Shown here: piece after piece, positions 1-64,000 of the stretch
Numbering within the stretch: position 1 is the stretch's first letter
Layout of the letters: every line of letters starts with the position of its first letter
Source of the DNA: Rubrivivax sp.
GTDB lineage: Bacteria > Pseudomonadota > Gammaproteobacteria > Burkholderiales > Burkholderiaceae_C
DNA: 64,000 nt
Direction: 5' to 3'
NCBI GenBank assembly: GCA_027487905.1
Contig: JAIYCR010000016.1
Span: 1 to 64,000, forward strand
Notes under the pieces: generated by a model
What the model saw: the letters and a program-made list of their open reading frames with translations, nothing else
The model's database searches: none
What the model was told of the DNA's origin: nothing
Made by a program: the position numbers and the translations under genes

Positions 1-61
1 CGTCAAGCCAACGGCGCAGAACGCCTGCCGCTGCCGCACAAGCGGTGCCCTCCTCCCCCGC

Positions 62-2341
62 TCACTTGGGCGTCACCACCAACGACACCCGGAAGGTGCG
101 CGGCGCCATCGGGTAGAGGTAGCTGTGGCCGAACTGCACCGGCGATTCGCGCCAGGCCCGGCGGTCGGCCAGGTTGTCGATGCCGGCGCGCCAGGTGAGG
201 TCGGCCGCGGCGGTGGTGCGGTTCCACACCGCGGCGGCGTCCCAGCGGGCGCTGCCGCCGATGCGCAGGCTGTTGTCGGCCACGGCCGAGCGGCTGCTGT
301 CGGCGGACACGCCCAGCAGCGTCACCAGGCCGGGCACCGAGGCCACGGCCCAGCGGGCTTCGGCCTTGAGGCTGCGCTCGGGCACGTTGGGCGGCGGCAG
401 GCCGTTCAGCGTGGTGTCGCTGGCGCCCTGGCGTCGTGCCTGCAGCGCCTGCAGGCTGGCGGCCAGCGTGAGCGCGCCCAGGCGCTGGCTGCCGTCCACC
501 GCCAGGCCGCGATGGCGGGCCTCGCCGTCGCGGCTGCGGGTGCAGCTGCCGGGCGTGCTGTCGCAGGCACCGAAGTCGGTGAAGAGCGGGCGACGGATGT
601 CGAAGAGGGCCACGCCCCAGGACGCGGCGCTGGCCGAGGTGGCACTGCCCTCCCCCTTCAGGCCCAGCTCCCACTGCTGGCTGGGGCTCACCGGCAGGCC
701 CTGGCCGGCGTTGGTGTAGCGCGAGCGGCCGGGCACCACATCGGACTCCACGCCCTCGCCCCAGCTGGCGTAGGCGAGCAGCGTGGGTGAGATCTGCTGG
801 GTCAGGGCCAGCCAGGGCGTGGTGTAGCGCTGTTCGTACTGCGTGGGGCGGCTGCCGTCGGTGCGCACGCTGGCCCGGTCGAGCTGGGTGTGGCGCAGGC
901 CTAGCCAGGCCTGGGTGGCTGGGTTGAAGGCCACGCGGTGGCGCCAGTAGAGCTCGGTGCTGCGGTCGTCGCGCTGGGTGTTCTCGTCGGTGAGGGCCGG
1001 GTCGGCCGGGGTGACGACGGTTCCGGTGATGTCGCCCTCGCCCACGTAGTTGTAGGCCTGGCGGTTCAGGCGCTGGCGGTAGCTCGCGCGCAGCACGCCC
1101 AGCGTGGTGTCGTGGCGCAGGCTGCCGGTGCTGAAGCGGCCGTCCAGCGAGAAGTCCAGCGCGGTGCTGCGGCGGCGCTCGCCTTCGCTGCGGTAGTCGT
1201 AGAGGTCGAAGCGGCCATCGCTGCAGTAGCGGTCGAACACGTTCTCGGCGCTGCAGCCATAGGGGAAGGCCAGGCGGTCGTCGGTGCTGAGGTCCTGCAC
1301 GGCGGCATGGGCCTTGAAGCGCCAGTCGGCGCCCAGCGCCTGGGTGAAGCGCAGCGAGCCGGTGCTGCCCTCGAACACCACCGGCTGGCTCCAGGGCTGG
1401 TTGTTCAGGTTGATGCGCGGGTCGGCCGGGCCGGGCACGCGGCTGCCCAGCAGGCTGAAGCCGGGCACGCTGGGCTGGCTGCGCCGGCTCCACTCGCCTT
1501 CCAGCTCCAGCCGGGTGCCGGCGCTCGGCCGCCACTCGCCGGCCAGCGCGAGCAGGCCTCGCTCGCCCTGCGCAGATCGCGCCGGCGGGTCCAGCCGCTC
1601 GGCGGCGGCGTTGAGCCGCAGGCCGAAGGCGCCGCCCTCGCCGAAGCGGCGCGACAGGTCGGCCGCGGCCAGCACCGAGCCGGCGCTTTCCGCCTGCAGG
1701 GTGTACTGGCTCCTGTCCTCGGCCAGCGGGCGCTTGACGACCAGGTTCACCAGCCCGCCTGGCGCGGCGCTGCCGGCCTGGATGCCGGCCAGGCCCTTGA
1801 GCACTTCCAGCCGCTGCTTGTTGTCCAGCGGCAGCGCGGTCTCGCCGCTGATGGGCAGGCCGTCGCGCCGGAAGTTGCTGCGGTTGTCCAGAACGAAGCC
1901 GCGCACGGTGAGCGAATCCCAGTAGCCCGGGGCGTTGTAAGCATCGCCCAGCGAAGCGTCCACGCGGGTCAGGTCGGCGATGCGGTTCAGGCCGCGGTCG
2001 CGCAGGGCCGTCAAATCGACCACGGTGGCGGTGAGCGGCGTGCGCGCGAGCGGCTCGGGGCTGAAGCCGCCGACCTGCGGGCCGGGGGCGGCGGTGGCGG
2101 TGGCCTCGACGGTCACGCGGGGCAGTTGCCCGGAGGACGCGTTGGCCGTCTGGGCTTGGGCTTGGGCCAGGCCCTGAAGCCCGCCCAGCAACAGCGCCAC
2201 CGCAGCCGTGGTGGCGCTGGGCCGAAGCGGCCGGCGTGACAGCCGGCGGGCGGCCGCTCCACCGGGGCGCGAAGGCTCAGCAGCGAAAGACGAAGGAAGG
2301 GAAAGGTGGAGTCTGGAATGCAATGCCATCGAAGTGCTCAT
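62..2341 (-). CDS. TonB-dependent outer-membrane receptor, probably thiamine-regulated
   Basis: A 759-residue TonB-dependent receptor: an N-terminal export region with a hydrophobic stretch ending AQAQA near residue 63, a plug domain (about residues 75-205, with a typical TVRGF segment and PGGLVNLVVKRP), then a long beta-barrel ending in FRVSLVVTPK. Length and layout match siderophore-type receptors, which take up scarce ligands through the outer membrane using TonB energy. The TPP riboswitch just upstream on the same strand suggests the ligand is thiamine, a thiamine phosphate or a precursor, not iron; this is inference from regulation, not from the barrel sequence. The ATG used has no clear Shine-Dalgarno; a second in-frame ATG lies four codons later. 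Downstream the gene ends 61 bp from the window edge, so partner transport genes, if any, are not visible. Confidence 0.9.
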   Translation of the reverse strand: MSTSMALHSRLHLSLPSSFAAEPSRPGGAAARRLSRRPLRPSATTAAVALLLGGLQGLAQAQAQTANASSGQLPRVTVEATATAAPGPQVGGFSPEPLARTPLTATVVDLTALRDRGLNRIADLTRVDASLGDAYNAPGYWDSLTVRGFVLDNRSNFRRDGLPISGETALPLDNKQRLEVLKGLAGIQAGSAAPGGLVNLVVKRPLAEDRSQYTLQAESAGSVLAAADLSRRFGEGGAFGLRLNAAAERLDPPARSAQGERGLLALAGEWRPSAGTRLELEGEWSRRSQPSVPGFSLLGSRVPGPADPRINLNNQPWSQPVVFEGSTGSLRFTQALGADWRFKAHAAVQDLSTDDRLAFPYGCSAENVFDRYCSDGRFDLYDYRSEGERRRSTALDFSLDGRFSTGSLRHDTTLGVLRASYRQRLNRQAYNYVGEGDITGTVVTPADPALTDENTQRDDRSTELYWRHRVAFNPATQAWLGLRHTQLDRASVRTDGSRPTQYEQRYTTPWLALTQQISPTLLAYASWGEGVESDVVPGRSRYTNAGQGLPVSPSQQWELGLKGEGSATSASAASWGVALFDIRRPLFTDFGACDSTPGSCTRSRDGEARHRGLAVDGSQRLGALTLAASLQALQARRQGASDTTLNGLPPPNVPERSLKAEARWAVASVPGLVTLLGVSADSSRSAVADNSLRIGGSARWDAAAVWNRTTAAADLTWRAGIDNLADRRAWRESPVQFGHSYLYPMAPRTFRVSLVVTPK

Positions 2342-2355
2342 GGGCGATGGCAGGT

Positions 2356-2405
2356 GGGCGGCCGAACGCCCGTGGACGCAGGCAGCGAGACACGGCCTGC
2401 GGGCG
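2356..2405 (-). promoter_or_regulatory. Possible riboswitch expression platform (alternative hairpins)
   Basis: Between the TPP aptamer and the receptor start, the segment CGGGCG (2367-2372, minus strand) can pair either with upstream CGCCCG (2400-2405, extended internally by CAGGC/GCCTG) or with CGCCC at 2356-2360. The two pairings exclude each other, as expected of a switch between two folds. The second hairpin ends about 15 nt before the start codon. No U-tract follows, so translational control is more likely than termination. This is a by-eye fold only. Confidence 0.4.
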
Positions 2406-2506
2406 CTTCGGCTTGCTTCCCTGCGCGAGGATTACCTCAATCAGGTTCAAAGGGACTTTCTCAGTCGAGGCCACGGTTGCCCGGCACCTCAACACCCCCA
2501 GCGAAG
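2406..2506 (-). promoter_or_regulatory. TPP (THI-box) riboswitch aptamer
   Basis: Read on the minus strand the segment carries the hallmark TPP-aptamer elements in order: a GGGGGTG start, CTGAGA, a CCCTTTGAACCTGAT block, GGTAAT, and GCGCAGGGAAGC. The outer ends CTTCG (2502-2506) and CGAAG (2406-2410) can close the P1 stem. TPP aptamers sense thiamine pyrophosphate and usually turn off thiamine biosynthesis or transport genes. The next gene downstream on this strand is the TonB-dependent receptor, 64 nt away. Confidence 0.93.
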
Positions 2507-2555
2507 GTCGCGTGCGTGAAGCGCGCGACAGGCGGATTGTGACAGCGCAAAAGCA

Positions 2556-2577
2556 AAAGCCCGCCGAAGCGGGCTTT
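2556..2577 (-). terminator. Rho-independent terminator after the ferredoxin-NADP reductase gene
   Basis: A perfect 9-bp inverted repeat, AAAGCCCGC and GCGGGCTTT with a four-base loop. On the minus strand it is followed by TTGCTTTTG, giving a T-rich tail. It lies 53 bp past the stop of the ferredoxin reductase gene and separates that transcript from the riboswitch-controlled receptor. Confidence 0.8.
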
Positions 2578-2630
2578 GAAGACGAGGGGCGAACCGGACC
2601 CGGACCCGGACGCGGCCCGTGCCGGGCGCC

Positions 2631-3740
2631 TCAGTCGAACACCGGCGTCTCCACCCCCAGCACCTTGTGCAGCTTGGGGCTGGTGGTGGTGTATTGCAGG
2701 TGGATGCGCTTGTCCGGGAAGACGAAGGGCGCCGCAGCGAAGGCGGCCAGCGCCGCCTCGTGGAAGCCCGAGAGGATGAGCTTCTTCTTGCCCGGATAGG
2801 TGTTGACGTCGCCCACGGCGAAGATGCCGGGCACGTTGGTCTCGAACTTCTCGGTGTCGACGACGATCTGCTTGCGCTCGAGCGCCAGGCCCCATTCGGC
2901 GATGGGGCCGAGCTTGGGGCTCAGGCCGAAGAAGACGAGCAGCATGTCCAGCGGCACCACGCGGGTGACGCCGTCGCCACCGGTCACCTTCACCGACTGC
3001 AGACGGCCATCGGCCGCGTCGAAGCCGGTGACCTGGCCGACCATGAACTGCATCTCGTAGGCCTCGCACAGCTCGCGCATCTTGGCCACGCTCGCCGGTG
3101 CGGCCTTGAAGCCGTCGCGACGGTGCACCAGGATGACCGACTCGGCCTTGTTCGGGCCTTCGCCTACGAAGTTCAGCGCCCAGTCGAGTGCCGAATCACC
3201 GCCGCCCACGATGACAAGGTTCTTGCCGGCGAACTGCTGAGGGTTCTTCACCCGGTAGTGCAGCTGCGTGCCGTCGAAGGCCTCCAGGCCATCCACCTTG
3301 AGCGTGCGCGGCTGGAAGCTGCCCACGCCGCCGGCGATGAAGATGGTCTTGCTGATGAAGCGCGTGCCCTTGCTGGTCTCGACGTCGAAGCGGCCGTCCT
3401 CGCGGCGGTTCACCAGCGTCACTTCCTGGCCCAGGTGGAAGGTGGCGCCGAAGGGCTCGATCTGCTTGAGCAGGTTGTCGGTGAGCTCCTTGCCGGTGCA
3501 CACCGGCACGGCCGGGATGTCGTAGATGGGCTTGTCGGGGTAGAGCTCGATGCACTGCCCGCCCGGGTAGGCGAGGGAATCGATGATGTGGGCCTTGATC
3601 TCGAGCAGGCCGAGCTCGAACACCTGGAACAGGCCCACCGGGCCGGCGCCGACGATGAGGGCGTCGGTCTCGATGGGTGCGCCCGAGGCGGCGGTGCCCT
3701 CGGCGGGGCGGGCGGTTTCAGCGCTGGCTTGCGGTTCCAT
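2631..3740 (-). CDS. Ferredoxin-NADP(+) reductase, thioredoxin-reductase-like type
   Basis: A 369-residue FAD/NAD(P)-binding protein. An N-terminal FAD-binding motif GAGPVGLF (around residue 31), a PGGQC segment, a second dinucleotide motif [10 protein letters not shown] and a C-terminal [11 protein letters not shown] segment match the YumC/Chlorobium class of ferredoxin reductases. That class resembles thioredoxin reductase but lacks its CxxC redox pair, and I see no CxxC here. It moves electrons between NADPH and ferredoxin in the cytoplasm. The first 20 or so residues are a low-complexity extension before the fold begins. It follows fdxA by 54 bp on the same strand, so the two are probably co-transcribed and functional partners. 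A terminator follows it. Confidence 0.9.
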
Positions 3741-3794
3741 GGTGCGGCTTCGGGAGCGGGCGGCCCGCGCCGCGAGGCGGCGAGGGCGCCAGGG

Positions 3795-4118
3795 TTACTT
3801 GATCAGTTCAGACAGCTTGCCGGTGCGGTCTTTCCAGTCGTCGGCGTCCGGCAGCGGCGCGTGGCGCTTGGTGATGCTGGGCCACTTCTTGGCGAGCTCG
3901 GCGTTCAGCTTGATCATGTGCTGCTGGTCGCCGGGCACATCTTCCTCGGGCACGATGGCATTCACCGGGCACTCGGGAATGCAGACCGCGCAGTCGATGC
4001 ACTCGTCCGGGTCGATGGTGAGGAAGTTCGGGCCCTCGCGGAAGCAGTCCACCGGACACACGTCGACGCAGTCGGTGTACTTGCAGCGGATGCAGGATTC
4101 GGTGACGACGTGGGTCAT
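3795..4118 (-). CDS. fdxA: 7Fe-8S ferredoxin FdxA
   Basis: A 107-residue ferredoxin with cysteines at 9, 12, 17, 21 and 25 and at 40, 43, 46 and 50, the spacing of Azotobacter FdI-type seven-iron ferredoxins (one 3Fe-4S and one 4Fe-4S cluster). The C-terminal helical tail (to KLSELIK) is also typical of the family. It is a soluble low-potential electron carrier. The next gene on the strand encodes a ferredoxin-NADP reductase, its likely partner; the preceding operon encodes sulfate assimilation and needs electrons for sulfite reductase. A TAGAAT hexamer on the minus strand at 4188-4193, overlapping the cobA stop, could be its own -10 element, though no good -35 was found. Confidence 0.95.
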
Positions 4119-4190
4119 GGAAATCGGCGCTTGGGGGGTGGACGACGCGCTGCCGTGGAGGCGGGCACGAGCGGCGGAAAACCCTTGATT

Positions 4191-4961
4191 CTAGGTGGTG
4201 AGGGGCTTGGAGCAGGCCTGCGGCTCGTCAAGGCCCTGCGGCAGGTCGCGCAGCGCAGCCGCCGCGGCAGACACGGGCAGCGCGCCCACGCCCACGGTGA
4301 CCACCGCCGGACGCCCGGCGTGCAGCACGCTGGCCCCGGCCAGGCTCGCCACCGTGTGGCGGCTGGCATGGGCGTCGGGCCAGCCGGCACGCGAGACGAC
4401 CTGCACCGGCGTGGCGTCGGGCCATCCGGCCTCCCGCAGGCGGCGGGCCAGCGCGCCAAGTTGGCGGCCGGCCATGTAGAACACCTCGGTGTCGGCGTGC
4501 GCCGCGGCGTTCAGCTCGTGCTCGCGCGACATGGCGGTGCTCAGGGCCACGCTGCGGCCACGGCCGCGCCGGGTCAGCGGGCGCCGGGTGTCCGCGGCAG
4601 CGGCCAGTGCGGCGGTGATGCCGGGCACCACCTCGCTGTCGATGCCCGCCGCGGCCAGGGCCTGGAGTTCCTCTTCCAGGCGGCCGAAGACGGACGGGTC
4701 GCCGCCTTTTAGGCGCACCACCACCGCGTGGCGGCGCGCCAGCGCCACCAGCAGGGCGTCGATGCGGGCCTGGGCGGTGCTGGCCTGGAAGCCGCGCTTG
4801 CCCACGTCGATCCAGCGGGCCTGGGGGGCGAAGCCGCGCAGCGCAGGGTCGGTCAGCGCATCGGCCAGCACCACCTCGGCCGTGGCCAGGCGCTGCGCGC
4901 CGCGCAGGGTGATGAGGTCGGCCGAGCCGGGGCCGGCGCCGATGAAGATCACGCGGCCCAT
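4191..4961 (-). CDS. cobA: Uroporphyrinogen-III C-methyltransferase (SUMT)
   Basis: A 256-residue SAM-dependent methyltransferase with the N-terminal GAGPGSADLITL motif, a VVRLKGGDPSVFGR motif and a VVPGITAA segment, all diagnostic of SUMT. It adds two methyl groups to uroporphyrinogen III to give precorrin-2, the first step to siroheme and cobalamin. It is the stand-alone form, without the dehydrogenase/chelatase half found in CysG. The start overlaps the end of cysN by 13 bp. As the last gene of the cysI-cysH-cysD-cysN run, it most likely supplies siroheme to the sulfite reductase CysI. The oxidase/ferrochelatase for the later steps is not in the window. Confidence 0.93.
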   Translation of the reverse strand: MGRVIFIGAGPGSADLITLRGAQRLATAEVVLADALTDPALRGFAPQARWIDVGKRGFQASTAQARIDALLVALARRHAVVVRLKGGDPSVFGRLEEELQALAAAGIDSEVVPGITAALAAAADTRRPLTRRGRGRSVALSTAMSREHELNAAAHADTEVFYMAGRQLGALARRLREAGWPDATPVQVVSRAGWPDAHASRHTVASLAGASVLHAGRPAVVTVGVGALPVSAAAAALRDLPQGLDEPQACSKPLTT

Positions 4962-6364
4962 GCGTCGTCCTCCGCCGCCGGGGCGGGCAGCGGGTCAGCC
5001 AGCAGTGCGGCGGCCGTGCGGTGGGTGGCGGCATCGACCAGCACCAGCGCACCGGCCACCGGGTTCTCGGCGAAACCGGTCAGCGGCAGCGCCTGCTGCA
5101 GCTGCACGCTCACCGAGCCGATGTCGTTGGCCTGAAGCGTCTGGGCGGCGGTGGTGGCCAGCGTGTGGATGTCCAGCCGGTGGTGGATGGCGGTGATGCG
5201 CGCCTGCGTCCAGCGGTTGCCGTGGCGGGCCCAGTAGCGCCGGCCGATGGCCGCGGGCTCGGTGTCCAGCCAGGCGGCGGTGGCGGTGAAGCGGTCGGCC
5301 TCGCGGGGGGCGGTACCGGCGGCACCGGCCGGGGCGGCAGCGTCGGCGGCCACCAGCCAATCGCCGCGCGACACGTCCAGTGGCCGGTCCAGCACCAGAC
5401 CGGCCGATTCGCCGAAGCCAGCGGCCGGCACCGGCACCCCGGCCCGGCGCACCTCCTGCACCAGGGCTTCGCCGCCGCCAGGCAGCACGCGGATGCGATC
5501 GCCCGCACGCACCGTTCCCTGGGCGATGCGGCCCCAGAACACGCGCTCGGGGTTGGCGCTGCCACCGGCTGAACCGACCTGCGCAGCCTCGGCGGCACCC
5601 TCCCCGCCGTGCCGCACGACGAGCTGCACCGGAATGCGCAGCGCACCCGCGGGCTCGGCTGCACCGGCCGGCAGCGACTCCAGCACCTGCAGCAGCGACG
5701 GGCCCTGCCACCATGCGGCCTCGAGCCGCGTGGCCACGTTGTCGCCGCGCAGCGCGGACACCGGCACGATGGCCGCCACCGCCAGGCCCGCCTCGGCCGC
5801 GAAGCGCTCGAGCGCCTCGCGCACCGCGGCGAAGGCCGAAGCCGGCTCGGCCAGCGCGTCGATCTTGTTGATGGCGAAGACGATGCTGCGCACCCGCAGC
5901 AGGTGGGCCAGCAGCGCATGCCGGCGCGTCTGCGGCAGCAGCTGCACCGGGCCGGCGCCGAACTGCAGCTTGGTCACGTCCACCAGCACCACCGCGGCGT
6001 CGCTGCCCGCGGCAGCGGTGACCATGTTGCGGGTGTACTGCTCGTGGCCCGGAGCGTCGGCGATGATGAACTTGCGCCGGCGGGTGGCGAAGTAGCGGTA
6101 GGCCACGTCAATGGTGATGCCCTGCTCGCGCTCGGCCTCCAGCCCGTCGGTGAGCAGCGACAGGTCGATGGGCGCGCCGGCCGCCCGGCGCTCCAGCGTG
6201 TCCAGCTGGTCGGCCAGGATGGCCTGGCAGTCCATCAGCAGGCGGCCGATGAGCGTGCTCTTGCCGTCGTCCACGCTGCCGGCGGTGAGAAAGCGCAGCG
6301 CCCGGTGGGTGGACGCGTCGGAGGCCGCGTTCGTTGCAGCGGGTGTGGGGCCGGGGTTGCTCAT
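4949..6364 (-). CDS. cysN: Sulfate adenylyltransferase subunit 1 (GTPase)
   Basis: A 471-residue translation-factor-like GTPase: P-loop GSVDDGKST, G3 region DAPGHEQYTRNM, G4 motif NKID, then beta-barrel domains. With CysD it forms ATP sulfurylase, which makes adenosine 5'-phosphosulfate from sulfate and ATP, driven by GTP hydrolysis. The start ATG at 6364 shares one base with the cysD stop (TGATG), which signals translational coupling and gives the usual family length; the reading frame is open further upstream, but there it overlaps cysD and encodes nothing recognisable. No APS kinase (CysC) domain is fused, in keeping with an APS-reductase route in which PAPS is not needed. Confidence 0.95.
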   Translation of the reverse strand: MSNPGPTPAATNAASDASTHRALRFLTAGSVDDGKSTLIGRLLMDCQAILADQLDTLERRAAGAPIDLSLLTDGLEAEREQGITIDVAYRYFATRRRKFIIADAPGHEQYTRNMVTAAAGSDAAVVLVDVTKLQFGAGPVQLLPQTRRHALLAHLLRVRSIVFAINKIDALAEPASAFAAVREALERFAAEAGLAVAAIVPVSALRGDNVATRLEAAWWQGPSLLQVLESLPAGAAEPAGALRIPVQLVVRHGGEGAAEAAQVGSAGGSANPERVFWGRIAQGTVRAGDRIRVLPGGGEALVQEVRRAGVPVPAAGFGESAGLVLDRPLDVSRGDWLVAADAAAPAGAAGTAPREADRFTATAAWLDTEPAAIGRRYWARHGNRWTQARITAIHHRLDIHTLATTAAQTLQANDIGSVSVQLQQALPLTGFAENPVAGALVLVDAATHRTAAALLADPLPAPAAEDDAWAA

Positions 6365-7323
6365 CAGAAGTAGCCTTCCTTCTTGCGCCGCTCCATCGAA
6401 GCGTCGTTGGCGCGGTCGTCCATGCGGGTGGCCCCGCGCTCGCTCACCGTCACCAGCAGGGTCTCGCGCACCACGTCCCAGGCGTCGGCGGCGTCGCTGG
6501 ACACCGGGCAGGTGCAGGTCATGTCGCCCACGGTGCGAAAGCGCACCTCCTCGCTCACCACCGCCTCGCCCGGCTCGGGCGGCGTCACCGCGGTCACCGG
6601 CACGAGCAGCCCGCGGCGGTGGATGACCGGCCGCTGGTGCGCGTAGTAGAGGCTGGGCAGCTCGATGCCCTCGCGGGCGATGTAGAGCCACACGTCCAGT
6701 TCGGTCCAGTTGCTGATGGGAAAGGCGCGCATGTGCTCGCCCGCCTGCAGCCGGGTGTTGAACAGCGTCCACAGCTCCGGACGCTGGCTCTTGGGCTGCC
6801 ACTGGCCGAAGCTGTCGCGGTGGCTGAACAGGCGCTCCTTGGCGCGGGCCTTCTCCTCGTCGCGGCGGGCGCCGCCCAGCAGCACGTCGAAGCGGTGCGC
6901 GTCGATGGCCTCCAGCAGCGCCACGCTCTGGTGGCCGTTGCGGCTCTCGCCGGCATGGGCCAGGCGCACGGTGCCGCGTGCGATGGAGTCCTCCACATGC
7001 CCCACCACCAGCCGGTCGCCGAGTTCGGCGATGCGGCGGTCGCGGAACTCGATGACTTCGGGAAAGTTGTGGCCGGTGTCCACGTGCAGCAGCGGGAAGG
7101 GCAGGCGGCCGCGCCAGCGGCCATCGGCCGAACGGGTCTTGAAGGCCTTCTGCGCCAGGTGCAGAAGCACGCAGGAGTCCTTGCCGGCGGAGAAGAGCAA
7201 CGCGGGCCGCTCGAAGGCGCCCACCGCCTCGCGCAGCAGGAAGAGGGCCTCCTCTTCCAGGCCGTCGAGGTGGGCATCGTCGATCTCGGGCCTCAGGCGG
7301 GCGAGCGGCACGGGGGCGTTCAT
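6364..7323 (-). CDS. cysD: Sulfate adenylyltransferase subunit 2
   Basis: A 319-residue catalytic subunit of ATP sulfurylase, of the PP-loop ATP pyrophosphatase family. The PP-loop reads SAGKDSCVLLHLA (near residues 45-57); HVDTGHNFPEVIEFRD and FPISNWTELDVW are further family signatures. It adenylates sulfate to APS together with CysN, whose start codon overlaps this gene's stop. A 70-bp gap separates it from the upstream cysH fusion gene; I see no strong terminator there, so one sulfate-assimilation transcript is likely. Confidence 0.95.
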   Translation of the reverse strand: MNAPVPLARLRPEIDDAHLDGLEEEALFLLREAVGAFERPALLFSAGKDSCVLLHLAQKAFKTRSADGRWRGRLPFPLLHVDTGHNFPEVIEFRDRRIAELGDRLVVGHVEDSIARGTVRLAHAGESRNGHQSVALLEAIDAHRFDVLLGGARRDEEKARAKERLFSHRDSFGQWQPKSQRPELWTLFNTRLQAGEHMRAFPISNWTELDVWLYIAREGIELPSLYYAHQRPVIHRRGLLVPVTAVTPPEPGEAVVSEEVRFRTVGDMTCTCPVSSDAADAWDVVRETLLVTVSERGATRMDDRANDASMERRKKEGYF

Positions 7324-7393
7324 GGGGGACGGCTTTCGAGGAAGGAAACCCAGGGCGGGGCAGGCGGGGGTGGGCGGGCGCGGCGCGGGCGTT

Positions 7394-8680
7394 TCAGGCC
7401 CCGGCCTTCACATGCAGCCCGCACTCCTTGGCCGCCTCCTCTTCCCACCACCAGCGGCCGGCGCGGAAGGGTTCGCCCACCGCGATGGCACGGGTGCAGG
7501 GCTCGCAGCCGATGCTGGGCATGAAGGCGTCGTGCAGCGGGTTGTAGGGCACGCCGTGCATCGACAGGTGGTGCCACACGTCGCCCCAGGTCCAGTCGGC
7601 CAGCGGGCTGTACTTGGTGCGGCCGGCGTCGTCGCGCTCCACCAGCGGCACGTCGCCGCGGCCATCGGACTGCTCGCGCCGCAGGCCGGTGACCCAGGCG
7701 CTGCGGCCGGCCAGCAGGCGCGACAGGGGCTCGAGCTTGCGCAGCGCGCAGCAGGCGCGGCGCAGCTCGACGCTGTCGCGCATGGCGTCCAGCCCATGGC
7801 GGCCCACCCACTGCTCGACGGCCTGCGCGTCCGGCTCGAAGCGCTCGATGCGCAGGCCCTGCCCGGCATAGTGGGCTTCGGCCCGGTCCAGCAGTTCCAG
7901 CGTCTGGCGGTGCAGGCGGCCGGTGACGAGCGTGCCCACGGCGATGGGAAGGCGGTGGCGGGCGATGAGGTCGAGCAGCACCATGTCCTCGGCGCCGAAG
8001 CTGGAGGCGAAGACGATGCCGGCGGGGTGGTCGGCCGCCGCCTGGCGCAGGCGCTGCACCGTGTCGGAGAGCAGGCGCTCGTGGCCGGGGCTGGGCCGCG
8101 CGTGCAGCGCGATGGCCTGGCCGGCCCGGATGGCCGGCAGCGGCTCGAGAGAAGACGAGGCGATGGGGGCCTTGACCGCGTGGGCGGCTTCGTCGCGCCG
8201 GAAACGCGGCAGCGGCTGCTGCACATCGCCCTGGTAGTGGCCGAGCTCGGCGAAGTGGCCGAGCACGCGCCGCGCATGGATGAGGCTCTGGTCACCCCGC
8301 AGCACCACCGCGTCCACCCCGCAGCGCACCAGCAGGGGCAGCATGTCCACCAGCACCTCGCCGCTGGCGCGGACTTCGCCCGCGAACCGGTAGCGGCGGC
8401 GCAGCAGCCGGGCGAGGCTGTAGCCCCGCCCGTCGACCCACTTGCCGAAGACCAGGCCAACACGCTGCACGCCGTCGAGCGACTGGCCCAGGGCCTCCAG
8501 GGCTTCGTCGGAGGTCTCGGGCGGCAGCAGCACCGAGGCCCCGCGGACCGGCCCGGCCGCACGCAGCGCGGCCAGTTCGTCCAACGTCAGCCAGGTCAGG
8601 CCCGCATGCTCGGACGCCTCGATGAATCGCGGCGGCGCAGCGGCAGCGGCGGTGGGGGAAGGCAGTTCGACGGCGTTCAT
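7394..8680 (-). CDS. cysH: DUF934-CysH fusion: assimilatory APS reductase with N-terminal DUF934
   Basis: A 428-residue two-domain protein. Residues about 20-165 match DUF934, a small domain normally encoded by its own gene beside cysI/cysH (seen: GKWVDGRGYSLARLLRRR and LLVRCGVDAVVLR). Residues about 195-425 are a CysH reductase: SSFGAEDMVLLD, TGRLHRQTLELLD, KYSPLADWTWGDVW, and a C-terminal ECGLH with the redox Cys420. Cysteines CC at 310-311 and CxxC at 392-395 are the 4Fe-4S ligands that mark reductases acting on APS directly. The reaction is reduction of APS to sulfite and AMP. The start overlaps the cysI stop by four bases (ATGA). The fused arrangement is unusual; a single uninterrupted frame across both domains supports a true fusion. 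The connecting linker is short, about 25 residues. Confidence 0.92.
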   Translation of the reverse strand: MNAVELPSPTAAAAAPPRFIEASEHAGLTWLTLDELAALRAAGPVRGASVLLPPETSDEALEALGQSLDGVQRVGLVFGKWVDGRGYSLARLLRRRYRFAGEVRASGEVLVDMLPLLVRCGVDAVVLRGDQSLIHARRVLGHFAELGHYQGDVQQPLPRFRRDEAAHAVKAPIASSSLEPLPAIRAGQAIALHARPSPGHERLLSDTVQRLRQAAADHPAGIVFASSFGAEDMVLLDLIARHRLPIAVGTLVTGRLHRQTLELLDRAEAHYAGQGLRIERFEPDAQAVEQWVGRHGLDAMRDSVELRRACCALRKLEPLSRLLAGRSAWVTGLRREQSDGRGDVPLVERDDAGRTKYSPLADWTWGDVWHHLSMHGVPYNPLHDAFMPSIGCEPCTRAIAVGEPFRAGRWWWEEEAAKECGLHVKAGA

Positions 8681-10440
8681 CGGGCGACAGGCTCAGGTTG
8701 CGGGCGTTGACCGCCGGTGGTGCGGCGCACCGCATCGGCCGCCTGGCGGAAGGGCAGCGGACCCAGGCGACGCACCGCGTCGATGAAGCGCTCGCCGGCC
8801 AGTCGCTGGGCGCGGTAGGCGTCGATGACGGCCTCCACCGCGTCGGGCAGTTCGTCGGCAGCGAAGGACGGGCCGATGACGGCGCCACCGCTCGCGCGTT
8901 CCAGGCCGCCGCCCAGGCTGCTGCCGTCGCTGCCGCCCACGGTGACCTGGTACCACTCCTGGCCGTCCTTGTCGACGCCGAGCACCCCCAGGTGGCCGCT
9001 GTGGTGGTGACCGCAGCTGTTGATGCAGCCGCTGATGTGAAGGTCGATCGGGCCGATGTCGTGCTGCTCGTCCAGGTCCTCGAAGCGCTCGGCCAGCTGC
9101 TGGGCGATGGGGATGGTGCGGGCATTGGCCAGCGCGCACAGGTCACCACCGGGGCAGGCGATCATGTCGGTCACCAGACCGATGTTCGGCGTGGCAAAGC
9201 CGCCCGCCCGCGCGGCCCGCCAGAGTTCGGGCAGGTCCTCGGCCTTCACCCAAGGCAGCACCAGGTTCTGCTCGTGCGTCACCCGCAGCTCGCCCAGCGA
9301 GAAGCGCTCGGCCAGGTCGGCCGCGCCGTCCAGCTGGGCGTCGGTGGCGTCTCCGGGCGGCAGGCCCGACCGCTTGAGCGACAGCGTCACCGCGCGCAAG
9401 GCCGGGTGACGGTGGGCGTGCACATTGCGTTCAACCCAGCGCGCATAGGCCGGTTCGTCGGCCAGCGTGGGCGTGGCCACCGGCGTGCGAGGCAGCGCTG
9501 ACACCGCAGCCGGCTCGACGAAGGCCGCGGACACGCGGGCCCGTTCCGCCTCGGTGAGGATCTGCGCATCGCCGTCCACGTCGCGGTCGAGGATCTGGCG
9601 GAACTCGGCATGGACGGCCTCGATGAAGCGCTCGCCTTCGGCCTTGACCAGGATCTTGATGCGCGCCTTGTAGGCGTTGTCGCGGCGGCCGAAGCGGTTG
9701 TAGACCCGCACCACCGCCTCCAGGAAGACGAGGATCTGCTGCCAGGGCACGAAGGCGGCCACCACGCGCGCGATGACCGGCGTGCGGCCCATGCCGCCGC
9801 CCACGCGCACCTCGAAGCCGACTTCGCCCGCCGCGTCCCGGTGCAGCCGCAGGCCGATGTCGTGCCAGGCGATGGCCGCGCGGTCTTCCTCGGCGCCGCT
9901 CACCGCGATCTTGAACTTGCGGGGCAGGAAGGCGAACTCGGGGTGCAGCGTGCTCCACTGGCGCAGCAGCTCGCAGTAGGGGCGCGGGTCGACGACTTCG
10001 TCGGGCGTCACGCCGGCGAAGGCGTCGCTGGTGATGTTGCGGATGCAGTTGCCGCTGGTCTGGATGCCGTGCAGGCCCACCTCGGCCAGCCGGTCCATGA
10101 CGTCGGCGCTGCGGTGCAGGGCGATCCAGTTGAACTGCAGGTTCTGCCGGGTGGTGAAGTGGCCGAAGCCGCCCTGGCCGGCAAACGGCCCGTCGGTGAC
10201 GCGGTCGAAGTCCCGGGCGATGGCCGCCAGCGTGCGCAGCTGGTCGACATGCAGCTCGCCATAGGGCACGGCCACCCGCAGCATGGGGGCGTGGCGCTGG
10301 ACGTACCAGCCGTTCTGCAGGCGAAGCGGGCGGAAGTCCTCGTCGGGCAGCTCGCCGGCCAGGTGGCGTTCGAGCTGGTCGCGATACTGGCGGGCGCGCT
10401 GGCGGACGAATTGGCGATCGAATTCGGAGATGACGGGCAT
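8677..10440 (-). CDS. cysI: Sulfite (nitrite/sulfite) reductase hemoprotein subunit
   Basis: A 587-residue siroheme and 4Fe-4S reductase. Two copies of the ferredoxin-like/sirohaem fold are visible; the cluster/siroheme cysteines are CPGGDLC and GCINSCGHH. GGFGHFTTRQNLQFNW and TSGNCIRNIT are classic family motifs. It reduces sulfite to sulfide with six electrons. It is the first gene of the sulfate-assimilation run, and its stop overlaps the cysH fusion start. No CysJ flavoprotein is encoded nearby, so electrons may come from ferredoxin. A nitrite reductase role cannot be excluded by sequence alone, but the neighbours make sulfite the likely substrate. Confidence 0.93.
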   Translation of the reverse strand: MPVISEFDRQFVRQRARQYRDQLERHLAGELPDEDFRPLRLQNGWYVQRHAPMLRVAVPYGELHVDQLRTLAAIARDFDRVTDGPFAGQGGFGHFTTRQNLQFNWIALHRSADVMDRLAEVGLHGIQTSGNCIRNITSDAFAGVTPDEVVDPRPYCELLRQWSTLHPEFAFLPRKFKIAVSGAEEDRAAIAWHDIGLRLHRDAAGEVGFEVRVGGGMGRTPVIARVVAAFVPWQQILVFLEAVVRVYNRFGRRDNAYKARIKILVKAEGERFIEAVHAEFRQILDRDVDGDAQILTEAERARVSAAFVEPAAVSALPRTPVATPTLADEPAYARWVERNVHAHRHPALRAVTLSLKRSGLPPGDATDAQLDGAADLAERFSLGELRVTHEQNLVLPWVKAEDLPELWRAARAGGFATPNIGLVTDMIACPGGDLCALANARTIPIAQQLAERFEDLDEQHDIGPIDLHISGCINSCGHHHSGHLGVLGVDKDGQEWYQVTVGGSDGSSLGGGLERASGGAVIGPSFAADELPDAVEAVIDAYRAQRLAGERFIDAVRRLGPLPFRQAADAVRRTTGGQRPQPEPVAR

Positions 10441-10499
10441 AGGGGGCGCACTGTAGGCAGGCGCTTTATTTCCTGGAACTATTTGTTCGTAGGTTGGTT
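10441..10499. promoter_or_regulatory. Divergent promoter region between cysI and the patatin gene, with a small inverted repeat
   Basis: This 59-bp gap is markedly A/T-richer than its surroundings. On the minus strand TTCCAG, a 17-bp spacer and TACAGT form a plausible promoter for cysI, nine bases before its ATG. A 4-bp inverted repeat with a 5-bp spacer, GAAC-TATTT-GTTC (10476-10488), abuts the -35. In related bacteria cysI is controlled by CysB-type LysR regulators that bind such A/T-rich sites; that assignment here is inference. Confidence 0.45.
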
Positions 10500-11459
10500 A
10501 TGGATGAACGAGATAAGAGCCGGCGGCAGTGGCTGCGCCTGGGCGCCTCGCTGACGGCGGCCGGCCTGCTGGCGGCCTGCCAGACCCGGCCGGTGGCGCC
10601 GCCGTCCGCCGCCACGCCGCCGGCTTCGCCGCTGCCGCCCGCGGCGGTGCCGCCGCCCGTGTCGCCCCGCCCCACCCGGCCACCGCGCATCGGGCTGGCG
10701 CTGGGCGGCGGCGCGGCGCGCGGCTTCGCGCACATCGGCGTGATCCAGGTGCTGGAGGAGGCGGGCATCCGCCCCGACCTCGTGGCCGGCACCTCCGCCG
10801 GCAGCCTGGTGGCCGCGCTCTACGCCTCGGGGCGCACGGGCGCCGAGCTCGGACAGATCGCCGACCGCATGGACGAGGCCACCATCACCGACTGGGCCTT
10901 CCCGGGGCGCGGGCTCTTCCGCGGCGAGGCGCTGGCGCGCTTCGTGAGGGAGCAGACCGGCGGGCGAACCATCGAGCAGATGCGCCTGCCGCTGGGCATC
11001 GTGGCCACCGATCTGGACAGCGGCGCCCCCATCCTCTTCCGACAGGGCGACACGGGCACCGCGGTGCGCGCTTCCAGCGCCGTGCCCGCGGTGTTCCAGC
11101 CGGTGCGCATCGGCACGCGCGAGTACGTCGATGGCGGCCTGGTGTCGCCGGTGCCGGTGCGTTTCGCCCGGCAGATGGGCGCCGAACTGGTGATCGCGGT
11201 GGACATCTCGCAGCCCCCGGAAGGCGGCGCCACGGGCGACGCGCTGCGCATGCTGCTGCAGACCTTCTCCATCATGGGCCGAAGCATCAATGTCTTCGAA
11301 TTGCGCGACGCCGACCTGGTGCTGCGCCCGCAGCTGGCCGGCCAGGGCGGCGCCGACTTCAGCAACCGCCAGCGGGCGATGCAGGCGGGCCGCGCAGCCA
11401 TGGGCGCGGCGCTGGAAGACCTGCGGCGCCAGCTGGCCGGCAAGGCCGTGGCGATGTGA
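10500..11459 (+). CDS. Patatin-like phospholipase, predicted lipoprotein
   Basis: A 319-residue patatin-family serine hydrolase. Motifs: oxyanion loop GGGAARG (about residue 69), nucleophile elbow GTSAG with Ser99, and the catalytic DGG near residue 212. The N-terminus reads SRRQWLRLG followed by a hydrophobic run and lipobox LAAC (Cys27), so it looks like a lipoprotein, possibly exported by the Tat route because of the twin arginine. A proline-rich linker joins the lipid anchor to the catalytic domain. The ATG at 10500 is chosen because AGG sits seven bases upstream; a TTG two codons earlier is also in frame. It is divergent from cysI, and a bidirectional terminator follows. The substrate is unknown; membrane phospholipid turnover is a guess from the family. 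Confidence 0.9.
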   Translation: MDERDKSRRQWLRLGASLTAAGLLAACQTRPVAPPSAATPPASPLPPAAVPPPVSPRPTRPPRIGLALGGGAARGFAHIGVIQVLEEAGIRPDLVAGTSAGSLVAALYASGRTGAELGQIADRMDEATITDWAFPGRGLFRGEALARFVREQTGGRTIEQMRLPLGIVATDLDSGAPILFRQGDTGTAVRASSAVPAVFQPVRIGTREYVDGGLVSPVPVRFARQMGAELVIAVDISQPPEGGATGDALRMLLQTFSIMGRSINVFELRDADLVLRPQLAGQGGADFSNRQRAMQAGRAAMGAALEDLRRQLAGKAVAM

Positions 11460-11493
11460 AGGACAAACTGCAGAAGGGCGCGCCGCCATGAAG

Positions 11494-11525
11494 AAGGCCC
11501 CGACCGCTTGCGCGGACGGGGCCTT
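11494..11525. terminator. Bidirectional terminator between the patatin gene and the phasin gene
   Basis: A strong hairpin: AAGGCCCCG pairs with CGGGGCCTT, then a mismatch, then CCGC pairs with GCGG around a TTGC loop. It lies between two convergent genes, 34 bp after the patatin stop and 54 bp after the phasin stop, and has short T-containing tails on both strands. Confidence 0.65.
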
Positions 11526-11579
11526 GCCTTGAAGCCACGGCGAGGCGGCGGCGGGCGAACCCGCCGCAGCTCAGCGCGT

Positions 11580-12137
11580 TCAGGCGGCGCGGCGCGGGGC
11601 CTTGGCGGCGGCCTGCTGCGTGGCCTTGACGGCGGTGGTGGTCATCGCCTGGAAGTTCGCTTCGGCCACGTCGGCGGCCTGCTTGGCGGCCTTGTGCACG
11701 CTCTCGTAGGCGTTGTTGGCGGCGGCCACGGCCGACTTCACCAGGGCGACGGCGTTCTCGCTGCCGGCCGGGGCGTTCTTGACGGCGGTGTCGACCACCG
11801 ACATCAGCTTCTTCTGCACGTCGGACATCTGGCCTTCGGCCATCTTCGCCAGGTCGGCGTTGGTGGCGGCAGCGATGTCATACAGGTGACGGCTGTAGGA
11901 AGCGGCCTTCTCGGCGGCGGGCTGGAGCATGCCGGCCTGCAGGGCCATCAGTTCCTGGGCGTCCTTGACGGACAGCACGGCCTTGGTGGAATCGGCGGAC
12001 TCGGCCAGCGCGGCACGGGCCACCTGAAGGTTCAGCTCGACGAGCTTTTCCATGCCTTCGAAGGCCTTGTTGGTCATGCCGAAGAGGGTTTCGACGTTGG
12101 CCTTGTGGGCGGCGAGCAGTTGTTCAGCGGTCATCAT
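11580..12137 (-). CDS. phaP: Phasin family protein
   Basis: A 185-residue, almost entirely helical, Ala-rich protein with the phasin-family N-terminus ([20 protein letters not shown]) and a lysine/alanine tail ending APRRAA. Phasins coat polyhydroxyalkanoate granules and control their number and size. Two ATG codons stand in tandem; GGAGAA eight bases upstream favours the first. It is monocistronic, flanked by a terminator on one side and a strong promoter with inverted repeats on the other. The presence of a phasin indicates that the organism stores PHA. Confidence 0.9.
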
Positions 12138-12214
12138 GGTGGGTTCTCCAGGTTCGAGGGACAGGACGGCGTGGGGCAGTCAGAGCGCGCCGGGGGCTGC
12201 TTCCTCATGCCTTT

Positions 12215-12290
12215 ATGTTGCACCGCAACATGAACAGAACTATAGCGACGGCCGCGGCGAATGCAAGCCTTTTTTGTTGCGCTGCAGCAA
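12215..12290 (-). promoter_or_regulatory. Phasin promoter flanked by TGC-rich inverted repeats (probable PhaR-type operator)
   Basis: On the minus strand -35 TTGCAT (12261-12266), a 16-bp spacer and -10 TATAGT (12239-12244) form the best sigma-70 promoter in this part of the window. A perfect 7-bp inverted repeat with a 3-bp spacer (ATGTTGC / GCAACAT, 12215-12231) covers the start of the transcript. A second, imperfect one (TTTGTTGC / TGCAGCAAA, about 12273-12290) lies just upstream of the -35. PHA-responsive repressors (PhaR) of related bacteria bind TGC-rich sites at phasin promoters, so these are likely operators. Confidence 0.6.
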
Positions 12291-12310
12291 AGATGCCGCG
12301 GGGCCGGCGT

Positions 12311-13021
12311 TCACCAGGGTAGCGACTCGCCGGCGTAGCTCAGGAAGCGGCCGGAATCTTCCGGCGCGCCGTGCCGGTCGATGACGCCCAGCAGTTCGGC
12401 CGCGGCCGTCGCCGCGTCCCGCCCGATCTCCGCACCCCGGAAGGGCGCCGACAGCCGGGACGACACCGTGCCCGGGTGCAGCGCCAGCACCACTGCGCCG
12501 GGATGGGTGCGGCGAAGCTCGACCGAGGCCGTCTTCACCAGCATGTTCAGCGCCGCCTTGGACGCGCGGTAGCTGTACCAGCCGCCGGCGCGGTTGTCTT
12601 CGATGCTGCCCACCTTGGCTGACAGGAAGGCCATGCGGGCGCACCGGCGGTCCAGCAGGGGCGCGAAGTGGCGCAGCAGCAGCGCGGGCCCGAAGGTGTT
12701 GACCGCAAAGACCTGCTGCATCCGGGCCAGGCTCAGGTCGCCGAGCTTCTTCTCGGGCATGAGGTCGGGCCCGTGCAGCACACCGGCCGCGTTCACCAGC
12801 AGCTGAAAGGGCGGGTGCGCGGCCAGCGCTGCCGCCGCCGCGACCACGCTGGCCTCATCGGTCAGGTCCAGTGGAGGGTCCGACTGCCGGTGCAGCCCCA
12901 AGACCTGGCCGCATCGGCCGTCCGAGCGCAGCCCTTCGAGCAGGGCCGCACCGATGGCGCCGCTCCCGCCCACGATCAACGCCCGGTAGCCCTCGGGGAG
13001 ACTTTGCATCGACAGCGCCAT
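12311..13021 (-). CDS. Short-chain dehydrogenase/reductase (SDR)
   Basis: A 236-residue SDR. The N-terminal cofactor motif is GGSGAIGAALLEGL, followed by an LVNAAGVL segment and the active-site YRASK. Classical SDRs are NAD(P)-dependent oxidoreductases acting on alcohols and ketones; the substrate is not predictable here. The start is set by a TGATG overlap with the stop of the small Trp-rich gene upstream, which also gives a normal SDR length; the longer open frame upstream lies over that gene and is not plausible. It resembles the C-factor/CsgA-like branch of the family. Confidence 0.85.
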   Translation of the reverse strand: MALSMQSLPEGYRALIVGGSGAIGAALLEGLRSDGRCGQVLGLHRQSDPPLDLTDEASVVAAAAALAAHPPFQLLVNAAGVLHGPDLMPEKKLGDLSLARMQQVFAVNTFGPALLLRHFAPLLDRRCARMAFLSAKVGSIEDNRAGGWYSYRASKAALNMLVKTASVELRRTHPGAVVLALHPGTVSSRLSAPFRGAEIGRDAATAAAELLGVIDRHGAPEDSGRFLSYAGESLPW

Positions 13022-13242
13022 CACACCCACCCCTGGCGCCATTGCGCCGCGTCGCGCAGTTCGCGCCAGCGGATGCGGCGGGATCGCCGGGAATGGACCG
13101 CTTCGATGTCCACCCACTCGAGCGCCGAACCCGGAAGCTCCGGCTCCACCACGGCCGACACCAGGAAGTGCTTGTCGCGGCCCTGAGGCTGCACGGCGGT
13201 CCACTTGCTCAGCAGCAGCTTCTTCGGATGCAAGGCATTCAT
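13021..13242 (-). CDS. Small tryptophan-containing protein, TIGR02450-like
   Basis: A 73-residue protein starting MNALHPKKLLLSKWTAV, with several conserved-looking tryptophans (SKW, LEWVDIEAV, IRWRELRD, QWRQGW). It resembles the TIGR02450 family of short Trp-rich proteins of unknown function that is widespread in proteobacteria. Its stop overlaps the start codon of the SDR gene by one base, so the two are translationally coupled. It starts only 34 bp from the divergent deacetylase-like gene. The function is unknown, and I do not propose one. Confidence 0.75.
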   Translation of the reverse strand: MNALHPKKLLLSKWTAVQPQGRDKHFLVSAVVEPELPGSALEWVDIEAVHSRRSRRIRWRELRDAAQWRQGWV

Positions 13243-13276
13243 GGCCTGAACCTTAACGGGAGAATCCAGGCCCTGC

Positions 13277-14212
13277 ATGAACGCCTACTACGCCGACCAT
13301 TTCGTCCTGCCCCTGCCCGATGGGCACCGCTTCCCGATGGCCAAGTACCGGCTGCTGCGCGATGCGCTGGCCGAAGGAGCGGCAGGCCCGGTGCAGCTGT
13401 GCGAGGCGCCCGCCGCCACCGACGGCGAGCTGGCGCTGGCCCATGAGCCGTCCTACATCGCCGGCATCGTCGACGGCACGGCCAGCGCGGCGCAGATGCG
13501 GGAAATCGGCTTCCCCTGGAGCGAGCGCATGGTCGAGCGGGCGCGGCGGTCGGTGGGGGCCACCATCGCGGCCGCCCGCGACGCGCTCGAACACGGCGTC
13601 GCGGCCAACCTGGCCGGCGGCACCCACCACGCCAGTGCGGATCGCGGCGGCGGCTATTGCGTGTTCAACGACATCGCGGTGGCGGCCCGCCTGATGCAAG
13701 CCGAATGGCACCGCCGCCACCGGCAGCTGCTGCGGGTGTGGGTGATCGACCTGGACGTGCACCAGGGCAACGGAACGGCCGCCATCTTTCGCGACGACCC
13801 GACGGTGTTCACGCTGTCGATGCACGGCGAGAAGAACTTCCCCTTCCGCAAGGAGCCGAGCGACCTGGACGTGGATCTGCCTGACGGCTGCACCGACGAG
13901 CCCTATCTGCGCGCGCTGGACGCGGCGCTGGACGCCGCCTGGGAACGTCAGCGGGCCGCGCCGCCGGGGTTGGTGTTCTACCTGGCAGGCGCCGACCCCC
14001 ACGAAGGCGACCGGCTGGGCCGGCTCAAGCTCACCACCGCCGGCATGGCCGAACGCGACCGCCGGGTGTTCGAACGGGCAGCGCGCCTGGGCCTGCCGGT
14101 TGCGCTGTCGATGGGGGGCGGCTATGGCCACCGGGTGGAGACCACGCTCGAAGTCCAGCTCAACACCTACCGGCAGGCGGTGCGGGCGAGCGGGCGCCGG
14201 CCTCTCGCCTGA
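13277..14212 (+). CDS. Histone deacetylase-like (acetoin utilization/AcuC-type) amidohydrolase
   Basis: A 311-residue arginase/deacetylase-fold protein. It shows the HDAC motifs GGTHHA (active-site His pair), DLDVHQGNGT (zinc ligands Asp and His), AGADPHEGDRLG (second zinc Asp) and a GGGYG glycine-rich loop. Bacterial members remove acetyl or related acyl groups from lysines or polyamines. It is divergent from the Trp-rich/SDR pair with only 34 bp between them. Its stop codon lies inside the first unit of a 10-bp tandem repeat. Confidence 0.88.
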   Translation: MNAYYADHFVLPLPDGHRFPMAKYRLLRDALAEGAAGPVQLCEAPAATDGELALAHEPSYIAGIVDGTASAAQMREIGFPWSERMVERARRSVGATIAAARDALEHGVAANLAGGTHHASADRGGGYCVFNDIAVAARLMQAEWHRRHRQLLRVWVIDLDVHQGNGTAAIFRDDPTVFTLSMHGEKNFPFRKEPSDLDVDLPDGCTDEPYLRALDAALDAAWERQRAAPPGLVFYLAGADPHEGDRLGRLKLTTAGMAERDRRVFERAARLGLPVALSMGGGYGHRVETTLEVQLNTYRQAVRASGRRPLA

Positions 14213-14243
14213 GCTCGCCTGATCTCGCCTCATCTCGCCTGAG
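14204..14243 (+). repeat. Four-unit 10-bp tandem repeat across a stop codon
   Basis: The unit CTCGCCTGAG occurs four times head to tail with one to two changes (third bases and a GAT/CAT variant). The stop TGA of the deacetylase-like gene falls in the first unit, and further TGA triplets recur in other units at the same place. It looks like a small slippage expansion. Confidence 0.8.
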
Positions 14244-14327
14244 GACGGCCGCGCCGGCGCTGACGCCTTCGGGACACCGGGTCACACCGCTGGCCGGTGC
14301 CCGGCACGCGGGCGACAATACGCGCCG

Positions 14328-14825
14328 ATGAGCGCCGTGCCACCGCCCAAGTCCCTGCCCCAAGCCCCTGCCCCGAGCGCTGCGCCCGCGCCGGACACCC
14401 GCCCCCAGCCCCTGCCCCGCACGGCCTTCCGCCACGGGCTTCGCATCACCACGCGCTGGGGCGACAACGACGTCTACGGGCATGTGAACAACGTCGTCTA
14501 CTACGGCTGGTTCGACACCGTCGTCAACCGCAGCCTGATCGAGGCAGGCGTGCTGGACATCCACGGCGGCGAGGTCATCGGCCTGGTCGTCGAGACGCGC
14601 TGCCACTATTTCGCGCCGCTCGCCTTTCCGCAGGAGGTTGACGCGCTGCTCAGGGTCGAGAAGATCGGCCGCTCCAGCGTCACCTACCGCATCGGGCTTT
14701 TCGCCGCCGACGACGCCATGTCGGCGGCGCACGGCCATTTCACCCACGTCTACGTCGACCGCGCCACGCGCCGTCCCGTGGCCTTGCCTGCGCCCCTGCT
14801 CGGGGTGCTGAACTCATGGACCTGA
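14328..14825 (+). CDS. Acyl-CoA thioesterase, 4-hydroxybenzoyl-CoA thioesterase fold
   Basis: A 165-residue single hot-dog domain. The catalytic helix motif WGDNDVYGHVNNVVYYGWFD with its Asp is typical of the 4HBT/YbgC branch, which hydrolyses acyl-CoA thioesters. About 30 proline- and alanine-rich residues precede the domain. The stop overlaps the start of the nitroreductase gene by 10 bp, so the two are coupled. A GACAAT hexamer at 14314-14319, only 8 nt before the ATG, could be a -10 element giving an almost leaderless mRNA. The physiological substrate is not predictable. Confidence 0.87.
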   Translation: MSAVPPPKSLPQAPAPSAAPAPDTRPQPLPRTAFRHGLRITTRWGDNDVYGHVNNVVYYGWFDTVVNRSLIEAGVLDIHGGEVIGLVVETRCHYFAPLAFPQEVDALLRVEKIGRSSVTYRIGLFAADDAMSAAHGHFTHVYVDRATRRPVALPAPLLGVLNSWT

Positions 14826-15544
14826 ACACCGCCCTGTCCCGCCCCATCACCGCCTTGAGCACCGAATCGGTGGACGCCGCGCTGATGAGCCGGCGCTCGA
14901 TCCGCGCCTTCAGGCCCGACCCGGTGCCGCGCGAGGTCGTCGAGGACATCCTGCGGGTGGCCGCGCGCGCGCCCTCGGGCACCAACACCCAGCCGTGGAC
15001 CACCTGGGTGCTCACCGAAGGGCCGCTCAAGCGGATGTGCGACGCGGTGCAGGCCATCCACGACGACCCGGCCGCCGCCGCCGAGCACCAGGAGGAATAC
15101 GCCTACTACCCCGTCGAGTGGACCTCGCCCTTCATCGAACGGCGCCGCAAGGTGGGCTGGGACCTCTACAGCCTGCTGGGCATCGGCAAGACCGACAAGG
15201 CCCGAATGCATGCACAGAACGGACGCAACTTCCGCTTCTTCGACGCGCCGGTGGGCCTGTTCTTCACCATCGACCGCATCCTCGGCCAGGGCAGCTGGCT
15301 CGACTACGGCATGTTCCTGCAGAACGTGATGGTGGCCGCCCGCGCGCGCGGGCTGGACACCTGCCCGCAGGCCGCGTGGACGCGCTTTCACAAGCCCATC
15401 CTGCAGCAGCTCGGAGCCCCCGCCCAGCACATGCTGGTGTGCGGCATGGCGCTGGGCCACGCCGACCCCGCCGCCATCGAGAACTCGCTCGTGACCGAGC
15501 GCTGCGCGGTGGCCGAGTTCACCCATTTCCAGGGCGGCGCCTGA
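14816..15544 (+). CDS. Nitroreductase family FMN-dependent oxidoreductase
   Basis: A 242-residue nitroreductase-fold protein with the FMN-phosphate motif SRRSIRAFRPDPVP, RAPSGTNTQPW and a C-terminal CGMALGHAD segment. Members reduce nitroaromatics, quinones, enones or flavins using NAD(P)H, usually as homodimers. It overlaps the upstream thioesterase gene by 10 bp, indicating a two-gene operon. The natural substrate is unknown; pairing with an acyl-CoA thioesterase could hint at aromatic or enoate catabolism, but that is speculation. Confidence 0.9.
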   Translation: MDLNTALSRPITALSTESVDAALMSRRSIRAFRPDPVPREVVEDILRVAARAPSGTNTQPWTTWVLTEGPLKRMCDAVQAIHDDPAAAAEHQEEYAYYPVEWTSPFIERRRKVGWDLYSLLGIGKTDKARMHAQNGRNFRFFDAPVGLFFTIDRILGQGSWLDYGMFLQNVMVAARARGLDTCPQAAWTRFHKPILQQLGAPAQHMLVCGMALGHADPAAIENSLVTERCAVAEFTHFQGGA

Positions 15545-15626
15545 GCGGCCTTGCCCTCCACGGGCTGCTCGGCAGCCCCGCCCCTTTCCTGCCCTCCCCC
15601 CTTTTTTCCGTTTCCGGAGATTGCGC

Positions 15627-16628
15627 ATGACCCGCCCCGCCGTGCTCGTGGCCCGAGCCGTCTTTCCCGAAGTGATCGAACGCCTGGCCGCGCACTGCGA
15701 GGTGGACGTGAACCGCGAGGACCGCATCTTCACGCGGCCTGAACTCATCGCCCGGCTGGCCGGCAAGGCCGGCGCCTTCATCACCGGCAGCGAGCGCATC
15801 GACGCGGAGCTGCTGGACGCCAACCCGCAGCTGCGGGCCGTGTGCAACATGGCGGTGGGCTACAACAACATCGACGTGGACGCCTGCACCGCGCGCGGCG
15901 TGCTGGCCAGCAACACGCCGGACGTGCTCACCGAGACCACCGCCGACTTCGGCTTCGCGCTGATGATGGCCACCGCGCGCCGCATCGCCGAAAGCGAGCA
16001 TTACCTGCGCCGCGGCGAGTGGACCAAATGGCGCTACGACATGTTCGCCGGCACCGACGTGCACGGCGCCACGCTGGGCGTGCTGGGCATGGGCCGCATC
16101 GGCCAGGGCGTGGCCCGGCGCGGCGCGCTGGGCTTCGGCATGAAGGTGCTCTATGCCAACCGCAGCCGGCTGCCTGCCGATGTCGAGGCCACCCTGGGCG
16201 CGAAGTGGGTGGACAAGGCCACGCTGCTGCGCGAAAGCGACCACGTGGTCGTCGTCACGCCCTACACGCCGCAGACCCACCACCTGGTCGACGCCGCCGC
16301 CCTGGCGCTGATGAAGCCCACGGCCACGCTGACCAACATCGCCCGCGGTGGCGTCGTGGACGACGCGGCGCTTGCCGCCGCGCTGAAGGCCGGCCGCATC
16401 GCGGCTGCGGGCCTGGACGTGTTCGAAGGCGAACCTTCGGTCCACCCGGCGCTGCTGGAGGTGCCCAACGTGGTGCTCACGCCGCACATCGCCAGCGCCA
16501 GCGTGCCCACCCGGCTGGCCATGGCCAGCCTGGCGGCGGACAACCTGCTGGCCGCACTGGGCCTGGGCCCGGCAGCGGGCCAGCCGCCCACGCCGCTGAA
16601 CCCCCAGGTCCTGGCCCGCCAAGGCTGA
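15627..16628 (+). CDS. D-2-hydroxyacid dehydrogenase (glyoxylate/hydroxypyruvate reductase type)
   Basis: A 333-residue NAD(P)-dependent 2-hydroxyacid dehydrogenase. The Rossmann motif is GMGRIGQGVARRG (about residue 155); the catalytic triad is suggested by NIARGG (Arg), a glutamate in FEGEPSVHPAL and HIASAS (His). It matches D-glycerate dehydrogenase / glyoxylate reductase proteins. The start ATG at 15627 has GGAG nine bases upstream; a TTG two codons earlier is less likely. It follows the nitroreductase by 82 bp containing a T-rich stretch, and precedes rmuC by 43 bp. Confidence 0.9.
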   Translation: MTRPAVLVARAVFPEVIERLAAHCEVDVNREDRIFTRPELIARLAGKAGAFITGSERIDAELLDANPQLRAVCNMAVGYNNIDVDACTARGVLASNTPDVLTETTADFGFALMMATARRIAESEHYLRRGEWTKWRYDMFAGTDVHGATLGVLGMGRIGQGVARRGALGFGMKVLYANRSRLPADVEATLGAKWVDKATLLRESDHVVVVTPYTPQTHHLVDAAALALMKPTATLTNIARGGVVDDAALAAALKAGRIAAAGLDVFEGEPSVHPALLEVPNVVLTPHIASASVPTRLAMASLAADNLLAALGLGPAAGQPPTPLNPQVLARQG

Positions 16629-16670
16629 ACCCGCGCCGACCCGCGCACCGATCGGCTGCCGGATGCCCGA

Positions 16671-18105
16671 ATGGATCGTTCTCGCGCTGCTCGGCGTGCT
16701 GCTGCTGGCGGTGCTCGTCATCCTGTGGCGGGTGCTGGCGCCGCCCGTCCCGGCATCTGACGACAGCCTGCAGCGTTCGATCGAGCCGCTGCTCGACGGC
16801 GCCGTCGAGCGGCTGGACCGGCGGCTGCGCGACGAGGGCGCCCGCCAGAGCGTGGCGCACCGCAGCGAGCTGACCGCGCTGCAGCAGGTGCTGCTGGCCC
16901 AGGCCGGCGAAGCCGACCGCACCCGCAACGAGCAGCTCGAGCAGCTGCGCGCCCAGGTGATGGCCCTACAGGGCCAGGTGGCCGAACACCTGATGCGCCT
17001 GACCGAAGGCCACGAACGCCGCCTGGGCGAACTGCGCGCCACGGTGGACCAGCGGCTGGCCGCGCTGCAGGACGGCAATGAGCGCAAGCTCGAGCAGATG
17101 CGGGCGACGGTGGACGAGAAGCTCCAGGCCACGCTGGAGCAGCGCCTGGGGGAAAGCTTCCGGCAGGTGGCCGAACGGCTCGAACAGGTGCACCAGGGCC
17201 TGGGCGAGATGCGCGGCCTGGCGCGCGACGTGGGTTCGCTCAACCGCGTGCTCACCAACGTGAAGACCCGCGGCACCTTCGGCGAGGTTCAGCTCGCCGG
17301 CCTGCTCGAACAGGTGTTCACGCCCGAGCAGTACGCCCGCAACGCGGAGACCGTGCCCGGCAGCGGCGCCCGGGTGGAGTTCGCGCTGCGCCTGCCCGGC
17401 CGTCCGGCGAGGCTGGCGGCCACCGGATCGCCGGACGGCGCCGGCTTGAACGGCGGCGACCCGGGCGACCCCGGCGCCCCGGTGTGGCTGCCCATCGACG
17501 CGAAGTTTCCCCGCGAGGACTACGAACGCCTGATGGACGCCCAGGAGCGGGCCGATGCGGTGGCCGCCGAAGCCGCCGCCCGCGCGCTCGAGCAGCGGCT
17601 GCGGCTGGAGGCGCGCAGCATCCGCGAGAAGTACATCGCCGTGCCGCACACCACCGACTTCGGCATCCTCTTCCTGCCCACCGAGGGCCTGTATGCCGAG
17701 GCGCTGCGGCGCCCCGGGCTGGCCGAGGCGCTGCAGCGCGACCACCGGGTGACGCTGGCCGGGCCGACCACGCTGCTGGCGCTGCTCAACAGCCTGCAGA
17801 TGGGCTTTCGCACGCTGGCGCTCGAGCAGCGCAGCGCCCAGGTGTGGCAGGTGCTCGGGGCGGTGAAGACCGAGTTCGCCAAGTTCGGCGAGGCCCTGGC
17901 CCGCACCCGCAAGAAGCTGGACGAGGCGGCCCACTCCATCGACGCCGCCGAGGTGCGCACCCGCCAGATGAACCGTCGGCTGCAGCAGGTCGAGGCGCTG
18001 CCGGCCGATGCGGCCGCGGCCCTGCTGCCTGGCTCGATGGACGGCACGGCGCCGGGGGAGCCCACACCCGCCGGCGCGTCGCCACCGGCCGACCCGCATG
18101 GCTGA
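16671..18105 (+). CDS. rmuC: DNA recombination protein RmuC
   Basis: A membrane-anchored RmuC protein of about 478 residues. An N-terminal transmembrane segment (VLALLGVLLLAVLVILW) is followed by a long Gln/Glu/Arg-rich coiled coil (about residues 40-190) and the RmuC core, seen as VGSLNRVLTNVKTRGTFGEVQ, LPIDAKFPREDYERL and FLPTEGLYAEAL. RmuC limits DNA inversion at short inverted repeats and has a nuclease-like fold. Candidate starts are an ATG at 16663 (MPEWIVLAL) and a site slightly downstream; the 16663 ATG is the natural first codon and the given start should be read as approximate by a few codons. The stop overlaps the next gene by 8 bp. Confidence 0.88.
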
Positions 18106-19417
18106 AGCAACGCCGCCGCCGCAGCGGCTGGCCTTCTCGCGCCCGCTGCTCGGCCTGATCCTCGGGCAGGTGTGCGTGCACGCGGCGATGGCCGGCACCC
18201 GGCTGGCGGTGCCGCTGCAGGCGCTGGAGCAGGGCGCGGCCCCCTGGCTCGTGGGCCTGCTGCTGGCGATGTTCGCGCTGGCGCCGGTGGCGCTGGCGCT
18301 GCCCGCCGGGCGCCTGGCCGACCGGCACGGCTACCACCGACCGATCCGGCTGGCGGTGCTGATGTCGTCCTGCGGCATTGCGCTGGCCGTGGTCAGCCAG
18401 GCCCTGATGGCGCCGTCCGCCTTCTCGCCCGGCTGGCCGCTGGGCGTGCACCTGCTGGTGCTGGGCGTGGCCGCGAGCCTGTCCGGTGCGGGCACCAACA
18501 TCGGCCTCATCGCCATCCAGCGCAAGGCCGGCCTGCTGGCGCGCAACGGCCCCGAACGCATGCGCGTGTTCAGCTGGCTGGGGCTGGCGCCTGCGGTGGC
18601 CAATGTCATCGGCCCGGTGCTGGCAGGCGGGGCGATCGACCTGGGCGGCTACGCGCTGGCCTTCGCGCTGATGGCCGCGCTGCCGTTGGGCAGCCTGGCG
18701 GTGGGGCGGCTCGTCCCCCGCGAGGCCTTGCGCGCCGGCGTGGTGCCTGACGGGGAGAACGCGTCGCGCGCACCGCTGCTGAGCAGCGCCCGCGAGCTCT
18801 TCGCGCGGCCGGGCATCCGCCGGCTGCTGCTGGTGAACTGGCTGGTGTCGGCCAGCTGGGACGTGCACACCTTCCTGGTGCCGGTGCTGGGGCATGAGCG
18901 AGGGCTGTCGGCGTCGGCCATCGGCGTGGTGCTGGGCGTGTTCGCGGCCTTCGTCGCCGGCGTTCGCCTGCTGATCCCGCTGATCGCGCACCGGCTGACC
19001 GAGATGCAGACGCTGCGCGCGGCCATGCTGCTGACCGCCTCCGTCTTCCTGGTCTACCCGCTGGCCCTGTCCGCCCTGGCAATGTCGGCCTGCGCGGCGG
19101 TGCTCGGGCTGGCGCTCGGGGCGGTGCAGCCCATGATCATGTCCACGCTGCACCGCTTGACGCCGGCCTCGCGACACGGCGAGGCGCTGGCCCTGCGCTC
19201 GATGACCATCAACGCGGCGAGCAGCGCCATGCCCCTGGTGTTCGGTGCCCTGGGCACGGCCATCGGCGCGGCCACGCTGTTCTGGACCATGGCCGCGGTG
19301 GTGGGCGGCGGCAGCCGCCTGGTGCGCGCGCTGGAACGGCAGCTGGCGGCCGCACCTGCTGCGGGCGCCGTGGCCAAGGCCGACCAAGGCTCAGAAGCGG
19401 ATGCCGCCCGGCCCTGA
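18098..19417 (+). CDS. Major facilitator superfamily (MFS) transporter
   Basis: A polytopic membrane protein of 439 residues with about 12 hydrophobic segments, and the MFS loop motif GRLADRHGYHRPIRL between TM2 and TM3. The ATG at 18098 overlaps the rmuC stop by eight bases (ATGGCTGA). The substrate is unknown; the layout (a short N-terminus, no large extracellular loop) resembles drug- or metabolite-efflux members. Its 3' end runs 27 bp into the convergent DUF4124/glutaredoxin-like gene. Confidence 0.87.
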   Translation: MAEATPPPQRLAFSRPLLGLILGQVCVHAAMAGTRLAVPLQALEQGAAPWLVGLLLAMFALAPVALALPAGRLADRHGYHRPIRLAVLMSSCGIALAVVSQALMAPSAFSPGWPLGVHLLVLGVAASLSGAGTNIGLIAIQRKAGLLARNGPERMRVFSWLGLAPAVANVIGPVLAGGAIDLGGYALAFALMAALPLGSLAVGRLVPREALRAGVVPDGENASRAPLLSSARELFARPGIRRLLLVNWLVSASWDVHTFLVPVLGHERGLSASAIGVVLGVFAAFVAGVRLLIPLIAHRLTEMQTLRAAMLLTASVFLVYPLALSALAMSACAAVLGLALGAVQPMIMSTLHRLTPASRHGEALALRSMTINAASSAMPLVFGALGTAIGAATLFWTMAAVVGGGSRLVRALERQLAAAPAAGAVAKADQGSEADAARP

Positions 19418-20017
19418 AGGCGTGGGCGGCGGCGGCGCCTGCGGTGCCGAGGCGGCCGCCACGGCGGGCGGTGGGGCAAGCGGCGCCGCGTCCGGCATCC
19501 GGTAGCCCGCGGGCAGGCGAGACTTTTCCGGGTAGCCCGCGGCATCGAGGAAGCCCGACCAGTCGGCCCGGCGCCATCCCGGCAGCGGCTGGCGGCCGAC
19601 GGTCAGCGAAGGCAGCAGCGCAGCGCCGGTCAGCCGCTGCAACTCGGCGGTGTCGCGCGGGGTGGTGACCGTGCGCACCACATGCGGCACGCCGCGCTGC
19701 TCGAGCAAGGCCCGCGCTTCGGTGCAGGCCGCAGGGCAGTCCGCGCCACGGTAGAAGGTGACCGGGAAGCGCTGGACAACCGCGGCCAGATCGGCCGGCA
19801 GCGTGGCGGTGGGTGGCGCCGAGGGCGGCAGCGGCACCGCCACCACGGCGGCCGGCGCGGCCGTGGGAGGTCGGTCGGTGAAGGTCACCTGGCCGTCCGG
19901 GCCGACGATGCGGTAGAGGGGTTTGGACGCCGGCTGCTGGGCGGGAACGGTCGACGGCATGGCCAGACCCAGCGTCAGCAACAGCAGCGGCAGGGCCGAC
20001 AAGGGGATGGCCATCAT
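19391..20017 (-). CDS. Periplasmic DUF4124 protein with a glutaredoxin-like domain
   Basis: A 208-residue predicted exported protein. A signal peptide (hydrophobic run ending near VPAQQ) precedes a DUF4124 segment (LYRIVGPDGQVTFTDRPP), then a thioredoxin/glutaredoxin-like domain (FYRGADCPAACTEARALLEQRGVPH through LPSLTVGRQ split by cis-Pro-like LP), then a Pro/Ala-rich tail. The redox site is C-P-A-A-C, one residue longer than the usual CxxC. Tandem ATG codons mark the start. It lies 82 bp after prlC on the same strand. The function is unknown; a thiol-redox role in the envelope is plausible. Confidence 0.75.
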   Translation of the reverse strand: MMAIPLSALPLLLLTLGLAMPSTVPAQQPASKPLYRIVGPDGQVTFTDRPPTAAPAAVVAVPLPPSAPPTATLPADLAAVVQRFPVTFYRGADCPAACTEARALLEQRGVPHVVRTVTTPRDTAELQRLTGAALLPSLTVGRQPLPGWRRADWSGFLDAAGYPEKSRLPAGYRMPDAAPLAPPPAVAAASAPQAPPPPTPSGPGGIRF

Positions 20018-20099
20018 GGCTTGGGGCCCGCGGCGAAGCGGGCGGTGCGGGCCCGGGTGCGGGCGGTCTTCGCGTTCTAACCCGAATCGGGCACTGCCA

Positions 20100-22151
20100 T
20101 CAAGCCATGCCCTGGTGACGCAGCAGCGCGTCGATGCGGGGTTCACGACCTCGGAAGGCCTTGAAGCTGTCCATGGCCGGGCGGCTGCCACCGGCCTCGA
20201 GCACCGCCTGCCGGTAGCGGCGACCCGTCTCGACGTTGAGCACGCTGCCGTCGACGGCGCTTTCCTCGAAGGCGCTCCAGGCGTCGGCGCTGAGCACCTC
20301 GGCCCACTTGTAGCTGTAGTAGCCCGCGGCATAGCCGCCGGCGAAGATGTGCGAGAAGGTGTGGGCCATGCGGTTGAAGGCCGGCGGCTGCACCACCGCC
20401 ACCTCGGCGCGCACCTCGGCGATGACCTGCTGCACCCGGGCGGCCGCGTCGGGTTCGTCGTGCAGCCGCATGTCGGCCAGCGCGAATTCCACCTGGCGCA
20501 GCGTCTGCAGGCCGCTCTGGTAGTTCTTGGCCGCCAGCATCTTGTCGTACAGCGCGCGCGGCAGCGGCTCGCCGGTGTCCACGTGGGCGGTCAGGCGCTT
20601 GAGCACGTCCCACTCCCAGCAGAAGTTCTCCATGAACTGGCTGGGCAGCTCCACCGCGTCCCACTCGACGCCGGAGATGCCGGCCACACCGATGTCCTCC
20701 ACCCGCGTGAGCATGTGGTGCAGGCCGTGGCCGAATTCGTGGAAGAGCGTGATGACGTCGTCGTGGGTGAGCAGCGCCGGACGCTCGCGGCCGTCGACCG
20801 TCACCGGCGACGCGAAGTTGCACACCAGGTGCGCCACCGGCGTCTGCAGGCCGCCCTCGGGCCGCTTCCAGCGGCCGCGCACATCGTCCATCCACGCGCC
20901 CGGCCGCTTGCCCGGGCGGGCGTAGAGGTCGAGGTAGAACTGCCCGACGAGCTGTCCCGCACGCTCGATGCGGAAGAAGCGCACCGACGGGTGCCACACC
21001 GAGGCCTGGTCGGGCCGGATGGCCACCTCGAACAGGGTCTCGATGATGCGGAACAGGCCCTCGAGCACCCGCGGCTCGGTGAAGTACTGCTTGACCTCCT
21101 GCTCGCCGAAGGCGTAGCGCGCCTCCTTCAGCCGCTCGGCCACGAACATCAGGTCCCAGGCCTGCAGGTCGGGCAGTCCGAGCTCGGCCGCGGCGAAACG
21201 CCGCATCTCGGCCAGATCCTGCTCGGCGTAGGGCCGGGCGCGGCGGCCGAGGTCGCGCAGGAAGTCCATCACCTGGCGCGGCGATTCGGCCATCTTGGGC
21301 ACCAGGGACACCTCGGCGTAGCTGCGATAGCCCAGCAGCGCGGCCTCCTCCTGGCGCAGCGAGAGGATCTCCGACATCACCACGGTGTTGTCCAGCGCTT
21401 CGGGGCCGAACTCGCTGGCCCGCGTGACATAGGCGCGGTAGAGCGTCTCGCGCAGCGAGCGGTCGGTCGCGTACTGCATCACCGGGATGTAGCAGGGAAA
21501 GTGCAGCGTGAGCTTGAAACCCTCGGCTGCGCCCTCGGCGGCAGCGGCCTGGCGGGCCACCTCGCGGACATCGGCGGGCACGCCGTCCAGGCGGTCCTCG
21601 CCCACCACCAGCGAAAAGCCGTCGGTGGCGTCGAGCACATGCTCGGAGAAGGACTGCGACAGGGCGGCCAAGCGCTCCTGGATCTGCTGGAAGCGGGCCT
21701 TGGCCTCACCCTGGAGCTCAGCCCCGGCGAGCACGAAATCACGCATCGCGTTGGCGAGGGCGCGTTGGCGCGGCGCTGAAAGCGCTGCAGCCTCGGGCGC
21801 CGCGTTCAAGGCCTTGTACTTGGCGTAGAGACGCTCGTCGGCGCCCATGCGGCTGTGGAACTCGGTGACGACCGGCAGGTTCTCGTTGTAGGCCGCGCGC
21901 AGCTCGGGCCGGTCGGCCACGGCGTTCAGGTGGTTCACCGCGCCCCAGGCCCGGCCCAGGCGCTCGATGGGGACGTCCAGCGTGCGCGACAGGGCGTCGT
22001 AGTCGGCGGGGGTCGCGTCGCTCACGGCCCGATCGAGCGCGGCCTGCGCCTCGGCCAGCAGTTGCTGCACGGCGGGCGTGACCTGTTCGGGGCGGATGGC
22101 CTCGAAGGCCGGGAGATCGCCGGTGTCGAGCAGCGCATTGGAGGCGGTCAT
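20100..22151 (-). CDS. prlC: M3 family metallopeptidase, oligopeptidase A
   Basis: A 683-residue zinc peptidase of family M3. The zinc-binding HEFGH motif (His471, Glu472, His475) lies in FHEFGHGLHHML; the upstream QFYLDLYARPGKRPGAW and downstream GYYSYKWAEVLSADAW segments are typical of oligopeptidase A. It degrades short peptides, including cleaved signal peptides, in the cytoplasm. Length equals that of E. coli PrlC. It follows folD on the same strand after a 96-bp gap, an arrangement that I recall as common in Burkholderiales. Confidence 0.95.
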   Translation of the reverse strand: MTASNALLDTGDLPAFEAIRPEQVTPAVQQLLAEAQAALDRAVSDATPADYDALSRTLDVPIERLGRAWGAVNHLNAVADRPELRAAYNENLPVVTEFHSRMGADERLYAKYKALNAAPEAAALSAPRQRALANAMRDFVLAGAELQGEAKARFQQIQERLAALSQSFSEHVLDATDGFSLVVGEDRLDGVPADVREVARQAAAAEGAAEGFKLTLHFPCYIPVMQYATDRSLRETLYRAYVTRASEFGPEALDNTVVMSEILSLRQEEAALLGYRSYAEVSLVPKMAESPRQVMDFLRDLGRRARPYAEQDLAEMRRFAAAELGLPDLQAWDLMFVAERLKEARYAFGEQEVKQYFTEPRVLEGLFRIIETLFEVAIRPDQASVWHPSVRFFRIERAGQLVGQFYLDLYARPGKRPGAWMDDVRGRWKRPEGGLQTPVAHLVCNFASPVTVDGRERPALLTHDDVITLFHEFGHGLHHMLTRVEDIGVAGISGVEWDAVELPSQFMENFCWEWDVLKRLTAHVDTGEPLPRALYDKMLAAKNYQSGLQTLRQVEFALADMRLHDEPDAAARVQQVIAEVRAEVAVVQPPAFNRMAHTFSHIFAGGYAAGYYSYKWAEVLSADAWSAFEESAVDGSVLNVETGRRYRQAVLEAGGSRPAMDSFKAFRGREPRIDALLRHQGMA

Positions 22152-22247
22152 GGGTGGGGTCCTCGGGGAAAGAGGGAAGGCCGGGCCGGCTGGGCGCAGG
22201 GTAATGGCTACGCGCTGGACGATCAGCTGCGGGCGGGCAGCCTGGCT

Positions 22248-23105
22248 TCAAGCCCGGGCCAAGGCGCGCTGGGCCGACTCGATGGTGTTCATCAGCAGCA
22301 CGGTGATGGTCATCGGCCCGACGCCGCCGGGCACCGGCGTGATGGCCGACGCCACCTGCGACACGCCGGCGAAATCGACGTCGCCGCACAGCTTGCCGGC
22401 GTCGTCGCGGTTGATGCCCACGTCGATGACGATGGCGCCGGGCTTGACCATGTCGGCGGTGAGCGTGTGGCGGCGTCCCACCGCCGCCACCACCACATCG
22501 GCCTGGCGGGTGTGGGCGGCCAGGTCGCGCGTGGCGCTGTGGCACAGCGTCACCGTGGCATGGGCCTGCAGCAGCATCAGCCCCATGGGCTTGCCCACCG
22601 TGTTGCTGCGGCCGATGACCACCGCGTGCAGGCCGCGCAGGTCCACACCCGTGCTGTGCAGCAGCTTCATGCAGCCCAGCGGCGTGCAGGGGCGAAAGCC
22701 CGGCAGGCCGGTGAGCAGCTCGCCTGCGCTCAGGGTGGAGTAGCCGTCCACGTCCTTGGCCGGGTCGATGGCCTCGATGACGCGGTGCGGGTCCAGGCCC
22801 GCGGGCAGGGGCATCTGCACCAGGATGCCGTGGATCGCCGGATCGGCGTTCAGCGCGGCGATCCGCTCGAGCAGCGCGGCCTGGGTGAGGCTGGCCGGGT
22901 GGCGCTCGAGCACCGAATGCAGGCCGGCTTCCTCGCAGGCCCTGACCTTGTTGCGCACATAGACCTGGCTGGCCGGGTCGTCGCCCACCAGCAGCACCGC
23001 CAGGCCCGGTCGGTGGCCTGCGGCCTGCAGCCGGGCGGCGTCGGCGGCCACCTGGGCGCGCAAGGTTCGGGACAGGGCGATGCCGTCGATGATCTGGGCG
23101 GTCAT
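22248..23105 (-). CDS. folD: Bifunctional methylenetetrahydrofolate dehydrogenase / methenyl-THF cyclohydrolase
   Basis: A 285-residue FolD. The catalytic [13 protein letters not shown] (Tyr and Lys), GILVQMPLP, and the cofactor segment [18 protein letters not shown] are textbook FolD signatures. It interconverts 5,10-methylene-THF, methenyl-THF and 10-formyl-THF in one-carbon metabolism. The ATG at 23105 (MTAQIIDG) is chosen because homology begins there; the frame remains open for 20 codons upstream. It is flanked on the same strand by the FixJ-like regulator and prlC. Confidence 0.95.
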
Positions 23106-23171
23106 GGGTGGATGCCGGGTTCGGGCGAAGGGTTCGGGCGAAGGGGCGGGACACCGGCCTCGCAAACGACA

Positions 23172-23192
23172 CGGGCCGCACGAGGCGGCCCG
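23172..23192 (-). terminator. Hairpin between the FixJ-like regulator and folD
   Basis: An 8-bp GC stem, CGGGCCGC / GCGGCCCG, with a 5-base loop, in the 123-bp gap after the response-regulator stop. There is no T-tract, so it may act as a weak or Rho-assisted terminator or mRNA-stabilising structure. Confidence 0.35.
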
Positions 23193-23228
23193 GATCGGGT
23201 GGAGCGGGGCGCGGTCAGCGCAGGCCGC

Positions 23229-23852
23229 TCAGGCTTTGGCCTGCGCGCCGAGGGCGATCTTCAGCAGGTCGGCCACGGTGTTGGCGTTGAGCTTTTCCAT
23301 GATGTTGGCGCGGTGCGCCTCCACCGTCTTGATGGAAATGCCCAGGTCGTCGGCGATCTGCTTGTTCAGGCGGCCGGCGACGATGCGCTCGAGCACCTGC
23401 GACTCGCGGGTCGTCAGGCGCGACAGCAGCGCGTCGCGGCTGGCGGCTTCCTGGTGGTGGCTGAAGGCGGTGCGGGCTTCGTCGAGCATGCGCTCGACGA
23501 GACCGACGAGCTCCTCTTCCTTGAAGGGCTTCTCGATGAAGTCCATCGCACCCTTCTTCATGGTGTTCACCGCCATGGGCACGTCGCCGTGGCCGGTGAT
23601 GAACACGATGGGCAGCGGGCTCTTGCGCTCGAGCAGGCGGTCCTGCAGTTCCAGGCCGCTCATGCCGTCCATGCGGATGTCGGCGATCAGGCAGGCCACT
23701 TCGCGGGGGTCGAAGCGCGACAGGAAGGACTCGGCGCTGTCGAAGCACTTCACCCGGTAGTCCTTGCCCTCGAGCAGCCACTGCAGGGAATCTCGAACGG
23801 CTTCATCGTCGTCGACGACGTAGACCGTGCCCTTCTTGGGAATCAGGCTCAT
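23229..23852 (-). CDS. FixJ/TodT-type response regulator (REC + LuxR HTH)
   Basis: A 207-residue regulator. The receiver domain has acidic pocket DDDE, phospho-acceptor Asp in IADIRMDG (about residue 57), the Thr of FITGHGD and the Lys of EKPFK. The output domain is a LuxR-type helix-turn-helix with LTTRESQVLERIVAGRLNKQIADDLGIS and KTVEAHRANIMEKL. It shares an ATGA overlap with the upstream histidine kinase, its evident partner. It probably activates transcription as a dimer when phosphorylated. Targets are unknown; the divergent aceE operon is the nearest candidate. Confidence 0.93.
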   Translation of the reverse strand: MSLIPKKGTVYVVDDDEAVRDSLQWLLEGKDYRVKCFDSAESFLSRFDPREVACLIADIRMDGMSGLELQDRLLERKSPLPIVFITGHGDVPMAVNTMKKGAMDFIEKPFKEEELVGLVERMLDEARTAFSHHQEAASRDALLSRLTTRESQVLERIVAGRLNKQIADDLGISIKTVEAHRANIMEKLNANTVADLLKIALGAQAKA

Positions 23853-26398
23853 GGGGTGGTGGCCGCTTTGGCCTCGGTTCGGGTGATCTCGACGGGCAAG
23901 GTGAAGGTGAAACGGCAGCCCGACACAGCCCCTCCATTGTATAAGTTCTGTGCACGAATCCGGCCCGCATGGCTTTCGATGATGGACCTGCACAGGCTGA
24001 GTCCGATGCCCAGGCCCTCGCTCTTGGTCGAGAAGAAGGCCTCGTAGAGCCGGGCGATCACCTCGTCCTGCAGGCCCGGGCCGTTGTCGGTGACGCTGAA
24101 CTCGATGACGCCGCCCTCCTCGGGCGTGTGGCGCGGCACCACCCGCAGCTCGATGGCCCGGCGCGCAGGCGGCAGTCGCGCGTTGTCGATGGCCTCGGCC
24201 GCGTTCTTCAGCAGGTTGAGCAGCACCTGCTCGATGAGGATGGGGTCGACCATCACCGGCGGCAGCCGCTGGGCGACATAGACGCGGATCTCCACGTTGC
24301 GCCGCTTGAGTTCGATGCCGGCGAGTTCCACCGCGTCGTCGACGATCTCGCGCGCCTGCGACAGTTCGCGCTTGGGTTCGCTGCGCTTGACGAAGGCGCG
24401 GATGCGGTGGATGACCTGGCCGGCGCGCTGCGCCTGCCGGGCGGTCTTCTCCAGCGCGGCCACCAGGTCCTCCTTGGCGATCTGGTCGCCGCGCACCCGG
24501 GAGATCATGCCGTTGCAGTAGTTCGTGATCGCGGTGAGCGGCTGGTTCAGCTCGTGCGCTACCGAGGACGCCATCTCGCCCATGGTCATCAGCCGGCTGG
24601 TCACCTGGGCGCGGTCGGCCTGCTGCGCGGCCAGCAGCTCGGCCGCCCGGCGCTGGGTGATGTCGGTGGCGATCAGCATCTGCACCAGCCGGCCGTCGGT
24701 CCACTGCAGGTAGCGCGAACGCACGTCGAACCACTTGTCCAGCGGCTCGACGAAGACCTCGCGCGGGTCGGCGCCGCCGTCGGTCAGCGCTTCGGTGGGC
24801 AGGCCGCCCAGCGTGTCCACAGAATCGTCGCGGTCATCGGGGGCGCCCCCGTTGCGCGGATCGCCGCCGGCCAGCCAGGCGTGCCCGGCGGGGTCGGCGC
24901 CGAACCACAGCCGGAACGACCGGTTGGCGAACAGCAGCTCGCCCTGCTGCACCGACAGCACCGACACCGCCGCGTCCAGGCCCTCCAGCACGGTGGTGAA
25001 GCGCTCGTGCGACGCGGACAGCTGGTCGCGGATGCGCTTGGCCTCGGTGATGTTGGTCATCGAGGTCATCCAGCCGGTCTGCTGGCCCCGGGCATCGACC
25101 AGCGGCGACACGTACATGCGGGCATCGAAGAGGCTGGCGTCCTTGCGCATCACCCGCACCTCGATGCCGCCGGCGGGGCTGCGGCCCTGCAGCTCCTGTT
25201 CGAACAGACGCGTGTTCTCCTCGTAGCGGTCGGGCGGCCAGTGGGGAAAGGGCGGCAGCCGGCCGATGAGGTCGGATTCGTTGAAGCCGGTCATCGCGCA
25301 GAAGGCGGGGTTCACGTAGGTGATGCGGCCTTCCAGGTCCATCGCCCGCATGCCGGTGAGCATGGAGTTCTCCATGGCCCGGCGGAAATTGGTCTCGTTG
25401 ACCAGCGCCGACTGCATCTGCACCCGCCGGCGCACATGGCGCCAGGTGCCCAGCAGCATCCACACGGTGAGCACGCTGAGCGCGGCGACCATCCAGAAGA
25501 GCGTGTTGCTGATCAGGCCGATCGAGGTGCGGTAGCCCTCGCCGCGCAGCATCAGGCCGTTGGCCGCCGGCGCGACCGGCACGTCGTGGACGATGGACGC
25601 GCGCCGGGGGGAGTCGCCCGGCATGATGCTCACCGTGCTGGCCAGCACCTCGCCGGACTGGTCCACCAGCGCCACGGCATGCCGCACCGTCACCTCGGCG
25701 GGGACATAGAAGCGCAGCAGGTTGTCCACCGAATAGTCCGCGGCCAGCACGCCCACGAAGCCGCTGCGGTCGATCAGCGGCACCTGCACCTGGAAGACCG
25801 AGCGGCCCTGGGCGTCGGTGAAGGGGCGGGTGTAGACGGGCAGGCGCCGTTCACGCACCTGCAGGAAGGCGAGGTCGGCGGGCTCCGCACGACCCACCCG
25901 GGGAATGGACGGCGTGGGCCAGGCGCCCGGCAGCATGGGCCCCATGCCCGTCTCGGGATGGAAGGAGCCGGTGCTGTAGCTGGCCCGCGGTGTGCGATCG
26001 GCCCCCACCCAGGCGAGCTGGCTGATCTCCGGGCGCTCGCGGGTGAAGCGGCTGGCCTGGGACAGGAACTCGTCGGTATCGATCGAACGGGCGCTGACGT
26101 CGCGGGCCAGGCGCAGCAGCTGCTCCTGGTTCTCGATCAGGCGCAGGCGGATCTGCTGCTGGGCGACCTCGGTGTCGCGCTGCACCGACTCCTGTTCACG
26201 CTCGAATTCCTCATTGCGCAGGTACCAGAAGGCCGAGATGATGGCCGCGAGGAAGAGCAGCACCGACAGCAGGGGTCCGAGCGTGGCCAGCCGGTCCTGG
26301 CGGGCCGGCGACAGCCGGCGCCACCAGCTGCGCGAACGTCGCTCCACCGAGGCCAGGGCCCCGCGAACGGTGGACAGCAAGGGGGAGGACAGGCGCAT
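23849..26398 (-). CDS. PAS-domain sensor histidine kinase (FixL/DctB-like)
   Basis: An 849-residue membrane kinase. TM1 lies around residues 40-62 and TM2 around 300-320, enclosing a periplasmic sensor region of about 240 residues with Cache/DctB-like features (LIDRSGFVGVLAADYSVDNLLRF). Two PAS domains follow (one with ENSMLTGMRAMD), then HisKA with the phospho-acceptor His615 in VAHELNQP, and an HATPase with NLLKNAAEAID, DNGPGL and GLGIGL. It autophosphorylates and passes phosphate to the FixJ-like regulator whose start overlaps its stop. The ligand is probably a small carboxylate, judging only from the sensor type. It is divergent from aceE, with 173 bp between. Confidence 0.92.
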   Translation of the reverse strand: MRLSSPLLSTVRGALASVERRSRSWWRRLSPARQDRLATLGPLLSVLLFLAAIISAFWYLRNEEFEREQESVQRDTEVAQQQIRLRLIENQEQLLRLARDVSARSIDTDEFLSQASRFTRERPEISQLAWVGADRTPRASYSTGSFHPETGMGPMLPGAWPTPSIPRVGRAEPADLAFLQVRERRLPVYTRPFTDAQGRSVFQVQVPLIDRSGFVGVLAADYSVDNLLRFYVPAEVTVRHAVALVDQSGEVLASTVSIMPGDSPRRASIVHDVPVAPAANGLMLRGEGYRTSIGLISNTLFWMVAALSVLTVWMLLGTWRHVRRRVQMQSALVNETNFRRAMENSMLTGMRAMDLEGRITYVNPAFCAMTGFNESDLIGRLPPFPHWPPDRYEENTRLFEQELQGRSPAGGIEVRVMRKDASLFDARMYVSPLVDARGQQTGWMTSMTNITEAKRIRDQLSASHERFTTVLEGLDAAVSVLSVQQGELLFANRSFRLWFGADPAGHAWLAGGDPRNGGAPDDRDDSVDTLGGLPTEALTDGGADPREVFVEPLDKWFDVRSRYLQWTDGRLVQMLIATDITQRRAAELLAAQQADRAQVTSRLMTMGEMASSVAHELNQPLTAITNYCNGMISRVRGDQIAKEDLVAALEKTARQAQRAGQVIHRIRAFVKRSEPKRELSQAREIVDDAVELAGIELKRRNVEIRVYVAQRLPPVMVDPILIEQVLLNLLKNAAEAIDNARLPPARRAIELRVVPRHTPEEGGVIEFSVTDNGPGLQDEVIARLYEAFFSTKSEGLGIGLSLCRSIIESHAGRIRAQNLYNGGAVSGCRFTFTLPVEITRTEAKAATTP

Positions 26399-26484
26399 GC
26401 GGCCGATTATCCGGCGCTGCGGAAAGCGACCTTGGCCACCGCCTGAGGGCTGACTTTTCTCAATGTGAAATCAAGCGGCGCCAT

Positions 26485-26513
26485 TTGGAAATTCAAGGGG
26501 CCCGTGCGACACT
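26485..26513 (+). promoter_or_regulatory. Probable promoter of the pyruvate dehydrogenase operon
   Basis: TTGGAA, a 17-bp spacer and GACACT form a plausible sigma-70 promoter. The predicted transcript start is near 26520, giving a leader of about 50 nt to the aceE ATG at 26572. This placement argues against the longer open frame beginning at 26485. Confidence 0.5.
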
Positions 26514-26571
26514 TTCCGCCCAGATGCGAGGCCCCGTGCAGGCCCCGCCGGCCCAACCCACAGGAGACGAC

Positions 26572-29301
26572 ATGTCCGCCGTTCCCGAATCCGCGTATCC
26601 CGCGGCCGCCCGCGATGCCGATGCCCAGGAAACCCGCGAATGGCTGGACGCGCTGAGCGCGGTCATCGCCAGTGAAGGCAAGGACCGCGCGCACTTCCTG
26701 ATCGAGCAGCTGCTCGAGCACGCGCGCCAGCACAGCATCGACATGCCGTTCTCGGCCACCACCGGCTACGTGAACACCATCGAGCCGGACGAGGAGGAGC
26801 ACAGCCCCGGCAACCTCGAGCTCGAAGGCCGGCTGCGCGCCTACATGCGGTGGAACGCCATGGCCATGGTGGTCAAGGCCAACCGGCTCGACCCAGCCGA
26901 CGGCGGCGACCTGGGCGGCCACATCAGCTCCTTCGCCTCGCTCGCCCACATGTTCGCGGCGGGCTTCAACCACTTCTGGCACGCCGCCAGCCCCGACCAC
27001 GGCGGCGACTGCCTCTACATCCAGGGCCACAGCGCCCCGGGCATCTACGCCCGCGCCTTCCTGGAAGGCCGCATCAGCGAGGAGCAGATGCTCAACTTCC
27101 GGCAGGAAGTCGAGGGCAAGGGCCTGTCGAGCTATCCGCATCCGAAGCTGATGCCCGACTTCTGGCAGTTCCCCACCGTCAGCATGGGCCTGGGCCCGCT
27201 GATGGCCATCTACCAGGCGCGCTTCCTCAAGTACCTGCACGCCCGTGGCATCGCCGACACCTCCAAGCGCAAGGTGTGGGTCTTCTGCGGCGACGGCGAG
27301 ATGGACGAGCCCGAATCGCTGGGCGCCATCGGCCTGGCCGCCCGCGAGGGGCTCGATAACCTCGTCTTCGTCGTCAACTGCAACCTGCAGCGCCTGGACG
27401 GCCCGGTGCGGGGCAACGGCAAGATCATCCAGGAGCTCGAAGGCGAATTCCGCGGGGCCGGCTGGAACGTGATCAAGCTGATCTGGGGCAAGGAGTGGGA
27501 CGCCCTGCTGGCGCGCGACAAGGACGGCGCGCTGAAGAAGATCATGATGGACACGCTGGACGGCGACTACCAGGCCTTCAAGGCCAACGACGGCGCCTTC
27601 GTGCGCAAGCACTTCTTCGGCCGCGACCCGCGCACGCTGGAGATGGTGGCCAAGATGAGCGACGCGGACATCTGGAACCTGCGCCGCGGCGGACACGACG
27701 CCGGCAAGGTCTACGCCGCCTTCCACCGCGCCACCCACCACAAGGGCCAGCCCACGGTGCTGCTGGTCAAGACCGTCAAGGGCTGGGGCATGGGCAAGGC
27801 CGGCGAGGGCAAGAACACCGCCCACCAGGCCAAGAAGCTGACGGACGAGGACATCCGCGCCTTCCGCGACCGCTTCAACATCCCCATCCCCGACGCCGAG
27901 CTGTCGAAGATTCCCTTCTACAAGCCGGCGGACGACACGCCCGAGATGAAGTACCTGCATGAGCGCCGCCAGGCGCTCGGCGGCTACCTGCCGGCGCGCC
28001 GCGCCAAGGCCGACGAAAGCTTCACCGTGCCGGCCATCGAGACCTTCAAGGCGGTGCTCGAGCCCACCGCGGAAGGCCGCGAGATCTCCACCACCCAGGC
28101 CTATGTGCGCTTCCTGACGCAGCTGCTGCGTGACCAGGCGCTGGGCCCGCGCGTGGTGCCCATCCTGGTGGACGAGGCGCGCACCTTCGGCATGGAGGGC
28201 CTGTTCCGCCAGATCGGCATCTACAACCCCGCAGGCCAGCAGTACACCCCGGTCGACAAGGACCAGGTCATGTACTACCGCGAGGACAAGGCGGGGCAGA
28301 TCCTGCAGGAAGGCATCAACGAGGCCGGCGGCATGAGCAGCTGGATCGCCGCGGCGACGTCGTACGCGACGAGCAACCGCATCATGGTGCCGTTCTATGT
28401 GTACTACTCGATGTTCGGCTTCCAGCGCATCGGCGACCTGGCCTGGGCGGCCGGCGACATGCAGGCCCGCGGCTTCCTGCTGGGCGGCACGAGCGGTCGC
28501 ACCACGCTGAACGGCGAGGGCCTGCAGCACGAGGACGGCCACAGCCACATCCTGGCCGGCACCATTCCCAACTGCATCAGCTACGACCCGACCTTCGCGC
28601 ACGAGGTGGGCGTCATCCTTCACCACGGCTTGAAGCGAATGGTGGAAAAGCAGGACAACGTCTTCTACTACCTGACGCTGCTCAACGAGAACTACCCGAT
28701 GCCGGGGCTGAAGCCGGGCACCGAGGCCGAGATCATCCAGGGCATGTACCTGCTGGACGAGGCACCGGCCGTGGCGAAGAAGGACCTGCTGCGGGTGAAC
28801 CTGCTGGGCAGCGGCACCATCCTGCGCGAGTCGATGGCGGCCAAGGTGCTGCTGGCCACCGACTGGGGCGTGGCGGCCAACATCTGGAGCTGCCCGAGCT
28901 TCAACGAACTCACCCGCGAAGGCCAGGACTGCGACCGCTGGAACCTGCTGCACCCCACCGAGACGCCGCGCGTGCCCTTCGTGGCCCGGCAGCTCGCACC
29001 GCACGCCGGCCCGGTCATCGCCGCGACCGACTACATGAAGAACTACGCCGAGCAGATCCGCGGCTTCATGCCGGTGGACAAGGGCGTGCCGCGCCGCTTC
29101 CGGGTGCTGGGCACCGACGGCTTCGGCCGCAGCGACTTCCGCACCAAGCTGCGCGAGCACTTCGAGGTCAACCGCCACTACATCGCGGTGGCGGCACTGA
29201 AGGCGCTGGCCGACGAGGGCGCGCTGCCGGCCAAGACGGTGGCCGACGCCATCGCCAAGTACGGCCTGGACGTGAACGCCGTCAACCCGCTGCTCGCCTG
29301 A
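26572..29301 (+). CDS. aceE: Pyruvate dehydrogenase E1 component (homodimeric type)
   Basis: A 909-residue AceE. The thiamine-diphosphate motif [10 protein letters not shown] leads into [15 protein letters not shown]; the phosphosite-like region, [12 protein letters not shown] and the transketolase-like C-terminal half are all present. It decarboxylates pyruvate and passes the acetyl group to the lipoyl domains of AceF. AGGAGAC just upstream and the family-typical MSAVPE N-terminus fix the ATG at 26572. It is the first gene of aceE-aceF-lpd; aceF starts 46 bp later. Confidence 0.97.
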
Positions 29302-29347
29302 GCGAAGCCCGCTGCCCCGCACGCCCCATTCCAACGGAGACAAGTTC

Positions 29348-31039
29348 ATGGCGTTGATTGATCTGAAGGTGCCGGACATCGGCGACTTCAAGGATGTGGA
29401 AGTGATCGAGCTGCTGGCCAAGCCGGGTGACACCGTCCGCGCCGAGCAGTCGCTGGTGACGGTGGAGAGCGACAAGGCCTCGATGGAGATCCCGTCGTCG
29501 CATGCCGGCGTTCTGGTGTCGCTCGAAGTGAAGCTGGGCGACAAGCTCAACCAGGGCATGCTGCTGGCGCGGCTCGAAGTGGCCGAGGGTGCGGGGGCAG
29601 CGGCCGCGGCCCCGGCTCCCGTGCCTGTGGCAGCCTCCCCGGCCCCGGCCTCGGCCCCGATTCCCGCGCCCGCACCCGCCCCCGCAGCCGCGCCCGGTGG
29701 GTCGCGCAGCATCGACTCGCTGGTACCCGACATCGGCGACTTCGATTCCGTCTCGGTCATCGAACTGCTGGTCAAGCCCGGCGATGTGGTGAAGGCCGAG
29801 CAGTCGCTCATCACGGTGGAGAGCGACAAGGCTTCGATGGAGATCCCGGCCGCTCAGGCCGGCGTGGTGAAGTCGCTGGCGGTGAAGCTGGGCGACAAGG
29901 TGGCCAAGGGCAGCCTGGTGGCGGTGCTGGAGGTGGCCGAAGCCGCATCGTCAGCGGCGGCGGCTGCGCCCGCTGCGGCACCGGCACCGGCACCGGCAGC
30001 AGCCGCTGCCGCAGCGCTTGCTCCGCTTGCACCGGCCGCCTCGTCGCCGGTAAGCGCTGCGTCACCCGCAGCCGCACCGGCACCCGCATCTTCCAGCGGC
30101 CTCCCCCACGCCTCGCCGAGCATCCGCAAGCTCGCCCGCGAACTCGGCGTGCCCCTTGCCGAGGTCAGCGGCAGCGGCCCCAAGGGCCGCATCACGCCGG
30201 ACGACCTGCAGGCCTTCGTCAAGCGGGTGATGGCCGGCGACCAGCAGACCGTCGCGCAGAAGGCCCGCGCGCCGGCGCCGGCCGCAGCGGCCTCCGGCGG
30301 CGGCATCCCCGGCCTGCTCGCCTGGCCGCAGGTGGACTTCGCCAAGTTCGGCCCGGTCGAGCGCAAGGAACTGGGCCGCATCCAGAAGATCAGCGGCGCC
30401 AACCTGCACCGCAACTGGGTGATGATTCCCCACGTCACCAACCACGACGACGCGGACATCACCGAGCTGGAAGCCTTCCGGGTCAAGCTGAACCAGGAGA
30501 ACGAGAAGAGCGGCATCAAGGTGACCATGCTCGCCTTCCTGATCAAGGCCTGCGTGGCCGCGCTCAAGCAGTTCCCGCAGTTCAACGCGTCGCTGGACGG
30601 CGACGCGCTCGTCTTCAAGCAGTACTTCCACATCGGCTTCGCGGCGGACACGCCCAACGGGCTGATGGTGCCGGTCATCCGCGACGCCGACCGCAAGGGC
30701 ATCCTGCAGATCAGCCAGGAGATGAGCGCACTGGCCAAGAAGGCCCGCGACGGCAAGCTGAGCCCGGCCGAGATGAGCGGCGGCTGCTTCAGCATCAGCT
30801 CGCTGGGCGGCATCGGCGGGCGCTACTTCACGCCCATCATCAACGCGCCCGAGGTGGCCATCCTCGGCGTGTGCCGCTCCACCACCGAGCCGGTGTGGGA
30901 CGGCAGCGCCTTCCAGCCCCGGCTGGTGCTGCCGCTCAGCCTGAGCTGGGACCACCGCGTCATCGACGGCGCGGCCGCGGCCCGCTTCAACGCCTTCCTG
31001 GTGCAGACGCTGGGCGACCTGCGCCGCGTGCTGCTCTGA
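29348..31039 (+). CDS. aceF: Dihydrolipoyllysine acetyltransferase (E2 of pyruvate dehydrogenase)
   Basis: A 563-residue E2 with two lipoyl domains (residues about 2-80 and 120-197), lipoylated at Lys43 and Lys161 in [10 protein letters not shown] motifs. Long Ala/Pro linkers join these to an E3/E1-binding domain ([12 protein letters not shown]...[13 protein letters not shown], about residues 255-295) and the acetyltransferase core, whose active-site motif is DHRVIDGA. It transfers acetyl groups to CoA and forms the core of the complex. It sits 46 bp after aceE and 22 bp before lpd. The lipoyl domains resemble each other and that of Lpd at DNA level. Confidence 0.97.
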
Positions 31040-31061
31040 GCCTCCTGCGAATCGACACACC

Positions 31062-32858
31062 ATGGCGACCCTGGACATCACCGTGCCGGACATCGGCGAC
31101 TTCAAGGACGTGGCGATCATCGAGCTGCTCGTCCAGCCCGGCGACACCATCAAGGCCGAGCAATCGCTGATCACGGTGGAAAGCGACAAGGCGTCGATGG
31201 AGATTCCCTCCTCGCACGCCGGCGTGGTGCGCGAACTCAAGGTGCAGCTGGGCGATCGGGTCAACCAGGGCACGGTGCTGCTGGTGCTGGAGACGGCGGC
31301 AACGCCAGCACCGAGCGCAACGCGACCGGCCGCCGCAGCACCCGCCGAAGCACCCGCCCCGGCGCCCTCGCCCGTGGTCGCCTCCGCGCCTTCCGGCGAC
31401 GTCGACCACGACTGCGACCTGCTGGTGCTGGGCGCCGGCCCCGGCGGCTACTCGGCCGCCTTCCGCGCGGCCGATCTGGGCCTGAAGGTCGTCATCGTCG
31501 AACGCTATGCGTCGCTGGGTGGCGTGTGCCTGAACGTGGGCTGCATTCCGTCCAAGGCCCTGCTGCACGTGGCCGCGGTGATGGACGAGGTCAGGCACTT
31601 CGAGGCGCTCGGGGTGTCCTTCGCCGAGCCGACGGTCGACCTCGCCCGGCTCAAGGGCCACAAGGACAAGGTGGTGGGCAAGCTCACCGGCGGCCTGGCC
31701 GCGATGGCCAAGATGCGCAAGGTGACGGTGGTGCGCGGCTATGGCAGCTTCGTCGACCCGCACCATGTGACGGTCGAGGAAACCTCGGGAAGCGGCCAGG
31801 AAAAGACCGGCCGCAGCCAGCGGGTGCGCTTCAAGCGCTGCATCGTCGCGGCCGGCTCGCAGGCCGTGCGCCTGCCTTTCCTGCCCGACGACCCGCGCAT
31901 CGTGGACAGCACCGGTGCGCTCGAGCTTCGAGACCGTCCGCAGCGCATGCTGGTCATCGGCGGCGGCATCATCGGCCTGGAGATGGGCACCGTCTACAGC
32001 ACGCTGGGCGCGAAGCTGGACGTGGTGGAAATGCTCGACGGCCTGATGCAGGGCGCAGACCGCGACCTGGTGCGCGTGTGGCAGAAATTCAATGCCCACC
32101 GCTTCGACCGCCTGATGCTCAAGACCAAGACCGTGGGCGCCGAGGCCACGGCCGACGGCATCCGGGTTCAGTTCGAGGGGCTGGACGGCACGAAAAGCGA
32201 GGGCTTCTACGACCTCGTGCTGCAGGCGGTGGGTCGAATGCCCAATGGCCGAAAGATCGCTGCCGAGCGGGCCGGCGTAGTGGTCGGCGAGCGCGGCTTC
32301 ATCGACGTGGATGCGCAGCAGCGCACCAACGTCGCGCACATCTTCGCCATCGGCGACGTCGTCGGCCAGCCCATGCTCGCCCACAAGGCGGTGCATGAGG
32401 GCCACGTGGCCGCCGAGGTGGCCGCAGGCGAGCTGCTGGGCGACGCGGCGCTGGCGCGCGCACGCTTCGACGCCCGTGTCATTCCGAGCGTGGCCTACAC
32501 CGATCCGGAAGTCGCGTGGGTGGGCCTGACCGAGGACGAGGCGCGCGCCAAGGGCATCGCGGTGAAGAAGGGGCTCTTTCCCTGGACGGCTTCGGGCCGG
32601 GCCATCGCCAACGGCCGCGACGAGGGCTTCACCAAGCTCCTGTTCGACGAAGCGACGCACCGCATCGTGGGCGGCGGCATCGTGGGCACCCACGCCGGCG
32701 ACATGATCGGCGAGGTGGCGCTGGCCATCGAGATGGGCGCCGATGCGGTGGACATCGGCAAGACCATCCACCCGCACCCCACGCTGGGCGAGAGCATCGG
32801 CATGGCCGCCGAAGTGGCCCACGGCAGCTGCACCGACCTTCCGCCGGCACGGCGCTGA
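31062..32858 (+). CDS. lpdA: Dihydrolipoyl dehydrogenase (E3) with N-terminal lipoyl domain
   Basis: A 598-residue flavoenzyme. Residues 1-80 are a lipoyl domain (Lys43 in [10 protein letters not shown]), followed by an Ala/Pro linker, then the E3 core: FAD motif GAGPGGYSAAFRAADLG, redox-active disulfide GGVCLNVGCIPSK, NAD motif GGGIIGLEMG, and the C-terminal HPHPTLGE with the catalytic His. It reoxidises dihydrolipoamide using NAD+. A lipoyl domain on E3 is known in several betaproteobacteria and Neisseria. It is the third gene of the operon. Confidence 0.97.
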   Translation: MATLDITVPDIGDFKDVAIIELLVQPGDTIKAEQSLITVESDKASMEIPSSHAGVVRELKVQLGDRVNQGTVLLVLETAATPAPSATRPAAAAPAEAPAPAPSPVVASAPSGDVDHDCDLLVLGAGPGGYSAAFRAADLGLKVVIVERYASLGGVCLNVGCIPSKALLHVAAVMDEVRHFEALGVSFAEPTVDLARLKGHKDKVVGKLTGGLAAMAKMRKVTVVRGYGSFVDPHHVTVEETSGSGQEKTGRSQRVRFKRCIVAAGSQAVRLPFLPDDPRIVDSTGALELRDRPQRMLVIGGGIIGLEMGTVYSTLGAKLDVVEMLDGLMQGADRDLVRVWQKFNAHRFDRLMLKTKTVGAEATADGIRVQFEGLDGTKSEGFYDLVLQAVGRMPNGRKIAAERAGVVVGERGFIDVDAQQRTNVAHIFAIGDVVGQPMLAHKAVHEGHVAAEVAAGELLGDAALARARFDARVIPSVAYTDPEVAWVGLTEDEARAKGIAVKKGLFPWTASGRAIANGRDEGFTKLLFDEATHRIVGGGIVGTHAGDMIGEVALAIEMGADAVDIGKTIHPHPTLGESIGMAAEVAHGSCTDLPPARR

Positions 32859-32887
32859 GCCTGCGGCGCGGCGGCACACTGCGGCGC

Positions 32888-33970
32888 ATGCAAGCACCGC
32901 TTTCCTGGCTGGGCAGCCGCCTGCCCTTGATCCAGGCCCCGATGGCCGGCGCGCAGGACGCCGGCCTGGCGCTGGCCGTGGGCGCCGCCGGGGGCCTGGG
33001 TTCCCTGCCGGCCGCCCTCCTCGGCCCCGATGCGCTGCGCTCGCAGATGCACAGGCTGCAATCGGCCGGCCGCCCCTGGCTGGTCAACTTCTTCGCCCAC
33101 CACCCCCCGGCCCCTGACCCGGTGGTCGAGGCCCGCTGGGTCGAACGCCTGCGGCCCTGGGCGCAAGCCTTGGGACTGGACGCCGAGGCCGCCGCGCCGC
33201 GCGGCGCCGTTCGGCAGCCCTTCGGGCCTGCCACCTGCGAACTGCTGGAGGCCTTCCGCCCCACGGTGGTCAGCTTCCACTTCGGCTTGCCGCCCGACGA
33301 CCTGCTGAACCGGGTGCGGCGCACCGGCGCGCGCATCGTCTGCAGTGCCACGACGCTGCGCGAGGCCCGCTGGCTCGAGGCGCGGGGCGTGGACGCGGTG
33401 ATCGCCCAGGGCCTGGAGGCCGGCGGACACCGCGGGCACTTCCTCGACCCGGACCCGTCGCTGCAAGGTCCGACGCTCGAGCTGCTGCAGGCCTGGAGGG
33501 CGCAAGTCAAGGTGCCCCTGATCGCCGCCGGCGGCATCACCGACGCCGACGATGTGCGCGCCGCGATGGCCAGCGGCGCGGCGGCGGTGCAGGTGGGCAC
33601 CGCCTTCCTGTGCTGCGAGGAAGCGCTGACTTCCTCCCTTCACCGCACCCGCCTGCTCGATCCACACGCCCCCACCGCCCTCACCAACCTCTTCTCCGGC
33701 GGCCTGGCCCGGGGCCTGGAGAACCGGCTGATGCGCGAGCTCGGGCCGGTGTGCGCCGACGCACCGCCCTTCCCGCTTGCCTCGCCGGCACTGGCGCCGC
33801 TGCGCGAGCGGGCCGAGGCGCTGGGCCGGGACGACTTCACGCCGCTGTGGTCCGGCAAGCGTCGCGGCGGCTGCCGCACGGCGCCGGCCGCCGAGGTGGT
33901 GGCCGCGCTCGCCCGGGGCTTTGCCTGGAACGCCCCGGCCCCGCAGCCGCTCTCGCCCGCACCGACATGA
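32888..33970 (+). CDS. Nitronate monooxygenase / NAD(P)H-dependent flavin oxidoreductase
   Basis: A 360-residue TIM-barrel FMN enzyme of the 2-nitropropane dioxygenase family: LIQAPMAGAQDAGLAL at the N-terminus, QGLEAGGHRGHF (a family active-site signature with the catalytic His) and AAGGITDADDVRAAMASGAAAVQVGTAF phosphate-binding region split over two strands. It oxidises alkyl nitronates or similar anions. The ATG at 32888 follows lpd by 29 bp; the longer upstream frame overlaps lpd and is not plausible. The stop overlaps the thymidine kinase start (ATGA). Confidence 0.88.
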   Translation: MQAPLSWLGSRLPLIQAPMAGAQDAGLALAVGAAGGLGSLPAALLGPDALRSQMHRLQSAGRPWLVNFFAHHPPAPDPVVEARWVERLRPWAQALGLDAEAAAPRGAVRQPFGPATCELLEAFRPTVVSFHFGLPPDDLLNRVRRTGARIVCSATTLREARWLEARGVDAVIAQGLEAGGHRGHFLDPDPSLQGPTLELLQAWRAQVKVPLIAAGGITDADDVRAAMASGAAAVQVGTAFLCCEEALTSSLHRTRLLDPHAPTALTNLFSGGLARGLENRLMRELGPVCADAPPFPLASPALAPLRERAEALGRDDFTPLWSGKRRGGCRTAPAAEVVAALARGFAWNAPAPQPLSPAPT

Positions 33971-34563
33971 GCAAGCTCTTCTTCCGCTATGCGGCGATGA
34001 ACGCGGGCAAGTCCACCGCCTTGCTGCAAGTGGCCCACAACTACGAGGAACGCGGCATGAAGGTCGCGCTCTACACCGCCGCACTGGACGACCGCAGCGG
34101 CCCGGGCATCGTCGCCTCGCGCCTGGGCCTGAGCCGGCGCGCGTTCACCTTCGGCACGGACACGGTCTTCCGGCGCGCGCCGCTCGGGCCGGGCCTGGCC
34201 TGCCTGCTGATCGACGAGGCGCAGTTCCTCACCCCCGAGCAGGTTCGCCAGCTGCACCGCATGGCCCACCTGGAGCGCCTGCCGGTGATGTGCTGGGGGC
34301 TGCGCAGCGACTTCCGGGGCGAGCCCTTCCCGGGTTCGGTGGCCCTGCTGACGCTGGCCGACGACCTCGAGGAGATGAAGACCATCTGCGGCTGCGGCCG
34401 CAAGGCAACGATGAACATCCGGCTGGACGGCTCGGGCCGGCGGGTGCGCGAAGGCGCGCAGGTGGAGATCGGCGGCAACGAGCGCTACCGCTCGGTGTGC
34501 CCGGCCTGCCTGTACCGCGACGACGCCGAACCTGCCGCCGGCTCGCCGGGGCTGTTCAGCTGA
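33967..34563 (+). CDS. tdk: Thymidine kinase (type II)
   Basis: A 198-residue type II thymidine kinase. The P-loop reads AAMNAGKST, the Walker-B-like segment is LLIDEAQFL, and the zinc-binding cysteines are CGCG and CPAC; the lasso loop runs through RYRSVCPACLYR. It phosphorylates thymidine for salvage. The start shares an ATGA overlap with the upstream monooxygenase gene. It is the last gene of this plus-strand run, followed by a convergent diguanylate cyclase gene. Confidence 0.95.
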   Translation: MSKLFFRYAAMNAGKSTALLQVAHNYEERGMKVALYTAALDDRSGPGIVASRLGLSRRAFTFGTDTVFRRAPLGPGLACLLIDEAQFLTPEQVRQLHRMAHLERLPVMCWGLRSDFRGEPFPGSVALLTLADDLEEMKTICGCGRKATMNIRLDGSGRRVREGAQVEIGGNERYRSVCPACLYRDDAEPAAGSPGLFS

Positions 34564-34603
34564 GGCTGCAGCGGCCCCGTGCCGGCGTACGGGCTCGGTC
34601 CTG

Positions 34604-34630
34604 GCGGGTCAAGCCGAGCGGGTCAAGCCG
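34604..34630. repeat. Two-copy 14-bp tandem repeat at the diguanylate cyclase stop
   Basis: GCGGGTCAAGCCG occurs twice with a 14-bp period, the second copy covering the stop codon of the GGDEF gene and the first lying just beyond it. It resembles a local duplication. Confidence 0.6.
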
Positions 34631-36437
34631 GGCAGGTGCGGTTCTTCCCGCTGCGCTTGGCCTGGTAAAGGCCTATATCCGCCCGTTCCAGCGCCGCCTC
34701 CAGCGGCTCGCCGGTGCGGTAGGCGGTCACGCCGGCGGAGAAGGTCACGAACACCGGGCGCGCCTCATGCAGGAAGAGGCTTCCGGACAGGCCCCGCTGC
34801 AGCCGGGTGAGGATCTGCTGGCCTTCGTCGACCGGCGTGTCGGGCAGCAGCACCACGAACTCCTCGCCACCGAAGCGGGCGACATGGTCGGTCGGCCGCA
34901 GCGCCTGCGAGACGGCCTGGGCCAGCGCCTTCAGCGCGGTGTCGCCCGCCGCGTGGCCGAGTTCGTCGTTCAGGCGCTTGAAGTTGTCGATGTCCAGCAG
35001 CGCCACGCACAGCGGCGCGGCATCCCGGGCCTGGCGGGCCTGCTCCTGCTCGAAGCGCGCGATCAGGCCCCGGCGGTTGGCGATCTGGGTGAGCTGATCG
35101 GTGGACACCTCGGCGGAAAGGCGCTGCAACTCGTCTTCGAGTGCCTGCACCCGGCCCGAGAGGCTTTCGGCCCGCTGGTGCTCGGCCTGCAGCCGCCCCT
35201 GGGTCTGGCTGACCAGACCCGCCACGGTGCGGCTTTCCTCGACCATCTCGCGCACGACGCCGGTGAGGCTCTCCAGCGAGTCGGCCTGCTCGATGACGCC
35301 CGCGTAGCGGTCCATGCTCTCGTGGAAGCGTCCGGTCTGGGCACCCAGTTCCCCAAGCTCGCCCAGCATGCGCTGGATCAGGCCCTTGAGCGCGTCGCGG
35401 GCCTGCTCGCGCTCGCTGCGCAGGCGGCCCTGACGTTCACGGGTCAGGCGCAGCAGCTCGGCCACCGACCGCACGCCGCGGGTGGAAAGCCCGGCGTCCA
35501 GCACCTCGCGCATCGCGTCGATCTGGCCCTGGGCCCAGCGGTCGTCCTCGGCGAGCTCGCCCAGGCTGTCGGTCAGTTCATGGGCCAGTCGCCCGAGCTG
35601 GTCGAGCAGGTGTTCGCGGTGCTGCAGCACGAGGTCGGCTTGGCTGCACAGCCCTTCGAGCTCGTCCACGTCGGCCGGCCCGGCAGCACCCTCGCGCAGC
35701 CGGTCGGTGCAGCGGGCCAGGCGTTCGACGAGCGTCGGCTCGGGCGGGGCGTCGTCCTCGGCGGCTGCGGCTGCGGTTGCGGCCACCGCCGGCAGGCGTC
35801 GCGGCAGCGCGGCCACCAGGCTCGCGCCCAGGGAGCCGCCGGCGCGGCGCCAGTGCGGCTCGGAAAGCCGAGGCTCGGCGGGTTCGTCCGCCAGGGGCGC
35901 CGGCAGGGGTGCCGACGGCGACATCACGCCGGCGGGCTCGACGGACGCCGTGACCACTGCCGACGCCGACTCGCCGGCGTCGGCCTGCGCATCGAGCTTG
36001 TCGTCCTTCCAGCTGGCCACCAACTGGTCCAGGCGCTGCTGGAGCCGCTCGGCGTCGCTTCGGCTGCCGGTGAGCACCCGCTGCAGGCTGTCGCGGCGCC
36101 GGGCGCGGGTCCACTGCTTGCTGCCCTGGTCGACCCCGCGGACGATGCGCTCGATCAGCCCGGCCAGCGCCTGCCCATCGGCCACCTGCCGGGGCGCGGA
36201 GGCCAGCAGCGCCGAGGCCGCCGAGGGCGGCGATGAAGCCTCGCGCGCAGCTTCGGGCGCCGCGGCCTCACCGGACTCGGCCGCATAGGCGCTGGCGAAG
36301 TTCTGCGGCGTGGGCTCGCGGCGTTCGAGCGCCAGGCGCCTCAAGGCGGCCTTGGCGATCTGCGCCGGTGCCTGGGGCGCCGCCGCATCCGCACTCGGCG
36401 CGGCGCTGCGCTCCCCGGGTCGGGGGTCAGGGTTCAT
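34623..36437 (-). CDS. Diguanylate cyclase (GGDEF domain)
   Basis: A 604-residue cytoplasmic protein. A long, mostly helical N-terminal part (Ala/Glu-rich with heptad-like stretches, residues about 130-430) leads into a GGDEF domain with an intact GGEEF active-site motif in VARFGGEEFVVLLPD. An RPTD motif five residues upstream of it is a canonical inhibitory I-site (RxxD). It should make c-di-GMP from two GTP with product inhibition. It lies 28 bp after the REC-PAS-GGDEF-EAL gene on the same strand and is probably co-transcribed with it. The ATG at 36437 is chosen because the open frame above it runs into the upstream gene. Confidence 0.9.
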   Translation of the reverse strand: MNPDPRPGERSAAPSADAAAPQAPAQIAKAALRRLALERREPTPQNFASAYAAESGEAAAPEAAREASSPPSAASALLASAPRQVADGQALAGLIERIVRGVDQGSKQWTRARRRDSLQRVLTGSRSDAERLQQRLDQLVASWKDDKLDAQADAGESASAVVTASVEPAGVMSPSAPLPAPLADEPAEPRLSEPHWRRAGGSLGASLVAALPRRLPAVAATAAAAAEDDAPPEPTLVERLARCTDRLREGAAGPADVDELEGLCSQADLVLQHREHLLDQLGRLAHELTDSLGELAEDDRWAQGQIDAMREVLDAGLSTRGVRSVAELLRLTRERQGRLRSEREQARDALKGLIQRMLGELGELGAQTGRFHESMDRYAGVIEQADSLESLTGVVREMVEESRTVAGLVSQTQGRLQAEHQRAESLSGRVQALEDELQRLSAEVSTDQLTQIANRRGLIARFEQEQARQARDAAPLCVALLDIDNFKRLNDELGHAAGDTALKALAQAVSQALRPTDHVARFGGEEFVVLLPDTPVDEGQQILTRLQRGLSGSLFLHEARPVFVTFSAGVTAYRTGEPLEAALERADIGLYQAKRSGKNRTCPA

Positions 36438-36465
36438 GGCGAAGGTTCCGGTGCGGCACCCGGGT

Positions 36466-38757
36466 TCAGCGTGGCCCGACGCCGGGGGCCGACCCCGCCG
36501 CCGCGAGCAGGCCGGAGACGGTGGAGCCCTCGGCCGCCAGCGTCGCAGGCGGAGCCGGCGCCGGCGCCGGCTCACCGGAAAGGCTAAACCACGGCGCATT
36601 GCGGGGCATCACCACCTCATGCAGCCAGCGTTCGATGTCGTCGGGCGCCTGGGGACGGGTGAAGAGATAGCCCTGCATCAGCGTGCAGCCCAGGCGCTGC
36701 AGCACTTCCATCTGGCGCATGGTCTCCACGCCTTCGGCGATCACCCGCAGGCCCAGCGAGCGGGCCAGGGCGATGATGGCGGTGACCACCGCCGAGCTCT
36801 GCGGCGTCATGCCCAGGTCGCGCACGAAGCTGCGGTCGATCTTGAGCACGCTGATGGGCAGGGTGGTGAGGTAGGCGAGCGATGAATAGCCGGTGCCGAA
36901 GTCGTCGATGGAGATCTCCACGCCGATCTCGTTGAGCCGGTGCAGCGACTTGATCACGTCGTGCACCTCCTTCATCAGGCCGGTCTCGGTGATCTCCAGC
37001 TCGATGGCGCTGTGCGGCACGCCGTGGGCGGTGACCGCCGCATGGATGTGCTCGACCAGGTCGGTGCGCTCGAAGAGCCGGGTGGGCAGGTTGACCGAGA
37101 TGGAGTCGGAGAAGCCGAAGTTGTCCTGCCACACGCGGGCCTGGCGGGCGGCCTCGCGGATGGCCCATTCGGACAGCGGGATGATGAGGCCGGTCTCCTC
37201 GGCCAGCGGGATGAATTCTCCGGGGGGCACCAGGCTGCCGGCGCGCTGCCAGCGCATCAGCGCCTCGGCGCCCACCATGCGGCCGGCCCGCACGTCCATC
37301 ATCGGCTGGTAGTGCAGCACCAGCTCGTTGCGCTCGATGGCCTTGTGCAGGTCGCTTTCGAGCGTGAGCTTCTCGCGTCCGCGCCCGGCCAGCTGCGGGC
37401 GGAAGACCGAAGCCGCGTTGCGGCCCTGGCCCTTGACCGCATACATCGCGACGTCGGAGTTGCGCATCAGGTCGACCACGTTCAGGCCGTCGCGCGGGAA
37501 GATGGCGATGCCCACGCTGGCGGTGACGAAGCAGTCCTCGCCGGCCACCGTGATGGGGCTGCGCATCGTGTCCAGGATGCGCGCGGCCACGCGCTCGGCG
37601 TCTTCCTCGTCGGCGATCTCCGGCAGCAGCGCGACGAACTCGTCGCCCCCGAAGCGGCCCACCGCCTCGAGCGTGCGGTGCGAGCGCGTGCCCATCGACT
37701 CCAGCGAGTTCTCCAGCACCTGGTCGGAGTGGCGCACGCAGGACCGCAGGCGCCGCGACACCTCGATGAGCAGCTCGTCGCCGGCCGCATGGCCGAGCGT
37801 GTCGTTCACGTTCTTGAAGCGGTCCAGGTCGATCAGCAGCAGGCCCACCTGGTGGTTCAGCCGGCGCGCGTGCTCGAGCGCACGCTCGATGCGCCACATC
37901 AGCTGGCGCCGGTTGGGCAGGCCGGTGAGGGAATCGAAATTGGCCAGGTGGCGGATCTTGTCCTCGGCCAGGCGCCGGTCGGTGACGTCCTGGACGATGC
38001 CGGTGTAGCCCACCAGCCCGCCGAAATCGCTGAACTCGGGCTCGGCCTCGACGTGCACGATGCGCGGGCGGCCGTCGGGCAGCACCACCCGCACGTCGGT
38101 GGCCAGCACCGAGCTGTGGCGGATGACGTCGTGCAGCAGCGCCACGAAGCTCGCCCGCTCGACGTCGGGCACCAGCCGCAGCATCTCGCGGAAGGTGGGA
38201 CGTGCGTCCGGCGGCAGGCCGAACACGCGCAGGCCCTCGTCGGACAGCAGCGGGCTGCCCTGGTCGCGGCTCCAGTCGAAGCTGCCCATGCGGGCCAGGT
38301 CCTGGGCGCGGGCGAGCTTGGCCTTGCTGCGCTCGAGCTCCAGCCGGGTGCGCGAGGAGCGAAGCAGATAGCGCAGCCGCCCGGCGAGCAGGCTCCACTG
38401 GGTGGACTTGACGAAGAAGTCGGTGGCACCGACCTCGTAGGCCCGGTTGATCGACGCCTCGTCGTCCAGGCCGGTGAGCATCAGCACCGGCAGCGATTCG
38501 AAGCCGGGCAGCCCGCGCAGGGTGCGACAGGTCTCGAAGCCGTCGAGCCCGGGCATCATCGCGTCGAGCACGACGATGTCCGGCGGGCGAACCAGCATCT
38601 TCTCGATCGACTGCTCGCCGCTGGTGGCCTCGCTGATGGCGAAGCCGCGCTCGCGCAGCGCCATCGAGGTGAGCAGCAGGTTGACCTCGTCGTCGTCGAC
38701 GAGCAGCACCCGGGGCGCCTCGCGCTCGATCGGGTCGTCGTCGCGGGCCGGGCTCAT
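36466..38757 (-). CDS. REC-PAS-GGDEF-EAL two-component c-di-GMP protein
   Basis: A 763-residue protein. Receiver domain: VDDDEVN acidic pocket, phospho-Asp65 in VVLDAMMP, Lys117 in FFVKST. Then a coiled linker and PAS (about residues 150-265), GGDEF (GRFGGDEFVALLPE, intact) and EAL with EALMRW and DDFGTGYSS motifs, so both synthesis and hydrolysis sites look complete. About 19 extra residues are inserted ahead of GGDEF, displacing the RHSD (I-site-like) motif to 24 residues upstream. Phosphorylation of the receiver should switch the balance. Its start overlaps the HPt gene stop (ATGA). Confidence 0.93.
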   Translation of the reverse strand: MSPARDDDPIEREAPRVLLVDDDEVNLLLTSMALRERGFAISEATSGEQSIEKMLVRPPDIVVLDAMMPGLDGFETCRTLRGLPGFESLPVLMLTGLDDEASINRAYEVGATDFFVKSTQWSLLAGRLRYLLRSSRTRLELERSKAKLARAQDLARMGSFDWSRDQGSPLLSDEGLRVFGLPPDARPTFREMLRLVPDVERASFVALLHDVIRHSSVLATDVRVVLPDGRPRIVHVEAEPEFSDFGGLVGYTGIVQDVTDRRLAEDKIRHLANFDSLTGLPNRRQLMWRIERALEHARRLNHQVGLLLIDLDRFKNVNDTLGHAAGDELLIEVSRRLRSCVRHSDQVLENSLESMGTRSHRTLEAVGRFGGDEFVALLPEIADEEDAERVAARILDTMRSPITVAGEDCFVTASVGIAIFPRDGLNVVDLMRNSDVAMYAVKGQGRNAASVFRPQLAGRGREKLTLESDLHKAIERNELVLHYQPMMDVRAGRMVGAEALMRWQRAGSLVPPGEFIPLAEETGLIIPLSEWAIREAARQARVWQDNFGFSDSISVNLPTRLFERTDLVEHIHAAVTAHGVPHSAIELEITETGLMKEVHDVIKSLHRLNEIGVEISIDDFGTGYSSLAYLTTLPISVLKIDRSFVRDLGMTPQSSAVVTAIIALARSLGLRVIAEGVETMRQMEVLQRLGCTLMQGYLFTRPQAPDDIERWLHEVVMPRNAPWFSLSGEPAPAPAPPATLAAEGSTVSGLLAAAGSAPGVGPR

Positions 38758-39200
38758 GCGGCGCCCGTTCCCTTCAAGGCAAGCAGTGCGCGGATCGCTA
38801 CCGACAGGTGCTCGAGCAGCGCGTCGATGGCCGGGCCGAGTTCGTCCACCATGCCGCGGTCGCGGGCCAGCGATTCGGTGTAGGCGCAGTGCTGCGACAG
38901 CGCCAGTGCGCCGACGCTGGCCGAGGACGACTTCAGGGTGTGCGCGACCATGCGCACGCCGGGCGCGTCGCCGCGTTCGCGCGCGTCACGCAACTGGGCG
39001 GCAAGGCGGTCGGCTGAACCGAGGTAGGCGTCGATGACGCGTTCGATGAGCCGCGCCTGGCCGGTCGGGTCGAGTTCGCGCAGCCTCGCCAGTGCCGCCG
39101 GGTCGAGCACGTCCGGCCCCTGCGGCGCTGCCGGTTGGCCACCGGAGCCGGAAGGGCGATCGGCATTCAGCCGAACGGGCAGGGGTCGAAGCAGCGGCAT
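38754..39200 (-). CDS. Stand-alone HPt phosphotransfer protein
   Basis: A 148-residue protein with a histidine phosphotransfer domain; the phospho-acceptor is His87 in AHTLKSSSASVGA. The preceding helix LDPAALARLRELDPTGQARLIERVIDAYL and following helices match the Hpt four-helix bundle. It relays phosphate between receiver domains. It is the first gene of an operon with the REC-PAS-GGDEF-EAL gene (4-bp overlap) and the diguanylate cyclase. The source of phosphate is unclear; no hybrid kinase is in the window. The start ATG (MPLLRP) gives a short Pro/Gly-rich N-terminal tail; the frame extends further upstream without recognisable sequence. Confidence 0.85.
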   Translation of the reverse strand: MPLLRPLPVRLNADRPSGSGGQPAAPQGPDVLDPAALARLRELDPTGQARLIERVIDAYLGSADRLAAQLRDARERGDAPGVRMVAHTLKSSSASVGALALSQHCAYTESLARDRGMVDELGPAIDALLEHLSVAIRALLALKGTGAA

Positions 39201-39437
39201 TTCGGGATCGTGAGATGCAGACCGGGACGAAGGGCGGCAAGGCGTGCGGGAAACAACAGGGGGCGTGGCGAGTGTCGCAAAGGCAGATGCCACCGATTCA
39301 AGGAAATGCGCGACCGGAACCGGACAGATTGTGACCCCAGGCCTGGGGCTGTGCCCACCCGGACCGGCACCGGGCCAAAAGGGCCGCCTGACGTGCGGTC
39401 CGGCGCACGACGCGCCGGGGCATGGGGCCGGCCGGCC

Positions 39438-39465
39438 CTGGACAGCGCCCCTGCATCCCTAGAAT
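39438..39465 (+). promoter_or_regulatory. Possible promoter for the phytochrome-like kinase, close to its start codon
   Basis: CTGGAC, a 16-bp spacer and TAGAAT stand just 7 nt upstream of the kinase ATG at 39473. Transcription from it would begin at or next to the start codon, giving a leaderless mRNA. The rest of the 272-bp gap (39201-39472) between the divergent HPt and kinase genes holds no gene that I can recognise. Confidence 0.4.
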
Positions 39466-39472
39466 CGGGCGA

Positions 39473-40867
39473 ATGTTTCAGGATGTCGCACGCGCACCGG
39501 ACGCCGCCCTCGCGGGATGGTCGCTGGCCGTCACGGTGGCGGCGCTGCTGTGCGGGCTTGCCGCGTGGCGGCTGCTGCGCCGCCTGCGCAGCACCGAGCA
39601 CGCGCTCTTCCTGGAGCGCATGGACCGTCGCCAGGGTGAGCAGCTCGCCCCGGGCAGCGATGCATGGCTGTGGCAGACCGACCGCCAGCACCGCCTGATC
39701 CGACTGCAGCCACCGGCCTCGGCGATCCGCCAGGGACACGCCGAGCAGTGGCTGGGGCAGTCGCTGTTCGACCTGCTGCGCGCCCAGGACGGGCCTTCGG
39801 TGCTGCCCACGGCGCTGCAGCGCGAAGCCGATCTCCCCGCCACCGCCTGCGGCTGGGCATCGGCCGGCGCCACCAGCGCTTCGCGGACCTTGCTGGTTCG
39901 TGCGCTCGCCCAGCACGATCCGAACGGTCGCTTCCGCGGCCACCTGGGCGTGCTGCAGGCCGACCGGGCGCCGGCGGCCGATGCCGCGCCAGCCGGACCG
40001 GGCGCCGCGCCGAGCGCAGCCAGCGCACCCGCGGGCCTCGCCGCCTCGGCCGTGAGCCAGCCGCCCCCCGCGCTGGCGGACTCGGAGCTTGCCGCGGCCG
40101 AGCACGCTTCCTTCGCCTACACCGTCACGCACGACCTGCGCGCACCGATCCGCGTCGTCGAGGGCTTCACCCGCATCGTCAAGGAAGACTACGGCTCGGT
40201 GCTCGACCGCATGGGGCTGGACCACCTGGACCGCGTGCTGGGCGCCGCGGCGCGGATGAATTCGATGATCGACGCGTTGCTGGCGCTGAGCCGGCTGTCC
40301 CAGCAGCCGCTCGCACGCCAACCGGTGAACCTGTCGCGGCTGGCCGAATACATCGTCGACGACCTGCGTCGCACCCACCCGGACCGCCAGGTCCGCGTGA
40401 CCATAGAGCCCGGGCTGACCACCGAAGGCGACCCCACGCTGCTGCGCATGGCGCTGGAGAACCTGCTGGGCAATGCCTGGAAGTACACCGGCAAGGTCCG
40501 CGACGCCCAGATCGGCTTCCAGCACGACCCGGCGGCCCAGGGCACCGTCTACCTGGTGCGCGACAACGGCGCGGGCTTCGACATGCGCTTCGCCGATCGC
40601 CTGTTCGGCGTGTTCCAGCGCCTGCACAGCGCGAGCGACTTCCCGGGCACCGGCGTGGGCCTGGCCTCGGTGCAGCGCATCGTGCGGCGGCATGGGGGCG
40701 ACATCTGGGCTGAATCGGCCGTGGGCCGGGGCAGCACCTTCCGCTTCACGCTGGCACCCCAGACCACCGCCCCGGTGGGGCTGGATGTCGCCGGTGGCAC
40801 CTTGCCGGTGTGGAACGGGCCCGCCCGCACGGCCGAGCAGCAGCCGGTCACCGAACGTTCGGCCTGA
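39473..40867 (+). CDS. Membrane sensor histidine kinase, phytochrome-like class
   Basis: A 464-residue kinase with a single TM segment (residues about 14-34), a PAS-like region (60-165), an Ala/Pro-rich linker and a HisKA/HATPase core. The phospho-acceptor is His220 in VTHDLRAPI; NLLGNAWKYTGK, DNGAGFDM, and GTGVGLASVQRIV form the ATP-binding lid and boxes. No receiver domain is attached. It is divergent from the HPt/REC-GGDEF-EAL operon and is the obvious candidate to phosphorylate that receiver. Its 3' end overlaps the convergent glycosyltransferase gene by 20 bp. Confidence 0.9.
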   Translation: MFQDVARAPDAALAGWSLAVTVAALLCGLAAWRLLRRLRSTEHALFLERMDRRQGEQLAPGSDAWLWQTDRQHRLIRLQPPASAIRQGHAEQWLGQSLFDLLRAQDGPSVLPTALQREADLPATACGWASAGATSASRTLLVRALAQHDPNGRFRGHLGVLQADRAPAADAAPAGPGAAPSAASAPAGLAASAVSQPPPALADSELAAAEHASFAYTVTHDLRAPIRVVEGFTRIVKEDYGSVLDRMGLDHLDRVLGAAARMNSMIDALLALSRLSQQPLARQPVNLSRLAEYIVDDLRRTHPDRQVRVTIEPGLTTEGDPTLLRMALENLLGNAWKYTGKVRDAQIGFQHDPAAQGTVYLVRDNGAGFDMRFADRLFGVFQRLHSASDFPGTGVGLASVQRIVRRHGGDIWAESAVGRGSTFRFTLAPQTTAPVGLDVAGGTLPVWNGPARTAEQQPVTERSA

Positions 40868-41990
40868 GCGGCGCTGCGAGGCCTCCCGGGCCTCCCGGGC
40901 CTCCCAGGCCGCAGTGCGCGAGCAGCGAGCGGGTGTTGGCCTGCACGGAAAAGCGCGCCTCCACCTCGCCCCGGCCGGCCTCGGCCAGGCGGCGCAGCGC
41001 AAGCGGGTCGGCCAGGTGGGTGGCCATGGCCTCGGCCCAAACCGCCGGGTCGTCAGGCGGGAGCAGCCGGCCGGTCGCGCCGTCGCGCACCGTCTCCGGA
41101 ATGCCACCGACCCGGCTGGCCAGCACCGGAATGCCCAGGCCGAGGGCCTCGACCTGGGCCATGCCCAAGGGCTCGCGGCTGGACGGCATCAGCAGCAGGT
41201 CCGCCGCGGCGAGCACCGGCGCCACCGGATGCACCGGCTCGAAACGGACGCGGGCGGCCAGGCCCAGCGCCTGCGCCTGCTGCTCCAGGGCCTCGCGCTC
41301 GGGCCCTGAACCGGCGGCCAGGTAGCGCAGGCCGGGGAAGCGGCGCACCACGTCGGCCACCGCCTGCAAGGCCAGGGCGTGGCCCTTCTCGCCCCGCAGC
41401 ATGCCGACCTGCACCACCAGGGGTCCGCCTTCGCCCTCGGCCAACCAGCGTCGCAGCGGCTCGGGCAGCGGCAGGCCCGCCTGCGAGCGCAGACGGGCGA
41501 AATCGACACCCGGATACAGCACCTGCACCCGATCGGGCGCGATGCCGGGCGCCAGCAGCAGCTGTTCGCGCATCCAGGCGCTGGGCACCAGCACGGCGTC
41601 CACCAGCCGGGAATGGGTGAGCGGCGAGGGATGCCGCCCGGCGAGATAGGTCTTCGAACGCAGCAGGCGCGGACGGGCGCGCACGCTCCAGGCCGCCAGC
41701 AGCCCGAGATTGGCATCGTGGCCGCTGTGGCCGATGACGGCGGCGGGACGCCGCTCGACGATGAAGCGACGCAGGGCGGCGAGACTGGCCACGTCGGTCG
41801 CGCGGCGCAGTGGCAGCTCCAGCCGGTTGAGGCCCGCCTGTCGCGCCCGTTCGGCCACGGCGCTGCCGGGCCGGCAGGCGAGCGTGGCGCCCACGCCGCA
41901 AGCCTCGAGGGCTGCCATCTGCTGGAGCAGCTGCAGCTCCTGGCCCCCCAGGTGGGGCGAGCTCTCGGTGAAGAGGACCGTGGGCGTCAT
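40848..41990 (-). CDS. Glycosyltransferase family 4
   Basis: A 380-residue GT-B glycosyltransferase. The N-terminal domain opens with HLGGQELQLLQQM; the C-terminal domain has VVQVGMLRGEKGH, and the donor-binding stretch PSSREPLGMAQVEALGLG with the EX7E-like glutamates. Such enzymes transfer sugars from nucleotide donors to lipids, polysaccharides or proteins. It follows the ANTAR regulator by 49 bp on the same strand. The C-terminus carries GGPGGPGG, encoded by a 9-bp tandem repeat. The acceptor is unknown; flagellar or surface-sugar modification is possible given the upstream genes. Confidence 0.85.
   Translation of the reverse strand: MTPTVLFTESSPHLGGQELQLLQQMAALEACGVGATLACRPGSAVAERARQAGLNRLELPLRRATDVASLAALRRFIVERRPAAVIGHSGHDANLGLLAAWSVRARPRLLRSKTYLAGRHPSPLTHSRLVDAVLVPSAWMREQLLLAPGIAPDRVQVLYPGVDFARLRSQAGLPLPEPLRRWLAEGEGGPLVVQVGMLRGEKGHALALQAVADVVRRFPGLRYLAAGSGPEREALEQQAQALGLAARVRFEPVHPVAPVLAAADLLLMPSSREPLGMAQVEALGLGIPVLASRVGGIPETVRDGATGRLLPPDDPAVWAEAMATHLADPLALRRLAEAGRGEVEARFSVQANTRSLLAHCGLGGPGGPGGLAAPLRPNVR
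40881..40907 (-). repeat. Three-copy 9-bp tandem repeat near the 3' end of the glycosyltransferase gene
   Basis: GCCTCCCGG occurs three times in a row (last copy GCCTCCCAG), encoding a GGPGGPGG stretch at the C-terminus of the glycosyltransferase. It lies 14 bp past the stop of the convergent kinase gene. The copy number could vary without frameshifting because the unit is 9 bp. Confidence 0.75.
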
Positions 41991-42039
41991 GGCGAGCCGC
42001 TCGGCCGACCGGCGCTGCCCGCCGGGCCGGCGCCGGGAG

Positions 42040-42708
42040 TCACAGCGGAGGCGTGCGGGCCAGTTGCTCGATGGCTGCCAGCACCTGCCGGGCCTGGGCC
42101 TGCAGCGGCCGCTGGGCAGCCACCGCCGCGCGCTGCAGCCGCTCGAGCGCGGCGTCGCGGGTGATGGTGTGCCGGTGCATCAGGATGCCCAGGGCCAGCG
42201 CCACCACCGCATCGGACGATTCCAGATCGGGCGGCCCGGCCGACGCCGAGGCGGGTGAGGAGGCCTCGGCCTCGTCCGCGCCTGCGCGGGCGCCGCCGCC
42301 CTCGCGGGCGGGCGCATCCACCCGCAAGCGCGCCAGCGCTGCCTGGACGGCCGGGACGATCTGCCGGATGTCCAGAGGCTTGGTGAGGTAGGCCACCGCG
42401 CCCAGCGCCGCCACCTTGGCACGGGTCTCGTCGTCGGCGAAGGCCGACAAGAACATGAAGGGCGTGCCCAGCTGCGTGCGCAGGTACTCGGCCACGTCGA
42501 AGCCGGACAGGCCCTCCATGCGGATGTCCAGCAGCGCCAGCGCCGGCCGGTACTGGCGGGCCAGGAGGATGGCGTCGTCGCCGTTGTCCGCGTCGATCAC
42601 CTCGTAGCCCGCCTGGCTCAGGCCGTGGGCCACGGTGGCAAGCACGAGCCGGTCGTCGTCGACGACCAGCACGCGGGTGGGCAGCAGCTGCGGGGGCGAT
42701 GCGTTCAT
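42040..42708 (-). CDS. ANTAR-domain response regulator (REC + ANTAR)
   Basis: A 222-residue regulator. The receiver has VVDDDR, phospho-acceptor Asp61 in LLDIRMEG and the Lys of LTKPLD. After a low-complexity acidic linker (about residues 125-165) comes an ANTAR domain (about 167-215: VVALALGILMHRHTITRDAALERL). ANTAR domains bind RNA hairpins and prevent transcription termination, as in EutV and NasR. The start shares an ATGA overlap with the multi-PAS kinase, its likely partner. The RNA targets are unknown. Confidence 0.92.
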   Translation of the reverse strand: MNASPPQLLPTRVLVVDDDRLVLATVAHGLSQAGYEVIDADNGDDAILLARQYRPALALLDIRMEGLSGFDVAEYLRTQLGTPFMFLSAFADDETRAKVAALGAVAYLTKPLDIRQIVPAVQAALARLRVDAPAREGGGARAGADEAEASSPASASAGPPDLESSDAVVALALGILMHRHTITRDAALERLQRAAVAAQRPLQAQARQVLAAIEQLARTPPL

Positions 42709-45700
42709 GATGGGGCCAGATTGTCGCGTCGCACGCCGGGGGGGCGCACCTGCACCCGCGCCACGACGCTGCCACCCGCCGATTCGAGGGTGAGCGTCGC
42801 GCTTCGCCGGGGCAGCAGCGCCCGCACCAGCCCGAGCCCGGACACGCCCATGGGGAAGCGTTCCAGCTGGAAGCCAGCGGGAAGTTGCCCGGTGTTGGCG
42901 ATGGACACCTGGACGCTGTCCTGGTCCGACCTCAGGTGGCAGGTCACGCCCGCACCGGCGGCGCTGTGCTTGATGGCATTGGTGAGCAGCTCGTTCAGCG
43001 TGAGCGCGATGGGAATGGACTCGGCCTCGGGCAGCACCCATTCGACCGTCGGATCCGACTCGACGGTGAAGCGGATGGTTCGCCCGAAGGTGCGCTCCAC
43101 CGACTGGGTGATGGCCCGCACGACCGGGTCCACCCGCAGGGCGCCGCTCACGCCCACCTGCAGCCCGTACACCTGTGCGATGGCCTGGACCTGGGCCACC
43201 ACTTCGGCGATGGTGTCGGCCACCTCGGGCTTGCGCTTGGCGATCTGCTCGAGCAGCCCGGCCACGCCCTGCAGGTTGTTCTTGATGCGGTGGTGCACCT
43301 CCTTGACCAGCATCTCGCGCTGGGCCAGGGCAGCTTCGAAGCGGGCTTCCTGGGCGGTGCGCTGCTCGGTCACGTCGGTGCTCACCACCAGCAGCTGCGA
43401 CGAGGGTTCGGCGGCGGTGCCCACGGGCACGTAGCGCGTCTCCCAGATGCGGGCCACGCCGCCGCGCTGTTCTCGGGTCTCGCGCTGGGTGGGGACCGCG
43501 GCGGCCACGGCCTCGCGCAGGTCGCGCAGCTGGGTGGCGGCATCGGCCTCGGCCAGCCACTCGTCGGGCCGGCGCCCGATGAGCTCGGCCACCGGGCGCT
43601 GCGCGGCGCTGGCCGCGGCCTGGTTGGCCTGCATGACCTGCAGCGTGTCCGAATTGACCAGCGTGATGGACATCGGCGCCGCCTCGATGATGCGTTGCAG
43701 CGACGCCTGCGTCTCCACGATGCGGGCCTCGGCCTGGCGGCGGCGTTCGATGTCCAGCAGGGCGTAGGTGAGCTGACGGTCCACCGAATCGCGGCCGATG
43801 GCCACCACGTTGCCCACCACCCAGAACTCGCGGCCATCGCGGGCCTTCACCTGGCACTCGAAGGTCTCGGCCTGGCCTTCGGGCATCTCCTCGCGGGCCT
43901 GCGTGCGCCGGAAGGGGTGGTCCGGGTCGGGCGTGGCCACGGTGTCGATGGGCATGCCGATGAAGTCGGCCAGGTCGCCGGCGAACATGCGGCGGGCCGA
44001 ACGGTTCATCCACTCGATGCCGTGGGGGCCGACGGTGACGATGCCCACCAGCACCGAATCGAGCACGGCGCGGGTGCGCTCGGCCTGCATGGCCACCGCT
44101 TCCTCGGCGCGGTGGCGGTCGTCCACGTTCACGTAGGAGGCGATCACGCCGGCGGCGGGTTCGCCTTCGACCACCAGGCGCTTGCTCACCTGCACCCACA
44201 GCGGACGGCCGTCCTGCCGACGCAGCTGGCGTTCGCCCGTCCAGCGTCCGGTGACGGCCAGTGCATCGACCTCGTCGCTCCACATGCGCTCGAAGGCTTC
44301 CAGGTCGGGGAACAGGCGCTCCACCGGCAGGCCGGCCAGCGCCTCCACCGGATAGCCGCTGATGCGCGAGAGCGCCTCGTTGGCGCGCACGACGGCGTCT
44401 CCACGCAGGAAGGCGATGCCCACCTCGGACAGGCTGAACATCAGTTCGCGGTCGCGCAGAAGCACCTCCAGGTCGCGCTGCTGGGCCTTCAGCCGGGTGA
44501 TGTCGGTGAGCACCGCGATGGCTTCGGGCACCGGGCTGGGCTCGAGTGCGCGGCGCACCGACAACGAGACCCAGCGCGGATTGGCATCGTCCGCCGGGCG
44601 GCCACCTTGGGGCAGTTCGATCTCGGTCTCGAAGACGCCATCGCGGGTCAGCGCCTGCAGGGTTTCCTCGGCCACCCGCCGGGCCTGGGGATAGCGCCCG
44701 AAGAGCTCATGCAGGCTGCTGCCCACCGCACGCCCGCCGGGCAGGCCCAGCATGGCCTCGAAGCGCGGGTTGCAGCGAACCAGCACGTCGGCGCGGACGT
44801 AGGCGATGCCGGCCGTCGTGCCTTCCAGGATGGTGGTGAGCTCGCGCAGCAGCTGCTCGCTGCGGATCTGCGCCTGCTGGGTCTCGGTGATGTCCAGCGT
44901 GACCACCGAAGTGCGGCGCTCGCCCGAGGCGAGCTCGGTGGGCTCCACCCGCGTGAGCAGCCAGCGCTGGCCGAACTGCGGGTGGCGGATGGCATAGCGC
45001 ACCTCGGTGCGCTGCGAACGGCGCAAGGCCTGCTGCAGCCGCTCGTAGTCGGGCAGCGACTCGGGCAGCACGAGCTCGCGGTGGATGCTCTGCAGCAGCG
45101 CCGCGCCCCGGCCGGTGTCGCCGGCGGTGCCCGCGCCGGCGTTCACGCCACCTGCAGCGCCCGCGCCTGCGGCAATGGAGGCGCCGCCGGTGGTCGGCTC
45201 GGCACCCACGAAGGGCCGCCCATCCCGCCCGGCCTGCAGCGTGACCAGGCCCACGCCGGCGGTGTCCATCAGCGCGCCGATCTGGCTGCGGGCAAGGTCG
45301 CGCTCGTACTCGGCGCTGCGGTCCTCGACCACGGCCAGGTAGCGTGGCGAGCCGCCGAGGTTGGGGTAGGCACGGACGATGGCATGCAGCGCCCGCCGCA
45401 GGCCGTCGGGCCGCTCGACGACCGCATCTCCCTTCCAGGCACCGCCCGCGACGATCGCCGCGGGCATGCCCAGTGCAGACCAGCCGAGCAGGCGCTGGAT
45501 GGCCTGCGGTGCATCCGCCAGCGACACCGGCGTGTCGCCGAGCAGGCCCTCGAAGGCCGGGTTGGTGCGCACCAGCAGGCCGCTGGAATCGAAGAGCACC
45601 ATGCCCACCGTGGCCAGGTCGAACCATTGGTCGAGTTCGCGCAGCGAGCGTTCGGCCCGTTCGCGGGCCTGGTGTTCGGCGCTGCAGTCCTGGTAGATCG

Positions 45701-46433
45701 CCAGCAGCCAGCGCTCGCCGCGGGGGCCGGCCACGGCCTGGCGCGACGCCCGGAACCAGCGCTCGCGGCCCTGGGTGTCGATGACGCGGCGTTCGATGAG
45801 CGCCGGCACGTCACCCCGATCGGGCCGCACGCCCAGGCGCTGGCGCTGCTCCTGCATCGCCGGACGGTCTTCGGCGGGCACCCAGCGCATCGGGTCGGCG
45901 CCGATCACTTCCTCGCGGGTCCGCCCGAGGAAGCTCAGCAACGCGGCGTTGCAGTCGACGATGCGGAACTCGGCGTCCTGCAGCGACGCCGGAAAAGGCG
46001 ATTCACGCAAGGCCTCCAGCGGCCCCGCGCCCTCGCGGTCCGCCGCCGGGTGCGGCGCCGGCGACGCTGCGCTCCCGCGGCCGGGGCCGGCGGCTTCGTC
46101 GAGTACGGCGATGCGCAGCGCGGTCAGCCGCTCGTCCAGCGGTTGCCAGGCGAGCGACACCCGGCGCCGATCGGCCAGCGCCATGGCGGCGCGGCCCGCC
46201 GGGGCGCGCAGCGGCAGCCGCGCTGCAACCCAGTCCAGCACCTCCGAGCCGAGCACCGGTGCCCACTGCGCGAGGTGGCTGCCGGCCTCCAGTCCGAAGC
46301 GGCGCAGCGCCGAAGGGTTGGCGTGCGCGATGCGGCCGTCCCGGCCGAGCAGGACGACCGCATCGGACAGCTCGTCCAGCAAGCCCAGCAGCGGCTGCAG
46401 GGCCGGCGGGCTCGAAGCGGCAGCGGCGGGCAT
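42705..46433 (-). CDS. Multi-PAS sensor histidine kinase (HisKA_2 family)
   Basis: A 1242-residue soluble kinase without clear TM segments. About eight PAS/PAC repeats are visible (for example around VGMVLFDSSGLLVRTNPAF, AGIAYVRADVLVRCNPRF and VGIAFLRGDAVVRANEAL), followed by a HisKA_2 module with EVHHRIKNNLQGV and an HATPase with NELLTNAIKHS and SGLGLVRAL. HisKA_2 kinases commonly pair with ANTAR regulators, and the ANTAR gene overlaps this one by four bases. The many PAS domains suggest integration of several cytoplasmic signals such as redox, ligands or light. No Shine-Dalgarno is evident upstream of the ATG. Confidence 0.93.
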   Translation of the reverse strand: MPAAAASSPPALQPLLGLLDELSDAVVLLGRDGRIAHANPSALRRFGLEAGSHLAQWAPVLGSEVLDWVAARLPLRAPAGRAAMALADRRRVSLAWQPLDERLTALRIAVLDEAAGPGRGSAASPAPHPAADREGAGPLEALRESPFPASLQDAEFRIVDCNAALLSFLGRTREEVIGADPMRWVPAEDRPAMQEQRQRLGVRPDRGDVPALIERRVIDTQGRERWFRASRQAVAGPRGERWLLAIYQDCSAEHQARERAERSLRELDQWFDLATVGMVLFDSSGLLVRTNPAFEGLLGDTPVSLADAPQAIQRLLGWSALGMPAAIVAGGAWKGDAVVERPDGLRRALHAIVRAYPNLGGSPRYLAVVEDRSAEYERDLARSQIGALMDTAGVGLVTLQAGRDGRPFVGAEPTTGGASIAAGAGAAGGVNAGAGTAGDTGRGAALLQSIHRELVLPESLPDYERLQQALRRSQRTEVRYAIRHPQFGQRWLLTRVEPTELASGERRTSVVTLDITETQQAQIRSEQLLRELTTILEGTTAGIAYVRADVLVRCNPRFEAMLGLPGGRAVGSSLHELFGRYPQARRVAEETLQALTRDGVFETEIELPQGGRPADDANPRWVSLSVRRALEPSPVPEAIAVLTDITRLKAQQRDLEVLLRDRELMFSLSEVGIAFLRGDAVVRANEALSRISGYPVEALAGLPVERLFPDLEAFERMWSDEVDALAVTGRWTGERQLRRQDGRPLWVQVSKRLVVEGEPAAGVIASYVNVDDRHRAEEAVAMQAERTRAVLDSVLVGIVTVGPHGIEWMNRSARRMFAGDLADFIGMPIDTVATPDPDHPFRRTQAREEMPEGQAETFECQVKARDGREFWVVGNVVAIGRDSVDRQLTYALLDIERRRQAEARIVETQASLQRIIEAAPMSITLVNSDTLQVMQANQAAASAAQRPVAELIGRRPDEWLAEADAATQLRDLREAVAAAVPTQRETREQRGGVARIWETRYVPVGTAAEPSSQLLVVSTDVTEQRTAQEARFEAALAQREMLVKEVHHRIKNNLQGVAGLLEQIAKRKPEVADTIAEVVAQVQAIAQVYGLQVGVSGALRVDPVVRAITQSVERTFGRTIRFTVESDPTVEWVLPEAESIPIALTLNELLTNAIKHSAAGAGVTCHLRSDQDSVQVSIANTGQLPAGFQLERFPMGVSGLGLVRALLPRRSATLTLESAGGSVVARVQVRPPGVRRDNLAPS

Positions 46434-46490
46434 TGAGGCCTGACTCGGTATGCGGACCGGATGGCGAGTCGGAAACGGGCCGCGATCCGG

Positions 46491-47714
46491 TCAGCGGATG
46501 TCCGCGGCGGCGGCCAGCGCGCGCAGCAGCGCGCGGTTCACCTCGGACACGCTGAGCATCAGCGTGTCCGCCGACTGGCGGATGTCGAAGAGCGATTCCG
46601 ATTCGATGGCCTGCACCAGCGAGAGCACGGGCTGGAAGGGACCGGTGCCGTCGCGCAGGCAGTCGCGCACGCGGTCGGGCACCGGCAGGGTGTCCAGCAG
46701 TTCGGCGAAGGACTGCTGCAGCATGCGGTCGAGCAGCGAGAACACGCCGCAGATGAAGATCTCCGCGCGCATTTCCTCGTCGGCAGTGCCTGCGATGAGT
46801 TCCTCCATCAGCAGGCCTCGGCGGATGGCGCAGAACATCAGGGGCTTGAGCCGGGGGTCCTGGCTGGCGGTGGTCAGCAGCAGCGCCAGCCAGCGCTTGA
46901 GCCGCTTGTAGCCCAGCATCATGATGGCGTGGCGGAAGCTGCTGATCTCCACCCGCAGCCCGAAGCTGGGCGAGTTGATGAAGCGCATCAGCTTGAAGGC
47001 GAGCGACGCATCGCGCTTGAGCGTCTGTTCGATGCGCTCGATGGGGTCGGCAGCGTCCACCCGCTGCATCAGCTCGACGATCACCTGGATGTCGGCCGAG
47101 CGGGCCGCCGAGGACGCCCCGCCCGCAGCAGGCGGCGGCGCATCGTCGATGGGCCAGCCGAGCACGGCCGATGCACCACGGGCGAAGCTCGCCTCCATGT
47201 CGGCGATGCTGCGCACGCCCGACTGCACGACCTCGATGGAACGGGTGACGCCGGACGGCTTGAAGCCGGCGGCCTCGGCCAGGCGGCGGTCGGTGGCCTG
47301 GTCGACGATGGTGTAGCGGAAGCAGGGGATGAGCTCGCGCGCAAGCTCGGCCACCGGGCGACCCTTGATCAGCAGCGTGTTGCCCTTGCGGTGCAGCGCC
47401 TGGATGGCGGCCTGGGCCTCGGGCTGCTCGAGCATGAAGGCCGGCACCTCGACCATCAGGTTGGGCGAAGGGTCTGCGGCCAGCAGGTCCTGCAGCAGCG
47501 ATTCGCTCAGCACGTTGAGCGACACCCGGCCGCCATTGGCCGGCCACACGCCACCCACCGCATGCAGCAGCTGCGCGGCGTCGGGCTGCGCATCGGGGCG
47601 CAGGGGCGAGACGGTCAGCCGGGTGGCGGTGACCTCGCGGCGCGCGTCGATGAAGGGGGAATAGCTCAGGGCCACCTGGCCCAGGATCGCGGTGTCGAGC
47701 ATGTCGGGTTTCAC
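46491..47714 (-). CDS. HDOD-domain signalling protein with degenerate EAL-like N-terminus
   Basis: A 407-residue protein of the YuxH class. The N-terminal half resembles a degenerate EAL fold (VSLNVLSESLLQDLL, LMVEVPAFMLEQPEA) that lacks the catalytic EAL and DDFG motifs, so it is not expected to hydrolyse c-di-GMP. The C-terminal half is an HDOD domain (IERIEQTLKRDASLAFKLMRFINSP, SFRHAIMMLGYKRLKRW). HDOD proteins often act downstream of c-di-GMP or in motility and stress signalling. It lies 69 bp after flgL on the same strand and 57 bp before the multi-PAS kinase. RBS AGGAAGTG precedes the ATG. Confidence 0.88.
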   Translation of the reverse strand: MKPDMLDTAILGQVALSYSPFIDARREVTATRLTVSPLRPDAQPDAAQLLHAVGGVWPANGGRVSLNVLSESLLQDLLAADPSPNLMVEVPAFMLEQPEAQAAIQALHRKGNTLLIKGRPVAELARELIPCFRYTIVDQATDRRLAEAAGFKPSGVTRSIEVVQSGVRSIADMEASFARGASAVLGWPIDDAPPPAAGGASSAARSADIQVIVELMQRVDAADPIERIEQTLKRDASLAFKLMRFINSPSFGLRVEISSFRHAIMMLGYKRLKRWLALLLTTASQDPRLKPLMFCAIRRGLLMEELIAGTADEEMRAEIFICGVFSLLDRMLQQSFAELLDTLPVPDRVRDCLRDGTGPFQPVLSLVQAIESESLFDIRQSADTLMLSVSEVNRALLRALAAAADIR

Positions 47715-47783
47715 TTCCTCGGTGGCGCGCCGGCCGCTTGCCCGGCAGCAGCCCGCGACCGAAGCACCGACCGGCGCGGGCCT

Positions 47784-48695
47784 TCAGCCGCCGAGGTACT
47801 GGAAGAGGGTCATCCGCTGCACCATGGCGTACGACTTCAAGGCGGCATCGTAGCCCGCCTGACGGTTCTGGAAATCGCTGATCGCCTGCGTGAGGTCCAG
47901 ATCCGTGGCAACTGACCGTTCGGTCTCGCTGTTCACGCGCGCCTCGGCCACCCGGCCGTCGATGGAGTCGAGCCGGGTGAGCACGCCGCCCACCTGTGCC
48001 CGCACCGACTGCAGCCGGTCCAGCGAGGCGTCCAGGCCGGCCAGCCGCTGCACGTTGCTCGCGGCGATGTCCGCCGAGGTTCGCCCGGGCGTGTTCAGGT
48101 CGTTGATGGCCTGGTCCAGGGTGTCGAAGACGCTGCCCGCGCCGGTGGCCCGCATCCAGGTGTAGTCGCCGTCCACGGCGATGGGCAGGCCCTCGCCGGT
48201 GGACACCTGCGCCGCTCCGCGCACCCCTTCGAAGCGCACCCCGGTGGGGCTGTCCACGAAGGGCTCGCGGGCCGAGCCCTGACCGCCGAAGAGGTAGCCG
48301 CCCGAGCCGTCGCCGCGGTTGGCCGCGGCCAGCAGCTGGTCGCGCAGGCCCTTGAGTTCGATGGCCACCGCCTCCCGTTCGCTGTCGGTGAAGGTGCCGT
48401 TGCCGGCCGCGACCATCAGCTCGCGGGCGCGCTGCAGGTCGTTGGACGCATCGCCCAGCGCGCTCTCGGTGAGCTGCATGGCGTTGCGGCTGGCCGACAC
48501 GGCGCGTGCCGTGGCGTCCAGCCGGGCCAGCGAGGCCAGCGCCCGTTCGCCGCGGGCGGCGTCGGTCGGGTCGTCGCTGCCGCGCAGCACCCGCTTGCCG
48601 CTGGTCAGCCGGACCTGGGCATCGGACAGCTCCGTCTGCCGACGCTGAAGGGTGTCGATGGCGCCGTCGAAGGCGTTGGCAGTGGCGATGCGCAT
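47784..48695 (-). CDS. flgL: Flagellar hook-filament junction protein FlgL
   Basis: A 303-residue flagellin-like protein. The N-terminal RIATANAFDGAIDTLQRRQTELSDAQVRLTSGKR-type helix (seen in pieces) and the C-terminal helical DLDLTQAISDFQNRQAGYDAAL segment match FlgL. It forms the outer of the two junction rings between hook and filament. It follows flgK by 58 bp and is the last gene of the flagellar run before the HDOD gene. Confidence 0.95.
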   Translation of the reverse strand: MRIATANAFDGAIDTLQRRQTELSDAQVRLTSGKRVLRGSDDPTDAARGERALASLARLDATARAVSASRNAMQLTESALGDASNDLQRARELMVAAGNGTFTDSEREAVAIELKGLRDQLLAAANRGDGSGGYLFGGQGSAREPFVDSPTGVRFEGVRGAAQVSTGEGLPIAVDGDYTWMRATGAGSVFDTLDQAINDLNTPGRTSADIAASNVQRLAGLDASLDRLQSVRAQVGGVLTRLDSIDGRVAEARVNSETERSVATDLDLTQAISDFQNRQAGYDAALKSYAMVQRMTLFQYLGG

Positions 48696-48753
48696 GGTGG
48701 AGTGGGGTTGTCAGTGGCGGTGGGGCGGTGGGTGGAGGACGGCCGGTGGTGCG

Positions 48754-50781
48754 TCAGTTGGCGGTCGTGCGCAGCAGCATGTCCATCACCGACTGCGCCA
48801 CCTGCAGCACCTTGGCCGCGGCCTGGTAGCTCTGCTGGTACTGCATCAGCCGGGCCGCCTCTTCGTCCAGGTTCACGCCGGTTCGGGCCTGCAGGTCGGT
48901 CATCGCCCGGTTGGCCACCGCCCCCGAGGTCTCGGCGGCGATGCGGCCGGTCTGCACCCGCAGGCCGATGTCGCCGATGCTGCGGGCCCAGGCGTCGGTG
49001 ATGGTGGCGCCGGACAGCACGCCGCCGCCCACCGCCGGGTCGCGCCCCACCATGCGCTCCTCGCGCAGCGCGAGCAGCGCCTCGGCATTGCCGTTGTTCG
49101 GGCCGGCCACCACGGTGGGCGAGACGGTCACCGTGTCGCCGCTGCGGGGCACGCCGGTCAGGCGCAGCTCCCACTGCGAGCGCTGGCTCAGGCCCCACGG
49201 GGCACTGGCAATGGGGCTGCCGGCCGACCACGAGCCGGTGCCGGTGGCGGTGGTGGCGCCGCCGGCATCGAGCTGTTCCCAGGTGAAGGCCATCGTGCCG
49301 TCCGGGTTGGTCGCGCCGAAGGTGATGCGCGCGCCCATCGGCGGCAGTGCGTTGTCCACCGCGGTGGGCCGCAGCGCTGCCGGGGTGGCCGTGCCGGTGT
49401 TGCCGATGCCCAGCGTGGCCGTCACCGGCGAGGCCGCGGCGATGCCGCGCGGGTCGGACATCTCGCTGCGCATCTCGCGTGCGGCCGAGGCCAGCGGCTG
49501 CAGCCGGAAGCGGTCGTTGGCCAGCGGCGTGGGGCCGACGATGTCGATGCGCAGCCCGTCCACCACCTGCCCGCTCACCACGGTGGTGGCCTGGCCATCG
49601 GAAAGCCTCGTCAGCTGGTACTGGCCGGCCACCCCCGATGGCGAGGTGCGCAGCTCGTACTCGTCGGCCCGCGCCCGGGTCGCGTCGACCACCGTGAGCT
49701 GCACCGACGAGCGCCGCACGCCCCCCGCATCCAGGTAGGAGGCGATGGGAACGCCCGCAGCATCCACCGCGTTGTTCGTCGAAGGCCGCACCTCGGCAGC
49801 CCCCACGCTGAGCAGGGGCTGGCCGGCATTGAGCGTCAGGTCCAGGCCCAGCGCCTGCTGCGCATTCAGGCGGGCGCTCAGGGCGGCGGCCATCTGGCCC
49901 AGCTGGGACCGGGCGGCCACGAGGTCGTCGTTCTGGAACCGCACCAGCCCGCCGATGGCGCCGCCGGTGAGCAGGTCGTCGGGCAGCACGCGGTCGCCGT
50001 TCGGGTCGGACAGCGTGACGCTGGTGCGCGAGGGATCGAACTCGTTGGGCGCGGTGGACAGCCGGCTTGATTCAGCGCCCAGCACCAGGATCTGGCCGCC
50101 GCCGATGAACAGGTTCATCGCACCGTCCTCGGAGGTGACGGTGGTGATGCCCACCAGAGAGGCGATCTCGCGGACCAGCTCGTCGCGCTGGTCGAGCAGG
50201 TCGTTCATCGTGTGACCCAGGCCTTGGTTGGCGGTCAGGGTCTTGTTGATGTCGGCCACCCGCGCGGCCAGCTCGGTCACCTGGCGGGTGGAGGTGCGAA
50301 GGTCCTCGCTCAGCCCGGCCTGCAGCGTCTCCACATCCTCGCCGGCGGTGCGGAAGGCGGTGGCCACGTCGTTCAGCCGGCTGAGCACCACCTGGCGGGC
50401 CGACACGTCCTGTGGCCGGGTGGCCACGTCGGCGAAGGCGTTGAGCAGCTGACCGGCCTTGTAGCCCACGCCCGCCTCGCCCGTCTGGAACACGCCTTCC
50501 AGGCGCCTGAGCTGGTCGGCCCGCGCCCGGTCTGCCTCGGAAAGCGACTGCGACAGCACCGCCTCGCGGGCGAGGAAGCTGCTCTGGGCGCGGGTGACGC
50601 TGGCCACGTCGACGCCGCGGCCGAAGAAGCCGGCGCCGGTGAAGTTGCCGCCCGAGGTCTCCAGTTCCACCTGCTGCCGCGAATAGCCCTTGGTGCTGGC
50701 GTTGGAGATGTTGTGGCCCGTGGTCTGCAGCGCCGCGTAGCTGGCGCCCATGGCCTTGGTGCCGATGGTGAAGAGGCTCAT
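48754..50781 (-). CDS. flgK: Flagellar hook-associated protein FlgK
   Basis: A 675-residue FlgK. The N-terminus (YAALQTTGHNISNASTKGYS) and C-terminus (NLDEEAARLMQYQQSYQAAAK) form the paired helices that polymerise in the hook-filament junction; the long middle is variable surface domain. It forms the inner junction ring (HAP1). Longer than the E. coli protein (about 547), the excess being in the variable centre, as commonly seen in Burkholderiales. It lies 33 bp after flgJ. Confidence 0.95.
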   Translation of the reverse strand: MSLFTIGTKAMGASYAALQTTGHNISNASTKGYSRQQVELETSGGNFTGAGFFGRGVDVASVTRAQSSFLAREAVLSQSLSEADRARADQLRRLEGVFQTGEAGVGYKAGQLLNAFADVATRPQDVSARQVVLSRLNDVATAFRTAGEDVETLQAGLSEDLRTSTRQVTELAARVADINKTLTANQGLGHTMNDLLDQRDELVREIASLVGITTVTSEDGAMNLFIGGGQILVLGAESSRLSTAPNEFDPSRTSVTLSDPNGDRVLPDDLLTGGAIGGLVRFQNDDLVAARSQLGQMAAALSARLNAQQALGLDLTLNAGQPLLSVGAAEVRPSTNNAVDAAGVPIASYLDAGGVRRSSVQLTVVDATRARADEYELRTSPSGVAGQYQLTRLSDGQATTVVSGQVVDGLRIDIVGPTPLANDRFRLQPLASAAREMRSEMSDPRGIAAASPVTATLGIGNTGTATPAALRPTAVDNALPPMGARITFGATNPDGTMAFTWEQLDAGGATTATGTGSWSAGSPIASAPWGLSQRSQWELRLTGVPRSGDTVTVSPTVVAGPNNGNAEALLALREERMVGRDPAVGGGVLSGATITDAWARSIGDIGLRVQTGRIAAETSGAVANRAMTDLQARTGVNLDEEAARLMQYQQSYQAAAKVLQVAQSVMDMLLRTTAN

Positions 50782-50814
50782 GCTGGCGGTCCGTCAGGGG
50801 GTGGCTTGCGGGTC

Positions 50815-51864
50815 TCAGCCCAGGGAGCGCTGCACGCGCAGCGTGGTGTTGATCACCCGGCTGAGCTTGTCGGCATAGGCCGGGTCGGTGGCATAGCCCG
50901 CGCGCTGCAGGCCGCCGGCGAACTCCTGCACCGTGGCGCCGTCGGTGGCCAGGTCGCGCATCAGGCCGCTGTAGCGGGGGCTGGTCTGCAGCAGCCGTGC
51001 GTAGTCGCGGAAGGAGGCTTCCGGGGTTTCGTAGGCACGGAAGCGCTGCGTCATCTTGCGCGGCTCGCCGTCCACGTACTCGGTGGTGACGATCTCGGCC
51101 ACCGGCCCGGTCCAGCCGGCGCCTGCCTTGATGCCGAAGAGGTTGTTCGAACTGCGGCCGTCGCTCAGCAGGATCTCCTTGCGGCCCCAGCCGGTCTCAT
51201 GGGCCGCCTGGCCGATCATGAATTCAGCGGGAATGCCGCTTTCGGCGGCCACCTGGCGCGCGGCGGCGCCGTGCTGCTGGAGGAACTGCACCGCATGGGG
51301 CGCGCGACGGGCCGCGACCGCGGCTTGCGCAGCATCGATGCCGGCTGCATCGACCGGCACGGGCGCGCTGCCGGAAATGGCACGCGGGGCCGCTTCGCCG
51401 GGCACGGCCGGCATCGCCGCCGCGGCGCGCTGCATCAGGCCGGGGGCAGGCCGAAGCCCGTCCTGCCCGTCCAGCCCGGCCGCGGCCGGCCCCTCGCCTT
51501 CGCCACCCGCGCCCATCGATCGCAGCAGCTGGCGCGAGATGGCCTGGCTCAGACCACCGGGCAGGCCGGTCATCTTGAGTGCGAACTGGCTGTCCAGCAT
51601 CTCGGTGCCCATCTGGGTGCCGGCGTTGTCCAGCATGCCGCTTTGCATCGTGGCCTGGCGCATGCTCTTCATCAGTTCCTGCATGAACAGGGCCTCGAAC
51701 TGACGCGCCGCCTGCTCCACCGCCGCCTTCGGGTCGCGGCCCGCCTGGCTGCGCAGGTTCTGCAGTGCGGTGGGGTCGGTGGCCGAGGGCGCGTTGCCCA
51801 GGCGCACGCCACCCGACGGGACGAGCGAACCCAGGTGCAGCGGCGAGGTCGAGGCAAGCGGCAT
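50815..51864 (-). CDS. flgJ: Flagellar rod-cap/peptidoglycan hydrolase FlgJ
   Basis: A 349-residue two-domain FlgJ. N-terminal rod-cap domain (QFEALFMQELMKSMRQA, about residues 48-110), a proline- and alanine-rich linker, and a C-terminal glucosaminidase domain of the GH73 type with catalytic Glu in AAHETGWGRKE. It opens peptidoglycan for the rod in the periplasm. It starts 2 bp after flgI on the same strand, and flgK follows, giving the conserved flgI-flgJ-flgK order. Confidence 0.95.
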   Translation of the reverse strand: MPLASTSPLHLGSLVPSGGVRLGNAPSATDPTALQNLRSQAGRDPKAAVEQAARQFEALFMQELMKSMRQATMQSGMLDNAGTQMGTEMLDSQFALKMTGLPGGLSQAISRQLLRSMGAGGEGEGPAAAGLDGQDGLRPAPGLMQRAAAAMPAVPGEAAPRAISGSAPVPVDAAGIDAAQAAVAARRAPHAVQFLQQHGAAARQVAAESGIPAEFMIGQAAHETGWGRKEILLSDGRSSNNLFGIKAGAGWTGPVAEIVTTEYVDGEPRKMTQRFRAYETPEASFRDYARLLQTSPRYSGLMRDLATDGATVQEFAGGLQRAGYATDPAYADKLSRVINTTLRVQRSLG

Positions 51865-51866
51865 GG

Positions 51867-53171
51867 TCAGATCACCTCGAGCTCCGCATTGAGCGCACCG
51901 GCGGCCTTCATGGCCTGCAGGATGGCCAGCAGGTCCTGCGGCGTGGCGCCCAGGGCGTTCAAGGCCTTGACCACGTCGGCCAGCTGCGTGCCCGCCGGCA
52001 TCTGCACGATCGCGCCGCCCTGCTGCGAGATGGAGATGTCGGTCTTCTCGCCGGACACGGTCTGGCCGGCCGACAGCGGGTTGGGCTGGCTGACCACCGG
52101 CGTGGAGCTGATGGTCACCGACAGGCTGCCGTGGGCCACCGCGCAGGCAGCCAGCGTCACCGACTGGTTCATCACCACCGAGCCGGTGCGTGCATTGATG
52201 ACCACACGCGCGGCCGGAGCGGCCAGCGTGAGCGGCAGGTTCTCCAGGTCGGCGAGGAAGGCCACGCGAAGGTCCGGGTCGGTGGGCATGCGCACGCGCA
52301 CCGCCCGACCGTCCAGCGCCTGGGCGGTGCCCTCGCCCTTGCTCACGTTGATGACCCGGGCCACCTCGCGCGCGGTGGCGAAGTCCGATGAGCGCAGGTC
52401 CAGCTGCGCGAAGTCGCCGCGGGTGAAGGGCATGGGCACGCCGCGCTCGACCGTGGCGCCTTCAGGCACCCGGCCGGCGCTCAGGTGGTTGATCTGCACC
52501 TTGGAGCCGCCCTGCGACGCACCGGCGCCGCCCACCACCAGGCTGCCCTGGGCCATCGCGTAGATCTGGCCGTCCACGCCCTTGAGCGGGGTGGCGATCA
52601 GCATGCCCCCGCGCAGGCTCTTGGCATTGCCCACCGAGGACACGTTCACGTCCACCACCTGCCCCGGCTGGGCAAAGGGCGGCAGGGTGGCGGTGACCAT
52701 CACCGCCGCGACGTTGCGCAGCTGCATCGCGGTGCCGGGCGGCACCGTCACGCCCATCTGCTGCAGCATCGCGTTCAGGCTCTGGGCGGTGAAAGGTGCG
52801 GACGTGGTCTGGTCACCGGTTCCGTCCAGGCCCACCACCAGGCCATAGCCCACCAACTGGTTGGGCCGCACGCCCGCCACACCGGCCACTTCCTTGATGC
52901 GGCGCTGCCCGCCCGTGGGTGCTGCCATCGAGGCAACGGCCGCCGCAGCCGCTGCGCTGCCGCCCGTGGCGCTGCCCTTGGAGCCGGTCGCCGCTGCGGC
53001 GCTCGCCGGGGCCGGCCACCACAGCGCGGCCGAGGCCAGCAGCGCCGCGCCGGCGAGCAGTCGCACCAGGTGGCGTTCGAGCCAGCGCTCCAGCCCGCCT
53101 GTGCCGCGCACGTCGGGCAGCGGGGCCTCAGAGAGCTCGTCCAGCAGCAGGTCGTCGGGGTGGGCAGTCAT
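51867..53171 (-). CDS. flgI: Flagellar P-ring protein FlgI, with a long N-terminal extension
   Basis: A FlgI of 434 residues from the ATG at 53171 (MTAHPDDLLL); another in-frame ATG nine codons earlier exists. The conserved P-ring core begins near residue 87 (RIKEVAGVAGVRPNQLVGYGLVVGLDGTGDQT in pieces) and ends NAELEVI. Before it lie about 36 charged residues, a hydrophobic signal-like segment (LLAGAALLASAALWWPAPASA) and an Ala/Ser/Gly linker. Usual FlgI proteins start directly with a signal peptide, so a GTG within HLVRLL (coding the residue before RLLAG) is a possible true start. It forms the periplasmic P ring around the rod. Confidence 0.92.
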   Translation of the reverse strand: MTAHPDDLLLDELSEAPLPDVRGTGGLERWLERHLVRLLAGAALLASAALWWPAPASAAAATGSKGSATGGSAAAAAAVASMAAPTGGQRRIKEVAGVAGVRPNQLVGYGLVVGLDGTGDQTTSAPFTAQSLNAMLQQMGVTVPPGTAMQLRNVAAVMVTATLPPFAQPGQVVDVNVSSVGNAKSLRGGMLIATPLKGVDGQIYAMAQGSLVVGGAGASQGGSKVQINHLSAGRVPEGATVERGVPMPFTRGDFAQLDLRSSDFATAREVARVINVSKGEGTAQALDGRAVRVRMPTDPDLRVAFLADLENLPLTLAAPAARVVINARTGSVVMNQSVTLAACAVAHGSLSVTISSTPVVSQPNPLSAGQTVSGEKTDISISQQGGAIVQMPAGTQLADVVKALNALGATPQDLLAILQAMKAAGALNAELEVI

Positions 53172-53210
53172 GGCAGGCAGTCGGGAAGATGCCTGCAATC
53201 TTGAGCGCCC

Positions 53211-53921
53211 TCAGATCGGCATAAGGTTCAAGAAGAAGCGCGACAGCCAGCCAATTCGCTGGGCTTCGGCCTGGGCGCCACGGCCCCGGTGCTCGACGCG
53301 CACGTTGGCGATCGAGGCCGAGGGCACCGAGTTGCCCGGGACGATGGCACGCGGGTCCACCTGGCCCGAGAAACGCAGCACGTCCACGCTGGCATTCACG
53401 CCGATCTGCTTCTCGCCGGCGATGATCAGGTGGCCGTTGGGCAGCACCTCGATGACGGTGGCGGTGATGGTGCCGCTGAAGTCGTTGCTGTTCTGCGTGC
53501 TGCCGCTGCCGTTGAACTTGTTGTCCGAAGTGCCCGCGGCGCTGGCCCGGTTGAAGGAGTTGGGCGACAGGAAGGGCAGCGCGGTGATGCCCGCGCTGAT
53601 CTCGCCCTTGCGGTCGATGGAGCTCTTGCTGCTCTGCGTGGCCGCGATCTTCTCGACGATCTGCACCGTGATGGTGTCGCCCACCAGCCGGGCGCGGTGA
53701 TCCTCGAACAGCGGCCGGTAGCTCACCGCCTGGAAGATGGAGCCGTTGGCCTGGGGCTGCACGTCGGCCACGGGCGGCCGCATGGAGGTGGGCGTGACGA
53801 GCTCGACCTTGGGGGTCTTGTTCAGCGTCTCGCAGGCCGACAGGGCCAGCGCCGCCAGGCACAGGCCGAGGACCACGGGCGTGCGCGTCAGGCGCGCGGC
53901 GGGATCGAGCGCGGGCTTCAT
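53211..53921 (-). CDS. flgH: Flagellar L-ring lipoprotein FlgH
   Basis: A 236-residue lipoprotein. A signal peptide ends in lipobox LSAC (Cys30); the core has GSIFQAVSYRPLFEDHRA and VGDTITVQIVE motifs and ends FLNLMPI. It forms the outer-membrane L ring. The ATG at 53921 shares a base with the flgG stop (TGATG), supporting this start over the longer frame. It precedes flgI by 39 bp. Confidence 0.95.
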   Translation of the reverse strand: MKPALDPAARLTRTPVVLGLCLAALALSACETLNKTPKVELVTPTSMRPPVADVQPQANGSIFQAVSYRPLFEDHRARLVGDTITVQIVEKIAATQSSKSSIDRKGEISAGITALPFLSPNSFNRASAAGTSDNKFNGSGSTQNSNDFSGTITATVIEVLPNGHLIIAGEKQIGVNASVDVLRFSGQVDPRAIVPGNSVPSASIANVRVEHRGRGAQAEAQRIGWLSRFFLNLMPI

Positions 53922-54703
53922 CAGATGCTCCCGAGCTTCTGCAGCATCTGGTCGGAGGTCTGGATGGCCTTGCTGTTGAGCTCGTAGGCCCGCTGCGTCT
54001 GGATCATCGCCACCAGCTCCTCGACCACGTTGACGTTGCTGGTCTCCACGAAGCCCTGGCGCAGCGTGCCCAGGCCGTTGGCGCCCGGTGCATCCAGCGC
54101 CGGCGCACCGGACGCGGCGGTCTCGGCGAAGAGGTTCTGTCCCCGGGGCTCCAGGCCCGCCGGGTTGACGAAGCCGGCCAGCGTGACCTGCCCGAGCGCC
54201 TGCGGCAGCGCCTGCCCCGGCACCGAGGCGCTCACCGTGCCGTCCGCCCCCACGGTGACGCTGGTGGCATTGGCCGGAACCGTGATGCCCGGCTGCAGCG
54301 GGTAGCCGTTGTTGGTGACCAGCTGCCCCGTGGCGCTGACCTGGAAGGAGCCGTCGCGCGTGTAGGCGGTGGTGCCGTCGGGCATCTGGATCTGGAAGAA
54401 GCCGTTGCCGCTGACCGCCAGGTCCATGGGGTTGTCGCTTTGCTGCAGGTTGCCCTGGGTGAAGCTGCGCGAGGTGGCCACCGCCCGGGTGCCCAGGCCG
54501 ACCTGAAGGCCGGTGGGCAGCGTCGCCTGCTCGGTGTTGTTGGCACCGACCTGGCGCAGGTTCTGGTACATCAGGTCCTCGAACACCGCGTGGCTCTTCT
54601 TGTAGCCGTTGGTGGAGACGTTGGCCAGGTTGTTCGAGATGGTGGTCAGCTGCGTCTGCTGCGCCTCCATGCCGGTCTTGGCGATCCACAGCGAACGCAT
54701 CAT
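53921..54703 (-). CDS. flgG: Flagellar distal rod protein FlgG
   Basis: A 260-residue rod protein with the N-terminal signature [19 protein letters not shown] and a C-terminal [25 protein letters not shown]. These helices pack as a coiled coil in the distal rod. Length equals the E. coli protein. Its stop overlaps the flgH start; flgF is 91 bp upstream. Confidence 0.96.
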
Positions 54704-54794
54704 GGTCTTGACTCCTGGGGGGCGGTGAGGCCGATGGGAAAAGGGTGGCAGCGCCCGGTGGCGTTGGCAATGGCAATGACGATTTCGACGCGCA

Positions 54795-55526
54795 TCAGGA
54801 CGGTCCGAGCAGGCGCGCGGCGCTGCGCTCGCCGGACTCGGCGGTCTGCAGCAGCTTCATCTGCTGCTCGAACTGGCGGGCCGCGGCGATCATGGCCACC
54901 ATGGTCTCCACCGCGCTCACGTTGGAGCCCTCCAGGGCGCCGTCCTGCAGCCGCGCGGTCTCGTCGGCGGGCAGCGGGTCGCCGCCTGGGGCCCGGAACA
55001 GGCCGTCCAGGCCGCGCTGCAGCGGCGCCTCGGGCGTCACGAGCTTCAGGCGGCCCACCGGCGTGGGGTTGGTGGCATTGCCGGCCCGGGCGCTGACGGT
55101 GCCGTCCTGGCCGATGTTCACGATGCTGCCCGCCGGCACCTGGATGGGGCCGCCGTCGCCGAGCACCGGCAGGCCCGAACGGGTGCTCAAGGTGCCGTCG
55201 GCGGCCACTTCGAGCCCGCCGGCGCGGGTGTAGGCCTCCACCCCGTCCAGGCCCTGCACGGCCAGCCAGGCATTGCCCTGCATGGCCACGTCCAGGTTGC
55301 GGCCGGTGGAGGTGATCGCGCCCGGGGTGGTGTCCGCACCGGTGGTGGTCTCCAGCGAGAACACCCGCGTGCTCGCGCCGTCGCCGCGCACCGGCACGGC
55401 GCGGAAGGCCTGCATCTCGGCGCGGAAGCCCGGCGTCGACGCATTGGCCAGGTTGTTGGCGAGCACGTCCTGACGCTGCATGGACGCTTTCGCGCCAGTC
55501 ATGGACAGGTAGATCATGCGGTCCAT
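54795..55526 (-). CDS. flgF: Flagellar proximal rod protein FlgF
   Basis: A 243-residue rod protein with a conserved N-terminus ([34 protein letters not shown]) and the C-terminal [23 protein letters not shown] segment. It builds the proximal rod together with FlgB and FlgC. It is flanked by flgE (55 bp upstream) and flgG (91 bp downstream) on the same strand. Confidence 0.95.
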
Positions 55527-55581
55527 CGGGGCTCCAGGGCGTGGGTGGCTTCAGAACAGGCGGTGGGTCAGGCTCGGCGCA

Positions 55582-56841
55582 TCAACGCAGGTTCACCAGC
55601 GTCTGCAGCACCTGGTCCTGCGTCTTGATGGTCTGAGCGTTGGCCTGGTACATGCGCTGGGCGGTGATCATGTTGACCAGCTCGCCGGTGAGGTCGATGT
55701 TCGATTCCTCCAGCGCGCCGCTTTGCAGCACGCCCATGTTCCCTTCGGCCGGCACGCCGACGATGGGGTCGCCCGCGGCGAAGGTACGTTCCCACACGTT
55801 GCCGCCCTGCGCCTGCAGGCCCTGCGGGTTGCGGAAGGTGGCCAGCTCGATCTGCCCGGCCGGCTTGCTCTGGCCGTTCGAGTAGGACGCCATCACCAGG
55901 CCGCCCTCCTCGATGACGATGTCCGAGAGCTGCCCGGGGGCGTAGCCGTCCTGCTTGAGGTCGGTCACGGCGAAGGGCGCGCCGTACTGCGTCATGCGCG
56001 AGATGTCCAGCGTCAGGCCGGCAATGGGCAGCGGCGTGGTGCCCGCCTGGTTGGGCCCCGGTGCGGTGATGTCGAAGGTGAGCGTGCGCACCGTGGGGCG
56101 GCCGCCGGCAGGGTCGAAGTTGATCGTGCCCACCGGCTGCGGCGCCGCGGTGGTGCCACGGATGGTCGCGCCGTTGGCGGTGGCGAACACGTTCCAGGTG
56201 TCGGCGGCCGACTTCTGGAAGTAGTAGGTCACGGCCACGCCCTGGCCCTTGGTGTCGTAGACCGTCTGCGACGTCGCGTTGTTGTAGGTGAGCGGGTCGC
56301 TGAAGGTGATCAGCGGTGCGGCCGCCGGCGTTCGCACCCCGGCGCGCGCGTCCAGGTTGGCCTCCATGTCGATCTCGTTGGTCTCGGCCGGCGCGATGCC
56401 GGCGGTGGGCAGCTTCAGCGGCACCGCCAGGCCGGGCTGCACCACGCCGAGTTCGTCGGCGGCATAGCCGATGAGCTGCAGGCCGCCGTTGTTGACCAGG
56501 AAGCCCTCGCGGTCGATCTTGAACTGGCCGTTGCGGGTGTAGGACACCGACCCGGTGGCGTCGGCCACCTGGAAGAAGCCCGAGCCGTTGATGGCCAGGT
56601 CGAGCTTGTTCTCGGTGGTGGTGATGTTGCCCTGGGTGAACTGCTGCGCCACCGTCTGCAGGTTGGTGCCGATGCCGATCTGGCTGGCACCGGTGCCGTT
56701 CAGCGCCCGCGCATACATGTCGCCGAACTCCGCCCGCGAGGACTTCGAGCCGAAGGTGTTCGCGTTGGCGATGTTGTTGCCGATGATCGACAGGTTCTTG
56801 CTGGTGGCGTTCAGGCCGGACAGGCCTTGCTGGAAGCTCAT
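55582..56841 (-). CDS. flgE: Flagellar hook protein FlgE
   Basis: A 419-residue hook protein. The N-terminus MSFQQGLSGLNATSKNLSII with NIANANTFGSKSS and the C-terminal NIDLTGELVNMITAQRMYQANAQTIK match FlgE. It polymerises into the curved hook outside the cell with help from the FlgD cap. flgD lies 22 bp upstream. Confidence 0.96.
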   Translation of the reverse strand: MSFQQGLSGLNATSKNLSIIGNNIANANTFGSKSSRAEFGDMYARALNGTGASQIGIGTNLQTVAQQFTQGNITTTENKLDLAINGSGFFQVADATGSVSYTRNGQFKIDREGFLVNNGGLQLIGYAADELGVVQPGLAVPLKLPTAGIAPAETNEIDMEANLDARAGVRTPAAAPLITFSDPLTYNNATSQTVYDTKGQGVAVTYYFQKSAADTWNVFATANGATIRGTTAAPQPVGTINFDPAGGRPTVRTLTFDITAPGPNQAGTTPLPIAGLTLDISRMTQYGAPFAVTDLKQDGYAPGQLSDIVIEEGGLVMASYSNGQSKPAGQIELATFRNPQGLQAQGGNVWERTFAAGDPIVGVPAEGNMGVLQSGALEESNIDLTGELVNMITAQRMYQANAQTIKTQDQVLQTLVNLR

Positions 56842-56863
56842 GGAGGTGTCCTTTCGGGGGCGA

Positions 56864-57547
56864 TCAGTTGAAGGCCTTGATGTCGGCGTAGGCGACGGCG
56901 CCGGTCTGGCGCAGGTCGAGCGTGAGGGTGTCGCCGCCGGTGCGCACCGCGTCGACGCGGTCGCGCATCAGCGTCTCGGCAGCCACGGGCGTGGTGCCGC
57001 TGGTGGCCACCACGCGGAAGCGCAGGCCGTCGGTGGCGGTCACCGGGGGCGTGGCGGTCGCGGGGTTCCAGGAGAAGTTGTGCGTGCCGGCGGAACGCGC
57101 ACCGAGTTCGGTGCTGCCCACCACCTGCCCGGTCGCCGACAGCACCTCCACGCGCACCGCGGTGGCCGCGCCCGACAGCGACACCGCCCCGCGGCCCGCA
57201 CCGTCGCTCACCGCGAGTGCGTCGCCCTTGACGGTGACCTCGCGTCCCACCAGGGAGGCGGTCTGCATGGCTTGCAGCTGCACGAACTGGCCGGACAGGC
57301 TCTGCACCGTGCGGTTGAGCTTCTCGATGCCGTTGACGGTGTTGATCTGCGCCATCTGCGTGGTGACCTGCGCGTTGTCCAACGGGTTGAGCGGGTCCTG
57401 GTTCTGCATCTGGGTGACCAGCAGCTTGAGGAAGCGGTCGGCCGATGCGTCGGCGGCGGCGGCGGTCGTATCCGCGCTGGTGCCCGTGCTGCGGTTCATC
57501 GAAGCGAAGGGGTCGGTGCGGTTGGTGACGGCGGGGGCGGTGGCCAT
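56864..57547 (-). CDS. flgD: Flagellar hook-capping protein FlgD
   Basis: A 227-residue protein with the conserved N-terminal FLKLLVTQMQNQDPLNPLDN motif (hook-cap assembly region) and a C-terminal Ig/tudor-like domain with FSWNPATATPPVTATDG. It caps the growing hook and is not retained in the finished structure. It stands in the order flgC-flgD-flgE with gaps of 40 and 22 bp. Confidence 0.95.
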   Translation of the reverse strand: MATAPAVTNRTDPFASMNRSTGTSADTTAAAADASADRFLKLLVTQMQNQDPLNPLDNAQVTTQMAQINTVNGIEKLNRTVQSLSGQFVQLQAMQTASLVGREVTVKGDALAVSDGAGRGAVSLSGAATAVRVEVLSATGQVVGSTELGARSAGTHNFSWNPATATPPVTATDGLRFRVVATSGTTPVAAETLMRDRVDAVRTGGDTLTLDLRQTGAVAYADIKAFN

Positions 57548-57587
57548 GTCTCAGTCCTCGGGGCGGGCGGTTGGCGATCGATGAGGC

Positions 57588-58040
57588 TCAGGACTGGCCG
57601 AGCTGCAGCGTCTTCTGCAGCAGGGTCTTGGCAGTGGCCATGACCTCGATGCTGTTCTGGTAGGACCGTGAGGCGGAGATCATGTTGACCATCTCCTCCA
57701 CCGGATTCACGTTGCTGAAGGTCACGTAGCCATCCGCATCGGCCTGCGGATGCTTGGGGTCGTGCACGCGGCGCCCGGGGCTGTTGTCCTCCGAGATGGT
57801 GCTCACCGTCACGCCGGCGGAGGCCGGGTCTCCCAGGCCCGGCAGGCCGCCGAAGGGCGCGGAGGCGCCCTGGGCCCCCATCAGCGTGGTGCGGAAGACC
57901 ACCTGCCGGGCCTTGTAGGCCTGGCCGTCGGGACCGGCCACGGTGTCGGCATTGGCCAGGTTGCTGGCCACCACGTTGAGCCGCTGGGCCTGCGCGCTCA
58001 CTGCGCTGCCGGCGACGTCGAAGATGCGGAACATGCTCAT
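57588..58040 (-). CDS. flgC: Flagellar basal-body rod protein FlgC
   Basis: A 150-residue rod protein: N-terminal MFRIFDVAGSAVSAQAQRLN with ASNLANADT, and C-terminal NPVEEMVNMISASRSYQNSIE. It forms the proximal rod with FlgB and FlgF. It starts 12 bp after flgB. Confidence 0.96.
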   Translation of the reverse strand: MSMFRIFDVAGSAVSAQAQRLNVVASNLANADTVAGPDGQAYKARQVVFRTTLMGAQGASAPFGGLPGLGDPASAGVTVSTISEDNSPGRRVHDPKHPQADADGYVTFSNVNPVEEMVNMISASRSYQNSIEVMATAKTLLQKTLQLGQS

Positions 58041-58052
58041 GGCAAGGCTTCC

Positions 58053-58496
58053 TCACTGACCGCGGATGGCGTCGAGCATGGTGCGCACGCTGCCGTTGAT
58101 GAAGCGCAGCGCCGCCTCGAACTTCACGCTGTTGTCGGCAAAGGCCGCCCGCTCGCGGTCCATGTCCACCGAGTTGCGGTCCAGGTTGTCCTGTGCAGGG
58201 CGGGCATACAGGCCGCGACCGTCGCCGGCCAGGGCGAGCGTGGACCGGCCGAGTGCAGCGCCGCCGCCCACCGGGATGTGGCCCGGCGCGGACGCGCCCA
58301 TCGGCAGGCCCGACAGCCGCTCGGAGGCTGCCGGTGCGGTGGCCGAACGCAGGGCCTGCGCGAAGTCCATCTCCTGGGCCGCGTAACCCGGCGTGTCCGC
58401 GTTGGCGATGTTGCTGGCGATCAGGCGCTGGCGCTCGGCCCTCAGGCTCAAGGCCTGGCCCTGGAAGTCGATATGCTGGGTGAGTCGGTCGAACAT
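58053..58496 (-). CDS. flgB: Flagellar basal-body rod protein FlgB
   Basis: A 147-residue rod protein starting MFDRLTQHIDFQGQALSLRA, with ASNIANADTPGYAAQEMDF and a C-terminal helix NSVKFEAALRFINGSVRTML. AAGGGGAAA seven bases upstream is a good ribosome-binding site and fixes this ATG over the longer open frame. It is the first gene of flgBCDEFGHIJKL. The 142-bp gap to divergent flgA must contain both promoters; I could not identify a convincing sigma-54 or sigma-28 site on the flgB side. Confidence 0.96.
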   Translation of the reverse strand: MFDRLTQHIDFQGQALSLRAERQRLIASNIANADTPGYAAQEMDFAQALRSATAPAASERLSGLPMGASAPGHIPVGGGAALGRSTLALAGDGRGLYARPAQDNLDRNSVDMDRERAAFADNSVKFEAALRFINGSVRTMLDAIRGQ

Positions 58497-58638
58497 GTCG
58501 GTTTCCCCTTGAGGCGGCAGCCCCGGTGGATGGCGCCCAGTGTGGGCAGGCACTCGTGCCGACATGAGCCGGAAAAGACGCGGCATCGCCCGCCATTTCG
58601 GACGCTGCCTGCCGCCAGCGGCTGCCTACAGTCGTGCC

Positions 58639-59391
58639 ATGGCCCCTCGTGTCCCCACCGCTTCCGTTCGCGCTTCCGTTCGCAGCCGTGCCGCGCGCGC
58701 CCTGTTGCTGGCCGGGCTCGCCATGGCAGGCGCCGGTGCGTCGGCCTCGCCCTGGCCGGCCGGCACCCTCGATGAGGTCGCGCGTTTCGCCCGCGACGCC
58801 GCCGAGCGCGCCACCTCCGGCCTGGAAGGTCTCAGCCGCATCGAAGTGCGCGTCGGCGATGCCGACCCACGGCTGCAGCTGGCGCCTTGCCGGCAGGTCG
58901 AACTGCGTGCAGTGCCGGGCGCCGGCGCCATCGGCCGCACGCGGGTGAACCTGCAGTGCGTGCAGGGGGATGCACGCTGGTCGATCAGCCTGCCGGTGAC
59001 GGTGGAGGTCTGGGCCACTGCGTGGGTGGCGGCCCGCTCGGTGCCTGCGGGCAGCAGCCTGCAGGCCGACGACTACAAGCCCGCCGTGGTGGACATCGCC
59101 CATGACCGCTCCGCCGTGGTGCCGCCGGCACAGGCGCCCCTCGGTCGCGAGCTCCAGCGCTCGCTCGCCCCGGGCGAGACGCTGCGCCAGGCCCACCTGA
59201 GGTCGCGGCAGTGGTTTGCCGCGGGCGACACCGTGCGGGTGCTGGCCGTGGGCTCGGGGTTCGCGGTCGTGGGCTCGGGCCAGGCCCTCAGCGCGGGGGT
59301 GGAAGGGCAGCCTGCCCGCATCCGCACCGAAAGCGGCCGCATCGTCTCGGGCACCGCGACCGGCGAACGCGCGGTGGAAATCCGGCTGTGA
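58639..59391 (+). CDS. flgA: P-ring assembly chaperone FlgA
   Basis: A 250-residue periplasmic protein with a signal peptide (RALLLAGLAMAGAGASA) and SAF-like domain signatures: RVNLQCVQGDARWSISLPV, AARSVPAGSSLQADDY and the C-terminal GSGFAVVGSGQALSAG with GERAVEIRL. FlgA helps FlgI form the P ring. It is divergent from flgB. TACAGT at 58627-58632, six bases before the ATG, could be a -10 giving a near-leaderless mRNA. Confidence 0.93.
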   Translation: MAPRVPTASVRASVRSRAARALLLAGLAMAGAGASASPWPAGTLDEVARFARDAAERATSGLEGLSRIEVRVGDADPRLQLAPCRQVELRAVPGAGAIGRTRVNLQCVQGDARWSISLPVTVEVWATAWVAARSVPAGSSLQADDYKPAVVDIAHDRSAVVPPAQAPLGRELQRSLAPGETLRQAHLRSRQWFAAGDTVRVLAVGSGFAVVGSGQALSAGVEGQPARIRTESGRIVSGTATGERAVEIRL

Positions 59392-59468
59392 ACGCCGCCG
59401 ACCCTTCGGCGCGGTGGCTTTCGGCGCTTCTAGTTGACCGGCGCGACGCAATTCACGTCGAATCGGGC

Positions 59469-59495
59469 TCAAGTCGGCGCGGTTCGTGTCGATAC
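59469..59495 (+). promoter_or_regulatory. Sigma-28 (FliA) promoter for flgM
   Basis: TCAAGTCG, an 11-bp spacer and GTCGATAC closely match the sigma-28 consensus (TAAAGTTT, 11 bp, GCCGATAA), with six of eight -10 positions and five of eight -35 positions agreeing. It is 51 bp upstream of the flgM ATG. Late-class control of the anti-sigma factor gene by its own target sigma factor is the known design. Confidence 0.75.
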
Positions 59496-59545
59496 TGGGG
59501 CAAGAGATCGGTTCCGGCACCCGCCGGGTCCTGATGGAGCAAGCC

Positions 59546-59857
59546 ATGAAAATCGGAAACGCAGCAGACAAACCCCTGGTGAGCCCGACGGTGACGTCCA
59601 CCGGCACGCCGGCGGGACAGAAGGGGCCCGCTCCGGTGGCCGGCGTGGGCGCCACGGCGCCTGCCGGAACCCAGGTGGAGCTGTCCCCTGCCGCGGCGGC
59701 TCTTCGCGCGCAGGAAGGCTCGGAGGTGTTCGACGCCGAGAAGGTGGCGCGCATCTCCAGCGCCATCAGCGAGGGGCGCTTCCAGGTCAACCCGGGCGTG
59801 ATCGCCGACAAGCTGATCGCCAACGCCCGCGAGCTGCTCGATCGCTCGCAGAAGTGA
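59546..59857 (+). CDS. flgM: Anti-sigma-28 factor FlgM
   Basis: A 103-residue FlgM: MKIGNAADKP start, a disordered Gly/Pro/Ala-rich N-terminal half, then the sigma-binding helices (FDAEKVARISSAISEGRFQV, NPGVIADKLIANARELL). It binds FliA until the hook is complete, then is exported. GGAG stands eight bases before the ATG, and the sigma-28 promoter ends at 59495, so longer open frames upstream cannot be translated from that transcript. flgN-like gene follows 7 bp later. Confidence 0.93.
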   Translation: MKIGNAADKPLVSPTVTSTGTPAGQKGPAPVAGVGATAPAGTQVELSPAAAALRAQEGSEVFDAEKVARISSAISEGRFQVNPGVIADKLIANARELLDRSQK

Positions 59858-59864
59858 TCGCTCC

Positions 59865-60251
59865 ATGACGGCACTCCCGGTCGCGGTCGATTTCGACCTG
59901 CTCGACGGTTCCCTTCAACAGGTCGAACAGCACCTGCTCGGTCTGGGCCACGCGCTGCGCGACCGCAACAGCGATGGCATCGAGCTGAGTGCTGCACGCC
60001 TGCACGCTGCGCTGGCCCGCGCCATCGACCTCTTCACCGAAGCGGCCAGCCAGGGTCGTGTGCCCGACCACCTTCGGCTGCGGCTCGCCCGCGCCAGTGC
60101 CCAGGTGGCCGCACACCGCGAAGCGCTGGCCCGCGCGACCGCCGCCCTCGATCGCGCGATCGACGTGCTGATCCCCCGCGATGCCCGCAGCCTCTCCTAC
60201 GGGGCCACCGGGCGGCGGGATCGTCCTTCCCTGGGCAGCGTGGCGGCCTGA
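59865..60251 (+). CDS. flgN: FlgN-like flagellar export chaperone
   Basis: A 128-residue helical protein (VDFDLLDGSLQQVEQHLLGL, then long Ala/Arg/Leu helices) directly after flgM. Its position and predicted all-helical make-up suggest FlgN, the chaperone for FlgK and FlgL. Sequence similarity to known FlgN is weak by eye, so the assignment rests mostly on synteny. Confidence 0.6.
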   Translation: MTALPVAVDFDLLDGSLQQVEQHLLGLGHALRDRNSDGIELSAARLHAALARAIDLFTEAASQGRVPDHLRLRLARASAQVAAHREALARATAALDRAIDVLIPRDARSLSYGATGRRDRPSLGSVAA

Positions 60252-60277
60252 GGCCGACGCCTGCGGCCGTGACGGCG

Positions 60278-60296
60278 GTGCGGGCAAGGCCCGCAC
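60278..60296 (+). terminator. Hairpin after the flgM-flgN genes
   Basis: An 8-bp perfect stem GTGCGGGC / GCCCGCAC with a 3-base loop, 27 bp after the flgN-like stop. No T-tract follows (a run of C instead), so termination strength is uncertain. The rest of the 204-bp gap up to 60455 holds nothing I recognise. Confidence 0.45.
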
Positions 60297-60455
60297 TCCC
60301 CCCGTTCGCGGTGGACCCGTGCATGCAATTTGCCCTGGCCGGGCGTGACCGGCACGCCACGGCCGGGTGCCGGACGGCGCCCTCCCCGTACCATCGATGG
60401 ATGGGTGTCGCAGACCGCGAACCGCCCGTCCCGAGATGATCGCCAGGAGACCCGC

Positions 60456-61730
60456 ATGCAGCCCCCCGTGTCCTTCCGCCCTGAATCGTCGACCCCCAGG
60501 GCCCTTCGCCCGGTGGCCCTGCGCCCCGTTGTCCTGTGTGCGGCCGCCTTGTTTTCGGGCATCGCCGGCGGCGCCCTCGCACAAAGCGGCACGGCGCGCT
60601 CGCCCTACTACTTCGGCGGCTCGGTCTCCCTCGCCCACGACACCAACGTGCTGCGCGCGCCCTCCGGCCAGGCGCAGTCGGACACCTACACCACGCTGAG
60701 CGTGCTGGCCGGCGTCGACCAGACGATCAGCCGCCAGCGCGTCTATGGGGACGTGGCGCTGCGCACCACCCGCTACGGCGACCTCACCCAACTCAACGGC
60801 GAAGGCTACGGGCTCAACCTCGGCCTGGACTGGGCCACGATCGGGCGTCTGTCCGGCACGCTGCGGGCCAGCGCCAACCAGACGCAGGCCCGCTTCACCG
60901 ACCCCAACCTGCCCTTCATCACCAGCCGCAACGACGAGCGCACGCAGCAGTTCCTGGCGATGGGTCGCTGGGGCCTGGCGCAGCTCTTCGAAGTCGAGGG
61001 CAGCTACACCTTCGACCGCCTGGACTACAGCAACGCACTGGCCCAGACACAGAACCTGGAGCAGCAGATCGTCGGCCTGGGCGTGCGCTACAGCCCGAGC
61101 GCGCTGCTGACGCTGGGCATCGGCGCGCGCGGCACCAGCGGCCAATACCCCCGGTTCTACTCCTCCGTGCCCGGCACCGGCTCGCCTCTGGACTTCGACC
61201 GCAGCGACGTCGACCTCTCCGCGGTGTGGGTGCCCAGCGGCGCCACCCGGCTGGAAGCGCGCCTGTCGTCGACCCGGGTCGATTACGACCAGGACCCGGC
61301 GCGTGACGTCTCCGGCGTCACGGGTTCGCTCACCTGGGGCTACACGCCCACCGGGCGCACCCGTTTCACCACCACCGTGTTCCGCGACACCGGTGCAGCG
61401 GCCACCTTCCAGCAGATCGGTACCGTGGGAACGCTGGCGCTGGGCGACACCAGCCAGCTGTCCACCGGACTGCGGCTGGGCGTGAACTACGCGGTGACGG
61501 CCAAGATCACGGCCACGGCCAACGTCGGCTATTCCAACCGCGACTACGCCGGCGCTCTGGGTGGCAGCGAGGACATCACCAACCTGGGCCTGGGGCTGAG
61601 CTGGGAGGCCACGCGGGCGGTGAACCTGGGCTGCAGCATCGGCCAGGAAAGCCGCGACTCCAGCACGCCGCTGTCCTTCTCCTACCGCTCCACCCTCACG
61701 ATGTGCACGGCGCGCATCGTCCTTCGCTGA
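60456..61730 (+). CDS. Outer-membrane beta-barrel protein, probable exopolysaccharide-locus type
   Basis: A 424-residue predicted outer-membrane protein. A signal peptide ends GGALAQS (about residue 46), then alternating-pattern strands typical of a beta-barrel (YYFGGSVSLAHDTNVLR, TTLSVLAGVDQTIS, RVYGDVALRTTRYGDL). It resembles barrel proteins encoded in betaproteobacterial exopolysaccharide clusters (EpsL-like), and the next genes are sugar enzymes. AGGAGA upstream of the ATG at 60456 sets the start. The precise role, perhaps polysaccharide export or anchoring, is inference. Confidence 0.72.
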   Translation: MQPPVSFRPESSTPRALRPVALRPVVLCAAALFSGIAGGALAQSGTARSPYYFGGSVSLAHDTNVLRAPSGQAQSDTYTTLSVLAGVDQTISRQRVYGDVALRTTRYGDLTQLNGEGYGLNLGLDWATIGRLSGTLRASANQTQARFTDPNLPFITSRNDERTQQFLAMGRWGLAQLFEVEGSYTFDRLDYSNALAQTQNLEQQIVGLGVRYSPSALLTLGIGARGTSGQYPRFYSSVPGTGSPLDFDRSDVDLSAVWVPSGATRLEARLSSTRVDYDQDPARDVSGVTGSLTWGYTPTGRTRFTTTVFRDTGAAATFQQIGTVGTLALGDTSQLSTGLRLGVNYAVTAKITATANVGYSNRDYAGALGGSEDITNLGLGLSWEATRAVNLGCSIGQESRDSSTPLSFSYRSTLTMCTARIVLR

Positions 61731-61790
61731 ACCGTCACCGGTGCCGCGGGCAGCGGCGCGGTGGCGCTGCCCGACACCCCGCCCCGCCCG

Positions 61791-62837
61791 ATGCCCATGA
61801 ATTCGCCCAAGCCCAAGACCGTCCTGCTCACTGGCGCGACGGGCTACATCGCGTCGCACACCTGGCTGTCGCTGCTGCAAGCCGGCTTCGAGGTCGTCGG
61901 CATCGACGACTTCAGCAACAGCTCGCCCGCGGTGCTCGACCGCATCGCCGCGATCGCCGGACGCCAGCCGGATTTCGTCCGGGGCGATGTCTGCGACGCC
62001 GGTGCGCTCGACGCCCTGATGCAGGCGCGTCCGGTCGACGCGGTGGTGCATTTCGCGGCCTTCAAGGCGGTCGGTGAATCCGGCCAGAAGCCGCTGGCCT
62101 ACTGGCGCAACAACGTGGGCGGCCTGGTGTCGGTGTGCGAGGCCATGCAGCGCCACGGCTGCCGCTCGCTGGTGTTCAGCTCCAGCGCCACGGTCTATGG
62201 GCAGCCCGAGCGGCTGCCATTGGACGAAGCGTCACCTCTGAGCACCGCCAGCGTCTACGGCAGCACCAAGCTCGCGGGCGAGAACATCCTGCGCGACCTC
62301 GGCCAGTCCGACCCCTCCTGGCGCATCGCCTGCCTGCGCTACTTCAACCCCGTCGGCGCCCACCCCAGCGGCACGATGGGCGAGGACCCGCAGGGCATCC
62401 CCAACAACCTGATGCCCTACGTCACGCAGGTGGCGGTGGGGCGACGGGCGCGGCTGCAGGTCTTCGGCAACGACTACCCCACGCCGGACGGCACCGGCGT
62501 GCGCGACTACATCCATGTGCTCGATCTGGCCGAGGGGCATGCCGCCGCGCTGCGCTACCTCTTCGAACAGGGCCAGTCCATCACGGTGAACCTCGGGACC
62601 GGGCGCGGCTACAGCGTGCTGGAAGTGGTCCAGGCCTTCGAGCGTGCCAGCGGTCGGCCCGTGCCCTATGACATCGTCCCGCGCCGGCCCGGAGACGTGG
62701 CGGCGTGCTACGCCGACCCGTCGCTCGCGCTGCAGCGGCTGGGCTGGCAAGCCCGTCGAGACCTGGACGAGATGTGCCGCGACAGCTGGCGCTGGCAGCA
62801 GGCCAATCCGCGGGGCTACGCGCCCTCGGACGCTTGA
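61791..62837 (+). CDS. galE: UDP-glucose 4-epimerase (GalE-like)
   Basis: An extended SDR of about 348 residues. The NAD-binding motif is TGATGYIASH (the third glycine of GxxGxxG is alanine), IDDFSNSSP follows, and the active-site Tyr-Lys is in VYGSTK. RYFNPVGAHPSG and GTGVRDYIHVLDLA match UDP-glucose epimerases. It interconverts UDP-glucose and UDP-galactose. The ATG at 61791 is used; one at 61797 and an upstream GTG are alternatives. Its 3' end overlaps the convergent glycosyltransferase gene by 22 bp. Confidence 0.9.
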   Translation: MPMNSPKPKTVLLTGATGYIASHTWLSLLQAGFEVVGIDDFSNSSPAVLDRIAAIAGRQPDFVRGDVCDAGALDALMQARPVDAVVHFAAFKAVGESGQKPLAYWRNNVGGLVSVCEAMQRHGCRSLVFSSSATVYGQPERLPLDEASPLSTASVYGSTKLAGENILRDLGQSDPSWRIACLRYFNPVGAHPSGTMGEDPQGIPNNLMPYVTQVAVGRRARLQVFGNDYPTPDGTGVRDYIHVLDLAEGHAAALRYLFEQGQSITVNLGTGRGYSVLEVVQAFERASGRPVPYDIVPRRPGDVAACYADPSLALQRLGWQARRDLDEMCRDSWRWQQANPRGYAPSDA

Positions 62838-63952
62838 TCGGCCGGCGAGAATCGAAGCCCGTTCAGGGCCAGCACACGGGCCAGTCGAGGGTCGGCGACC
62901 TCCGCCCGCAGCGGGAGCTCCAGGTCCCGGGCGAAGGCCTCGAGCAGCATCAGCAAGCCCATCGCAGCCGTGCCCAGCGCGGCATCGCGCTCGAACACCA
63001 GTCGCATGGGGCGAGCGCTGCGCGCGAGCTGGCTGAGCCCTTCGCGCAGGGCCCGCAGCTCGGTGTCCAGCCAAGCCCCGCCCAGGTGCAGCGTGGCATC
63101 CGGCCGGTCGGTGCCCAGTTGCAGGCGCAGCCTCGGCGTTGCCGGTGCGCCCGCTCGCGACTGCCGCAGATAGCGCCAGGTGGGCAGACCTTCGCCGAGC
63201 AGCAGACGGCCCAGGGCCAGGGCGTCGCCAGCGTACCGCCGCCACAGCGCCGGCTCCTGCAGGATGCGCCAGAACCACTCCAGGCCGGCCTTGCGCGTCC
63301 ACACCGGAGCCCGCCTCACCGTGTGCGCCGCGAAATTGACGACGGCGCCCAGATGGGCGATGACCGGCGCCTTCAGACGGCTGCGGATGCGCTCGATCCA
63401 GGCCTGCCCCTTCTGAGCCCCCAGCGCGACGAGCACGAAATCGGCGCCGCTCGCGTTGATGCGCGCTGCGGTGGCGTCCAGGTCGATGTCGTCCAGTTCG
63501 ACGAAGCCGGGTGACTCGCCACCCACGCCGAGCAGGCCCGGCCCCCCCGTGGCCGCGAGCGCCTGGCTGGCGGCCATGGCCACACCGTCGGGGCCGCCAT
63601 AGAAATAGACGCGCACGGGCGAGCCGCTGTCGATCCCCCTCAGGCGCTCGAAGACATCCGCGCCAGCCACCCGCTCGGCCAGCGGCACGCCCAGCTGTCG
63701 CGCCCACCAGACGATGGGCATGCCGTCGGCGACGCTCAGGTCGCTGTGCAGCACGCTGTGGCGAAAGCCCGCGCTGCGACGGGTTCCCACGAGGAAATTG
63801 ACGTTCGGCGTGGACCAGAAACAGGGCTGGCGCGCGGCCACCGAACGCCGGATGGCGTGAGCGGCCTCGTCGAGCCCGAGGGCGTCGAAGGGCAGGCCGA
63901 GCACCGCATGCACCGGGCGCGAGAAATCGACGCGCACGCCTCTGAGCTCCAC
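62816..63952 (-). CDS. WecG/TagA/CpsF glycosyltransferase fused to a STAS-like domain (possibly extends past window end)
   Basis: A 378-residue protein from the GTG at 63952. Residues about 15-245 match the WecG/TagA/CpsF glycosyltransferase family (TPNVNFLVGTRRSAGFR, SVADGMPIVWWARQLG, RVYFYGGPDGVA, LGAQKGQAWIERIRS). Residues about 270-370 look like a STAS/anti-sigma-antagonist domain (LRLQLGTDRPDATLHLGGAWLDTELR). The reading frame stays open from 63952 to the window edge, so the true start could be upstream. It converges on galE with a 22-bp overlap. The likely role is transfer of a ManNAc/GlcNAc-type sugar to a lipid-linked acceptor in surface polysaccharide synthesis; the STAS part may regulate it. 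Confidence 0.85.
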   Translation of the reverse strand: MELRGVRVDFSRPVHAVLGLPFDALGLDEAAHAIRRSVAARQPCFWSTPNVNFLVGTRRSAGFRHSVLHSDLSVADGMPIVWWARQLGVPLAERVAGADVFERLRGIDSGSPVRVYFYGGPDGVAMAASQALAATGGPGLLGVGGESPGFVELDDIDLDATAARINASGADFVLVALGAQKGQAWIERIRSRLKAPVIAHLGAVVNFAAHTVRRAPVWTRKAGLEWFWRILQEPALWRRYAGDALALGRLLLGEGLPTWRYLRQSRAGAPATPRLRLQLGTDRPDATLHLGGAWLDTELRALREGLSQLARSARPMRLVFERDAALGTAAMGLLMLLEAFARDLELPLRAEVADPRLARVLALNGLRFSPADQASEGA

Positions 63953-64000
63953 CTTCAGGCCGGACCCTGCGGGGGCCGACGCCGCCGCGCACGGTGCCGG

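What the first reader, a model, noticed from the sequence alone, without database searches (positions are those of the whole stretch)
62..2506. TPP riboswitch directly controlling a TonB-dependent outer-membrane receptor: candidate outer-membrane thiamine transporter
The aptamer elements (CTGAGA, CCCTTTGAACCTGAT, GGTAAT, GCGCAGGGA) are unambiguous on the minus strand, and the receptor is the only gene downstream within the window. The receptor itself looks like a siderophore-type protein, so automated annotation would call it an iron-siderophore receptor. Regulation by TPP argues for a thiamine-type ligand. TPP-regulated TonB receptors have been proposed by comparative genomics in other bacteria; a betaproteobacterial example would be worth testing.
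Basis: partly seen in the sequence, partly recalled or inferred. Interest (0 to 1): 0.62.

Follow-up and report, generated by a model that had tools for sequence, protein, structure and literature searches.

The report
TPP-riboswitch-controlled outer-membrane thiamine receptor
A bacterium that seems unable to make vitamin B1 carries a B1-sensing RNA switch in front of an outer-membrane pump that databases would call an iron pump; relatives show the pump travels with vitamin B1 genes, so it most likely imports vitamin B1, which extends a known kind of B1 importer rather than founding a new one.

Summary
Rfam's TPP model matches window 2509-2401 (-) at 55.3 bits (cut-off 54.3), the only TPP hit in the genome, upstream of a 755-759 aa TonB-dependent receptor. 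The window begins at a contig end, so nothing downstream can be read. Of 36 family genomes 20 carry the receptor; 19 of 19 testable have the riboswitch directly upstream. Of the 80 best relatives kept from 517, 69 have the riboswitch; the other 11, all Variovorax, have the receptor behind thiE. The genome lacks ThiC and ThiG; all 12 receptor genomes without ThiC also lack ThiG, so they seem to need intact thiamine. The receptor co-occurs with a PnuC-type permease (143 both, 135 neither, of 299), though few events are independent. A conserved hairpin hides the start codon; its 5' strand can instead pair with aptamer helix P4. Best reading: outer-membrane thiamine receptor of the OMthi/omr1 kind, from the siderophore-receptor lineage. 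A Variovorax example was predicted in 2023. Transport is untested. New here: breadth, the start-codon platform, the link to PnuC and a NadR-like kinase.

The parts
2401..2509 (-). TPP riboswitch aptamer (RF00059)
   Evidence: Rfam 55.3 bits, E 4.1e-08; only TPP match in the genome
2417..2426 (-). 3' strand of aptamer helix P4 (GCGCAGGGAA); proposed switching partner of the platform
   Evidence: Rfam alignment; complementarity to the platform CCTGC, folding
2345..2356 (-). platform 5' strand CACCTGCCATCG: can pair with the P4 strand (proposed ON) or with the start-codon region (proposed OFF)
   Evidence: recurs in relatives' leaders; folding
2324..2331 (-). platform 3' strand CGATGGCA holding the likely start codon ATG (2329-2327)
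   Evidence: 8-bp hairpin with 2352-2345; CCTG-anchored 6-bp form in 53 and 5-bp form in 66 of 84 leaders, against 1.2 and 1.8 expected from random positions in the same leaders
62..2329 (-). TonB-dependent outer-membrane receptor, proposed thiamine receptor (755 aa from the second Met; 759 aa if the first ATG at 2341 is used)
   Evidence: Plug domain; TIGR01783; orthologues with riboswitch or behind thiE; AlphaFold plug-and-barrel model, pTM 0.77
2631..3740 (-). upstream neighbour, flavin/pyridine-nucleotide oxidoreductase; shared synteny, not thought part of the system
   Evidence: Pfam Pyr_redox_2; cluster c1 has 13 members, own included, in the 22 loci compared

Best explanation
The gene encodes a TonB-dependent outer-membrane receptor that imports intact thiamine (or a phosphate ester of it) in a bacterium that appears unable to make thiamine. 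When TPP is scarce, the aptamer's P4 3' strand (GCAGG) pairs with the leader's CCTGC, the start codon stays open, and the receptor is translated. When TPP is plentiful the aptamer folds, P4 forms internally, and the freed CCTGCCATCG strand pairs with CGATGGCA over the start codon, shutting translation. Thiamine reaching the periplasm is then probably carried inward by the PnuC/PnuT-type permease encoded elsewhere and trapped by phosphorylation, perhaps by the NadR-like kinase next to it. Shown by computation: the riboswitch and its conservation, the hairpin, the absence of ThiC and ThiG matches, the co-occurrence. Inferred: ligand, transport, direction of the switch, roles of permease and kinase.
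For: Riboswitch directly upstream in 19 of 19 testable receptors of the 20 found in 36 family genomes (six of the 19 score below Rfam's cut-off, one of them cut by a contig end). 69 of the 80 relatives kept have it; the other 11, all Variovorax, have a ThiE-type end 36-129 bases before the receptor match (motif by script), with ThiO-type DAO, ThiG and TMP-TENI confirmed by Pfam in one of the 11. No ThiC or ThiG in the window genome; all 12 receptor-bearing genomes without ThiC lack ThiG, whereas receptor-less G002 and G030 lack only ThiC and have a riboswitch-led CytX-like gene. Receptor and PnuC family: 143 both, 6 receptor only, 15 PnuC only, 135 neither, of 299. The one receptor genome among the 36 without PnuC, G032, has a riboswitch-led ABC set with a ThiB-family binding protein. 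In G009 thiC and the receptor are divergent, each with its own riboswitch. Start-codon hairpin: 5-bp form in 66 of 84 leaders, 1.8 expected; CCAC goes with GTG starts and TCAT with ATGA, 3 of 3 each.
Against: No ligand or transport data. Profiles and folds place the receptor nearest siderophore receptors (FemA, BauA, FhuA). On the species tree PnuC follows the receptor in 4, opposes in 0 and does not differ in 2 of 6 well-supported independent pairs, p 0.125; loss of ThiG against receptor is weaker still (median p 0.25), so phylogeny-corrected support is weak. Eight of 20 receptor genomes have ThiC and ThiG; G018, lacking both, has no receptor. The proposed ON pairing is 5.2 kcal/mol less stable than the OFF fold in the window leader, so it would have to be kinetic. 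18 of 84 leaders lack the 5-bp hairpin by my rule, and leaders are kin, not independent. PnuC here passes the nicotinamide riboside transporter model.
Confidence: 0.83

Rival explanations
1. The receptor imports a thiamine precursor (HMP, aminopyrimidine or thiazole) rather than intact thiamine.
For: TPP riboswitches also lead precursor-type transporters (CytX-like gene in G030 by profile, below its cut-off, and in G002, G017, G019, G024 by clustering). Eight of 20 receptor genomes keep ThiC and ThiG, and in Variovorax the receptor sits behind thiE.
Against: 12 of 12 receptor genomes lacking ThiC also lack ThiG, so HMP or thiazole alone would not serve; G002 and G030, which lack only ThiC, have no receptor. 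The partner permeases are of PnuC type, or a ThiB-family ABC set in G032.
Confidence: 0.08
2. It is an iron-siderophore receptor that acquired a TPP riboswitch, tying iron uptake to thiamine status (ThiC is an Fe-S enzyme; recalled).
For: NCBIfam TIGR01783 just over cut-off; nearest solved structures are siderophore receptors.
Against: The link persists in genomes without ThiC and ThiG, where that logic fails. Riboswitch-led and thi-operon receptors form one clade apart from seven paralogues without a TPP match beside them. No gene downstream of the receptor is shared among the loci compared (those genes were clustered, not annotated).
Confidence: 0.06
3. PnuC and the NadR-like kinase serve nicotinamide riboside salvage, and their co-occurrence with the receptor is an accident of shared ancestry; the receptor works with some other inner-membrane transporter. 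(This rival leaves the receptor's own role untouched.)
For: PnuC passes TIGR01528 nicotinamide riboside transporter, and the kinase is nearest NadR. Neither is riboswitch-led in the window genome. The phylogeny-corrected test is not significant.
Against: On the tree of 33 family genomes the receptor changes at least 8 and PnuC at least 6 times, yet they agree in 31 of 33. In G052 PnuC and kinase sit beside the riboswitch-led receptor; in G042 the receptor is followed by an APH-type kinase and PnuC.
Confidence: 0.3

Closest known systems
OMthi (BT2390) of Bacteroides thetaiotaomicron with PnuT-Tnr3
   Same: TPP-riboswitch-led TonB-dependent receptor used together with PnuT; loss together with biosynthesis raises the thiamine needed, though single deletions had no effect and transcripts changed little with thiamine (PMC5613172, passages seen)
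   Different: Different phylum; here the receptor passes the siderophore-receptor model TIGR01783, stands as a single gene, and the kinase by PnuC is NadR-like (AAA_28), not Tnr3. Direct sequence comparison with BT2390 was not made.
Variovorax thi-operon TonB receptor (PMC10409787, passages seen)
   Same: The 11 Variovorax loci found here carry the receptor right behind thiE, so it is probably the same gene
   Different: In the window and in 69 of 80 relatives the receptor has its own riboswitch; the window genome lacks ThiC and ThiG, the published Variovorax is a producer
omr1 / predicted thiamin TonB-dependent transporters of Rodionov 2002 (recalled, not read; cited in PMC2771747, passages seen)
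   Same: Assignment by TPP element and PnuT neighbourhood; the 2009 survey places such proteins in several separate receptor clusters, one in a region with siderophore receptors, and calls them unproven
   Different: Those members were not compared with this one here
E. coli thiC riboswitch platform (PMC5234074, passages seen)
   Same: TPP-bound state hides ribosome site and start codon; an alternative long-range pairing in the free state
   Different: There the ON pairing is anti-P1; here the proposed partner is the P4 3' strand, and the conserved hairpin centres on the start codon

Membership tests
TPP riboswitch (RF00059) | covariance-model score at or above gathering | tested here: met
   55.3 against 54.3 bits, full length
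TPP riboswitch (RF00059) | conserved in homologous leaders | tested here: met
   19 of 19 testable in the family, 69 of 80 relatives kept
TPP riboswitch (RF00059) | binds TPP and regulates | not testable with these tools
   needs binding and reporter assays
TonB-dependent receptor | plug domain and beta barrel | tested here: met
   Pfam Plug; AlphaFold model pTM 0.77, pLDDT 76.5, nearest FemA/BauA/FhuA, TMq 0.74-0.76; no Pfam barrel family reported at 0.001
OMthi/omr1 thiamine receptor | TPP-element control or thi-gene linkage | tested here: met
   69 of 80 relatives with riboswitch, 11 of 80 behind a ThiE-type end (Pfam check in one); 437 further relatives were not kept
OMthi/omr1 thiamine receptor | association with a thiamine inner-membrane transporter | tested here: inconclusive
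   strong raw co-occurrence with the PnuC family, adjacency in G052 and G042, but substrate of that PnuC unproven and tree-based test p 0.125
OMthi/omr1 thiamine receptor | transports thiamine | not testable with these tools
   needs uptake and binding assays
Iron-siderophore receptor (TIGR01783) | profile score over cut-off | tested here: met
   227.5 against 223.5 bits; the model's reach over ligands was not tested
Iron-siderophore receptor (TIGR01783) | siderophore genes or iron control nearby | tested here: inconclusive
   no downstream gene shared among loci, but downstream genes were not annotated and Fur sites were not searched
PnuT thiamine permease (G000:C114) | PnuC-superfamily match | tested here: met
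   PF04973 E 4.3e-52
PnuT thiamine permease (G000:C114) | thiamine rather than nicotinamide riboside as substrate | tested here: inconclusive
   NCBIfam calls it PnuC; genomic context suggests thiamine

The most novel reading that the evidence does not exclude
The receptor is the outer-membrane end of an unrecognised betaproteobacterial thiamine route whose inner-membrane carrier is an enolase-linked PnuC homologue and whose trapping enzyme is a further kind of thiamine kinase, an AAA_28 protein related to NadR's ribosylnicotinamide kinase domain; the three are classed by today's models as iron or NAD proteins.
Probability: 0.4. Interest if true: 0.62.

Novelty: new member of a known kind. Interest (0 to 1): 0.47.

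Why it matters
About half of the sampled family (149 of 299 genomes) carries a receptor that profile-based annotation files under siderophore uptake but that most likely brings in vitamin B1; of the 13 genomes among 36 that lack both ThiC and ThiG, 12 have it. This would correct annotation in genera such as Variovorax, Rubrivivax, Roseateles and in Piscinibacter sakaiensis 201-F6, offer a marker for thiamine dependence in communities, and give a testable assignment to a PnuC homologue and a NadR-like kinase.

Tried and rejected
Downstream operon partner: the window starts at a contig end, and no downstream cluster is shared among most relatives compared, so the search for a co-transcribed transporter was dropped. 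A Thiamine_BP (PF01910) partner: matched in 2 of 60 genomes, not in the window's. ThiB as the usual partner: 2 of 60 genomes pass the TIGR01254 cut-off, while 47 of 60 have weaker matches at E 0.001 that were not followed. Siderophore receptor: kept as a rival. Genes beside G012's second riboswitch look like an ABC transporter on the other strand and were set aside (judged by eye). Ligand prediction from structure was not attempted: the model is of moderate confidence and holds no ligand.

Rows dropped before counts. ThiG: the tool counts 29 of 36 genomes with a match at E 0.001 and 26 over the cut-off; I counted only matches above 300 bits (23 genomes). The set-aside matches in genomes that I call ThiG-less are G012, G020, G022, G026, G032, G035, 19-28 bits, three of them (G022, G026, G035) over the 23-bit cut-off with their neighbours. 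G001 (81% complete) and G010 (89%) may lack genes through incompleteness; G009's ThiC is a fragment at a contig end, counted as present. Receptor: G019's 28% match and the order-level matches of 28-36% (G042, G044, G052, G056) were not counted as orthologues. In the 299-genome table G001 counts as PnuC-only because its receptor is a fragment; 6 of the 15 PnuC-only genomes are under 90% complete. Of the six receptor-only genomes only G032 was examined. Leaders: 3 of 84 had no anchor, 18 of 81 were left out of the covariation tables, and in at least three (L279, L284, G014) the anchor rule picked a site inside the gene, judged by eye. The shuffles also scramble anchor and start codon and are lenient; one search gives the fairer expectation. 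The three TCAT leaders may be one event. The species tree leaves out G001, G009 and G020; the receptor tree holds 17 of the 20 family receptors, without G001, G007 and G032.

Literature: seven searches listed no paper that I recognised as describing the riboswitch-led receptor outside the thi operon in this order, the start-codon platform, or a NadR-like thiamine kinase; I opened passages of six papers only, and subscription journals are mostly not held, so this is weak. Rodionov 2002 was not read.
Full report
What is there. The window is the start of contig C30 of an unnamed 4.35 Mb, 115-contig genome, 98.5% complete. On the minus strand, 2509-2401 is a TPP riboswitch (RF00059, 55.3 bits, cut-off 54.3, E 4.1e-08), the only one found in the genome. 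It is followed by a TonB-dependent receptor ORF, 62-2341, with a Plug domain and a bare pass of the NCBIfam siderophore-receptor model TIGR01783 (227.5 against 223.5 bits). The AlphaFold model is a plug-and-barrel receptor (pLDDT 76.5, pTM 0.77), nearest in fold to FemA, BauA, FoxA and FhuA; the alignment profile's nearest solved sequences are FemA, BauA and FhuA.

Relatives by genome search. The relatives set is 60 genomes: own, 35 of the same family, 24 of the order. The receptor search gave a match at E 1e-40 in 25 of 60; five of these are matches of 28-36% identity that I do not count as orthologues (G019, G042, G044, G052, G056). So 20 of 36 family genomes, own included, carry the orthologue (44-56% identity to the window's). 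Coordinates put a TPP riboswitch directly upstream, on the same strand, in 18 of them; in G020 the riboswitch is cut by the contig end (38.9 bits); in G001 the 5' part of the gene is off the contig. That is 19 of 19 testable. Six score under Rfam's cut-off (G010, G014, G020, G021, G029, G035); long insertions are visible in G014, G029 and G035.

Relatives in the named-genome collection. A pattern scan gave 517 relatives, of which the best 80 were kept. Titles include Rhizobacter, Piscinibacter sakaiensis, Methylibium, Rubrivivax, Roseateles, Paucibacter, Variovorax, Aquabacterium, Caldimonas and Ramlibacter, one MAG labelled Vitreoscilla, and many MAGs without a genus. A covariance model built from 14 of the family riboswitches matched upstream in 69 of 80 loci, weakest E 1.7e-15; L285 has a second, divergent one. 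The 11 without are all titled Variovorax and gave no TPP match with Rfam either; two Variovorax-titled MAGs (L292, L301) do have it. In each of the 11 a ThiE-type C-terminus, recognised by motif, ends 36 to 129 bases before the start of the receptor match. In V. paradoxus NBRC 15149 Pfam confirms the order ThiO-type oxidase, ThiG, ThiE, receptor (DAO, ThiG, TMP-TENI; a ThiS-like stretch lies between, read by eye). So each of the 80 is tied to TPP control or to thiE.

Thiamine biosynthesis. No ThiC match was found in the window genome, while the same search rings in 13 of 14 control genomes. No ThiG match either (controls ring in 14 of 14, 13 over the cut-off). Among the 36 family genomes ThiC is missing in 15 and ThiG in 13, counting only matches above 300 bits as real; weaker fragments of 19-28 bits exist in six of the 13. 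All 12 receptor-bearing genomes that lack ThiC also lack ThiG. Of the three ThiC-less genomes without the receptor, G002 and G030 keep ThiG and have a riboswitch-led CytX-like gene (the G030 protein scores 209.7 bits with the CytX model, cut-off 309.9), and G018 lacks both enzymes and has no riboswitch match. Lack of both enzymes against receptor presence: 12 and 1 against 8 and 15, Fisher p 0.0013, not corrected for kinship; the tree-based version is not significant (median p 0.25). Two of the 12 are under 90% complete (G001, G010). The pattern favours intact thiamine as cargo.

Partner permease. PF04973 (PnuC family) is present in 20 of the 36 family genomes, 19 of them with the receptor. 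In 299 family genomes, own included and drawn evenly from a larger group: both 143, receptor only 6, PnuC only 15, neither 135 (raw Fisher 8.5e-59). Six of the 15 PnuC-only genomes are under 90% complete, one of them (G001) with a receptor fragment. The receptor-only genome G032 has a riboswitch-led ABC set: the binding protein passes the ThiB-family model TIGR01254 (317 against 93.4 bits) but not the stricter ThiB model, and permease and ATPase pass no ThiP or ThiQ cut-off. The other five receptor-only genomes were not examined. On a tree of 33 family genomes from enolase, PyrG and KdsA the receptor changes at least 8 times and PnuC at least 6; in six well-supported independent pairs PnuC follows the receptor in 4, opposes in none and does not differ in 2, p 0.125. 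So the association is striking but the independent events are few.

In most of these genomes the PnuC gene lies by ftsB-like and enolase genes (named by eye from the translations) and is followed by an AAA_28 kinase (Pfam for the G000, G008 and G052 proteins): a P-loop ORF was found by pattern in 18 of 20 family loci, own included, and by clustering in one more, G031; none was found in G022. The kinase's nearest named families and structures are NadR proteins. In the more distant G052 the PnuC-kinase pair sits just upstream of a riboswitch-led receptor; in G042 the receptor is followed by an APH-type kinase and PnuC, with no TPP match in the stretch. The plain NAD-salvage reading of PnuC and kinase is not excluded.

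How the switch may work. Between aptamer and gene, most leaders carry GCC(G/C)ACCTGCCATCG, a short loop and CGATGGCA, the ATG of the last being the likely start codon. A CCTG- or CTTG-anchored pairing with a start codon is present as 5 bp in 66 and as 6 bp in 53 of 84 leaders, all distinct. Mononucleotide shuffles gave at most 1; random positions in the real leaders give 1.8 and 1.2 expected. Neither control corrects for kinship. Departures co-vary: CCAC goes with GTG starts in 3 of 3 and TCAT with ATGA in 3 of 3; by my first-start rule the two tables (56, 4, 0, 3 and 49, 4, 0, 3) give p 0.0009 and 0.0013; they count sequences, not events. In the window leader the fold with P4 and the hairpin is the minimum (-85.3 kcal/mol) and leaves the start codon at most 1% open; forcing CCTGC onto the P4 strand costs 5.2 kcal/mol and raises openness to 0.48, 0.46 and 0.10 for A, U and G. 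Most of the ThiC leaders printed show ordinary ribosome sites instead (by eye), while the CytX-like and Thiamine_BP leaders there share the receptor's aptamer ending and some the platform. The start at 2329 rather than 2341 follows from this and from the M-A beginnings of most relatives.

Placement. In a tree of 29 receptors, 20 family rows (17 riboswitch-led and 3 Variovorax) form one clade with 100% SH-aLRT; G042 and G052 come next (91%), and seven paralogues of 28-32% identity without a TPP match beside them lie apart, the root being set on them (quick method, no bootstrap, G052 a long branch).

Comparison with what is known. TPP-riboswitch-led outer-membrane thiamine receptors are known from Bacteroides, where deleting OMthi in a biosynthesis mutant raised the EC50 for thiamine from 2.8 to 15.8 nM (PMC5613172, passages). 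A 2009 survey lists predicted thiamin receptors in several receptor clusters, with PnuT nearby, as unproven (PMC2771747, passages). A 2025 metatranscriptome paper uses omr1 as a thiamin uptake gene of unclear specificity (PMC12442306, passages). [quoted passage not shown] Hiding of the start codon by a TPP riboswitch is known for E. coli thiC (PMC5234074, passages); a 2026 covariation study of TPP platforms deals with terminator-type ones (PMC13273304, passages). The finding is therefore a well-supported new member of a known kind, with a distinctive platform and a possible new salvage partner.

Noticed in passing
L091 (G012:C2:70970-71200) and L118 (G022:C11:357214-357453): A TPP riboswitch precedes a small protein of the Thiamine_BP family (PF01910) with a signal-peptide-like start (judged by eye); matched in only 2 of 60 genomes, both lacking ThiC and carrying the receptor.
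   Followed up: partly
L083, L095, L103, L106 (G003, G015, G019, G023): TPP riboswitch leading a LuxE-like gene and, in three of the four, a LuxC-like acyl reductase gene, then ABC-transporter genes with an NMT1/THI5-like binding protein (Pfam on the G003 proteins, clustering for the rest): an odd pairing.
   Followed up: partly
L044 731-995; L104; L285 3606-3864: Back-to-back TPP riboswitches: in L044 serving thiC and the receptor; in L104 a sodium/solute-symporter-like gene and a short-chain-dehydrogenase-like gene (the latter by eye); L285 also shows a divergent pair.
   Followed up: partly
L044 3396-3468, L047 601-673, L078 9885-9957 and Variovorax loci: A tRNA gene lies just downstream of the receptor, also in 9 of 11 Variovorax loci at 68 bits where the upstream context is the thi operon.
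   Followed up: no
G105:C1:1565615-1569865: Two receptor copies in tandem, each 42% identical to the window's.
   Followed up: no
window 3795-10440 (-): Ferredoxin-like, CysG-like and sulfate-assimilation-like ORFs upstream of the receptor (read by eye).
   Followed up: no
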